Shown here in pieces: positions 1 to 40,308 of a stretch of 40,308 nt of DNA; the stretch's first letter is position 1; every line of letters starts with the position of its first letter. The notes under the pieces were generated by a model. That model did no database searches. It was not told where the DNA came from and worked only from the letters and a program-made list of their open reading frames with translations. Both the position numbers and the translations under genes were made by a program. Location of the stretch: NCBI GenBank assembly GCA_902705865.1, contig CACSIO010000013.1, positions 2,230-42,537 of the forward strand, read 5' to 3'. This stretch comes from BD1-7 clade bacterium. GTDB taxonomy: Bacteria; Pseudomonadota; Gammaproteobacteria; Pseudomonadales; DT-91.

Positions 1-364
1 GACTCATCTGCCGGTGACGTGTTTCGCGTAGCGCTTGATCAAAGCCGATTTCATCATCGGGCAGCCCTGCAAACAGTGCGCTGAATGCTTCTTTCGACAT
101 AGGATGATCGAGCGTATTGCTGACCAGAATATCCAGCAGTATTTGCGGTTTCCGCGTCCATTGCCGGGCCAGATAATCACTGACGGCCAAACACCGGTTT
201 AATCGTGTTAACTGTGCTTTATCACTGAGTTGCTCACTCAATTGGCAGGCTTGTTCGTCGGTCGCAGCATCAAAGATGGCTTGCCATGCTTTGCTAATAC
301 GGGGCTTCAAGGCATCAGGAAATGCATCTTCCAGGGTTTGTTCAATTGTGGCCAGTTCAGTCAC
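1..364 (-). CDS. glnE: Glutamine synthetase adenylyltransferase/deadenylase, N-terminal part (cut by window edge)
   Basis: Partial gene; the first 121 codons are inside the window and the rest lies left of base 1. GlnE adenylylates and deadenylylates glutamine synthetase (GlnA) in response to PII, in the cytoplasm. The visible N-terminus has the family layout: an early helical stretch, then RLNRCLAVSDYLARQW followed by QILLDIL, and near the edge the LRETRHRQM segment, which matches the LRRFRxRxM motif of the first nucleotidyltransferase domain. The start is GTG at 364, preceded by GAGG seven bases upstream; an in-frame TGA shortly before rules out a much longer form. It lies downstream of the secretion-ATPase gene on the same strand, 394 bp away, so it is probably transcribed separately. 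Confidence 0.85.
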   Translation of the reverse strand, partial: MTELATIEQTLEDAFPDALKPRISKAWQAIFDAATDEQACQLSEQLSDKAQLTRLNRCLAVSDYLARQWTRKPQILLDILVSNTLDHPMSKEAFSALFAGLPDDEIGFDQALRETRHRQMS

Positions 365-758
365 GCAAGATCCTCGTTGTCACGCCAGATGAATAGTCGT
401 TATTGCTATGCTACCAATCTCAGCTGCCAGGGGATAGCAGACAGATCAAGTGCGGGGAGAATTCACGTAATTTGCAGTAGATCATGACGGTGGAGTGACG
501 TTCTTCGTAATAGACGGGGCCTAAGAACACTTTTACGTTCGACACTTTATGGATGACTGAATCGTATTTTGCGACGATGAAAAAAAACTACGTTACATTA
601 ATTGAATAACACAGCGAGGTATTAAAGAAGCTAGGCATGCGTATGCACACCTTGGATTCAACAAAGCAAGTGCCGTGTTCTCCGAAACGAGCTGGCCTTA
701 AACATAGCTTCGTTAAACAGTGCTTCTTGCTATTTCAGCAACTCATAAAAAAGCCCTA
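365..758. other. Gene-free spacer between the GspE-family gene and glnE
   Basis: This 394-bp stretch lies between two minus-strand genes. Short open frames run through it but none has a good ribosome site or recognisable protein. It must carry the glnE promoter, yet I could not pick a convincing -35/-10 pair. There is an A-rich patch near 580-590 and no strong hairpin-plus-T terminator for the ATPase gene. Confidence 0.5.
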
Positions 759-2528
759 TCAAACAGCATGAATCGCCGGCGCCACCCGAAGGATTTCTTC
801 GATGGTCGTCATACCCGCTTTGACCTTCTGAGCGCCGCTGAGGCGCAGCGTTCGCATGCCCTCTTTCATCGCTTGCCGGCGCATACCACCAAGATCACAC
901 TGCGGCTGAATAAAGGCCTGTACTTTGGGGCTGGCTTCTAAAATTTCGTAGATACCCATCCGGCCTAAATAACCGGTGTTCCGGCATTCCAAACAACCGA
1001 CGGGTTGATAGACCGTTTTCGGGGGATCGACCTTCCACGGTGCAACAAGATCGTGCCATTGTTGCTCATCGATGTCACCGGGCGCTTTGCAGTGCGGGCA
1101 TAGGGTTCTCACCAAACGTTGTGCCATTACGCCAAGCAATGTAGCTCGCACCAAATACGGCTCAAGGCCGACTTCCATCAAACGAGTAATAGCGGTTGGG
1201 GCATCGTTGGTGTGCAATGTTGATAATACGAGGTGACCGGTTAATGCGGCTTGCACGGCCATTTGCGCGGTTTCTGCATCACGGATCTCACCAATCATGA
1301 TGATATCTGGATCTTGACGCAGCAATGAGCGAACGCCGGCGGCAAAGTCGAGATCAATCGCATGATGCACTTGCATCTGATTAAACGAATCTTCGATCAT
1401 TTCGATTGGGTCTTCAATCGAGCAGACGTTCACCTGCTCCGTTGCCAAGCCTTTAAGAGTCGAATACAAGGTGGTGGTTTTACCCGACCCGGTTGGCCCG
1501 GTGACCAAGACGATCCCGTTGGGTTTGGTGGTCATATGCTGCCAGCGATCAAAATCCTGATTGGCGAGACCGAGCTGCGAGAAGCTACGCAATAACACAT
1601 CCGGATCAAAGATCCGCATCACGAGCTTTTCACCAAAAGCGGTTGGAATCGTCGACAACCGCAGCTCAACCTCATTGCCCAGAGGCGTCTTGGTTTTTAG
1701 GCGGCCATCCTGCGGTTTGCGCTTTTCAGCGATGTTCATGCGCCCCATAGTTTTAATACGGCTAATTGATGCCAACGCAGCATTAATTGGCATGTCGTAT
1801 ACCCGATGCAACACACCATCGATACGAAAACGGATATAACCCACCTCACGGCGCGGCTCAATGTGAATATCACTGGCACGCTGATCGAACGCATACTGAA
1901 AAATCCAGTCAACTATGGTGACAATATGCTGGTCACCGGCATCCGGATCTTTAATCTCGTTCAGCTCAAGAAAGGCTTCAAGGTTATGGCCTGTGGAATA
2001 ACCTTTATTTGCCGTAGCGCCAGAAATGGATTTTGACAGGGCGTAGAATTCAGTGCGATAGCGTTTAATATCAGCCGGGTTGGCAAACACCCGCTCGACC
2101 GGCTTGTTTAAAACGTGCTCAAGATTTTCGATCCAGAGGGATTTAAACGGCTGCTCACAAGCAACGACAACCCGGTTCGGCCAGACCTCAACAGCAAGGA
2201 TATTGTGCTGCTCAGCAAAGGCATATGACATGACAGACGTAATTTTGGCGGCATCAATTTTCAACGGATCGATATTGAAAAGTGGCAGTTTGGCTTCAGC
2301 AGCCATCCACTCACAAAGAAATTCTGCGGTTAGTTGCTTCGCGGTATCTTGCAGATTCACCAATTGTTGATCAGCGATGTAGACCAGCGGGTGTTTATCC
2401 AGATCGCCTTTTCCGCGTGGCAAGGCGATAACACGATCGGCATCATCTTGTGAGATAAGCCCTTGCTGGCAAAGTTGTGAAAGTAACTGACGAAGGTCTA
2501 TGGCTTTTTCAGGCTGTGCTAGATTCAC
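759..2528 (-). CDS. GspE/PulE/PilB-family type II/IV secretion ATPase
   Basis: Hexameric cytoplasmic ATPase of the type II secretion / type IV pilus assembly class, 589 aa. An N-terminal GspE-N-like region (about residues 1-190) leads into the ATPase core. Walker A is GPTGSGKTT (K350), followed by an Asp-box segment IEDPIEMIED, Walker B with LLRQDPDIIMIGEIRDAETA and the His-box LTGHLVLSTLHTNDA. The zinc-binding tetracysteine follows (CPHC ... CLEC), then GYLGRMGIYEIL. All catalytic elements look intact. The start is GTG at 2528. No other secretion or pilus gene is near, so it is either an orphan engine serving a system elsewhere or a PulE-like paralogue. P. aeruginosa has, as I recall, an orphan secretion ATPase in the same neighbourhood (PA5210). 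The exact system cannot be decided from sequence alone. Confidence 0.9.
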   Translation of the reverse strand: MNLAQPEKAIDLRQLLSQLCQQGLISQDDADRVIALPRGKGDLDKHPLVYIADQQLVNLQDTAKQLTAEFLCEWMAAEAKLPLFNIDPLKIDAAKITSVMSYAFAEQHNILAVEVWPNRVVVACEQPFKSLWIENLEHVLNKPVERVFANPADIKRYRTEFYALSKSISGATANKGYSTGHNLEAFLELNEIKDPDAGDQHIVTIVDWIFQYAFDQRASDIHIEPRREVGYIRFRIDGVLHRVYDMPINAALASISRIKTMGRMNIAEKRKPQDGRLKTKTPLGNEVELRLSTIPTAFGEKLVMRIFDPDVLLRSFSQLGLANQDFDRWQHMTTKPNGIVLVTGPTGSGKTTTLYSTLKGLATEQVNVCSIEDPIEMIEDSFNQMQVHHAIDLDFAAGVRSLLRQDPDIIMIGEIRDAETAQMAVQAALTGHLVLSTLHTNDAPTAITRLMEVGLEPYLVRATLLGVMAQRLVRTLCPHCKAPGDIDEQQWHDLVAPWKVDPPKTVYQPVGCLECRNTGYLGRMGIYEILEASPKVQAFIQPQCDLGGMRRQAMKEGMRTLRLSGAQKVKAGMTTIEEILRVAPAIHAV

Positions 2529-2698
2529 TATTAGCTCTCATGGATTGTGGTTATCGCAACCTCTGTTAGATGAGTATGAGCATACTGGTCAGCCAGACAA
2601 GAAGCCAGTATATCCGGGCAAGTTGATAACTACCCGCGCAACCGGCAAAACGCAGTTACGCAAACCAGGCAGACGACCTACAGAGGCTCCATCATCTT

Positions 2699-3961
2699 AT
2701 GGACATGCTCACCAGTTACCATCTCTTATTACTGATTCTTGCTATCGTCTTCGCATTTTTTATGGCTTGGGGTGTGGGCGCCAACGATGTTGCCAACGCC
2801 ATGGCAACGTCCGTAGGCTCCAAAGCGCTCACCATCAAACACGCCATCATGATCGCCGCCGTGTTCGAATTTGCCGGTGCCTACCTCGCTGGCGGCCAAG
2901 TTACCAGTACCATTCGTAAAGGTATTATCGACCCCTCCATGTTAGTTGGTCACTCAGACATTCTGGTGATCGGCATGTTGGCAGCGCTGTTGTCGGCAGG
3001 TGTATGGCTATTTATAGCAACACTGCGCGGCTGGCCAGTATCAACAACACATACCATCGTTGGCGCGATTGTCGGCTTTGGGTGTGTCGGTTTAGGCGTG
3101 AATTCCATCGAGTGGAGTAAGGTCGCGCAGATCGGTGCCAGCTGGATTACCTCCCCTATCATCGCTGGCATGGTTGCATTTTTAATGTACCGCAGTGTGC
3201 GATGGCTAATCATCGATAAAGAAGACGTCTATCAAGCGGCGATGCGATACGTACCGGTATATATGTTCATCATGGGGTTCATCATCGCTATGGTGACCTT
3301 CGTTAAAGGACTGAAACACGTCGGCCTCGATCTTACGTTTTGGCAATCGGTTGTGCCTTCATTGGTCGTTGCGGCAACTGCAACGGGGGTCGGTAAGTTC
3401 TACCTCAAAAAAGTTGATGCGTTTACCCACCACGGCCACGATAACCACCCAGTAGAGCGGGTTTTCGCTATCTTAATGATTTTCACGGCTTGCTCTATGG
3501 CATTTGCTCACGGATCAAATGATGTGGCCAATGCGGTTGGCCCTCTTGCGGCTATTTATAGCGTACTCAGCACACCCGATGCTGTAACAGATCAAGCTGC
3601 CCTACCGAGTTGGATTCTTCTCGTCGGCGCCATCGGTATTGTGGTTGGTCTGATGACCTTTGGGTTTCGCGTGATGACCACCGTTGGCCAACGTATTACC
3701 GAACTCAAACCTAGTCGAGGCTTTGCGGCGGAGATATCTGCGGCCACTACGGTTGTTGTTGCCTCCGGTATTGGCTTGCCGATATCCACCACACAAACAT
3801 TGGTAGGCGCGGTGTTAGGTGTTGGCCTTGCACACCATCACAAGTCGGTCGATTGGGGAGTAATTCGTGGTATTGTTCTGTCGTGGTTTGTCACGATTCC
3901 GGTCGGTGCAGTGCTCTCCATCATCTTTTTCTATATATTAAAAGCCATTTTGGGTGCCTGA
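2699..3961 (+). CDS. pit: PiT-family inorganic phosphate transporter
   Basis: Inner-membrane low-affinity phosphate (metal-phosphate)/proton symporter, 420 aa. The protein is strongly hydrophobic with roughly ten membrane segments and the internal duplication typical of PiT. The first half has GANDVANAMATSVGSKALT and STTHTIVGAIVGFG; the second half has AHGSNDVANAVGPLAAI and STTQTLVGAVLGVGLAHH. The start at 2699 has only a distant AGAGG about 12 bases upstream, and an alternative ATG lies at 2705. It is divergent from the ATPase gene across a 170-bp spacer and followed 14 bp later by argE. Many relatives have a DUF47 (PhoU-like) gene directly before pit; none is present here. No obvious Pho box was seen. 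Confidence 0.93.
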   Translation: MDMLTSYHLLLLILAIVFAFFMAWGVGANDVANAMATSVGSKALTIKHAIMIAAVFEFAGAYLAGGQVTSTIRKGIIDPSMLVGHSDILVIGMLAALLSAGVWLFIATLRGWPVSTTHTIVGAIVGFGCVGLGVNSIEWSKVAQIGASWITSPIIAGMVAFLMYRSVRWLIIDKEDVYQAAMRYVPVYMFIMGFIIAMVTFVKGLKHVGLDLTFWQSVVPSLVVAATATGVGKFYLKKVDAFTHHGHDNHPVERVFAILMIFTACSMAFAHGSNDVANAVGPLAAIYSVLSTPDAVTDQAALPSWILLVGAIGIVVGLMTFGFRVMTTVGQRITELKPSRGFAAEISAATTVVVASGIGLPISTTQTLVGAVLGVGLAHHHKSVDWGVIRGIVLSWFVTIPVGAVLSIIFFYILKAILGA

Positions 3962-3975
3962 ATAAGCCGATATCT

Positions 3976-5130
3976 ATGCAAACATCACTACCAAATCTGA
4001 AAGCGCGCATGCAGGCGCTGATCGCAACTCCCTCGGTTAGCGCTGTGTCTGATGAATGGGACATGAGCAACCGGCCGGTCATCGATTTACTCGCTAGTTG
4101 GTTCGAAACACTTGGGTTTAGTGTTGTGATTCAACCCGTCGGTGATGCCGATAAAAACAAAGCCAATATGATTGCCACACTGGGATCCGGCGCCGGCGGT
4201 CTTGTACTGGCCGGCCACACAGATACTGTGCCCTTTAACGAAAGTCGCTGGCAGCACAATCCGTTATCGCTCACTGAAGCTGACGACCGCTTCTATGGCC
4301 TGGGTACCTGTGATATGAAGTGTTTTTTCGCGCTGATTATCGAGGCTGTTTTGCCATTATTGGATCAACCGCTAAAACAACCCCTGATTGTTCTGGCTAC
4401 CTGCGATGAAGAAAGCACCATGCGGGGTGCCAAGTCGCTCACAGAACAATCCCTCGGCAGGCCGCGCGCTGCGATGATTGGTGAGCCAACCAGCCTGAAA
4501 CCGATCAGGATGCATAAAGGCATCATGATGGAAGCCATTACGGTAACAGGCCAGAGCGGACACTCCTCCAATCCGGAGTTAGGCCATAATGCGCTGGATG
4601 CCATCCACGACATGATCACCGAGCTGAAAGCCCTGCGCACTGAGCTTAAGAATAAGTACAAAAACCCAGCCTTTGCGGTGAATTACCCCACCATGAACTT
4701 GGGCTGTATCCATGGCGGTGATAATCCCAACCGTATCTGTAACAGCTGCGAGCTACACTTTGATTTTCGGGGTTTGCCTGGCATGCAGAATGAAGAAATT
4801 CGCCAGCTAATCATGCAGCGCTTACAGCCGATTGCGGATCAACATCAAGTCACGTTAGATCGCCGCGCCTTGTTTGATGGCGTTGAAGCTTTCGAACAAG
4901 CCGAAGATAGCGAACTCGTGCAATTGGTTGAAAGCCTTACCGGCAGCAACAGCGAGGCCGTTGCTTTTGGTACAGAAGCCCCGTATCTAAAAAATCTCGG
5001 CATCGATACCGTAGTAATGGGCCCCGGCAGCATCGATCAGGCGCATCAGCCCAACGAATTTATTGCCTTTGACCAAATCAAGCCCAGCACACAGCTGATA
5101 CAGGCCATGATTCGCAATTATTGTTTGTAA
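3976..5130 (+). CDS. argE: Acetylornithine deacetylase (M20 family)
   Basis: Hydrolyses N2-acetyl-L-ornithine to ornithine and acetate in arginine biosynthesis, cytoplasmic, 384 aa, the normal ArgE length. M20 dinuclear-zinc residues are visible in order: LAGHTDTVPF (His and Asp), GLGTCDMKCFFA (bridging Asp), ATCDEEST (catalytic Glu pair), the dimerisation-domain GHSSNPELGHNALDA, and near the C-terminus GPGSIDQAHQPNEF (His ligand). The frame is open upstream into pit, but the homologous start is the ATG at 3976 (MQTSLPNLKARM). No strong Shine-Dalgarno is seen, so translation may partly couple to pit, whose stop lies 14 bases before. argA follows after a 132-bp spacer. Confidence 0.95.
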   Translation: MQTSLPNLKARMQALIATPSVSAVSDEWDMSNRPVIDLLASWFETLGFSVVIQPVGDADKNKANMIATLGSGAGGLVLAGHTDTVPFNESRWQHNPLSLTEADDRFYGLGTCDMKCFFALIIEAVLPLLDQPLKQPLIVLATCDEESTMRGAKSLTEQSLGRPRAAMIGEPTSLKPIRMHKGIMMEAITVTGQSGHSSNPELGHNALDAIHDMITELKALRTELKNKYKNPAFAVNYPTMNLGCIHGGDNPNRICNSCELHFDFRGLPGMQNEEIRQLIMQRLQPIADQHQVTLDRRALFDGVEAFEQAEDSELVQLVESLTGSNSEAVAFGTEAPYLKNLGIDTVVMGPGSIDQAHQPNEFIAFDQIKPSTQLIQAMIRNYCL

Positions 5131-5164
5131 TATCAGTAGCTGCCGCCTCTCCAATAAAAGATTT

Positions 5165-5187
5165 GCCAAGGGAAACATGCCCTTGGC
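5165..5187 (+). terminator. Perfect hairpin between argE and argA
   Basis: An 8-bp perfect stem GCCAAGGG / CCCTTGGC with a 7-base loop lies 35 bp after the argE stop. No clean T-run follows (only TGTCATTCTT), so it could be a weak terminator, a 3'-end stabiliser, or part of the argA leader. Confidence 0.45.
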
Positions 5188-5203
5188 TGTCATTCTTGCG
5201 TGT

Positions 5204-5223
5204 TTTCCGCTTTAATTCGGAAA
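5204..5223. promoter_or_regulatory. Inverted repeat upstream of argA
   Basis: TTTCCG and CGGAAA arms are separated by 8 AT-rich bases, 40-60 bp before the argA start. It is a plausible operator or small leader hairpin. It does not fit the E. coli ARG box well. Confidence 0.3.
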
Positions 5224-5262
5224 TACATTTATCAGTCGCGATCGCATACCGGGAACAGACAC

Positions 5263-6546
5263 GTGTCGTCTTCAAACTCATTTGTGCAGGCCTTTCGGCA
5301 ATCAGCGCCGTACATCAATAGTCACCGGGGTAAAACCGTTGTTATCACCCTGGATGGCTATGCCTTAAAAAGCCCTAACCTCGTTAATATCGTGCATGAT
5401 ATCGCGCTGCTGAACAGCCTTGGTGTGCGTATCGTGCTGGTGTATGGCACTCGCCTGCAAATTACCGAACGCCTAGATGCAGAAGGCATTGAATATCAAG
5501 TCAAAAACGGCATCCGCACCACCAGCCAAGAGGTGATGCAGCATGTTAAAGCCATCAGTGGTGGCACACGTATAGAACTTGAAGCGTTATTTTCGAACGG
5601 CTTGCCGGGCACACAAATGCACGGCGCGGATATCTCCACCGTTAGCGGCAACTTTGTTTCAGCCAAACCTCTGGGTGTGATCAACGGAGTCGACTTTCAC
5701 TTTACCGGCACTGTACGTCGTATCGATCACGAGACGATCAATCATTTGTTAGATAACCGAGTCATCGTGCTGCTGTCGAATATTGGTTATTCATCGACTG
5801 GCGAGTGTTTCAATGTGTCATCCAAAGAAGTCGCCGTTAAAGCCGCTCAGGCACTGCGAGCCGATAAACTGATTGTGCTGGCCCGCGATCAAGATACACA
5901 AGGCCTGCCCCACGAGATGATGCCGGAACAGGCCCGAGATATATTAAGCCAAGGCAACAATCCGCCACTGGCGGCCTTGCTTAATGGCGCTCGCGCAGGT
6001 ATCCCTCGCAACCACATGATCAGTTTGGATGAAGACGGCGGGTTGTTGTCGGAGCTCTTCACCCGCGATGGTTGCGGCATCATGCTAAGCCACAGTGCTT
6101 TTGAAACCATTCGCCAGGCCAATAGCATGGATATCGCCAGCATTATGGAGTTGTTGAAACCCTTAGAAGATGCTGGCTACCTGGTTAAACGTGAACGCGA
6201 ATTACTCGAACGCGAGATCAACCACTTTGCTGTTATCAGCCGCGATAATTCCGTTATCGCTTGCTCCGCACTATACCCATACGACGATGGCAGCGCAGAA
6301 GTGGCCTGCGTGGCAACACACCCAGATTATCGTGGTGATAATAAAGCGAGCTTGATCCTCGATTATCTAGAGAATAAAGCACGTAGCGACGGACTGGAGA
6401 TCTTGTTTGTACTCACGACCCAGAGCTCGCACTTTTTCCGCGAACGCGGCTATGAAGTCAGCTCGCCGGATATGCTACCGCAGCAAAAGCGCGACTTGTA
6501 CAACTGGCAGCGAAACTCACAAATATTGGCGAAAGAGCTCAACTAA
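5263..6546 (+). CDS. argA: N-acetylglutamate synthase (amino-acid N-acetyltransferase)
   Basis: Catalyses acetyl-CoA + L-glutamate to N-acetylglutamate, the first and feedback-inhibited step of arginine synthesis. Predicted 427 aa, two domains as in classical ArgA: an amino-acid-kinase-like regulatory domain (about 20-285; NIVHDIALLNSLGVRIVLVY, VLLSNIGYSSTGE) and a C-terminal GNAT acetyltransferase domain (about 290-427; HPDYRGDNKASLIL, SSHFFRERGYE, DLYNWQRNSQIL). The open frame extends to 5200, but GTG at 5263 has GGGA eight bases upstream and gives the family N-terminus (SFVQAFRQSAPYINSHRGKT). Downstream of argE on the same strand, so two arginine steps are linked here with phosphate uptake. 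Confidence 0.94.
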   Translation: MSSSNSFVQAFRQSAPYINSHRGKTVVITLDGYALKSPNLVNIVHDIALLNSLGVRIVLVYGTRLQITERLDAEGIEYQVKNGIRTTSQEVMQHVKAISGGTRIELEALFSNGLPGTQMHGADISTVSGNFVSAKPLGVINGVDFHFTGTVRRIDHETINHLLDNRVIVLLSNIGYSSTGECFNVSSKEVAVKAAQALRADKLIVLARDQDTQGLPHEMMPEQARDILSQGNNPPLAALLNGARAGIPRNHMISLDEDGGLLSELFTRDGCGIMLSHSAFETIRQANSMDIASIMELLKPLEDAGYLVKRERELLEREINHFAVISRDNSVIACSALYPYDDGSAEVACVATHPDYRGDNKASLILDYLENKARSDGLEILFVLTTQSSHFFRERGYEVSSPDMLPQQKRDLYNWQRNSQILAKELN

Positions 6547-6602
6547 GGCGATGAATACGCAGGCCATACTCAGCCACATTTAACCCTATATTTATCGCGG
6601 TT

Positions 6603-6860
6603 TTAGTGCCGTGTTTGATGATGCTCGCGCTGCGCCAACTTACGATCATGCATTTTACGCTTAGCGTGTTTTTTGGGGCGTATGGATTTTTGGTCTGAAG
6701 ACTCGGCATTACTGGTCGGCACAGGCTGACTTTTTTCTTGCTCTCGAAGCTGTATAACACGGTGTTCATTCCGCCGCGTCTCTGCATCTTCAACTGTCGA
6801 ATATCGACGCTCCATTTTTATTTGGGTACCTGCCAAAGCGCCCATGTTTTTCTCACTCAT
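6603..6860 (-). CDS. Small charged protein of unknown function
   Basis: An 85-residue open frame whose ATG at 6860 sits just behind a strong Shine-Dalgarno (GGGAGG, four bases before). I do not recognise the family. The N-terminal half is mixed-charge and probably helical (METRR/EQEK-like composition), while the C-terminal third is very basic (PKKHAKRKMHDRKLAQ), suggesting nucleic-acid or ribosome contact, but this is only composition. No signal peptide or membrane segment. It faces argA tail-to-tail (56-bp gap) and is divergent from ilvD. The strong ribosome site makes it more than a chance frame, but there is no independent support. Confidence 0.5.
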   Translation of the reverse strand: MSEKNMGALAGTQIKMERRYSTVEDAETRRNEHRVIQLREQEKSQPVPTSNAESSDQKSIRPKKHAKRKMHDRKLAQREHHQTRH

Positions 6861-6979
6861 ACGACCTCCCGAGATAAACATTCTCATATTTTTAGCATTT
6901 GTTTAGGGCTGGGATATTTGACCCTGTTCAGACTCAGGATTCCGAAGATTTTTCACCAATTTTCATGCCTCACATACAC

Positions 6980-7010
6980 CTGCAAAGATCAGGCATTGCA
7001 GAGGCTTTTT
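6980..7010 (+). promoter_or_regulatory. Inverted repeat followed by a T-run upstream of ilvD
   Basis: CTGCAA (6980-6985) and TTGCAG (6996-7001) form a perfect inverted repeat with a 10-base spacer; AGGC and six Ts follow, and an upstream GCCT (6967-6970) could extend the stem across a bulge. It may be an operator just upstream of the ilvD -10 element, or an attenuator/terminator if transcription starts further upstream. No leader peptide rich in branched-chain residues was found. Confidence 0.35.
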
Positions 7011-7019
7011 TGCTATTAT
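7011..7019 (+). promoter_or_regulatory. Extended -10 promoter for ilvD
   Basis: TGCTATTAT is an extended -10 (TGn plus TATTAT) about 180 bp before the ilvD start, without a good -35. It would give a leader of about 170 nt. Confidence 0.4.
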
Positions 7020-7199
7020 GCGGAACCTTTAATCGACAACCATTTACATAGCTTTACAGGTCGATGCGCCAGGTAACATCAACGGGCGGCTTACTGCATC
7101 AAGGTAAGCACACCCATACTCGATACATTTACCCGCGCATATGTCTCAGATAGAGGCCCACCATAGCTGTGCCAAAAGATTTAAACCGAGGATTTGAGC

Positions 7200-9044
7200 A
7201 TGCCAGAATATCGCTCCAGAACATCGACTGCCGGTCGTAATATGGCCGGTGCCCGTGCCTTGTGGCGCGCGACCGGAATGAAAGATGATGATTTTCATAA
7301 ACCCATCATCGCCGTTGCCAACTCCTTTACCCAGTTTGTCCCTGGCCATGTACACCTGAAAGACATGGGCCAGCTGGTGGCTCGCGAAATCGAAAAAGCC
7401 GGCGGTGTTGCTAAAGAATTCAATACCATTGCGGTTGATGACGGTATCGCCATGGGTCACGACGGTATGCTGTACAGCCTACCATCACGCGACATCATTG
7501 CTGACTCAGTTGAATACATGGTTAACGCTCACTGCGCCGATGCCTTGGTTTGCATCTCGAACTGCGACAAAATCACCCCCGGAATGCTGATGGCAGCGAT
7601 GCGCCTTAACATTCCTGTTGTGTTTGTTTCCGGCGGCCCGATGGAAGCCGGTAAAACCAAATTGTCTGAGCATAAACTGGATCTGGTTGATGCCATGGTT
7701 ATTGCCGCAGACGATTCCGTTTCTGATGAAGAAGTGGCGGAAATCGAACGCTCTGCCTGCCCAACTTGTGGCTCGTGCTCCGGTATGTTTACTGCCAACT
7801 CAATGAACTGCTTAACTGAAGCGCTGGGGCTCAGCTTGCCCGGTAACGGCTCCATGCTGGCAACCCATGCCGACCGTGAGCAATTGTTCTTGCGCGCAGG
7901 CCGCGTGATCGTCGATTTAGCCAAACGTTACTACGACAACGACGACGAATCCGCACTGCCGCGTAATATTGCCAGCTTCAATGCCTTCGAAAATGCTATG
8001 GCACTGGATATCGCCATGGGCGGTTCAACCAACACTATTTTGCACTTGTTAGCAGCAGCTCAAGAAGGCAACGTGGACTTTGATATGGGCAATATCGATG
8101 AGCTCTCACGTCGCATTCCACAGCTCTGTAAAGTGGCACCGAATACACCGCTGTACCATATGGAAGACGTTCACCGCGCCGGTGGTGTTTTTGGCATCTT
8201 GGGTGAACTCAACCGAGCCGGAGCCCTGCATGCAGATATCCCGACCGTGCACAGCCCTACCATGGCCGATGCGCTGGCCAAGTGGGACATCATGTGTACT
8301 GAAGATGAAGACGTAAAAACCTTCTACAAAGCTGGGCCTGCCGGTATTCCAACCCAAACTGCATTCAGCCAGAGCACACGTTGGTCATCACTCGACGCTG
8401 ACCGTGAAAACGGTTGTATCCGCTCAAATGATCATGCCTTCTCGCAAGAAGGTGGCTTGGCCGTGCTGTTTGGTAACATCGCTAAAGACGGTTGTGTGGT
8501 CAAAACTTCCGGTGTTGATGAAAGCATCCTGATATTTGAAGGCCCGGCCCACGTCTGTGAAAGCCAGGAAGACGCCGTCAGCGACGTACTGGAAGGCAAC
8601 GTAAAAGAAGGCGATGTTGTTATCATCCGCTATGAAGGCCCGAAAGGTGGCCCGGGTATGCAAGAAATGCTGTACCCAACGTCATACCTGAAATCCAAAG
8701 GTTTGGGTAAAGCCTGTGCCTTGCTCACGGATGGCCGTTTTTCTGGTGGTACTTCAGGCTTATCAATCGGTCACGCATCCCCCGAAGCTGCGGCAGGTGG
8801 CGCTATCGGCTTGGTTGAACAAGGCGACACAATCAAGATCAACATCCCTGAGCGCAGCATTAACGTTGCGATTTCTGATGAAGAATTGGCAACACGTCGT
8901 GCAGCTATGGATGCCAAGGGCAAAGATGGCTGGAAACCGGTTAAAGAGCGCCCACGTAAGGTCTCTACCGCATTGAAGGCGTACTCCAAAATGGTAACTA
9001 GCGCGGATAAAGGCGCGATTCGCGACCTGGATTTGTTTGACTAA
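7200..9044 (+). CDS. ilvD: Dihydroxy-acid dehydratase
   Basis: Dehydrates 2,3-dihydroxy-isovalerate and 2,3-dihydroxy-3-methylvalerate in valine, leucine and isoleucine synthesis; cytoplasmic Fe-S enzyme of the IlvD/Edd family. 614 aa, the usual length, and nearly collinear with E. coli IlvD from [20 protein letters not shown] onward. Iron-sulfur cysteines lie in [12 protein letters not shown] and [28 protein letters not shown] and [16 protein letters not shown] are the other signature blocks. The ATG at 7200 has GAGGA seven bases upstream; a TTG at 7194 is too close to that site. It is monocistronic: a long leader precedes it and a rho-independent terminator lies 26 bp after the stop. Confidence 0.97.
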
Positions 9045-9070
9045 AAGCCGTCTCGCCGAATCGATAACTA

Positions 9071-9094
9071 AGCCCTCTTTATGAGGGCTTTTTT
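9071..9094 (+). terminator. Rho-independent terminator of ilvD
   Basis: Stem AGCCCTC / GAGGGCT (9071-9077 with 9083-9089), 5-base loop, followed by TTTTT. The same stem and the tail GAGGGCTTTTTTGTGC recur after the next gene at 11483-11505. Confidence 0.9.
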
Positions 9095-9378
9095 GTGCCT
9101 GCTTGCCGGGTAAATTCGACATATCGCCTTTAGCAGGTTCTCTGTCACTCTGTGCTCTTGCCTCACTTTTGCCCTTAATCGCACCGATTTCGAATCACAT
9201 TTCTATGTTCTTTTTATCGCGTTTTGATCTCCGCCAAAGGGTTTTAAGCCTATTTTCGCGGGTTACCGGCTACTCATCAGTGCCATCTACATGCGCATCA
9301 CCAAATCACGTCAGTGGACCTCCTTCGCTGTGAACTACCCTTGTAAACAGGCTTTCTATTTGTTGGTACGGAGAACAG
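9095..9378. other. Spacer upstream of the di-haem peroxidase gene
   Basis: 284 bp between the ilvD terminator and the next gene. Pyrimidine-rich around 9130-9240. No coding frame with support and no clear promoter hexamers were found. Confidence 0.4.
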
Positions 9379-11451
9379 ATGATGTTAACAAGAGCACGAT
9401 GTATTACGGTAATGATGTTGGGGTTGCCGCTATGGGGTTGCGACAATGACAATGACTCGCGGCGCAGCGGAAGCAATGACACCGATGAGCTTCGTCAGTT
9501 TATAGGGCAACAGGTAGGAGGTTTGGACAAGCTTACCGTTCCTGAAAGTAACGATGACCTGCCACAACCACTATTAGCCGATGGCACGCCAGATCCCTTT
9601 TTCCAAACGACCGAAGCCAAACGCTATCTCGGCAAACAGCTCTTTCATGATCCTGTTCGTACCGTCCGCATCAGGCCCGAGTTTGGCGGTATTCCAGAAA
9701 CCGCAAAAACCGGATCATGCGGTAGCTGCCACTTTGGTGAGGTCGGATCAAAAGCCGGAACCTTATTTAATTTCAGCGTTGGTGGCGAAGGTCGCGGCTA
9801 CACCGACGCACAAGGCAACTTCATTCCCCGTCGTCGCCCCCGCACAGATTTGTTGCCCACCATTAGGGATACCCCTCTCTATGAGGGTGATGTACTGGTT
9901 GATGCGCTTCCCACACTGACAGACGTTTATGAACGAGCGGTAGGTTCACCAGCACGTGGCAACAAGCTACCGGATCCGGGTGAGTTAGTCACAACGGGGC
10001 GCCTTGATGCCATCGATAGTGTGTCTCGTAACGCTCCTACTATTGTGGGCGCCGCATATAACAACCGTTTGTTACTGGGCGGATTTGCCGGTGAACCCGA
10101 TGATGCCCCCGGAGGCCTCAACCCGTTTGGCCACCCTGCACAGGAAAACGTCACACTCCTTCTGCTGGATGCCCATCGCATGTTGGAATCCCAATCGGCC
10201 GAGCTACAACAGATCCCAGCCTATGAGCGTTTATTCCGAGATGCCTTTCCTGAGGAAGCCGCCGAAGCAGATGCCGAGAATGACATGGATAAGCTCATCA
10301 ACGACATGACGGTGTTCCGGGCAACGGCATCATTCTTACGCACCGTCGTCACTCGTAATACACCCTGGGATCGTTTTCTCGCTGGCGACGACAAAGCGAT
10401 GACAGTTGCACAGCAAAGTGGCGCTCGATTATTTTTTACCGATGCAACTGACGGTGGCGCAGGCTGTTATTCTTGCCACAGCGGTCCGATGCTCAACAAA
10501 CAACCGAACGATCCTGATGTCACGGGTATGGGTGAGTTTATCGAAGAAAACTTTTACAACTTAGGCCTCGCTGATCACCCACTACAAGCGCTCAATCGTC
10601 TTGCTAGAAGCGACCAGAGTTTTCGTGATGATGGTCGCCGCGAAATTACCGAACGCGAAGACGATGCCTTTAAGTTTCGGGTGTTAACACTGCGCCAGCT
10701 GAAAGGGTCGAAAAATTTCTTCCACAACGGTTTGTTTACCTCCATTGAAGAAGTTGTCGACTACTTCAATCACGGTATCCCCCAAGGCGTTGTCTCCGGC
10801 ACAAATGCAACATTGTCACCGCGCTTCACCAATCCAAGAGGCCCAGATGCACCCAGAGGGTTAGGGCTAACAGAGGAACAGACAGCAGATATCACCGCAT
10901 TCATCGAAGATGCCCTGTTCGATCCTGCCTTTGTTACCTATGACCCGGATTCAACGACCGAATCCTTTCAACTCAATGAGCGGGATTTTAACTATTCGCT
11001 CTACCGCCCATATCTTGCATCACTGGGAGCTATCGATGGACGTGTGATCAGTGGGCTAGCAGAAGACAATAACGACCCGTTGTCGCGCCGTGATAAAGGG
11101 CTGGAGTTTCTGGACGTAACTGATCAGCTCGACACAACGCTGATTCAACGGCTGCAACAAGACCAGCAACAACACGACTTATACGAGCTGACTAACAGTA
11201 GTGATGCGGTAGTCGATACGCACCTTTTGGTTATCGTTAAGAACCTACCCTCAGGCACTGAAATGCTGAATGCCAGTGGCACAACCTCCAATGGCAACCC
11301 GTACCTACGGGTATTCCTGAAAGATGGCATTATTTCACCCACCAAACGTATCGATAGCAAGCTCCTGTTCGGCTTTATCACACCGCCAGCCGGAGAGCCG
11401 CCGATCATCGACTACAACTTACAGTTTATGTCTGGGCAAGGGGTGCCTTAA
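9379..11451 (+). CDS. Di-haem cytochrome c peroxidase / MauG-like lipoprotein
   Basis: 690-aa exported di-haem protein. Two c-type haem sites are seen: CGSCH (C114-H118) and CYSCH (C363-H367), with the CcpA/MauG layout between them (AKRYLGKQLFHDP before the first site; later LRQLKGSKNFFHNGLFTSIEEVVDYFNHG, as in the peroxidase family). The N-terminus is a short signal followed by LPLWGCDNDND; Cys21 is a likely lipidation site, although Trp at -2 is unusual, and Asp at +2 would favour inner-membrane retention by E. coli rules. It is longer than standard CcpA (about 340 aa); the extra C-terminal 150 residues are not recognised. The first ATG of the tandem pair at 9379 and 9382 has GGAGA upstream. 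Likely acts on peroxide or oxidises a partner protein; the substrate is unknown. Confidence 0.85.
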   Translation: MMLTRARCITVMMLGLPLWGCDNDNDSRRSGSNDTDELRQFIGQQVGGLDKLTVPESNDDLPQPLLADGTPDPFFQTTEAKRYLGKQLFHDPVRTVRIRPEFGGIPETAKTGSCGSCHFGEVGSKAGTLFNFSVGGEGRGYTDAQGNFIPRRRPRTDLLPTIRDTPLYEGDVLVDALPTLTDVYERAVGSPARGNKLPDPGELVTTGRLDAIDSVSRNAPTIVGAAYNNRLLLGGFAGEPDDAPGGLNPFGHPAQENVTLLLLDAHRMLESQSAELQQIPAYERLFRDAFPEEAAEADAENDMDKLINDMTVFRATASFLRTVVTRNTPWDRFLAGDDKAMTVAQQSGARLFFTDATDGGAGCYSCHSGPMLNKQPNDPDVTGMGEFIEENFYNLGLADHPLQALNRLARSDQSFRDDGRREITEREDDAFKFRVLTLRQLKGSKNFFHNGLFTSIEEVVDYFNHGIPQGVVSGTNATLSPRFTNPRGPDAPRGLGLTEEQTADITAFIEDALFDPAFVTYDPDSTTESFQLNERDFNYSLYRPYLASLGAIDGRVISGLAEDNNDPLSRRDKGLEFLDVTDQLDTTLIQRLQQDQQQHDLYELTNSSDAVVDTHLLVIVKNLPSGTEMLNASGTTSNGNPYLRVFLKDGIISPTKRIDSKLLFGFITPPAGEPPIIDYNLQFMSGQGVP

Positions 11452-11482
11452 CGGATCCTCGACTGAAACACATTGCTAACAA

Positions 11483-11505
11483 AGCCCTCAACGAGGGCTT
11501 TTTTG
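11483..11505 (+). terminator. Rho-independent terminator of the di-haem peroxidase gene
   Basis: Stem AGCCCTC / GAGGGCT with a 3-base loop, then TTTTTT, 32 bp after the stop codon. Confidence 0.9.
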
Positions 11506-11510
11506 TGCAC

Positions 11511-11525
11511 ATGGCTTTTCGATAT
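11511..11525 (+). repeat. Left arm of a 15-bp perfect inverted repeat
   Basis: ATGGCTTTTCGATAT; its exact reverse complement lies at 11789-11803. The pair brackets 263 bp that contain the minus-strand terminator and RNA-like structure. No target-site duplication is visible outside the arms. Confidence 0.6.
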
Positions 11526-11638
11526 CGCAACAGATACAAATTCAACGGTCGACAAAATTGGCGGAGCAATCGGCAAAAAAAGAGAAATACAAACAGGAAG
11601 AGAACCGGCTGATTGTGCGTGCAAGAAATCGCAGGCAT

Positions 11639-11674
11639 AAAAAAGGCCGGCACCATTAGGGGAAGTGCCGGCCT
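11639..11674 (-). terminator. Strong rho-independent terminator on the minus strand
   Basis: Reading the minus strand, a 10-bp stem (AGGCCGGCAC / GTGCCGGCCT) with an 11-base loop ends in a run of Ts. It could end the Lrp/AsnC gene transcript (stop at 11895, over 200 bp away) or an independent small RNA. Confidence 0.85.
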
Positions 11675-11760
11675 CGAACCAAGTCCTTTTGGCCACTGCG
11701 GGAGCAACTATATCCAGATCCCCCGACGGCAACGACCCCCATATGGGCTAAAGTTGCATA
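11639..11760 (-). ncRNA. Candidate small RNA or structured 3' UTR
   Basis: Upstream of the strong minus-strand terminator, the same strand holds GCAACT (11752-11757) pairing with AGTTGC (11704-11709), enclosing a CCCATATGGG hairpin, and GGA-rich loops (GGGGGATCTGGA, AAAAGGACTT). No protein-coding frame explains the interval. A clear promoter was not found just upstream, so it may be only the Lrp-gene 3' UTR. The family is not recognised; GGA motifs recall CsrA-sponge RNAs but this is weak. Confidence 0.35.
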
Positions 11761-11788
11761 AATTCGTTACATATCATTACAAAAGGAT

Positions 11789-11803
11789 ATATCGAAAAGC
11801 CAT
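11789..11803 (-). repeat. Right arm of the 15-bp inverted repeat
   Basis: ATATCGAAAAGCCAT, reverse complement of 11511-11525. The rest of 11804-11894 is AT-rich and has no gene. Confidence 0.6.
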
Positions 11804-11894
11804 AAATCAAGCCGTGTAATCATCAAAAAACACAACCGAACTCAAGAGAAACTCACCGCAAACTCTTATATGACGCGGCGTTCTACCAAAAGCA

Positions 11895-12338
11895 CTAAGC
11901 TCGCTCGTCTTTAATCGATTCCATCACGACGTAGGATGAAATCGAATGCACTTGTGGCAATGTGCCCAGAACATCTGTGTGAAATCGCTTGTAATGCGCC
12001 AAATCAGCGACTTCAACCCGCAGCAGGTACTCAATTGCACCTGTAACATTGTGGCATTCAACAACTTCTGGCGAGTTAACAACCGCACTTTCAAACGCCC
12101 GTTGTGATCGTTTTGAATGATCATCCAAGCCAATGGCAACCAATACGGTAAATCCACGACCCAACGCCAGCGGATCAACAATGGCACGATAGCCAACAAT
12201 AACCCCCAAGCGCTCCAATTCCTGCACGCGTCGCAAGCACGCAGAGGCCGATAAACCGACGGTTTCAGCCAGCTGCGCGTTGGTTATTCGACCATCACCT
12301 TGAAGCTCTTGCAATATTCTTCTATCGATTCTATCCAT
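11895..12338 (-). CDS. Lrp/AsnC-family transcriptional regulator
   Basis: 147-aa feast/famine regulator. N-terminal winged helix (about 1-55: MDRIDRRILQELQGDGRITN, AQLAETVGLSASACLRRVQE) followed by a RAM/AsnC effector domain (about 65-140: VLVAIGLDDHS, VVECHNVTGAIEYLLRVEV, SSYVVMESIKDER). Such proteins bind amino acids and form octamers. The ATG at 12338 has AAGG ten bases upstream; a GTG at 12341 is possible. It is divergent from a LysE/RhtB exporter with AT-rich TTGC(G/A)AATT repeats between, so it probably senses the amino acid the exporter removes. Some relatives are called Lrp itself, but at this length and context a local LysE regulator is more likely. Confidence 0.92.
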   Translation of the reverse strand: MDRIDRRILQELQGDGRITNAQLAETVGLSASACLRRVQELERLGVIVGYRAIVDPLALGRGFTVLVAIGLDDHSKRSQRAFESAVVNSPEVVECHNVTGAIEYLLRVEVADLAHYKRFHTDVLGTLPQVHSISSYVVMESIKDERA

Positions 12339-12350
12339 CACCGAATTACC

Positions 12351-12392
12351 TTGCGAATTTAGCTAATTGACACTGAAACTTGCAAATTAATT
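12351..12392. promoter_or_regulatory. Likely Lrp/AsnC operator region
   Basis: TTGCGAATTTAGCTAATT (from 12351) and TTGCAAATTAATT (12380-12392) are similar AT-rich elements 29 bp apart, close to three helical turns, in the spacer between the regulator and the exporter. Repeated, phased AT-rich sites fit Lrp-family wrapping. Confidence 0.4.
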
Positions 12393-12407
12393 CAATCATA
12401 TCCAGCG

Positions 12408-12413
12408 CATAAT
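12408..12413 (+). promoter_or_regulatory. -10 element of a probable leaderless promoter
   Basis: CATAAT ends six bases before the exporter ATG, so transcription would start at or next to the A of the start codon. No Shine-Dalgarno precedes the ATG. The -35 is weak. Confidence 0.4.
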
Positions 12414-12419
12414 TGCGCC

Positions 12420-13019
12420 ATGAATACGGAATTACTGATCTCTCTAGCGCTATTCGCGCTTTTCATGACCTGCTCGCCAGGACCGAACAATCTGATGCTG
12501 ATGGCTTCAGGGGCCAACTACGGCTGGCGCAAGTCGTTACCCCATATCAGTGGCGTCATTATTGGCTTTTGTCTCATGGTGATGCTGGTGGGGTTGGGGG
12601 TTGAGCAACTGTTTGTGCAATATCCTCAACTCAACACGCTGTTGCGCGTATTCAGTATCAGCTTCTTGCTGTATTTGGCGTGGCGTGTGCTGCGAAGCCA
12701 CAACAGTGGCAATCAAGAGACTGCAACCGGTCAGCCAATCACGTTTTTTCAAGCAATGGCCTTTCAATGGGTTAACCCCAAAGCTTGGACCATTGCGCTG
12801 ACCGCACTGGGAATGGCAGCAACCCCTGCGGATCAGCACGGCATTTTGATGGTAGTACTGGTTATTGGAGTGTTTAATGCGGTGAGTGCCAATGCGTGGG
12901 TCTGCTTTGGTCAACAAATCGTTCGATTGCTATCTACCGATCGTAACCGCCGTGTTTTTAACTACTGTGTCGCCGGCGGCTTGGTGGCCTCCATCGTGCC
13001 GATATTACTGGAAGCCTGA
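12420..13019 (+). CDS. LysE/RhtB-family amino-acid exporter
   Basis: 199-aa inner-membrane exporter with about six membrane segments. Family signatures: SPGPNNLMLMASGANYGWR near the N-terminus (the SPGPN motif), LLRVFSISFLLYLAWRVLRS in the middle, and FQAMAFQWVNPKAW (the NPKAW motif). It expels amino acids or related compounds; the substrate cannot be told. It is divergent from an Lrp/AsnC regulator, the usual arrangement for control by intracellular amino-acid level. No ribosome site is seen before the ATG at 12420 and a -10-like CATAAT sits right upstream, so a leaderless mRNA is likely. Confidence 0.92.
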   Translation: MNTELLISLALFALFMTCSPGPNNLMLMASGANYGWRKSLPHISGVIIGFCLMVMLVGLGVEQLFVQYPQLNTLLRVFSISFLLYLAWRVLRSHNSGNQETATGQPITFFQAMAFQWVNPKAWTIALTALGMAATPADQHGILMVVLVIGVFNAVSANAWVCFGQQIVRLLSTDRNRRVFNYCVAGGLVASIVPILLEA

Positions 13020-13076
13020 GATCTGGTTTTCGGCTGCAAAACATCGTGAAGACCACACATTGTGATCCATTGAGGA

Positions 13077-13116
13077 AAAACCTGCGTATAATGGGCATTC
13101 GTTATTCGCAGGTTTT
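13077..13116. promoter_or_regulatory. Inverted repeat around the -10 of the CbiX-like gene
   Basis: Perfect 10-bp arms AAAACCTGCG (13077-13086) and CGCAGGTTTT (13107-13116) flank a consensus TATAAT at 13087-13092. The predicted start (about 13099) lies between the arms, so this looks like a DNA operator rather than an RNA hairpin. The right arm also supplies the weak AGG ribosome site. Confidence 0.5.
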
Positions 13117-13121
13117 GCCCT

Positions 13122-13565
13122 ATGGCTTCTGAAAACGCTTCTGACACTTCATCAGTCAACACTCACGTTATACTGCTCGCCCACGGCAGCCGCGATGCTA
13201 ATTGGCTGGATGCTTTCAGTGACGGTTTGAAACAAATGCAACCTCTGCTGGCATCACCGGCCAGTGTTGCCTTTATGGAACTGGCCTCCCCCTCACTTCA
13301 AGATATCGTCAACGCGCAGGCCAAACTGGGTGTTGAGCGCTTCTATGTGATTCCGATGTTTTTTGCCGCTGGCAAACATTTATTGGAAGACATCCCTGCG
13401 ATGATTCGAGACTTAGAAGCCCTGCATAGTAGCATCAGCATCCAACTGGGCGACCCGATCGGTAAAGACCTCGATTTCTGGACGTTCCTCGCACACCAAA
13501 TCGACAACCAATGGCTGCCATCTATGGAAGCCGCCGCAAAAAAGCCTGATAGCGCGGCGGCCTAG
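13122..13565 (+). CDS. CbiX/SirB-like (sirohydrochlorin chelatase family) protein
   Basis: 147-aa single-domain member of the CbiX/SirB class II chelatase family. The signature VILLAHGSRDANW (catalytic-type His in AHGSRD) starts at about residue 16, then SVAFMELASPSLQDIV and FYVIPMFFAAGKHLLEDIP, where a second His (GKH) matches the metal/tetrapyrrole site. Family members insert Co2+ or Fe2+ into sirohydrochlorin; short proteins like this may instead be of unknown chelatase-related role. No other tetrapyrrole gene is near. The N-terminal 14 residues are Ser/Asn-rich and probably disordered. It is convergent with the LysR gene (12-bp gap). Confidence 0.85.
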   Translation: MASENASDTSSVNTHVILLAHGSRDANWLDAFSDGLKQMQPLLASPASVAFMELASPSLQDIVNAQAKLGVERFYVIPMFFAAGKHLLEDIPAMIRDLEALHSSISIQLGDPIGKDLDFWTFLAHQIDNQWLPSMEAAAKKPDSAAA

Positions 13566-13577
13566 CGCGGTTTCGGT

Positions 13578-14471
13578 TTAGCCGTTATGTTCCTGCAACA
13601 ATTGCGTCAATGCGCGTAATCCGCGGCCTTTGTGGCTGATCTTCCAGGCTAGAAAGTTTTCCGTTAACGCTCCCTGCGTAATCGCCATCTGACGCAGTTC
13701 ACCACTATCCAACAACGCTTGTACCCGCTTGCGAGGCAAATGCCCAGCACCTAACCCAGCAACAATGGCTGCAGCTTTTTGCTCCATGGTTTGCACATAA
13801 ATACGTTTACCTTCGTCACTGAAACCGGCGCTGCGCGCGATACCGACTACCGACGTATCACGGTTAATAACCCGCCGAATCGACGGCAACACTTGCTCAA
13901 TACGTTGTTCATCACAGGCTTGCTCCGCCAACGGATGTGACGCAGTAATCACCGGCAACATATCAGCCTGATACATCGGCACCGCCCGATAACCCATCTG
14001 CAACGGCACCGGGCCCGGCGTACCAACAATCAAATCAACCCGATCTTCTGCCAGAGCATCCCATCCGCCATTTAATACGCACTCAACAACATCAACTTCA
14101 ATATGGCTGTGGTCATCCAGAAACTCCCTTAGTACCGCAAAAAAGCGCGGATAATCATAAGCAGACTCCAGCCCAACCGACAGTTTGGTTTCCCACCCTG
14201 TTGCGACCTCTCTGGCTTTGTCTGCAAGCCACGCGGTGTTGTGCAGGATATGCCGCCCCTCGTCGAGCACTAATAACCCTGCCGGGGTTAACACCGAGCG
14301 TCGGCCCTGACGTTCAAAAAGCGCAATACCCAACTGTTCTTCAGCTTTTTGTATCAGATAAGACAAAGCAGACGTTGCCTTATTCAATTCCAGCGCGGCC
14401 TTAGCAAAGCTTCCACGTCGATCAATGGTGTCTAGCGTCTCCAGAAGCTCAATAGATATGGGATTTCTCAT
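13578..14471 (-). CDS. LysR-family transcriptional regulator (YhaJ-like)
   Basis: 297-aa LysR regulator: winged helix at about 4-62 (SIELLETLDTIDRRGSFAKA, LNKATSALSYLIQKAEEQLG) and a periplasmic-binding-like effector domain (about 90-290). The LNKATSALSY recognition helix resembles E. coli YhaJ, a sensor of aromatic/quinone-type compounds, whose neighbours yhaK (pirin) and yqjG match the genes here. It is divergent from the azoR-yqjG-pirin unit across 157 bp with palindromes at 14511-14535, so it very likely activates that unit and itself. The start at 14471 gives the family N-terminus MRNPISIELL. Confidence 0.9.
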   Translation of the reverse strand: MRNPISIELLETLDTIDRRGSFAKAALELNKATSALSYLIQKAEEQLGIALFERQGRRSVLTPAGLLVLDEGRHILHNTAWLADKAREVATGWETKLSVGLESAYDYPRFFAVLREFLDDHSHIEVDVVECVLNGGWDALAEDRVDLIVGTPGPVPLQMGYRAVPMYQADMLPVITASHPLAEQACDEQRIEQVLPSIRRVINRDTSVVGIARSAGFSDEGKRIYVQTMEQKAAAIVAGLGAGHLPRKRVQALLDSGELRQMAITQGALTENFLAWKISHKGRGLRALTQLLQEHNG

Positions 14472-14510
14472 TATTTCACCGGTCGTTGGCTGCCTCTAAT
14501 TAGGCCAAAT

Positions 14511-14535
14511 ATATATTGTTCAATATATCTGAACA
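14511..14535. promoter_or_regulatory. Overlapping palindromes, likely LysR operator
   Basis: ATATATTG-TT-CAATATAT (14511-14528) and TGTTCA-N7-TGAACA (14517-14535) overlap in the LysR/azoR spacer. The dyads are of the size LysR proteins bind; one could be the recognition site and the other the activation site or a shared -10 region. Confidence 0.5.
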
Positions 14536-14628
14536 TTCCAATCAATAAACACCCCTTATTCGGTTTTTTCAGTCCCTTACAATAACAACCATCAACACAC
14601 AAACATCACTAACCAACGGGATATCACC

Positions 14629-15222
14629 ATGCGTGTTTTACATATTCGCTCCAGCGCCCGCACTGACAACAGTAATTCGCGTGCTATCGGCAATTATCTG
14701 ATTGAACAACTCAACAGCCGAACCACCACCCGCGATCTTGCAAACTCACCACTATCGCCAATCAGCGCCGAAGACCTTGTCGATTTGCACGCATCCAATA
14801 ACGTCGACAGAAACAGTTTGCAACAACACCTAACAACCTCAAATCAACTGATCGACGAATTGAAATCGGCAGACACCTTGGTGATTGAAGCCCCGCTCTA
14901 CAATTTTTCGGTACCGGTTGTACTTAAGCAATGGATCGACATGGTCTGCCGTGCAGGTAACACATTTCGTTATACCGCCGATGGACCAGAAGGCCTGACC
15001 AACATCCGGCAGGCTTACATTATCGTTACCACAGGTGGCACGCTTGTGGGCAGCCCGATGGATTTCGCCAGTGAGTACCTAGCTCACATCTGCCGATTTA
15101 TTGGCGTCACCAACATTGCCATCATTGATGGCTCCGGCTCAAAACGTGAACCTCAGCAAGTGGTTGACGATGCGACAGCACAAATAGATCAATACCTGCA
15201 AACCACGGTAGCCAACGTATAA
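14629..15222 (+). CDS. azoR: FMN-dependent NADH:quinone oxidoreductase / azoreductase
   Basis: 197-aa flavodoxin-like enzyme of the AzoR family, which reduces quinones (and azo dyes) by two electrons using NADH and FMN. Signatures: VLHIRSSARTDNSNSRAI (FMN phosphate loop), EAPLYNFSVPVVLKQWIDM (the PMYNF-type flavin loop), AGNTFRYTADGPEGL and IIVTTGGT. The start at 14629 has GGGA seven bases upstream. It is the first gene of a three-gene unit with yqjG-like (22-bp gap) and pirin (4-bp overlap) genes; all three fit detoxification of quinones and electrophiles. Confidence 0.93.
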   Translation: MRVLHIRSSARTDNSNSRAIGNYLIEQLNSRTTTRDLANSPLSPISAEDLVDLHASNNVDRNSLQQHLTTSNQLIDELKSADTLVIEAPLYNFSVPVVLKQWIDMVCRAGNTFRYTADGPEGLTNIRQAYIIVTTGGTLVGSPMDFASEYLAHICRFIGVTNIAIIDGSGSKREPQQVVDDATAQIDQYLQTTVANV

Positions 15223-15244
15223 ATCGACAACGAGAAGATTAATC

Positions 15245-16213
15245 ATGGGACTTTTACAAAACGGCCAGTGGGTCGATAAATGGTACGACACCGAATCCAG
15301 CGATGGTCAATTCAAGCGCACCACCTCGCAGTTTCGCCATTGGTTAACCGCCGATGGCAGCGCAGGGCCATCAGGAAGCCCAGGGTTCGAAGCCGAGAAA
15401 GGCCGTTATCGATTGTACGTATCATTGGCATGCCCGTGGGCGCATCGAACACTGATTTTTCGCGCGTTAAAACAACTCGACACCCATATTGATGTGGTCG
15501 TGGTTGACGCCGTTATGCTCGAAAACGGCTGGAAATTTAGCGAGCCTCACGACGGTATGGATTTTCTTTATCAGCTGTATTTGAAGGCTGACCCAACCTA
15601 TGAAGGCAGAGTCACAGTGCCCGTGTTATGGGACAAAAAGAATCAAACCATCGTCAGCAATGAATCATCAGAAATTATCCGTATGCTCAATACGGCGTTC
15701 AATCATCTCACGGGCAACACCGTAGATTACTACCCTGCCGCGCTTCATAGTACTATCGATGCTGTTAACGATCGTGTTTATCACACCATAAATAACGGCG
15801 TCTACAAAGCCGGTTTTGCAACCACACAAGCTGCCTATGAAACCGCCTTTTATGAGCTTTTCGATTCACTGGATTGGGTCGAAGATATCCTCAGTCGCCA
15901 ACGTTATCTTACCGGCAATCAGCTTACCGAAGCCGACTGGCGTTTATTCACCACCTTGATTCGATTTGATGCGGTGTATGTTGGGCATTTTAAAACCAAC
16001 CTCAAGCGCATTGCTGATTACCCCGCCATCAGCGGTTACCTGCGAGAGCTCTACCAACAACCCGGCGTCGCAGATACTGTCAGCCTCGCACATATCAAAA
16101 CGCACTACTACGTCAGTCACCGTACCATCAACCCCACTGGTGTTGTGCCAGCAGGTCCGAAACTTGATTTCACCCGGCCTCACCACCGTGAAAATGTTGG
16201 AGAATCGTCATGA
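15245..16213 (+). CDS. yqjG: Glutathionyl-hydroquinone reductase (Xi-class GST, YqjG-like)
   Basis: 322-aa cytoplasmic enzyme that reduces glutathionyl-hydroquinones to hydroquinones using a second glutathione. The catalytic Cys lies in LACPWAHRTLIFRALK and the glutathione-binding NESSEIIRMLN follows, as in ECM4/YqjG proteins; the C-terminal helical GST domain has LTGNQLTEADWRLFTTLIRF and FKTNLKRIADYPAISGYLRE. Normal length for the family (E. coli YqjG 328 aa). The ATG has GAGAAG upstream. The stop codon overlaps the pirin start (ATGA), which indicates coupled translation. Confidence 0.95.
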   Translation: MGLLQNGQWVDKWYDTESSDGQFKRTTSQFRHWLTADGSAGPSGSPGFEAEKGRYRLYVSLACPWAHRTLIFRALKQLDTHIDVVVVDAVMLENGWKFSEPHDGMDFLYQLYLKADPTYEGRVTVPVLWDKKNQTIVSNESSEIIRMLNTAFNHLTGNTVDYYPAALHSTIDAVNDRVYHTINNGVYKAGFATTQAAYETAFYELFDSLDWVEDILSRQRYLTGNQLTEADWRLFTTLIRFDAVYVGHFKTNLKRIADYPAISGYLRELYQQPGVADTVSLAHIKTHYYVSHRTINPTGVVPAGPKLDFTRPHHRENVGESS

Positions 16214-17112
16214 GTATCCAAGTACGAACACTACAACAGGCCCATCAGGCAATGCTCTCACAAGACGGCGACGGTGTAATCATTCATCGGCTGGCAGGTC
16301 GCCATTTGAATCGAGTACTAGATCCATTCTTGCTCATCGACGAAATCAATTCCGACAATGCCAAAGACTATATTGGAGGGTTTCCCGAGCATCCACATCG
16401 TGGTTTTGAAACCATTACGTATGTAAAGGCAGGGCTGATTCGACACAGCGACCACATGGGCAATGAAGGTGTCATCGGCCCCGGCGATGTGCAGTGGATG
16501 AAAGCCGGCGCCGGTATCGTTCATTCAGAAATGCCAGAACAGCAAGACGGCCTGCTACATGGTTTTCAGATTTGGTTAAATTTACCCGCCAACGAAAAAA
16601 TGCAGGCGCCAGATTACCGAGATATTACTGCCGATAGTATCCCTAGCCTAACACTACAAAACGGCGGCATGATTAAAGTGATCGCGGGCGATCTCGCTAT
16701 CGACGCCAAACAGCTCTCTGGGTCTATGCCAAAACGCACAACAACCCCGTTGATTGCCGATATAGAGCTAACAGCGAACCAAACGATCCAGCTGACTTTT
16801 GAACAAGCGTTAAGCGCCACAGCATTGGTGTATAAAGGCAGCACCTCAGATCTGAATACACGACAGGCCGGCATCTACAGTCATGGTGAATCGTTAACCC
16901 TTAACGCAGGCAACGAAGGCGCATCGATTCTGTTATTGGCGGGTTTGCCCCTGGCTGAACCGATCGCGCAATACGGCCCTTTTGTCATGAATTCAACGAA
17001 CGAGATCGAGCAAACCCTTCGCGATTACCAATCGGGTGCCTTTTTAAGCCCAGCTCTACATCAAAAAGAAGTAGCGACACGCGCCCCCAAAGAACCCGCA
17101 ACAACGGCCTAA
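16210..17112 (+). CDS. Pirin-family bicupin protein (quercetinase-like)
   Basis: 300-aa bicupin. The N-terminal cupin carries the metal site residues: FPEHPHRGFETITY (two His), LIRHSDHMG, and AGIVHSEMPE (His and Glu). DPFLLIDEI and GGFPEHPHRGFE are pirin signatures. Pirins bind Fe and some have quercetin 2,3-dioxygenase activity. The protein lies in a LysR-controlled unit with azoR and yqjG, echoing E. coli yhaK beside yhaJ, and so most likely acts in quinone or redox stress. The start overlaps the yqjG stop by 4 bp. A bidirectional terminator follows 32 bp after the stop. Confidence 0.93.
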   Translation: MSIQVRTLQQAHQAMLSQDGDGVIIHRLAGRHLNRVLDPFLLIDEINSDNAKDYIGGFPEHPHRGFETITYVKAGLIRHSDHMGNEGVIGPGDVQWMKAGAGIVHSEMPEQQDGLLHGFQIWLNLPANEKMQAPDYRDITADSIPSLTLQNGGMIKVIAGDLAIDAKQLSGSMPKRTTTPLIADIELTANQTIQLTFEQALSATALVYKGSTSDLNTRQAGIYSHGESLTLNAGNEGASILLLAGLPLAEPIAQYGPFVMNSTNEIEQTLRDYQSGAFLSPALHQKEVATRAPKEPATTA

Positions 17113-17144
17113 ACCATCATCAAAAAATTCGATGATAATGGATT

Positions 17145-17174
17145 AAAAAACAGGGCCTAGGCCCTGTTTTTTTT
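17145..17174. terminator. Bidirectional terminator
   Basis: CAGGGCC / GGCCCTG stem with A6 on the left and T8 on the right, between two convergent genes (pirin and the large lipoprotein); it can serve both strands. Confidence 0.92.
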
Positions 17175-17206
17175 ATGCTCATTCATATCACAGCAGCGTG
17201 GAGAAC

Positions 17207-19369
17207 CTACTCCCGCGCTTCTGCATTAACGCCCATGGTGAACTTAAGATGGCCGCTAGACGTACTGAAATCATCCGTTGTCACTTTACCAATCACCGGT
17301 GAGCCTTCGATATCAACATTGGGAATATCAATGCTCAACTCAGTCTCAGACAAAAACGGATATATCAGGTTAAGGCCGCCTAAGATAATCTCTTTCAGCA
17401 CGTTATCAGGCACCTTCAATTTCAACCCACCCAAATGGATCAAACTGCCAGTTTGCTCAAGATCATTAACGATGATATTCGGGGTTTGGTTAATCGTCAT
17501 TTTGAAAACATTGTCTGAGGCACGCATCAATACGCCGGCAGAGATATCCACATCGGCATAAAACACCTGCTCCCATTCACCGTCTTTTTTATCAAACACC
17601 CGCATTTTGGCGTTGCGATAATCAATGGCGGCCTGATTGGTTGTGCTGCCATAAAAACGGATGGTTCCGGGCCCGGCAGGCACTAATTCCATCTTCCGAT
17701 CGCCGTCTTTGCCATAGTCACTACCAACTTTGTCGGGGCCAAAATGCACTTTGGTATCGGCAAAGGTTAAGGTCAGGTGAGTCATACCGATGCTGTAGAG
17801 CGTATTTAACCCCTGATTAATCAGGTTACTGTTCACATTCACCTGCAAATTGGAGTTACCACCGAGATAATCGCCCAGCGGTTCGTCGATATAATACGAG
17901 CCCAAACTGCGCACAACATTATCCGGTGCCTCACGTACAGCTAACGAACCGTCGTAAGCCATGTACATGGAATTTGCATCGGTCGTCACCGTTTTGGCGA
18001 ACGTGACCAGATCAAAATTATCGCCATCATCGTTCTTGAAATTCATGCCGATACGGATCTGTTTAAGGTTGTTATCCAGTACGCCGCCAATCAATGCACG
18101 CATTGCGCTTTTTAAGATACCGCTGTCTTTCAAGCTCGCTGCCAAGCTTGAAATCAAACGTCCAGTTAATGAATTGTCCGCGCTCGCCAGTGCTTTGGTG
18201 TCGTGCATGGTGATATCAACAGAATCCAATAAATCGACATTGAATTGCCCATCAGCCAAGCGCAAGTCAACATCACCGGTCACATCCATGGATTCAATCA
18301 ACAGCTCAGCGAAGCCCCAATCCGTTACACAGAATCCAAACTCCAGATTGCGCGCTTTGGATTCATACCAATCGCGCGGTTTACAGGTGGTGATAATCTG
18401 CACCTTAGCGTATGTACCCACCTGATCTTTATCACCGGATACCGTGCCGTTGTCGGGGGTATGGTCAATCGTCGGCTGCATATGCATATCCAACCCGATA
18501 CGATTGCTGACCGATTTATCAAAGGTAAAACTGTTCAAATTGCCCTGACCAATACGAATATCCAATAGGCGGATGTATACATGAGCAACCCCCGCATCCA
18601 TCGCGTACAGCACGTTATCTAGGCCAACGTCACTGAGGGCTTTTGCATCCAACCGGATATTTTTCATTTTATCGTTGATCAATGGTTTCATACCATCGAG
18701 GGCCGATTCACCGAGTTTCAGTTTAAAAACATCACTGATGTTGGCCCCATCTTTCAGATAACGGGTGGTTTCTTCCATGCCGTTTTCATCACGGGCAACG
18801 ATGGTAAAGATATCGTTCGGCGGGTTGTAGCTGGTCTCAACCACCCACTGTCCATCGACTTTTGTCGCCGGGGTGTCATTCAGGCTGATACTGGCAATGT
18901 CACTGGCATCGTAGGCCTCAAGCTTGACACTCACCATGCCATTGCCGGCAGAACAACCGCTGTCGCCAAAGACACAAGCGCTACTGGGCTGCACGACGGG
19001 ACCTTGGCTATCAAAACGAAACTTCAAGTTGGTGGCCCGAGCCAAATTCAACGGCTCGATGAGCATGGAATTATCACCTTGGCGAAGAAAATCTTTCACA
19101 TCCGTCAGGCGCAGCCGCATCAGATTCGACGCATATTCGAATTTATCGCCCACCTTAGAACCGTTTAAAAAGACCTGTCGTTCGCCGATATTTTTGGAGT
19201 AACGAATGACCAGATACTCCGGTAACGTTTGCGCTCCCGCGGGGGCGTCGTCACCAAAATATTTGACGTAGGTTTGCCCATTCTGAATACCTTCAACTGT
19301 ACGCGGATCAGGCTGTAAACAACCGGATAACAAAAAGCTCGCTACCAACAACGTCACGATACGCTTCAT
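17207..19369 (-). CDS. Large outer-membrane lipoprotein, unknown function (possible TULIP/BPI-like fold)
   Basis: 720 aa. Signal peptide with lipobox LLSGC (Cys17); Leu at +2 favours the outer membrane. A region of about 20-225 has a beta-rich, Ig-like look (VSVKLEAYDASDIASISLND). The rest is dominated by alternating amphipathic strands and long helices; SNLINQGLNTLYSIGMTHLTL and VPDNVLKEIILGGLNLIYPF resemble the helix-then-strand pattern of BPI/LBP lipid-binding (TULIP) domains. I infer, but cannot show, a two-lobe lipid-binding fold. Four Cys (about 131, 138, 329, 346) might pair. GAGGTGA precedes the ATG at 19369 by about five bases. Monocistronic, ending at a bidirectional terminator. Confidence 0.7.
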   Translation of the reverse strand: MKRIVTLLVASFLLSGCLQPDPRTVEGIQNGQTYVKYFGDDAPAGAQTLPEYLVIRYSKNIGERQVFLNGSKVGDKFEYASNLMRLRLTDVKDFLRQGDNSMLIEPLNLARATNLKFRFDSQGPVVQPSSACVFGDSGCSAGNGMVSVKLEAYDASDIASISLNDTPATKVDGQWVVETSYNPPNDIFTIVARDENGMEETTRYLKDGANISDVFKLKLGESALDGMKPLINDKMKNIRLDAKALSDVGLDNVLYAMDAGVAHVYIRLLDIRIGQGNLNSFTFDKSVSNRIGLDMHMQPTIDHTPDNGTVSGDKDQVGTYAKVQIITTCKPRDWYESKARNLEFGFCVTDWGFAELLIESMDVTGDVDLRLADGQFNVDLLDSVDITMHDTKALASADNSLTGRLISSLAASLKDSGILKSAMRALIGGVLDNNLKQIRIGMNFKNDDGDNFDLVTFAKTVTTDANSMYMAYDGSLAVREAPDNVVRSLGSYYIDEPLGDYLGGNSNLQVNVNSNLINQGLNTLYSIGMTHLTLTFADTKVHFGPDKVGSDYGKDGDRKMELVPAGPGTIRFYGSTTNQAAIDYRNAKMRVFDKKDGEWEQVFYADVDISAGVLMRASDNVFKMTINQTPNIIVNDLEQTGSLIHLGGLKLKVPDNVLKEIILGGLNLIYPFLSETELSIDIPNVDIEGSPVIGKVTTDDFSTSSGHLKFTMGVNAEARE

Positions 19370-19937
19370 CGAATCACCTCAATTTTTATTGTTGTTGCCT
19401 TTACTCAGCTACGTCATGGCGTATTGGCTGAAATCACCTCAGATGCAGGCGGCAGGTCATTGAGTGTTCATCGGCGCGATCTATCCCCGTTGATCGATAA
19501 AACGGCTATTTTTGTGAGATTAACGGTATGTAATGTGAAGATTTAGCACTAGAAAACGCATGAAGTAATGACATTTACCTGTGTTAACAACAAGGTTATT
19601 GGGCGCATATCACACGGTATTTCACTGACCAAATGGCATGAATTTGCTCACTATTTTATCCGGCACCCCGCTTCACAAAGCCAAGACCTTGATTGAGTTT
19701 CAATGATTCAAACAATCAGCGAGCGCAGCCGATGGGAATGCGCAGAAGAAAGAAAAGAATCGAGCAAATCTGGAAACGAGTGAGTAAGCAGAAGTGCCTG
19801 CGTAAGTAGCTAACTGAGTGAATAACACCGTCGTGTAGGCCATTCCGCGTATTCCAAAGTAGGGAACAAACCAATCAATAGAGCTGCAGGGCGAATGAAT
19901 ACCAACCCCGCAACACGATAATCAAGCAACCAGCGTA
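19370..19937. other. 568-bp gene-free spacer
   Basis: It lies between two minus-strand genes, upstream of the large lipoprotein and downstream of the PhoD-like gene. No frame with a ribosome site or recognisable product was found. The 10-base AATCACCTCA occurs at 19372-19381 and 19432-19441, 60 bp apart; the first copy is the lipoprotein ribosome site. The lipoprotein promoter must lie here, but I could not define it, nor a terminator for the PhoD-like gene. Confidence 0.4.
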
Positions 19938-21305
19938 TCAGGCAACCTGATAACGCTTTTTGTAAAGCTGGTTACCCAAATCACCAAAGTAAACAACTTC
20001 AACCTCACCCGTCGCCGGCAAGAAGTTCAGCTCGGCATAGTTGTTCACCGGTGTACTCCAATCAAACTGGTCACGCGGCAAGAAGATCGCAGCCGGATTA
20101 CCCACCTGAGCGAACGGGCCTACGGTAATTTCGATAGATTCACTGCCAGGGCCAGATTCAGAAACGCGACCACATGCAGCAAAGTGCACATCGCCCCCTA
20201 ACCAAACAACACCCGGAATATCGTTACCTTCGATAAAATTCAGGATCTCGTTACGTTGTGCCGGGTAACCAGGCCACTTGTCTGGCTCACCCAATGCATG
20301 GATGCCTGGGAATTTTGAAATCGGTACCGAGTTCATAATGAGTTTGAAGGTCGCGCTGCTGGATGCCAGTTCGGTCTTCAGCCATGCCATTTGCTCAGGG
20401 CCAATATATTGCGCCTGATCAGTCGTACGGGTCGACGGCAAACGCTCTGAGCGGCTATCTAGAACAAACACATCAACGGTACGACCCCAGCTGTGCTTAC
20501 GCCATAGCTGATTAGGGTTGCTTGGTAAGCGACGCAATGGATTATGCTCAAAGTACGTATGTGTGCCGTTAGCCAATACGGCAGGATCGATGTTTTCCGG
20601 ATCCCAGTTGTTGGTGATCTCGTGGTCATCCCAAGTCATCATCACAGCGTTGCGTGCACGTACACGACGGAAGCCTTTTTTCTTCAAATTCTTCGACCAA
20701 CGCTTGCGGTATTCAGCAACAGTTTCAGAGCCATCGTTGTAGCTGGTGTCACCTAAAAACAGGAAGGCATCCAGATCTTCACGCAAACCGGCACGTTCCA
20801 GTGTAAAAGGAATCAGCTCATTGGATGCGCAGCTACCTGCAGCAAATCGAACAGGTTCAAGGCTTTCCGGTGCCAACGCAGCGCGGAATTCACCGTTCAC
20901 GTAAACTCCTGTCGGGCGGCTACCATCCACTTCAGTAAAGCTGTAAACGTAACGTTCACCGGCGTTAAGCTGGGTGATTTGCAAATGTGCGAAACCGCCA
21001 TCTTCTAATACAACAGGCACATCTGCTAATGGATTACGCAGATCTACGTCGTTCTTATTCCAGATCATCAAACGCACGGATTTGCCACCGCTGTAACGGC
21101 TCCAAAGCTGAACACTGGTGTCTGTAGCTTCACCGGAAGCAACACCCAGTGGGAATTCCTTAACCACTTCGTCACAGTTGATCTTACAACCAGTCATCAT
21201 ACCGGTTGCAGCAATGGCTGAGGCCACGATGAATCCGCGGCGGGTGATTGAAACGTCACTCAGTGTCGTCTTCGACAATTCAATAATTTGTAGCGGCCTG
21301 TCCAT
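19938..21305 (-). CDS. PhoD-like alkaline phosphatase/phosphodiesterase, Tat-exported lipoprotein
   Basis: 455 aa. The N-terminus has a twin-arginine motif ITRRGFIVASA (Arg22-Arg23) and then a lipobox-like MMTGC (Cys40), so it is probably exported folded by Tat and lipidated. PhoD N-domain (about 55-150: FPLGVASGEATDTSVQLWSR) then a metallophosphatase core with AGSCASNE, FLFLGDTSYND, MMTWDDHEITNNWDP, and LGGDVHFAACGRV. Family enzymes are Ca/Fe-dependent phosphomonoesterases/diesterases of phosphate acquisition. The start at 21305 (MDRPLQIIEL) has GAGGA six bases upstream; an upstream in-frame ATG at 21374 lacks one. Divergent from a secreted metallo-hydrolase. Confidence 0.88.
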   Translation of the reverse strand: MDRPLQIIELSKTTLSDVSITRRGFIVASAIAATGMMTGCKINCDEVVKEFPLGVASGEATDTSVQLWSRYSGGKSVRLMIWNKNDVDLRNPLADVPVVLEDGGFAHLQITQLNAGERYVYSFTEVDGSRPTGVYVNGEFRAALAPESLEPVRFAAGSCASNELIPFTLERAGLREDLDAFLFLGDTSYNDGSETVAEYRKRWSKNLKKKGFRRVRARNAVMMTWDDHEITNNWDPENIDPAVLANGTHTYFEHNPLRRLPSNPNQLWRKHSWGRTVDVFVLDSRSERLPSTRTTDQAQYIGPEQMAWLKTELASSSATFKLIMNSVPISKFPGIHALGEPDKWPGYPAQRNEILNFIEGNDIPGVVWLGGDVHFAACGRVSESGPGSESIEITVGPFAQVGNPAAIFLPRDQFDWSTPVNNYAELNFLPATGEVEVVYFGDLGNQLYKKRYQVA

Positions 21306-21554
21306 GCTAAGTCCTCGAAGCGTTAGTTTGAAAACGCTGAACTTTAGCCGCCACTTATGTCTATGCAGTGACACGTCAATGAAGCTTGTTTGTCGGTTTT
21401 ATGAAGGAATCCACCACCTCTGGCCGCTTGTAATCAACCAGTCATCTTTTGTGATCTTCACAGCCTTGATGCCAGTGTCTACTCAGGCAAATGCCTGATA
21501 TATATCACTCTCGAAATGACAAATATCATTAATGACTCCAGGGAGGTTCTATCC

Positions 21555-22445
21555 ATGTCATATTTTGTCAATGTACCTGCAGCCTTTGGCCGGCTCGCCA
21601 TTGCTTGCACACTTTTTGCCCTTACCAGTATTCAAGCAGTTGCCGATGATTACCGGATCGAAAAGGTTAAAGACAACGTCTATCGCTTTGTCGATGACCG
21701 CCACCGCAACGTCTTTATGGTGACTGAAGACGCCATTATCGCGACAGATCCAATAAACACCCGCGCTGCTACGTGGCTAAAGGCCGAGATAAAAAAACGC
21801 TTTAACAAACCGATCAAGTTTGTTGTATATAGCCACAATCACACCGATCACGTTTACGGGGGCGAAGTCTTTAAATCGCCAGACACCCGCTTTGTTGCCC
21901 AAGAATTGGCGCGTCAGGATTTGGCGATCACTCACGCCAATACGGTGATCCCCGACATCACTTTTAAAGATGCCATGCACCTCTACTCCGGCACCAACAG
22001 CGTGGAGCTCAAGTACTGGGGCGATAACGACGGACGCGGGTCGATCAGTATGTTATTCAAACCCGCCAAAGTTATGTACGTCGTGGATTGGATAGTGCTC
22101 GGCCGCATGCCCTGGCAAAAGCTCTGGAGCTACGACATACAGGGCATGATTAATTCCACCGAAGGTGTTTTAAAAGAAGATTTCGATATTTTTGTTGGTG
22201 GCCACGGCGAGGTTGGCACCAAAAAAGACGTACAGGAATCACTAGACTACCTCAAAGACCTGTATGCGGCAGTGATTCAAGGCGTGCTGAAAGGTGAATC
22301 CCTCGACTACATGAAAACCCATATCAAACTCCCCAAATACAAACATCTGGCACACTACGAAGAATGGTTGCCACTCAATATTGAAGGGGTTTATAACAAC
22401 CTGATGGAAAAATCCGGGCAAGGCTGGCGGCCGGATTTGCCTTAA
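21555..22445 (+). CDS. Secreted metallo-beta-lactamase-fold hydrolase, atypical metal site
   Basis: 296 aa with a signal peptide (FALTSIQAVADD, cut near residue 28-30). The HxHxDH motif is present (H94-H96-D98-H99 in YSHNHTDHVYGGE), Asp178 (VVDWIV) and the last His (GGHGE, H217) also fit. The usual His between them, normally in GPxHTDGD, is not visible: the aligned stretch reads WGDNDGRGS, with Asp159 at the His place. The substrate is unknown; it may hydrolyse esters, lactones or phosphate-type substrates. GGGAGG eight bases before the ATG at 21555 sets the start; the frame is open to 21516. It is divergent from the PhoD-like gene, with 249 bp between starts. Confidence 0.85.
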   Translation: MSYFVNVPAAFGRLAIACTLFALTSIQAVADDYRIEKVKDNVYRFVDDRHRNVFMVTEDAIIATDPINTRAATWLKAEIKKRFNKPIKFVVYSHNHTDHVYGGEVFKSPDTRFVAQELARQDLAITHANTVIPDITFKDAMHLYSGTNSVELKYWGDNDGRGSISMLFKPAKVMYVVDWIVLGRMPWQKLWSYDIQGMINSTEGVLKEDFDIFVGGHGEVGTKKDVQESLDYLKDLYAAVIQGVLKGESLDYMKTHIKLPKYKHLAHYEEWLPLNIEGVYNNLMEKSGQGWRPDLP

Positions 22446-22652
22446 ACGTATCCGGTGATGGAGCTGGGGCTGGGGCTACAAGCCCTAGATCCATCAACAT
22501 CAACATCGCCGAAACGCGGTTCGTATCAAAAAAGCATCAAGCCCCCTATTGATGAATAACAATCCATTTCAGGAATCAACGCCGCGCTTGAGTATGCGAT
22601 AGATCCTTCCTAGAGTGACAGAATAGCCCGCTCGCATCAGAGACTGTCACGG

Positions 22653-24425
22653 ATGAACGATCTGAGAAAACCCAGCTTCATTGCTTTCATGGTCATTGCC
22701 TTTATGAATGCCTTTGTCGACTTGGGCCACAAAATAGTCATCCAGAATATCCTCTTCAAACTCTATGAAGGCCAGCTTCAAGTTATTCTCACCGCGATTA
22801 TCAACAGCCTGATTCTGCTGCCGTTTGTTCTGCTGTTTACACCCGCCGGTTTTATCTCCGACCGATTTGCCAAGCGTGAGGTGATTCGTTTCTCTGCGCT
22901 GTTTGCCATCGTTGTCACATTGTTAATATGCGCGTGTTACTACCTCGGTTGGTTTTGGCATGCATTTGCCATGACATTACTGTTAGCCGTTCAGTCGGCT
23001 GTGTTTTCTCCGGCAAAATACGGCTATTTGCGCGAAGTGGTAAGATCCGAAAAACTTGCTCAGGCAAACGGTATTCTTCAGTCGCTGACCATCGTATCCA
23101 TACTTTGCAGTACCTTTGTATTCTCATTTTTCTTTGAAATGTTGGTCGTGGATGTATTGGCAGCACCCAATCCGACACCGGAATCCGTCATTCGCACGTT
23201 GATGCCACTGAGCGGATTGCTCGTTGGGTTGTCGGTTGCGGAGTTTTTTCTTTCGTTCAAGCTGCCCATGGTTCAAGCGGGCGACCGCGATCGAGAACTG
23301 CGCATGAAGCCTTACTTCAAAGGCGTATACCTGCTCAACAACACCCGATTAATTGCCCGCCAGCGCGCAATCATCTTGCCGATAATCGGGCTCTGTATGT
23401 TTTGGTCAGTATCACAGGTGGTAGTTGCGGCCTTCCCCGCTTATGCTGAATCCATGCTCAACGAGACCAACACGGTTGTGGTACAAGGCATTATGGCATC
23501 CACCGGTATTGGCGTGATGATAGGCGCACTGGTCGCTGGCTTTATTTCTCGCAACCATATTGCGTTGAGCCTGATTCCCGTCGGTGGCCTGGGCATTGTT
23601 ATCGGGTTAGGTTTGCTGACTTTGGTAGAGTCACGAGTGGGATTAGTTGGTGTCTTTTTATTGTTGGGCTGGTCCGGCGGCTTTTTTATGGTTCCCCTCA
23701 ACGCACTGATTCAATACCACGCTCAAGCGAGTACGCTGGGTACCGTGATCGCCGGCAGCAACTGGATTCAAAACATCGCCATGATTGCCGGATTAATGAT
23801 TACTGTCGCGCTGTCACTTCAGGGGGCCTCGAGCCGCGAAATATTTTACTTGTTGGCCATCACCGCGCTCGCCGCCACCGTGTACATCCTCTATCGCATG
23901 CCCCATTGCATGACACGACTGCTACTCACCGGCTTACACCCAGGTACACTATCGCTCGGCGTTAATGGCTTCGACAATTTGCCAACCCGCGGTGCCGTTA
24001 TACTCTCAGGCCAACCGGCCAGCCTGCGCGACTGGCTGCTGCTACAAAGCGCCACGGCGCGCCACATTAATCTGGTTGTTATGGAAAACCCATTACCGAT
24101 AGTCAGCTATCTTGCTCGCCTACTAGGAACCTCGGTAAAAACACCGCAACAAATCGACGCCGAATTTTCGCTGTTAACGCACGTTCTTAACAATGAAGGG
24201 GTAATTGTCGTTCCTGAAAAAATGCGAAGCAAGATCGCTGAAAGCATCGCAGGGGAGATTCCACAAATACGCCAAGTGCCATTTCGTATGGAAAACACCA
24301 ACCCACGATCATGGCGACTTTCATGGTTCACTCACGGCACAGTTCAGCGCTCCGATTCGGCACAAAAGCGACACACCATTTACTTTGATCAACAATGCCG
24401 CGTATCTACCCCACCCTATCTTTAA
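22653..24425 (+). CDS. LplT-like MFS transporter fused to a degenerate acyltransferase domain
   Basis: 590 aa. The first about 420 residues are a 12-segment MFS unit related to the lysophospholipid flippase LplT: AFVDLGHKIVIQN, FISDRFAKREVIRF and AVFSPAKYGYLREVV are characteristic of the LplT-PlsC-acyl-ACP synthetase fusions. After GVNGFDNLPTRGAVIL comes an acyltransferase-like block, but the NHxSxxDW catalytic motif is replaced by GQPASLRDW: Pro455 stands where the His should be. The protein ends soon after, with no AMP-ligase domain (full fusions are over 1100 aa). So it is a shortened relative, probably a lipid transporter without acyltransferase activity. The terminal 4 bases overlap the stop of the convergent methyltransferase gene. 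No good ribosome site before 22653. Confidence 0.8.
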   Translation: MNDLRKPSFIAFMVIAFMNAFVDLGHKIVIQNILFKLYEGQLQVILTAIINSLILLPFVLLFTPAGFISDRFAKREVIRFSALFAIVVTLLICACYYLGWFWHAFAMTLLLAVQSAVFSPAKYGYLREVVRSEKLAQANGILQSLTIVSILCSTFVFSFFFEMLVVDVLAAPNPTPESVIRTLMPLSGLLVGLSVAEFFLSFKLPMVQAGDRDRELRMKPYFKGVYLLNNTRLIARQRAIILPIIGLCMFWSVSQVVVAAFPAYAESMLNETNTVVVQGIMASTGIGVMIGALVAGFISRNHIALSLIPVGGLGIVIGLGLLTLVESRVGLVGVFLLLGWSGGFFMVPLNALIQYHAQASTLGTVIAGSNWIQNIAMIAGLMITVALSLQGASSREIFYLLAITALAATVYILYRMPHCMTRLLLTGLHPGTLSLGVNGFDNLPTRGAVILSGQPASLRDWLLLQSATARHINLVVMENPLPIVSYLARLLGTSVKTPQQIDAEFSLLTHVLNNEGVIVVPEKMRSKIAESIAGEIPQIRQVPFRMENTNPRSWRLSWFTHGTVQRSDSAQKRHTIYFDQQCRVSTPPYL

Positions 24426-25312
24426 TCTGCCGCGAGGCTTGGCTTACGCACGCAAAAAATTCCCCACTGAAAAACCTGTTGCTGCGCCAATTGGCGGCGC
24501 TGTAACAACGAATGCAAAAACCTTTCAAGGTAGGCCTCTGACATACCCGCTGCCATTAATTCAGTGCGATTTTCTGTGAGTGTATCTGCCATCTTCTGGC
24601 TAAACAGGCCGAAGTCGTTGCTGTGATCATCAAAACCGAGCCACTCAAAGCCGCTGTCTTGCAGCAGCGTCTGATAGGTTTTCAAACGCACGATATCGCC
24701 CACATTGTGCTGACTGAATGCCGCTTGCATATCATCCGTTGCACGAACGCCGGCCATAATGTCACTGAATACCAACACGCCGCCGGGTTTTAAAATACGA
24801 AACACCTGCGCCAGCGCCTCTCGCTTGTTATAGATATGGCACAACACATCCTGGCAATTTACCGCATCAAATGTCGCTGTCCAAACGTCAGGTAACGCTA
24901 GCAAATTGCCTTCAGTAACACGTATCTGTTGATCGAGCCCGGCCTCAACGTTAGCCTGCTGGTTTCTGGCATTTTGTTGGGGGCATAAGTTAATGCAATC
25001 CATCTCGCAACCAAACTGTGCCACCCAATAGCGGGCACTGCCGCCATACCCACTGCCGAGATCGGCAACTCGAGTGCCTTTCAGCGAGACATACTGATCA
25101 GCGGTTTGAGCCATCACAGCAACACTGTTTTTGGCACTCGTCGCGAGAGAATCCGTTGGCGTTTGAAAAATACCAAAGTGACTGAAGTCTGCATCGGCCC
25201 CCATTACTTTCTGATAAAAAAGATGGCCATCAACGGAATCATACTGGGCAACAATCTGTGCCTGCGCAGTCTCATCGTCAGATAGGGCTTGTAAACGGGT
25301 AGCTTGTTTCAT
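24422..25312 (-). CDS. SAM-dependent methyltransferase
   Basis: 296-aa class I methyltransferase. Motif I is VADLGSGYGGSARY (about 82-95), followed by CINLCPQQNARN and DAVNCQDVLCHIYNK, and RILKPGGVLVFSDIM as motif VI-like. The head region YDSVDGHLFYQ and the motif pattern resemble glycine/sarcosine N-methyltransferase-type and related small-molecule methyltransferases. Substrate unknown. It follows the carrier/condensation gene by 76 bp on the same strand, so both may be one transcript and it may modify that pathway's product. Convergent, with a 4-bp overlap, to the MFS fusion gene. Confidence 0.85.
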   Translation of the reverse strand: MKQATRLQALSDDETAQAQIVAQYDSVDGHLFYQKVMGADADFSHFGIFQTPTDSLATSAKNSVAVMAQTADQYVSLKGTRVADLGSGYGGSARYWVAQFGCEMDCINLCPQQNARNQQANVEAGLDQQIRVTEGNLLALPDVWTATFDAVNCQDVLCHIYNKREALAQVFRILKPGGVLVFSDIMAGVRATDDMQAAFSQHNVGDIVRLKTYQTLLQDSGFEWLGFDDHSNDFGLFSQKMADTLTENRTELMAAGMSEAYLERFLHSLLQRRQLAQQQVFQWGIFCVRKPSLAAD

Positions 25313-25388
25313 CGCTATACCACATCCATCAAAGGGTGAATTGCAGGCTGAATCACTGGGTAGATTGCCGGCTAGATTCCTGAGTCGG

Positions 25389-27584
25389 CTATTGAATCGG
25401 CACCTGATTCGACTCCTGTTTCAATGCAAAACTATCGGTGCTATTGACACAGTTTGACGCCAGCAACATACCGAGTTCATTCCAAAAATAGTGCCCAACG
25501 GCCGCCAGATCAGCGTCATTTAAATACTGCTTCTGGGACGACAACAACAGATCAACACTGTCATCTTTGCGTATCAGTAAACACGTTAGTGGATATGAAT
25601 GATCAATATAGCCCGGTAATGCAAACACTGCTGGCGTATTGTCTTTATTGCGTAAGTACTGTTTTAGATCTGCGTTTTTTACGTCTGCTGCACCTCCGAG
25701 ATTGAATCTCAGCACATTAGCTATGGATGTTTGATCGAATAAATTGAAGTAAAACGGAACCGCCTGGCGACAAGGCGCATCATCTGGTAGGTGATCGGCG
25801 TAGAGGTTTTCCATAAACGGGGAGGTATTATTCAACGATGCAACATAGGCAGATTCCACAGATCTAACGAGTTCTCTGTTATCCGATCGACCTGATTCTG
25901 TGTTAACTGCCCCCAAAGACGAGACAGGCAAGCTCACCAATACAGATTTCGATAAACAACCCACCGTGCGCCCTAAACGATTGTCATCTCTGTTCATAAT
26001 CGCGGTGGCAAAAGTAACGTCATCGCCATCATCACCTAAATGCATAATTGTTTTCACAAATGCGGCTTGGGCCAACTGACGAAACCGCGTCACGTTCAGC
26101 TGCATCAATGCGGGATATTCGCCGATTAACTGCTCATCAGCAGCTGTCTGAGCTTGCACGATCTGAGACGACGATAACGCATGCTTTACCGGTAAACACA
26201 GCATCTGCTGTTGCGCAAAACGATCACGCCAGTATCGACACTGACAACGGTACTTAGGTGCTTGCATTAACACGTCAGCTTCCCAGCGAGCATAATCACG
26301 GTAGCTGCATTTTACTGGCGGTAATTCTGTGCTCCATCCGTGAGCCAGTGCATGAACCAAATAATCCAGTTCGGCGATCAACTGCATCAGCGAATGAAAG
26401 TCGTAAATCAGATGAAGAGCATCAATCAAGATCGCCCAGCCGCCATTTTCACGTTTATAGGCATGCCAGTGAATCAATGGCTGATGAATATCTAATACGA
26501 CGGATGTCGCTGTTACGGCGTTGTGCAAAATACTGGCATCGCTGAGAGGTTCTCGCACAAATGTTATCGACTGCCGGGTGTTTTTTTGCACATGCCTTTG
26601 TATACACCCCGGCACAGCATCGTTCTCTCGTCGAAAACACGTTGCCAGCACATCATGACGTTCGCCCAGCATATTCACGGCAGTTTCAATCATCGATTCA
26701 TTGAATGATTCGGCTAGCCAAAACCCTGTCGCCGAACGGTGCTGGATGTAATGCTCGGCCAAACCGAAATACCAGCTCTCTAAACTCGACGCCGGAGACA
26801 CTCTGATCGAATCACCGGTATCATCGCGAGCTTCAGCCCCCGAATCATAACTCGACTGTGGTGACTGAGTACCCGACAATTCCGTTAGAAGAAACTGGGC
26901 AATTTGCTCTATCGATGGATCATCAAAAATCAAAGCCGAGCGCAGCTGAAGCTGCCAACGGCGTTCGATACGGCCGATCAAAGCCATAGCCATCAACGAG
27001 TTCACCCCTTGCGAAACCAAACTGCGGGTTGGGTGTAATTTTGCGGAGGTGCATTTCAATAACTCGGAGACTTCATCAACAAGAAAGGCACGAATCTCAC
27101 AGATGTCGGCCACGGCTGCCGTGGGTAGAGGTGCCAATTCATGCAGGCACTTATGAATATCAATAACCGACGTTTGCAACAAGGCTGGCGCGCTGTCGGT
27201 CAACACCGAGAGTTTTTGCGCATTGTCGGTATCGCAAAGCACGATTGCCGGATCGGCATCATCAACAAACCGGAGGAAGGCATCAAGGCTCCCGCCTGCA
27301 GTCGGTAGATCACCAGGTACCGCAGTCACACCAGCATAAAAACAGCCAAATAGCGCTTCTATAAAGCCAATACCCTGGCCAAACAACAAAATGGCACGAT
27401 CGCCATGCTTCAGGCTGTTTTTATCCAGCAATACGCTCGCCAACACGCGCGCACGCATATCCAACTCACCGTAACGTATTTGTTCGCTGGGAATTCCGCT
27501 GTCTTTCAAATAGGTATACGCAATGTCATTGGGGTTTGTTTGGGCATGAAGTCGAGCGATATCAACGAGCGTTTTTTCTAACAC
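25389..27584 (-). CDS. Truncated fatty-acyl-AMP-ligase head + carrier domain + condensation domain
   Basis: 731 aa, NRPS-type. Residues 1-about 140 match the N-terminus of fatty-acyl-AMP ligases (TLVDIARLHAQTNPNDIAYT, LFGQGIGFIEALFGCFYAG, TAVPGDLP, DPAIVLCDT), but the ATP-binding core and C-lobe are missing. The sequence passes directly into a carrier domain (about 155-240) with the phosphopantetheine Ser196 in GVNSLMAM. A condensation domain follows (about 260-715): its HHxxxDG motif is LHLIYDF (H391, Asp395), so the second His and Asp remain. It cannot activate an acyl group itself; it may be loaded in trans. GTG at 27584 has GGAAGG seven bases upstream. Open to 27650. A neighbouring methyltransferase follows it. 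Confidence 0.8.
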   Translation of the reverse strand: MLEKTLVDIARLHAQTNPNDIAYTYLKDSGIPSEQIRYGELDMRARVLASVLLDKNSLKHGDRAILLFGQGIGFIEALFGCFYAGVTAVPGDLPTAGGSLDAFLRFVDDADPAIVLCDTDNAQKLSVLTDSAPALLQTSVIDIHKCLHELAPLPTAAVADICEIRAFLVDEVSELLKCTSAKLHPTRSLVSQGVNSLMAMALIGRIERRWQLQLRSALIFDDPSIEQIAQFLLTELSGTQSPQSSYDSGAEARDDTGDSIRVSPASSLESWYFGLAEHYIQHRSATGFWLAESFNESMIETAVNMLGERHDVLATCFRRENDAVPGCIQRHVQKNTRQSITFVREPLSDASILHNAVTATSVVLDIHQPLIHWHAYKRENGGWAILIDALHLIYDFHSLMQLIAELDYLVHALAHGWSTELPPVKCSYRDYARWEADVLMQAPKYRCQCRYWRDRFAQQQMLCLPVKHALSSSQIVQAQTAADEQLIGEYPALMQLNVTRFRQLAQAAFVKTIMHLGDDGDDVTFATAIMNRDDNRLGRTVGCLSKSVLVSLPVSSLGAVNTESGRSDNRELVRSVESAYVASLNNTSPFMENLYADHLPDDAPCRQAVPFYFNLFDQTSIANVLRFNLGGAADVKNADLKQYLRNKDNTPAVFALPGYIDHSYPLTCLLIRKDDSVDLLLSSQKQYLNDADLAAVGHYFWNELGMLLASNCVNSTDSFALKQESNQVPIQ

Positions 27585-27767
27585 GTGCAAGCCTTCCGTG
27601 AGCTGAGACCGTTTTATATTTCTCACCAGTGCTACCACCAATACACTCACATCAACGCATTGTGGCCCGGTGCAGTGCCCTTAAGCGTAGTCTTAACCAC
27701 TAGCGCCTGCTGGCAAAGCGCCACACGGTAAGGTAACCCTATACTTGGAGTAGGAACCGATAGAATC

Positions 27768-27797
27768 AGAGAGAAGAGAGAAGAGAGAAGAGAAGAA
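27768..27797. repeat. Heptanucleotide GAGAGAA tract
   Basis: About 3.7 tandem copies of GAGAGAA form a 30-base purine run between the AraC stop and the NRPS-type gene. Reading the minus strand it is TTCTCTC repeats, upstream of that gene by about 185 bp. Confidence 0.75.
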
Positions 27798-27832
27798 TAT
27801 ATGGCTGATCGGGGAAACGCCGCAGACGATCT

Positions 27833-28666
27833 CTACGGCTTGGTGTTATCGGTGTACTTTTTCAGCCATTGCTTAGGCGTAACACCAAAACGCTTTTTGA
27901 AAACTCGCGACAACGAAGAGGCATTTTCATAACCCACCTCATTAGCAACCAAACCGACCGGGCGGTTTTTTTCCAATAACCCCTGTGCCATGGCTAAACG
28001 CAGATCGGTGACATATTCCATCGGTGCTTGGCCAACACTGTCTTTGAATAGCGCGGCAAACTTGGAGCGCGACATCGCCGTTGCTTCAGCCATGCTATCG
28101 ACCGTCCATTCCATTTGCGGTGATTCTTGCAACTGCTTCATCAAAGGTGCCAGTCGCGGGTGAGAACTCGCCGCGAATAGCCCCATTTCAACTGTTCCAT
28201 TCTCGATAACATGCCGCAGTATCTGCACCATAAAAATGTCGCACAGCCGGTCGATAACAATCTTACGGCCAAACACTTCATCAAACGCTTCTTCGAATAT
28301 CCAGCGTGCAGCTTCGCTGACTCGGGGGTCTTGATCCACAGGTACCACAATGAATTTGGGTAAGTGATCCACCAAGGCGGCTTTGTGCCGCGGTTGAAAG
28401 GCGATATTGGCACACACCAACTCAGCGTCTTCAGGCTCTTTCACCTGAATCCGGTGATGGCTGCCACTCGGAATAAAAATAACCGATGCCTGATTCAGGT
28501 GGATTTCATGGCCTTGGTCTGTCACCAGCGTCATCGAGCCAGCCTTCAAAAAGTGCAAAAGCCCCGCCATTTCGGCCTCGAAGGGCTTTAACCCGCACAT
28601 TGAGCCGCTGAAAAATACATCGGCGCTGAAATCAATATCCGTCAACAACGCACTTAAAGAATCCAT
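27833..28666 (-). CDS. AraC-family transcriptional regulator with cupin-type sensor domain
   Basis: 277 aa. N-terminal cupin-like domain (about 5-150; GLLHFLKAGSMTL, NQASVIFIPSGSHHRI) as in AraC regulators of the cupin_6 type, then a two-helix-turn-helix DNA-binding domain (about 180-270; AEATAMSRSKFAALFKDSVG and EVGYENASSLSRVFKKRFGV). GGAG precedes the ATG at 28666 by five bases; the frame is open further up. It is divergent from the YHS-thioredoxin-BufABC-DoxX operon across 162 bp, so it is the likely regulator of that operon. Some bufferin loci have sigma/anti-sigma genes instead. Its ligand is unknown. Confidence 0.92.
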   Translation of the reverse strand: MDSLSALLTDIDFSADVFFSGSMCGLKPFEAEMAGLLHFLKAGSMTLVTDQGHEIHLNQASVIFIPSGSHHRIQVKEPEDAELVCANIAFQPRHKAALVDHLPKFIVVPVDQDPRVSEAARWIFEEAFDEVFGRKIVIDRLCDIFMVQILRHVIENGTVEMGLFAASSHPRLAPLMKQLQESPQMEWTVDSMAEATAMSRSKFAALFKDSVGQAPMEYVTDLRLAMAQGLLEKNRPVGLVANEVGYENASSLSRVFKKRFGVTPKQWLKKYTDNTKP

Positions 28667-28689
28667 AAATACTCCGTTTTGGACGATCT

Positions 28690-28709
28690 GCATATTTTCG
28701 TGGATATGC
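28690..28709. promoter_or_regulatory. Inverted repeat in the AraC / buf-operon spacer
   Basis: GCATAT-N8-ATATGC, a 20-bp dyad 120 bp before the YHS start and 24 bp upstream of the AraC start codon. Candidate AraC operator; promoters for the operon are not clear. Confidence 0.35.
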
Positions 28710-28828
28710 TGCGCCCTTTTCAATCGCTGCCATCCGTATTCTACACATCAAGGACGTCGGGGAAACAAAACGACGAACCCACAACATTAAAACACTTAAA
28801 CATATTCAATATCCGACAAGGACATATT

Positions 28829-29305
28829 ATGAAATTTGCTAAATCATTAAAAATCGCTGGCGCCGCAGCAGCACTTGTATTCAGCAGCCTAACTTTTGCA
28901 TCTGCCGTTAACACCGGTGAAAACGATGTCGCCATTCACGGTTACGACCCGGTAGCTTACTTCACCAAAAGCAAGCCCGTTGAAGGTTCTGCCAAATATA
29001 CAGCAACCCACGATGGTGCGATCTACCGGTTTTCAAGCGCCAAGAACCGTGATCTTTTCAAAGCAAATACTGACAAGTATGCCCCACAGTTTGGCGGTTA
29101 CTGCGCCATGGGTGTTGCTCTCAACAAAAAGCTCGATGTAGATCCAGATGCATTTTACATCAGCGATAACAAATTGTACTTGAACCTCAACAAAGCTGTT
29201 CAGAAAAAATGGCTCACCGATGTTAACGGCTATGTGAAATCTGCCGACCGCATCTGGGGTGGTATCGAAGATTTGTCAGTCACTGAAGTTAACGCTGAGG
29301 ACTGA
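28829..29305 (+). CDS. Secreted YHS-domain protein
   Basis: 158 aa with a clear signal peptide (MKFAKSLKIAGAAAALVFSS, cut after FASA, about 24). The body is a YHS domain: DVAIHGYDPVAYF, RFSSAKNRDLFKAN, FGGYCAMGVALNKKLDVDPD and LYLNLNKAVQKKWLTDVNG. YHS domains occur in metal-ATPases and stand-alone periplasmic proteins and are linked to metal binding; the Cys in GGYCAMG is the likely ligand or redox residue. AAGGA lies six bases before the ATG at 28829; the frame is open to 28679. It is first in the buf operon, seven bases before the thioredoxin gene. Confidence 0.9.
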   Translation: MKFAKSLKIAGAAAALVFSSLTFASAVNTGENDVAIHGYDPVAYFTKSKPVEGSAKYTATHDGAIYRFSSAKNRDLFKANTDKYAPQFGGYCAMGVALNKKLDVDPDAFYISDNKLYLNLNKAVQKKWLTDVNGYVKSADRIWGGIEDLSVTEVNAED

Positions 29306-29312
29306 CACGCAT

Positions 29313-29660
29313 ATGGATGCCCCTACCTCGGGCATCAATGTGAATGGGCGCGACATAGAAGAACCACTTGTACTTCTTTGGTTCAGCGCCCAATGGTGTG
29401 GCCCCTGTAAGCAGCTTAACCCAGTGATGGAAACCGTCGTGGGTGCATACAAAGGCAGGGTTCGCATATTCAAGATTGATGTCGATAAACAGCAAGACCT
29501 AGTTCAACAATATGTCATTCGCAGTGTACCCACACTGATCCTGTTAGGTTCGAAAGGCATCGCAGATCAACGTACCGGTTTGATATCAGTCACTGATATC
29601 CGCCAATGGCTGGATCACCATCTAGCCAATGAGAACGCCAATCAACGGAGAGCGTCATGA
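29313..29660 (+). CDS. Thioredoxin-like protein in the bufferin operon
   Basis: 115-aa thioredoxin fold with WCGPC active site (about residues 28-32; [16 protein letters not shown]) and the cis-Pro loop [11 protein letters not shown]. No signal peptide or membrane segment, so probably cytoplasmic. The ATG at 29313 has GAGGA about eleven bases upstream. The stop codon overlaps the bufA start (ATGA at 29657-29660), which couples it to the peptide gene. It may keep the BufA cysteines or the enzyme partners reduced before or during modification. This is inferred from context. Confidence 0.88.
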
Positions 29661-29941
29661 CCAAGCAACAACGTATAGCAACTGCCGCACTGGCACTGAC
29701 ATTAACTACCATGGCCGTTGCCCCGGCAGCACATGCGGGCGGCAAAGAGAAATGCTACGGCGTTTCTGCAGCTGGACAGAATGACTGCGGCAACCTTGCA
29801 GGCACACATTCCTGCGCAGGCCAATCAGCGGTCGATAACGACCCAGGCGAATGGAAGCTGGTTGCCAAAGGCACCTGCGAAAACATCGGCGGCATGTTGA
29901 AGGCCGAAGCGAAAAAACGTTATCAGGCGAACAATTCCTGA
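29657..29941 (+). CDS. bufA: Bufferin-type DUF2282 precursor peptide
   Basis: 94 aa. Signal peptide with AHA cleavage site near residue 27, then a small Cys-rich domain with four cysteines (C33 EKCYG, C44 NDCGN, C53 HSCAG, C74 KGTCE), the DUF2282 pattern. In bufferins the MNIO enzyme converts Cys residues to thiooxazole-type heterocycles that bind copper; the peptide is exported by its ordinary signal. The ATGA overlap with thioredoxin and 34-bp gap to bufB (with AGGAG before it) put it in a single operon. Which cysteines are modified here is not shown by the sequence. Called GigP in the gold-induced operon of Cupriavidus, as I recall. Confidence 0.93.
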
Positions 29942-29975
29942 TCCAAAGATTAACATTGTACGTTAGGAGAATAAG

Positions 29976-30932
29976 ATGTCCCGTTCAGAGCATGCCAGCT
30001 TGTCTCGTCGTCAGACACCCGGTCTTGTTGGAGTCGGTCTTCGGCACCCGCACTATCGGGACTCCTTGAGCGGGACATCTTCCATCGATTTTTTAGAAAT
30101 TCACGCAGAAAACTTTTTTGCTGAAGGTGGCGTTATTCCTGCGGTACTGGAAGACGTATCTCAGCAGTATCCGATCAGCTTGCATTCAACCTCGCTCGGG
30201 CTTGGTTCTGCAACTGGCGTTAATCAGAATTATCTAACTCGGCTTGAACGCCTTGTTAACAGAATCAACCCCTTACTGGTATCTGATCATGCCAGTTTCG
30301 CCTGGGGAGAATTTAACGGCCACGCTGTTCATGCAGGCGATTTACTACCGATCGAATTTACTCGCCGAAGCATTGATGTGTTAGTCACCAATATCGATCG
30401 TGTACAACAAACACTGGGTCGACGCATCTTGCTAGAAAACCTGTCGGCTTATACCGCTTACCCGAACGATATTATTCCGGAAACCGAATTTCTTACAACC
30501 ATCGCCGATAAGTCGCAGTGCGGATTACTGATTGACCTCAATAACTGCTTGGTCAACGCGCACAACTTTGCTGACGACCCCCCTCTGGCTGCGGCACAAC
30601 GATGGTTTGATGATATTCCACCATCGCTGATTGGCGAGATTCACCTTGCGGGTTATACCCCACAGGCGAAACCGAATTTTGTGATCGATGATCACAGCCA
30701 ACCGGTTTCTGAACAATGCTGGGAGTTGTACCACTATGCATTGGAGCGCACCGGCCCAGTCACGACCTTAATCGAATGGGATAACAATTTGCCCGAGTGG
30801 CATATCCTGCTGGAACAGGCAGAAACAGCGCGCAAAATCATGCACCAAGCCACCGGTAACAGCCCGATCACTAGCGCAACGATTTCAGAACAGCAAAAGG
30901 CTGAACAGTCAGAGGTGACCCATGCAATCTGA
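29976..30932 (+). CDS. bufB: DUF692 / MNIO multinuclear iron enzyme
   Basis: 318-aa TIM-barrel-type oxidative enzyme that modifies the BufA cysteines using a di/tri-iron centre and O2. Family residues are plain: FLEIHAENFF, SLHSTSLGLG, VSDHASFAWG, ILLENLSAY, LLIDLNNCLVNAHN, GEIHLAGY, DDHSQPVSEQCWELY and TLIEWDNNLPEW. The His/Asp/Glu ligands all seem present. AGGAGA lies six bases before the ATG at 29976. Normal length (about 280-320), with a C-terminal tail of about 25 polar residues. Its stop lies inside bufC (11-bp overlap), so the two partner proteins are coupled in translation. Confidence 0.94.
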   Translation: MSRSEHASLSRRQTPGLVGVGLRHPHYRDSLSGTSSIDFLEIHAENFFAEGGVIPAVLEDVSQQYPISLHSTSLGLGSATGVNQNYLTRLERLVNRINPLLVSDHASFAWGEFNGHAVHAGDLLPIEFTRRSIDVLVTNIDRVQQTLGRRILLENLSAYTAYPNDIIPETEFLTTIADKSQCGLLIDLNNCLVNAHNFADDPPLAAAQRWFDDIPPSLIGEIHLAGYTPQAKPNFVIDDHSQPVSEQCWELYHYALERTGPVTTLIEWDNNLPEWHILLEQAETARKIMHQATGNSPITSATISEQQKAEQSEVTHAI

Positions 30933-31689
30933 TATTCCAAGCCTGCAAGAACAGCAAAATCGCCTGCTAACCGATATTTTTAGTCGCCGAAGCACCGATA
31001 GCCAGGGCATTCAGGTATATCAAAATAACCTGCTGATGACCGCAGCGCGCGCTCTTTCAATCACTTATCCGGTATTGGAACACATGATTGGCGAGCAGCC
31101 GATGATTGCATTGGCAAGAGAGCTACTGCAAACAACACCGCCCGGCAGCGGCGACTGGGCAGATTGGGGCGAGCATTTAGCTGACCTCATTACTCAAACA
31201 CCGTTAGCAGATGATGCCCCATTTCTTGCCGATATGGCACGCCTAGAATGGGCTATCCACGAGGCCGGTCGGCACCATGCAGCCGTCTTTGATACGCAAT
31301 CACTGACACTGCTGAGTGAGCATGATCCAAACAATCTGTATCTGGTATTCCCAACCACGTTTCGTGTGATCGCTAGTGAGTTTCCTATCGATTTAATCTG
31401 GCAGGCACACAAGACAGATTCCGACGAAATAAAACTCGACCAACAACGCTTGGAAGAGGCGTTAGCAGCAGACCACCAGCCTTGCTACCTGCGTATTGAT
31501 CAACAGCATCTCGTGCCCAACATCACACGTTTAGCCGCCGATGATTTTGCCTGGGAACGCGACGCCCTTAACAAACAGAGCTTGGGAAGCTTATTAGATG
31601 CCCACCCGGAATTTGATTTGGGTGCGTGGCTTGCAGAGGCCTCGAGCCATCACCGGCTGCGCGGCTTACGCCTGGCGCTGTACAGCTAA
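30922..31689 (+). CDS. bufC: DUF2063 partner protein of the MNIO enzyme
   Basis: 255 aa. The N-terminal DUF2063 domain is seen at about 8-95 (LQEQQNRLLTDIFSRR, GIQVYQNNLLMTAARALSIT, YPVLEHMIGEQPMIALARE); the rest is a mixed alpha/beta region ending in WLAEASSHHRLRGLRLAL. Such proteins act as a recognition subunit (RRE-like) that presents the precursor to BufB. It overlaps bufB by 11 bp and is followed 108 bp later by a DoxX-family gene. Confidence 0.9.
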   Translation: MQSDIPSLQEQQNRLLTDIFSRRSTDSQGIQVYQNNLLMTAARALSITYPVLEHMIGEQPMIALARELLQTTPPGSGDWADWGEHLADLITQTPLADDAPFLADMARLEWAIHEAGRHHAAVFDTQSLTLLSEHDPNNLYLVFPTTFRVIASEFPIDLIWQAHKTDSDEIKLDQQRLEEALAADHQPCYLRIDQQHLVPNITRLAADDFAWERDALNKQSLGSLLDAHPEFDLGAWLAEASSHHRLRGLRLALYS

Positions 31690-31797
31690 TAACCTCATCG
31701 AACGACAATAATTAATACTCACCACATGCACTACCACAACAACAAACAACCTATAAACCACTGATTCAAATGCAAATAAGTTGCAAAGGAGACATCC

Positions 31798-32253
31798 ATG
31801 ACTGAACTCACCCAACGTCTTTACCAAAACTATGCCATTGTCAGCGATGGCCTCGGTAAACTGCATTCCGTAGCCTCTGTTGCTGCACGACTTTATATTG
31901 CCCAAATCTTTTTCAGTGCCGGGCTAACCAAAATTCGTGACTGGGATACCACTCTGTTTCTCTTCGAAGAAGAGTATCACGTGCCCTTTATACCTTTCGA
32001 ATTGGCAGCCTACTTAGGCACCTTAGGCGAGCTAGTGTTTCCGGTATTACTGTTTGCCGGCTTGTTTACCCGGTTTTCGGCGCTGAGCCTATCGGTGGTT
32101 AACGTCATTGCTGTTATTAGCCTGGCAGAAATCGCGCCAGCAGCGTTTTACCTACATGTAATCTGGGGAGTCTTACTGGCTCAACTGGCAGTGTATGGCG
32201 GCGGCGTTCTTTCTGCGGACCATTGGATTCGTGCGAAACTAAATAAAAGGTAA
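31798..32253 (+). CDS. DoxX-family membrane protein
   Basis: 151 aa with four predicted membrane segments (about 26-46, 60-85, 93-115, 120-140). DoxX pattern: ARLYIAQIFFSAGLTKIRDW and AYLGTLGELVFPVLLFAGLF. AAGGAG sits six bases before the ATG at 31798. DoxX genes end bufferin/gig operons (BufD/GigT), so it is placed here despite the 108-bp gap. Exact role unknown; possibly linked to the redox or export step. Confidence 0.9.
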   Translation: MTELTQRLYQNYAIVSDGLGKLHSVASVAARLYIAQIFFSAGLTKIRDWDTTLFLFEEEYHVPFIPFELAAYLGTLGELVFPVLLFAGLFTRFSALSLSVVNVIAVISLAEIAPAAFYLHVIWGVLLAQLAVYGGGVLSADHWIRAKLNKR

Positions 32254-32279
32254 ATCGATTAGTCATCAGTTCGTTATAC

Positions 32280-32323
32280 AGACCGCCTTTACTGCTTCGT
32301 TAGTCATCAAGTAAAAGCGGTCT
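32280..32323 (+). terminator. Long hairpin after the DoxX gene
   Basis: AGACCGCCTTTAC (32280-32292) pairs with GTAAAAGCGGTCT (32311-32323) with one mismatch, 18-base loop. Only CTTATC follows instead of a T-run, so a weak terminator or 3' stabiliser. Confidence 0.5.
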
Positions 32324-32613
32324 CTTATCAAAATGAACGCACCGAACGCTCACTCAAAAGTAAGCGAGTCAGCATTCTAATCGTCGACAACTCACAGGCT
32401 TCATACTTAAATTTCACATCTAAAATGCACAATAAACTCGTTAAAAAAGTGCCCAACATTGAATGTCGATACCAAATAATAACTTCTGATCTGACCTTCC
32501 TAGTTTTGTGAACCCATTCAAATAAGCTCATTTTTAACCGAACATTGTGAACAGTGCCCTGTACTTGCCGCGATAACATACACCCTGAACACTGTTGTAG
32601 ATTCAGGGGTAAC
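32324..32613. other. Spacer before the giant metalloprotease gene
   Basis: AT-rich, no supported gene. TTGTGAAC occurs twice (about 32504 and 32543), which may be chance. A minus-strand frame over 32328-32669 overlaps the protease start and lacks support. Promoter not defined. Confidence 0.4.
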
Positions 32614-35600
32614 ATGAGCAAGTTCACACTATCCAGTCTGTCATTTTTTATGGCTTTCTCCGCACTCACTCACGCAAGTGGGGGTGAATCCGAGTTAACG
32701 CAGGCACAGGTCGGCTTACCGTTTCATTCCGGAGCTGTCACTCCGGTTAACCGAGAGTTACTGCCCAAAGGCCCCAAACACAACCTAACCTTTTTAAAAA
32801 ATGGTGAGCCACTTACACCGCTAACCGACACCTACAGTCGCACCGAACTGATCTTCCCGATTGAACAGACCTTTAAGCTACACTCGAATCCTCAAGCACC
32901 CCGCAAACTGTATTTGTGGTTTAAAAATTACGAAAATCCAACGTCCGCGGATGGTCTTACTGTCGGACTCCATGGCTCTGAAATAGAACACCTGTTAGAA
33001 AAATATCCCAACCTCTATGCCATGATGCCAGCAAGCATGCGTGAAACGGTTGAAACCAAAGGGTGGACTGCGACTCGAAAAGTGGGACAATCAGCTGAAG
33101 AATTTCTCGCCAGTGACTTCGTCAAAGCACTGATAGCCACCCCCGAGGGTCAAGCCTATTTCAGCAACCCCAACAGGCCTTTTCTCTGGCGCGCACATGA
33201 TGTTGATGGCGATACTGACTACTTCAATACGGAAGAATCAGCCGTCATTCAAAAGTTCTTTATGGCCGCATCGGCGTTTTATGCACCCTACGAAATTGAC
33301 ATTACTACGGAAACACCAAGCCCGGAAGACTTAGCACGTACATCCGCCGATGATGACTCCTACGGCGTTCGGGTTTTAATCAGTTACAGCCAAAGCACAC
33401 CAAATGCCACCAACGATTGGGACGGCCTGGATTTGTCGGTCATTGGCCAAGAAAAACCGATTCAAGCACCAACAGGTGGTTACGCCACCCCCAATACTAC
33501 CTTTCACGAATTTGGCCACAACCTGGGCAATGGCCACCATCCCGTCAATACATCCGATGGCGGTTATTTCATCGAAAATATCCCATGGGGCTACTTAAAA
33601 GGACCGGGGAATACCTCGGCACGCTCAATGATGGGGGCAAGGTTCTACGACACACGTGCAGTTAGCACACCGTTTGAAGTGCAAGCTATATCGCCCAATA
33701 TTCAACCTCGGGTCGATGACTTTGCCAATACGATTGATGATGCAGCACCACTTTTGCCAGCGATTGATCAAGATTTGTTAATTCGCTGGGCTGTTATTGA
33801 ACACAGCAGTGACATTGATGTATTCACTTTCACACTGGACTATGAACAACAGATTCATTTAAAGATAGAACCGGTGTTTCACAGCGGCGTTAACTTGAAT
33901 ACAACGCTGCTGGCATCCTCAGGCACTGTAATTGAAACACAGGATTTTCACGGAGACACCGACAGCCAATACCGCCGAAATCTGCCGGCTGGCGAATACT
34001 ACCTGACAGTGAAAACCAGCAAATATGAACCGCTGACAGGCAGTTGTTGGAAAGTGGGCGAATCACGTCCAACATCGACTAGCCAATGTAAACAAGGCAC
34101 CGGCAGCCATGAGTACGGCGCATTAGGGCCATACACCGTGTCGCTGGCCACCAGCGATGACATCCGGGGAATTATGCCTGCACGTGGCAACATGCAAGTA
34201 CGAGCTGATCGTTTTTTACTGAATGGCGATGCTGAGCACGAATTAGATGTACTAGCCAATGATCGTTTTGAAACACAAGCCCGTGCAACTATTTCGCTGC
34301 TAACGTTGCCGAAACACGGAACTGCACAGGTGTCACACGATAACACGATCATTTACCAACCGGATGCCAATTACCTTGGTATGGATGATTGGGCATATTC
34401 GGTAACGATTAACGACAAAGTACAATCTGAACGTATCCATATTACAATAGCCACTGACGCAGACACCTTGTTAGCCAATGATGACTTCAAACTCACGTTT
34501 GAAAATCATCCAGTCAAAGTCGATGTACTATCGAATGACTTTGCCTTAAATGACACTCTCAAGCTTGTTGCCATCAGTTCAGAACCACAGCATGGGCGTG
34601 TTGAAATAGCACTTGATGGCACACTGGTTTACCACCCGGACGTATTCTATTCAGGTACCGTAGACGACATATTCCAGTATGTTACCGGCAACAGAAATAA
34701 TTTGTATTTGGCAGAAAATGAACGCATTGATGATGAATTCAGTTACGTCGTCAGCAACGGCATGGAGGAAACAACAGCAACTGTTAGAATTGCGATTCTA
34801 AACAACGAATTCCCGTCCATTGCCATTCCAGACCACGCTACTACGCCTACGAATGTGCCCACAAACATTCATGTATTCGACAACGATATTGTCGCAACCA
34901 TTAACCCGATAACAAACAAGCCTGCCCATAGCATCCGACACTTCAGCCAACCGCAATTCGGCCGCGTTCGATCAATAGGCAACAACACGCAGGGTATTTT
35001 TGAGTACACACCCGATAGTGGTTTTTGTGGCGAAGACAGATTCAGCTACCAAAGTTCAGACACTGGAGATCAACGAGCAGACGATGTCGGCGATGTCTTT
35101 ATTTCCGTTGTCTGTTTGGCTGAGCCCGACGAAACCGACACGGGTAATGGAAACAACACAGTGAACCTGCTGTCGATCCAACGACACGAACCACTGCAAA
35201 AAAAGATTCCTGAAGGCACAACAACTTTTTATGTGCAGTTTTCTACTGCAGTTCAAAACGTCGACGTATCTGATTTTGCCCTGCAGTACTCAACAAGTTC
35301 AGGCCAACCGACCAACGACAAACCGCTATCATCATTAACCGCAGTAACACAAATCGCCTCGGATCTTTACGCAGTAGACGCTCAACTCGAAGGTTTTAGT
35401 GCGATCAACGACAACACATTGTTCACTGGTCGCCAGCGTTTGGTACTGAAAGCCTCCGCGGATATCAGTAATGCCGATGGCCAACTCATCTCCCAAGCAC
35501 TGCCATTAACACATGAGTTCTACATTGTTGACGAAAGAAGCCAGAACAACTTCCCCATTTCTCTAGTGAACATTCCCCAGCGGATATCTGATACCACCGC

Positions 35601-38600
35601 GTTTACCTTCACGCTCAATAGCCAACGCAGAACCAAAGCCGAGATTTCATCGTTTGAAGTCCAAGGTGGCACGATTACCGAGGTAGCAAAAATCGGCGTT
35701 AACTCGTCAGTGGATAAGTTTCATGTGACCATTCAACCTGATGGAACTGGCGATGTTGTATTTCACTCACCGCAAGGCGCACTTAAACTGTTTGGCTCTC
35801 TATCATCCATCACCTCTGCTGCACTAACGCACACCATCCAATACCTACCTAACGGTGTTGGAATGTCGTCAATTGAACGCCATCAACCGAGCGAGGCGAC
35901 AACGAGCCAACAATCATTAGTGTACAACGTTCAGTTCGCAGCGCCGGTGACCAATGTCAGTGCCGCGAGCTTCAGCGCAACGGGCATCACTAATGCAACC
36001 GTTACGGGAGTCGACGCGCAAAATACATCGACCTATCGAGTCTCTGTGTCAGTCGCCGACGGTGAGTCGGGCGATATCGGTTTAACACTATCGGCAGCTC
36101 ATGGCGTCCGAGTGGCAGATGCCTCTCAGCAGTCTGTTCAAGCGCATGTATCCGGTAATAACGACACCTTTATGATCACATTCAACCCGAACCCACCGCT
36201 GTTACAGAGCATTCAACGAAGTGATAGTCGAGGTGCATTTGTAAACGACAACGAACTTATGTTCGACATCACCTTTTCAAAAGCAGTGACACTCTCAGCA
36301 GACGACATTGCATTGCACTCGACTGGTGGCGCGGTAACATTGAGCGAGGTTGTCGCATCGAGCGTGACAGGCAGTCGCCATGTCGCCACCGTTGCAGTCC
36401 CTGAGAATTTTGAGGGTACGATTCGCCTCGGCATTAAAGGAACTGGCACAGAGCCTGGCAACAACACCATCCGAGATACCAATAACCAACCGCTGTTATC
36501 CGATGCTGCAGAGCAAATTCAACACTATCGCGTGGATAATTCTGCACCGGCGCTAACCATCAATGCGCCGGTTTCGGCAGCCAGTGGTTTGCCCTTCACA
36601 GTGACGTTATCGTTTGATGATGAAGTGAGCGACTTTTCTCCAGAAGACATTCAGCTGACGCATGCAACCTTACTTTCACTGGAACGCGCAGTGCCACAGG
36701 TTGGCCACTTTATTGCACAAATCGAAGCGGGCGATACTGGCCCGATCATGATTCAAGTGGCTGACAGCGCTGCCGTGAATCTGCTGCAAGTTGGCAATTC
36801 GCCTGCGGAGGTGAGTATCGAACTGGATAATCAACAGCCATCCGTTTCACTCATCACACCGGAAGCCGTTAACCCCGGTGGCATCGCGGAAGTGATTTTG
36901 GATTTTTCTGAAGCCATTGCCGATTTTGAACGGGCAGCCATCGCACTGACCAACGCACGGATCACACAGCTACGCCGACTCGATGCAGATAGCTATAAAG
37001 TCACCCTGCAGGCGGATGATAATGCCACGGATACCGTCACTATCAATCTAGTGCCTCAACGAATCACCGATGTAGCCGGCCAACCTATTCTGCCAGCGTC
37101 AGCAACGATTGCAGTATCAAGCCAAGTGCCGACCGTTACACTCAGCGACGCCAGCAACCTGATCGCGTTGAATGAAACATCAGACATCATGTTAGATTTC
37201 AGCGTAGGCATCACCGGTTTAACCGTTGACGACTTTGTAACCACGGGCCTCACCATCACCGAACTTTCTCAAACAACGCCGAGCAACTACACACTGAAAG
37301 TCATCGCGACAGATTCTCTAGCGGTATTAAAACTGCCGCAAGGCGCCGTTGAAAGTGTTGTGGGCAATAAAGCTAATGAGCTGTTTCAACACAGCTGGGT
37401 AGCCAAAGAATTCGGGCCACGGCTAACACATACTGACATTCCCGATGTAGTAAACGGTGCATTTACGGTTACGCTAACGTTTGACGAAGCTATCGTACCG
37501 CTAACAACCGATAGCATTCAGGTACGCGGCGGCCAAATCACGGCGCTCGAAAATACCGATAGCACGCTATGGCATGCCGCTGTCACTCCCGATGGTAGCC
37601 GCACAACGATCACGTTCGATGTGCAAAAAGCACAGATACGCTCCCTTGCAGACAACAAGCTGGCGCTAAAACCAATCACACTCACTACCCGCTTCGATAA
37701 TGTTGCACCTAGTTTTGTGATACGCAGTTCTTCAGGTAATCTCGAAGGTGGCACCTTGGTGCTTGAGTTCTCTGAACCCGTGCGCCGCACAGGTAATATT
37801 TTCTCGATTGAAGCGCTGAATATAGGCGACCCGGCACCCGTTATCAGCTCAGGGGCTTATGACGGCAGCGATGAGCCAATAGAACGATTAATCGTTAACT
37901 TTTACGCGCCCACACAAGAAAGCCTGAGACTCACCATCAACGGCGGTTTTGAAGATTTGGCTGGTAACCCCAGCGCAGGCAGCCTGAATACACGCATCCA
38001 CCAGGATATCGTGACGCCAACGCTATCGTTCAGCGCACTGCCTGATGAAATCACTGACAATCAAATATTCAGTGTCATTGTGAATGCGAGTGAAACCATC
38101 GGCAACGTCGATGCCGATGCCCTTTCTATCGACAATGCACAGCGCATTGATGTGATGTGTTCAGGTAGCCGTTGCGACATCCGCTTGCGGGCGACAGGCT
38201 TGGGCAATATTCATGTCAGAGTGATGGAGGGCTTTATCACCGACCAAGCAGGTAACCCAAACCTCGCACAACTGTTTACCAGTATTGATGCGAACCTGCC
38301 ACAACCAGTATTAAGCTGGGTGAATGCGCCTGAAGTCATCGGCATCGCCCCCAAGGTACTCCGCCTGCAAAGTAATACGTCTATCACAGGTTTGACGTCG
38401 AATGACATTGGCATTCAAGGAGGCTCCATCACCGACTTTAACGCCATCAACAACACAGAGTTCGATATCACCGTACAGGCCTCCGCCGACACCGCACAGG
38501 CCACGCTAACGATTGCCGCTGGTGCCGCACAATCTAGCGACAACAGTTTGGATTCGTTGGCCGTCGCTGCACTGGTGTTGAATGTTGATGCTCAAAACCC

Positions 38601-39339
38601 GACTATTTCGCAGTTTGAACGATACAATCTGCATAACCGGCTGGTTAACACCGAGCAGATTCAATGGCTAGTGCATTTCAATGAAGCACAGATCAATACA
38701 CAGCCATCGGATTGGCAGTTGAGTGATGCTTCAGCGTTATCAGCACCGCTGACGGTAGAAACATTCGACACGAATGTATGGCTGCTGACCGCGCCTCTGG
38801 TTGCTGATTTTGAAGGTGAAGTGCGCCTGACGTTAGCCTCAAATCACGATATTCATGATGCCGCGGGTAACCGCCTGACCAATGCAGCTCCACTGGCGCC
38901 TAAATATAACGTTGTACGCACCGGTATCATTGCCAACTGGAACGCATTCGAACCGGTCATTACACAAACGAACTTTGTGTTAACACTGGCGTTTAACGAG
39001 CCGCCACTTGATCCCCCTAGCGCTCCCGATTTCATTCTGGAAAATGCACAAGTGAACGCTATCGAAGCACTGGACAACAGACGCTTCCGTATTCGCCTGC
39101 GTGCGCAGCAAGACACGGCGATAAAGGTTGAGCTCAAAGCGAATACCGTGAGCTTCGGCGAGAATGTGAAGAACCGAAGCACAGGTGCCGCTGAGTTAAC
39201 GCTGGATTTAGAAACCAGCGAACCAACACCACCGGTGACACCGAAGCCTGCGCCACCAGCACCTAAGCTGTTTTTCGGTAGCGTACATGCATTGATGGTA
39301 ATGCTGTTAGGAATGTTGGTGCTCATTCGACGCCGATAG
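32614..39339 (+). CDS. Giant secreted metzincin-like protease with Ig-like repeats
   Basis: 2241 aa. Signal peptide to about residue 22 (THA-SGG). A metzincin zinc motif HEFGHNLGNGHH (H298, catalytic E299, H302, H308) with a probable Met-turn SMMGA (M339-M340) lies in the N-terminal 380 residues. Then a pre-peptidase C-terminal-like beta domain (about 390-500), about three VCBS/cadherin-like repeats (about 530-840; DVLANDRF, DVLSNDFA, HVFDNDIV), and about 13 divergent Ig-like modules of 90-110 residues (about 850-2200; FTVTLSFDDEVSDF, DFSEAIADFERAA, FSEPVRRTGN). The C-terminus is a Pro-rich linker, a hydrophobic segment and RRR, like sorting tails. AGGGG precedes the ATG at 32614. Cell-surface protease or adhesin; substrate unknown. 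Confidence 0.85.
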   Translation: MSKFTLSSLSFFMAFSALTHASGGESELTQAQVGLPFHSGAVTPVNRELLPKGPKHNLTFLKNGEPLTPLTDTYSRTELIFPIEQTFKLHSNPQAPRKLYLWFKNYENPTSADGLTVGLHGSEIEHLLEKYPNLYAMMPASMRETVETKGWTATRKVGQSAEEFLASDFVKALIATPEGQAYFSNPNRPFLWRAHDVDGDTDYFNTEESAVIQKFFMAASAFYAPYEIDITTETPSPEDLARTSADDDSYGVRVLISYSQSTPNATNDWDGLDLSVIGQEKPIQAPTGGYATPNTTFHEFGHNLGNGHHPVNTSDGGYFIENIPWGYLKGPGNTSARSMMGARFYDTRAVSTPFEVQAISPNIQPRVDDFANTIDDAAPLLPAIDQDLLIRWAVIEHSSDIDVFTFTLDYEQQIHLKIEPVFHSGVNLNTTLLASSGTVIETQDFHGDTDSQYRRNLPAGEYYLTVKTSKYEPLTGSCWKVGESRPTSTSQCKQGTGSHEYGALGPYTVSLATSDDIRGIMPARGNMQVRADRFLLNGDAEHELDVLANDRFETQARATISLLTLPKHGTAQVSHDNTIIYQPDANYLGMDDWAYSVTINDKVQSERIHITIATDADTLLANDDFKLTFENHPVKVDVLSNDFALNDTLKLVAISSEPQHGRVEIALDGTLVYHPDVFYSGTVDDIFQYVTGNRNNLYLAENERIDDEFSYVVSNGMEETTATVRIAILNNEFPSIAIPDHATTPTNVPTNIHVFDNDIVATINPITNKPAHSIRHFSQPQFGRVRSIGNNTQGIFEYTPDSGFCGEDRFSYQSSDTGDQRADDVGDVFISVVCLAEPDETDTGNGNNTVNLLSIQRHEPLQKKIPEGTTTFYVQFSTAVQNVDVSDFALQYSTSSGQPTNDKPLSSLTAVTQIASDLYAVDAQLEGFSAINDNTLFTGRQRLVLKASADISNADGQLISQALPLTHEFYIVDERSQNNFPISLVNIPQRISDTTAFTFTLNSQRRTKAEISSFEVQGGTITEVAKIGVNSSVDKFHVTIQPDGTGDVVFHSPQGALKLFGSLSSITSAALTHTIQYLPNGVGMSSIERHQPSEATTSQQSLVYNVQFAAPVTNVSAASFSATGITNATVTGVDAQNTSTYRVSVSVADGESGDIGLTLSAAHGVRVADASQQSVQAHVSGNNDTFMITFNPNPPLLQSIQRSDSRGAFVNDNELMFDITFSKAVTLSADDIALHSTGGAVTLSEVVASSVTGSRHVATVAVPENFEGTIRLGIKGTGTEPGNNTIRDTNNQPLLSDAAEQIQHYRVDNSAPALTINAPVSAASGLPFTVTLSFDDEVSDFSPEDIQLTHATLLSLERAVPQVGHFIAQIEAGDTGPIMIQVADSAAVNLLQVGNSPAEVSIELDNQQPSVSLITPEAVNPGGIAEVILDFSEAIADFERAAIALTNARITQLRRLDADSYKVTLQADDNATDTVTINLVPQRITDVAGQPILPASATIAVSSQVPTVTLSDASNLIALNETSDIMLDFSVGITGLTVDDFVTTGLTITELSQTTPSNYTLKVIATDSLAVLKLPQGAVESVVGNKANELFQHSWVAKEFGPRLTHTDIPDVVNGAFTVTLTFDEAIVPLTTDSIQVRGGQITALENTDSTLWHAAVTPDGSRTTITFDVQKAQIRSLADNKLALKPITLTTRFDNVAPSFVIRSSSGNLEGGTLVLEFSEPVRRTGNIFSIEALNIGDPAPVISSGAYDGSDEPIERLIVNFYAPTQESLRLTINGGFEDLAGNPSAGSLNTRIHQDIVTPTLSFSALPDEITDNQIFSVIVNASETIGNVDADALSIDNAQRIDVMCSGSRCDIRLRATGLGNIHVRVMEGFITDQAGNPNLAQLFTSIDANLPQPVLSWVNAPEVIGIAPKVLRLQSNTSITGLTSNDIGIQGGSITDFNAINNTEFDITVQASADTAQATLTIAAGAAQSSDNSLDSLAVAALVLNVDAQNPTISQFERYNLHNRLVNTEQIQWLVHFNEAQINTQPSDWQLSDASALSAPLTVETFDTNVWLLTAPLVADFEGEVRLTLASNHDIHDAAGNRLTNAAPLAPKYNVVRTGIIANWNAFEPVITQTNFVLTLAFNEPPLDPPSAPDFILENAQVNAIEALDNRRFRIRLRAQQDTAIKVELKANTVSFGENVKNRSTGAAELTLDLETSEPTPPVTPKPAPPAPKLFFGSVHALMVMLLGMLVLIRRR

Positions 39340-39356
39340 GGCCACCGACGTCGTAA

Positions 39357-39404
39357 AGCCCCGGTTAAGAGTCAGCCTGTCTGATTCTCAACTCGGGCTT
39401 TTTT
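39357..39404 (+). terminator. Rho-independent terminator of the giant protease gene
   Basis: Long imperfect stem from AGCCCC to CGGGCT (inner pairs CAG/CTG), followed by TTTTTT; it starts 17 bp after the stop. Confidence 0.85.
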
Positions 39405-39445
39405 AGGAAAATACCTGATTCAGTGACAATAGGTAATCAGAAACA

Positions 39446-40308
39446 CTACCAATAATTACCACGAAGCAACTGAGCAAATACTCGCCCGGCAATATCAAAT
39501 GCGCCGTTCGGGATATCCTCACTATCCCCACCTTCCCCTTGCGATGCCACAGAATCCGGAAACAAGTGATACGCCTGGTTCAATACCAGCTCGCTGGCTT
39601 TAGGCACCAGAGCCTGCGCCACGGCACCACTGAGACCTAGCCCAGTTGCAACCCGTTTAGGGCGTTCGGTAACAGCCTTACACACCAAATTAGCGGCTTC
39701 ATCCGGCGTTAACGTTGGGAATGCCTTGTACAGTGTGGTTGGCGCAATCATAGGTGTTGCCACTAACGGCATATTGATGGTGGTGAAATGAATACCTCTG
39801 TGCGCGAATTCTGCCGCAGCACACCACGAAAAGGCATCAAGGGCTGATTTAGAAGCCACATAAGCGGAGAAACGCGGCGGGCTGGTCAACACACCGATAG
39901 ACGAAATATTAATCACATGGCCACCGCCGGCTTCAACCATACCCGGCAAAAAACCCATAATCAGTTTGAGTGAGCCGAAGTAATTCAGCTGCATCGTGCG
40001 TTCAAAATCATGGAATCGATCATATGAATGCGTCACCGATCGACGTATTGATCGGCCCGCATTGTTCACCAAAATATCAACTTTACCAAAATCAGCCAGC
40101 ACATCACGTATAAGTGCATCGCAGCTCTCGGTGTCTGACAAATCGCAGGCATAACAGGTTGCAGAGCCACCGGCTGCCGTTATCTCATCAACCGTCGCCT
40201 GTAGTTTCTCAGGCGTGCGTGCCACCAAAATCACTTCAGCACCCGCATTCGCCAATTTAATTGCCGCCTCGTGCCCAATGCCTGAGGTTGCCCCCGTCAC
40301 TAAGATGG
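39446..40308 (-). CDS. SDR-family oxidoreductase, C-terminal part (runs off the window)
   Basis: 287 codons of a short-chain dehydrogenase/reductase domain. The reading frame is open to the window edge (ILVTGATSGIGHEAA at 40268-40308), so the protein continues upstream. Rossmann glycine motif TGATSGIG, VDILVNNAGRSIRRSV, and the catalytic INISSIG Ser with YVASK Tyr-Lys are intact. The segment NAGRSIRRSVTHSYDRFHDF and the tail PDEAANLVCKAVTERPKRVAT closely resemble the C-terminal SDR domain of ~660-aa bifunctional fatty-acyl-CoA reductase / AcrA1-type proteins, so a long-chain lipid reductase is likely. The N-terminal domain is not in the window. Stop TAG at 39446; 42 bp after the protease terminator. 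Confidence 0.85.
   Translation of the reverse strand, partial: ILVTGATSGIGHEAAIKLANAGAEVILVARTPEKLQATVDEITAAGGSATCYACDLSDTESCDALIRDVLADFGKVDILVNNAGRSIRRSVTHSYDRFHDFERTMQLNYFGSLKLIMGFLPGMVEAGGGHVINISSIGVLTSPPRFSAYVASKSALDAFSWCAAAEFAHRGIHFTTINMPLVATPMIAPTTLYKAFPTLTPDEAANLVCKAVTERPKRVATGLGLSGAVAQALVPKASELVLNQAYHLFPDSVASQGEGGDSEDIPNGAFDIAGRVFAQLLRGNYW

Follow-up and report, generated by a model that had tools for sequence, protein, structure and literature searches.

The locus described here, part of a 40,308-nucleotide stretch of DNA from a BD1-7 clade bacterium (contig CACSIO010000013.1; the window), raises the question of what a YHS protein, a thioredoxin and an AraC-family regulator may contribute to a bufferin operon. 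Published bufferin clusters share a core that encodes the precursor, an MNIO enzyme, a DUF2063 protein and DoxX, further conserved genes being found in extremely low proportions (PMC12452194); in a term search, none of thioredoxin, YHS and AraC was mentioned in the main text of that study. At the BD1-7 locus all three adjoin the core (Table 1), and the best reading is that the operon is a bufferin operon variant not described before, plugged behind an AraC–YHS stress module.

Table 1. Features of the BD1-7 bufferin locus (positions in the window)
Feature	Position	Strand	Evidence
AraC regulator gene, Cupin_6 + HTH_18	27833..28666	-	Divergent from the operon; Pfam Cupin_6 88.6 bits, HTH_18 76 bits
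Predicted operator, AraC–YHS intergenic region	28681..28708	+	Motif counts and controls
yhs, YHS (seleno)protein family	28829..29305	+	NF041384 154.6 bits (cut-off 70)
trx, thioredoxin fold, WCGPC	29313..29660	+	Pfam Thioredoxin 75.3 bits
bufA, DUF2282 precursor, Cys33/Cys44/Cys53/Cys74	29657..29941	+	Pfam DUF2282 86.4 bits (cut-off 22.4)
bufB, MNIO maturase (MbnB_TglH_ChrH)	29976..30932	+	PF05114 282.5 bits (cut-off 25)
bufC, DUF2063 partner	30922..31689	+	PF09836 49 bits (cut-off 27.2)
DoxX/HvfX-type membrane protein	31798..32253	+	PF07681 55.4 bits (cut-off 23.6)

The preliminary description of this DNA had proposed a bufferin-type operon, which is borne out by the DUF2282, MNIO, DUF2063 and DoxX proteins all scoring above the Pfam cut-offs. 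Against NCBIfam models, BufA reached 27.7 bits for Cu_RiPP_BufA2, below the cut-off of 60 for the BufA2 type, BufB lies just under the cut-off of NF050167 MNIO_BufB (297.8 against 310 bits), and the DoxX protein is under that of NF050144 (63.2 against 80 bits). Relatives of BufB in the PDB are 3bww and 7dz9. The putative BufA signal peptide was judged by eye, and so was the placing of the four cysteines at the same motifs in 12 precursors of the branch defined below. The core genes and the four-cysteine precursor are common to the BD1-7 locus and the Buf1 operons (Caulobacter, GIG operons), in whose precursor the central cysteines are modified and the first and last form a disulfide (PMC12452194); on the other hand, the BD1-7 locus differs from Buf1 in its extra YHS, thioredoxin and AraC genes, the last with a predicted operator.

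The order of the six operon genes, with its overlaps, was likewise confirmed by the open reading frame coordinates and family matches, the gaps being 7 bp (YHS/Trx), -4 bp (Trx/BufA, ATGA), 34 bp (BufA/BufB), -11 bp (BufB/BufC, an overlap) and 108 bp (BufC/DoxX). The ATGA overlap was seen only in the genus of the BD1-7 locus, the gap ranging from -29 to +88 bp at the other thioredoxin loci measured. An identical gene order was found in a genus-mate (L004/L054), in a member of a different family (L005/L040) and in one of another order of the class (L197, with the complete AraC-YHS-Trx-BufABC-DoxX set), and chance is therefore excluded.

A DUF2282 search of 390 genomes of the order yielded 101 places, of which 100 were fetched, the one left out being the BD1-7 locus itself; the removal of L104 (YHS present; DUF2282 match in a 43-residue frame), L106, L107 and L108, which have no BufA, left 96 loci. 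YHS adjoins BufA in 12 of these, and they are the same loci whose BufB matches that of BD1-7 at E <=1e-76, all others having E >=1e-61; on the BufB tree all 12 fall within a 38-row clade with a support of 100. Thioredoxin is restricted to the YHS loci (6/12 against 0/84 YHS-negative loci; Fisher p about 1e-6), and no thioredoxin at E<1e-3 was found in any fetched locus without YHS. A failure of YHS and thioredoxin to be conserved next to DUF2282, which would have refuted the preliminary description, did not occur: in this unbiased survey YHS is constant in the operon type (12/12 branch loci), and the AraC regulator is frequent (7/12, absent from 5). As judged from gene content, these DUF2282 bufferin operons form a conserved branch, with a divergent AraC-family gene in front of yhs, in many cases trx, and bufABC-DoxX. 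The YHS–bufferin link is rare outside the order, with 3 of 118 DUF2282 places in a class sample, the BD1-7 locus included. At two loci unrelated to the branch, a glutaredoxin gene lies between YHS and BufA (Deefgea L148, where the surroundings of BufA yielded no MNIO gene) and another thioredoxin gene lies upstream of YHS (L149).

The AraC–YHS intergenic region of the BD1-7 locus contains GGACGAT (28681-28687) and, 21 bp further along, GGATATG (28702-28708) as a degenerate second half; it matches the first half-site and neither direct-repeat pattern, and no other site occurs in the genome when up to 2 mismatches to the search pattern are allowed. Among 25 such intergenic regions, a set from which six near-duplicates were dropped (L001, L004, L006, L054, L195, L137), undelimited AraC–YHS pairs are omitted (e.g. 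L119, L126, L143, L151, L200, L202, L203) and some near-identical relatives are retained (L125/L127, L115/L117, L049/L067), GRACGAT is present in 17 (shuffles: mean 0.4, maximum 2) and the strict 21-bp direct repeat in 10 (shuffles: mean 0.005), BD1-7 being among the 15 without it. The relaxed form GRACGMT occurs in 19/25 of these regions against 1/83 YHS-negative bufA upstreams. When 300 bp before YHS were added for 25 loci outside the intergenic set, it was found upstream of YHS in 22 of 31 loci with AraC but in 1 of 19 without, so that the predicted half-site tracks the AraC gene. The E. coli rclA-rclR intergenic region holds a weak half-site only.

The regulator resembles RclR at family level only. 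The protein is 29% identical to E. coli RclR and scores 121.4 bits against chlor_reg_RclR, whose cut-off is 400. Five Cupin_6 paralogues of the same genome (86-161 bits) score similarly to or higher than four YHS-linked proteins (96-125 bits), and the candidate role of a chlorine-specific regulator was dropped on that account. The BD1-7 regulator carries Cys24, Cys85 and Cys142, and one alignment matches cysteines to Cys21 and Cys89 of E. coli RclR, the disulfide of which is given in a review as activating that protein (PMC7464077); a wider alignment shifts the first RclR cysteine by 3 residues. Both cysteines are kept in 32/34 AraC proteins near YHS, but also in 6/10 unlinked Cupin_6 AraC controls, which, together with the equal or better match of the paralogues to the RclR model, means that an oxidant input is not specifically indicated. 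RclR-rclABC of E. coli and RclR-RclX of P. aeruginosa share with the BD1-7 locus a Cys-bearing AraC-family regulator adjoining its target genes, although the targets differ, those described for E. coli being the cupric reductase RclA, the small, predicted periplasmic RclB and the inner membrane protein RclC; the BD1-7 operon has no rclA. HOCl stress in E. coli was reported to induce copper regulons, and the authors took this to mean that free copper had increased (PMC7527725).

The YHS protein belongs to the 'YHS domain-containing (seleno)protein' family of NCBIfam (NF041384) and falls under the gathering score of Pfam YHS (PF04945; 24.8 against 30.3 bits). It is apparently exported, its N-terminus reading by eye like a signal peptide. 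Its AF2 model has a pLDDT of 90, and a search of solved structures returned no confident match. Seven long YHS homologues (253-262 aa) were considered as YHS-Trx fusions and rejected, the extra N-terminal part not being a thioredoxin. Divergent AraC and YHS genes also stand alone, as in Vibrio, Photobacterium, Psychromonas and Thalassospira; such pairs resemble the BD1-7 locus in carrying the half-site (5/8 delimited intergenics) and differ in having no thioredoxin or bufferin gene found beside them. No paper on the stand-alone pair was found.

The thioredoxin has no visible signal peptide and shares the thioredoxin domain, WCGPC and a VPT motif with classical TrxA. It is unlike TrxA in carrying Trp and Ser where TrxA has Asp and Trp, six and four residues before the first cysteine of the active site, and in scoring below the TIGR01068 cut-off (78.4 against 96.8 bits). 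The Asp and Trp are missing in 14 of 18 operon thioredoxins, namely that of BD1-7 and 13 of the 17 other copies. A single origin of the operon thioredoxins was considered but not adopted: the 26-row tree takes 3 label changes, only 1 of them forced by strongly supported branches. The suggested association of thioredoxin with BufA holds insofar as the gene is restricted to the YHS branch. Because it is absent from half of the branch loci surveyed, it cannot be required for maturation, and that it keeps the BufA cysteines reduced does not follow, given its absence there and from all 84 YHS-negative bufferin loci.

We consider it about an even call that this conserved branch works as a unit switched by the AraC regulator via a GGACGAT-type site, with the thioredoxin guarding the BufA cysteines and YHS as a partner. 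The AraC product would likely activate the unit through the predicted site before yhs when its two conserved cysteines are oxidised or metal-bound. By analogy with the family, BufB and BufC would convert the two middle BufA cysteines to thiooxazoles, and exported BufA would bind copper. A dedicated thioredoxin made beside BufA may hold its four cysteines unpaired in the cytoplasm until BufB and BufC act, because the inducing stress would attack thiols, while the single-Cys YHS protein may partner BufA in redox or copper hand-off in the periplasm. The input of the module (oxidant, copper or both), the thioredoxin substrate and the YHS function are what we infer here. That oxidant-triggered bufferins form a thiol-stress regulon across many marine gammaproteobacteria, with a two-Cys AraC sensor, GGACGAT sites, a non-classical thioredoxin guard and a single-Cys YHS partner, is put forward tentatively.

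A copper-responsive operon, with AraC sensing copper or copper-damaged thiols directly, YHS binding periplasmic copper and thioredoxin merely supporting reduced cysteines, would dispense with any oxidant role. Bufferins are reported to raise growth under copper stress (PMC12452194), and Cys24 and Cys85 of AraC could chemically either bind Cu(I) or form a disulfide. This account appears doubtful, however, given that YHS would make a poor metal site: C92 is invariant in 87/87 aligned YHS proteins, which otherwise conserve neither another Cys nor any His, and the metal-partner role proposed earlier comes down to this one residue. In addition, 11 of 80 named YHS loci have the AraC–YHS pair but no BufA. 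That YHS and thioredoxin share the promoter as mere passengers and contribute nothing to how bufferins are made or act would agree with the 84 of 96 surveyed loci lacking both and with the 10 changes that thioredoxin needs on the BufB tree; the constancy of YHS across the branch and its pairing with bufferins outside the clade (five tree rows, L141, L149, L157, L160 and L198; the best tree takes 5 label changes, of which 2 are forced by branches with strong support) make it improbable. It is quite unlikely, too, that the thioredoxin serves the regulator by re-reducing an AraC disulfide and so turning the operon off in a feedback loop. AraC is indeed present in 16/20 clade rows with thioredoxin against 7/17 without (Fisher p 0.02; 14/18 against 7/17, p 0.04, once two Marinobacter rows with Trx after DoxX are removed), but phylogenetically independent pairs give no support, so that a tie between the two genes was rejected as a raw correlation. 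Moreover, 4 thioredoxin-bearing rows lack AraC, and none of 15 AraC–YHS loci without bufferin genes has a thioredoxin in the fetched stretch.

Compared with the described bufferin core, this conserved branch has three additions: a regulator and its predicted operator, a redox protein, and a YHS protein that is apparently exported. The gene set would likely tie copper capture to thiol (redox) stress, and the branch connects thiol stress with copper sequestration at the genetic level. Through it, tests become feasible of how precursor cysteines stay accessible to MNIO enzymes and of the function of YHS (seleno)proteins.

The operon core in the window is the already known Buf1 bufferin operon, to which an AraC-YHS module, a thioredoxin (Trx) and a predicted operator are conserved additions, with Trx and AraC not found in all members. 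The overlaps between trx and bufA and between bufB and bufC that the preliminary description claimed were confirmed from the ORF coordinates. DoxX starts 108 bp after BufC, a distance that makes its putative presence on one transcript with the upstream genes only likely. The source genome is listed with a contamination value of 8.9%; despite this, the cluster is not a stray contig, as the same cluster, with a BufB 94% identical to that of the window, is present in a genus-mate.

Genes of the AraC-YHS-bufferin locus (window positions)
Feature	Position	Strand
Cupin_6-AraC regulator, divergent from the YHS-to-DoxX genes	27833-28666	-
YHS	28829-29305	+
Thioredoxin (Trx)	29313-29660	+
BufA	29657-29941	+
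BufB	29976-30932	+
BufC	30922-31689	+
DoxX	31798-32253	+

A 753-aa protein (25389-27650, minus strand) combines a short N-terminal AMP-binding piece (approximately 130 residues) with a carrier and a condensation domain and resembles an NRPS-type protein that has been shortened internally. The product of the gene directly 3' of the operon (32554-39339, plus strand) is 2261 aa long and contains both bacterial Ig-like (Big_12, Big_9) and cadherin-like repeats. Elsewhere in the source genome, a second pair of weak DUF2282 domains, arranged in tandem, lies at G000:C34:226187-226507 within one open frame of 196 residues.

The main claim is carried by a survey of the window's order that is unbiased regarding YHS. 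DUF2282 was searched in 390 genomes, 88 of which gave a match, at 101 places; 100 places were fetched, the window being the one left out. The preliminary description had placed YHS and Trx beside DUF2282, and this association was recovered: YHS adjoins BufA in 12 of the 96 loci with a recognisable BufA (absent in 84), while Trx occurs in 6 of these 12 and in none of the 84 YHS-negative loci. Since the survey was driven by DUF2282 and not by YHS, the YHS-BufA link is not a search artefact. Seven of the 12 loci have an AraC gene that diverges from YHS, and the 12 are those whose BufB is nearest the window BufB, with a clear gap to the others. Sampling 369 genomes across the class gave 118 DUF2282 places and 72 YHS places. 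The two adjoin in three cases: the window, L198, and L197, a complete operon from another order. These counts together establish that the YHS-bufferin variant is real and spread over orders, yet a minority.

GTDB genomes were also scanned with a YHS alignment, and the best 80 loci of a longer list were kept. BufA lies beside YHS in 31 of these 80, 13 of which also have Trx nearby, and AraC and YHS occur without BufA in 11, although a set fetched by YHS is unfit as an unbiased denominator. Among the listed loci, BufA-linked YHS is found in Alteromonas, Marisediminitalea, Motiliproteus, Moritella, Psychromonas, Marinobacter, Glaciecola, Cognaticolwellia, Methylophaga and others, and AraC-YHS pairs without BufA in Vibrio, Photobacterium, Thalassospira and others. 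Two Psychromonas loci (L125, L127) have two tandem BufA genes after AraC-YHS-Trx, and a Motiliproteus locus (L116:6001-10637) is rearranged, with YHS-Trx-BufA-DoxX, AraC on the opposite strand, then BufB-BufC. In two related genomes without Trx and AraC (L038, L112), the gene just 5' of YHS encodes a small protein that contains Cys and begins with a signal-peptide-like stretch.

In a FastTree phylogeny of 123 BufB proteins, 38 rows form one clade (support 100) with YHS in 38 of 38; 12 rows were found independently of YHS through the order survey, the window was given, and the YHS label is partly built in for the other 25, fetched via YHS or YHS plus DUF2282. Five further YHS rows (L141, L149, L157, L160, L198) fall outside the clade. 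The label requires five changes on the best tree, two of them forced by strongly supported branches, and YHS has therefore probably joined bufferins on more than one occasion. A redox protein is also found near YHS-BufA in two loci outside the clade. In L149, Trx lies 5' of YHS, and in Deefgea (L148:5896-7788) YHS, glutaredoxin, BufA and DoxX are consecutive, with the glutaredoxin exactly between YHS and BufA; no MNIO gene was found near this BufA, and the locus has no BufB row in the tree.

The window Trx has a WCGPC active site and no visible signal peptide. The Asp and Trp that precede the active site of classical thioredoxins, named Asp26 and Trp28, are replaced in 14 of 18 operon copies (the window and 13 of 17 others), and both are retained in all five other Trx proteins from the fetched loci. 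Two of three further thioredoxin-fold proteins in the source genome retain both residues; the remaining one, TlpA-like, has Asn at the first position and Trp at the second. No Trx match was obtained in any fetched locus without YHS or in 15 AraC-YHS loci without BufA, although a very divergent thioredoxin might escape a search with the window's own Trx as query.

The predicted half-site GRACGAT is present in 17 of 25 AraC-YHS intergenic regions (dinucleotide shuffles: mean 0.4, maximum 2), and the looser GRACGMT in 19 (14 of the 17 regions at bufferin loci and 5 of the 8 others); near-identical relatives are included in these and the following motif counts, which are thus not independent events. 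GRACGMT occurs upstream of only 1 of 83 YHS-negative bufA genes; with other AraC positions added, it is found in 22 of 31 loci with AraC versus 1 of 19 YHS loci that lack this gene. Ten of the 25 regions contain a direct repeat of 21-bp period under a strict pattern, compared with a mean of 0.005 and a maximum of 1 in shuffled sequences; a looser pattern matches 12, against a shuffle mean of 0.2 and maximum of 2. Spacing of this kind is expected for AraC-family sites. The window belongs to neither repeat set, its first half-site at 28681 being followed 21 bp on, at 28702, by a degenerate GGATATG.

The YHS protein belongs to the NCBIfam YHS domain-containing (seleno)protein family, and one Cys, C92 in the window protein, is conserved in every one of the 87 aligned proteins. 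YHS proteins appear in selenoprotein surveys (PMC2398784, PMC9312934), which hints at a possible redox chemistry. The predicted structure is confident (pLDDT 90), and comparison of the model gave no convincing solved relative. Seven homologues (P0021, P0062, P0081, P0083, P0084, P0090, P0094) have 95-104 residues before the usual start, either a conserved in-frame upstream peptide or a genuine extension.

Thioredoxin, YHS and AraC are unmentioned in the main texts of PMC12452194, PMC12538549 and PMC12668002, whose supplementary tables might still include them, and no description of a YHS- or Trx-linked bufferin operon was found in the open-access literature searched. Beyond gene order and motif, we infer the mechanism. 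Cys24 and Cys85 of the regulator are kept in 32 of 34 AraC proteins near YHS, but also in 6 of 10 unlinked Cupin_6 controls. The E. coli regulator RclR is described as forming a Cys21-Cys89 disulfide (review PMC7464077); four linked AraC proteins score 96-125 bits against the RclR model versus 86-161 bits for five paralogues from the source genome. Given these control and paralogue values, thiol sensing is plausible by family, and a chlorine signal at most possible. Copper regulons are reported to be induced in E. coli under HOCl stress, read as a rise in free copper (PMC7527725), so placing a copper-binding peptide under a thiol-stress switch would make sense.
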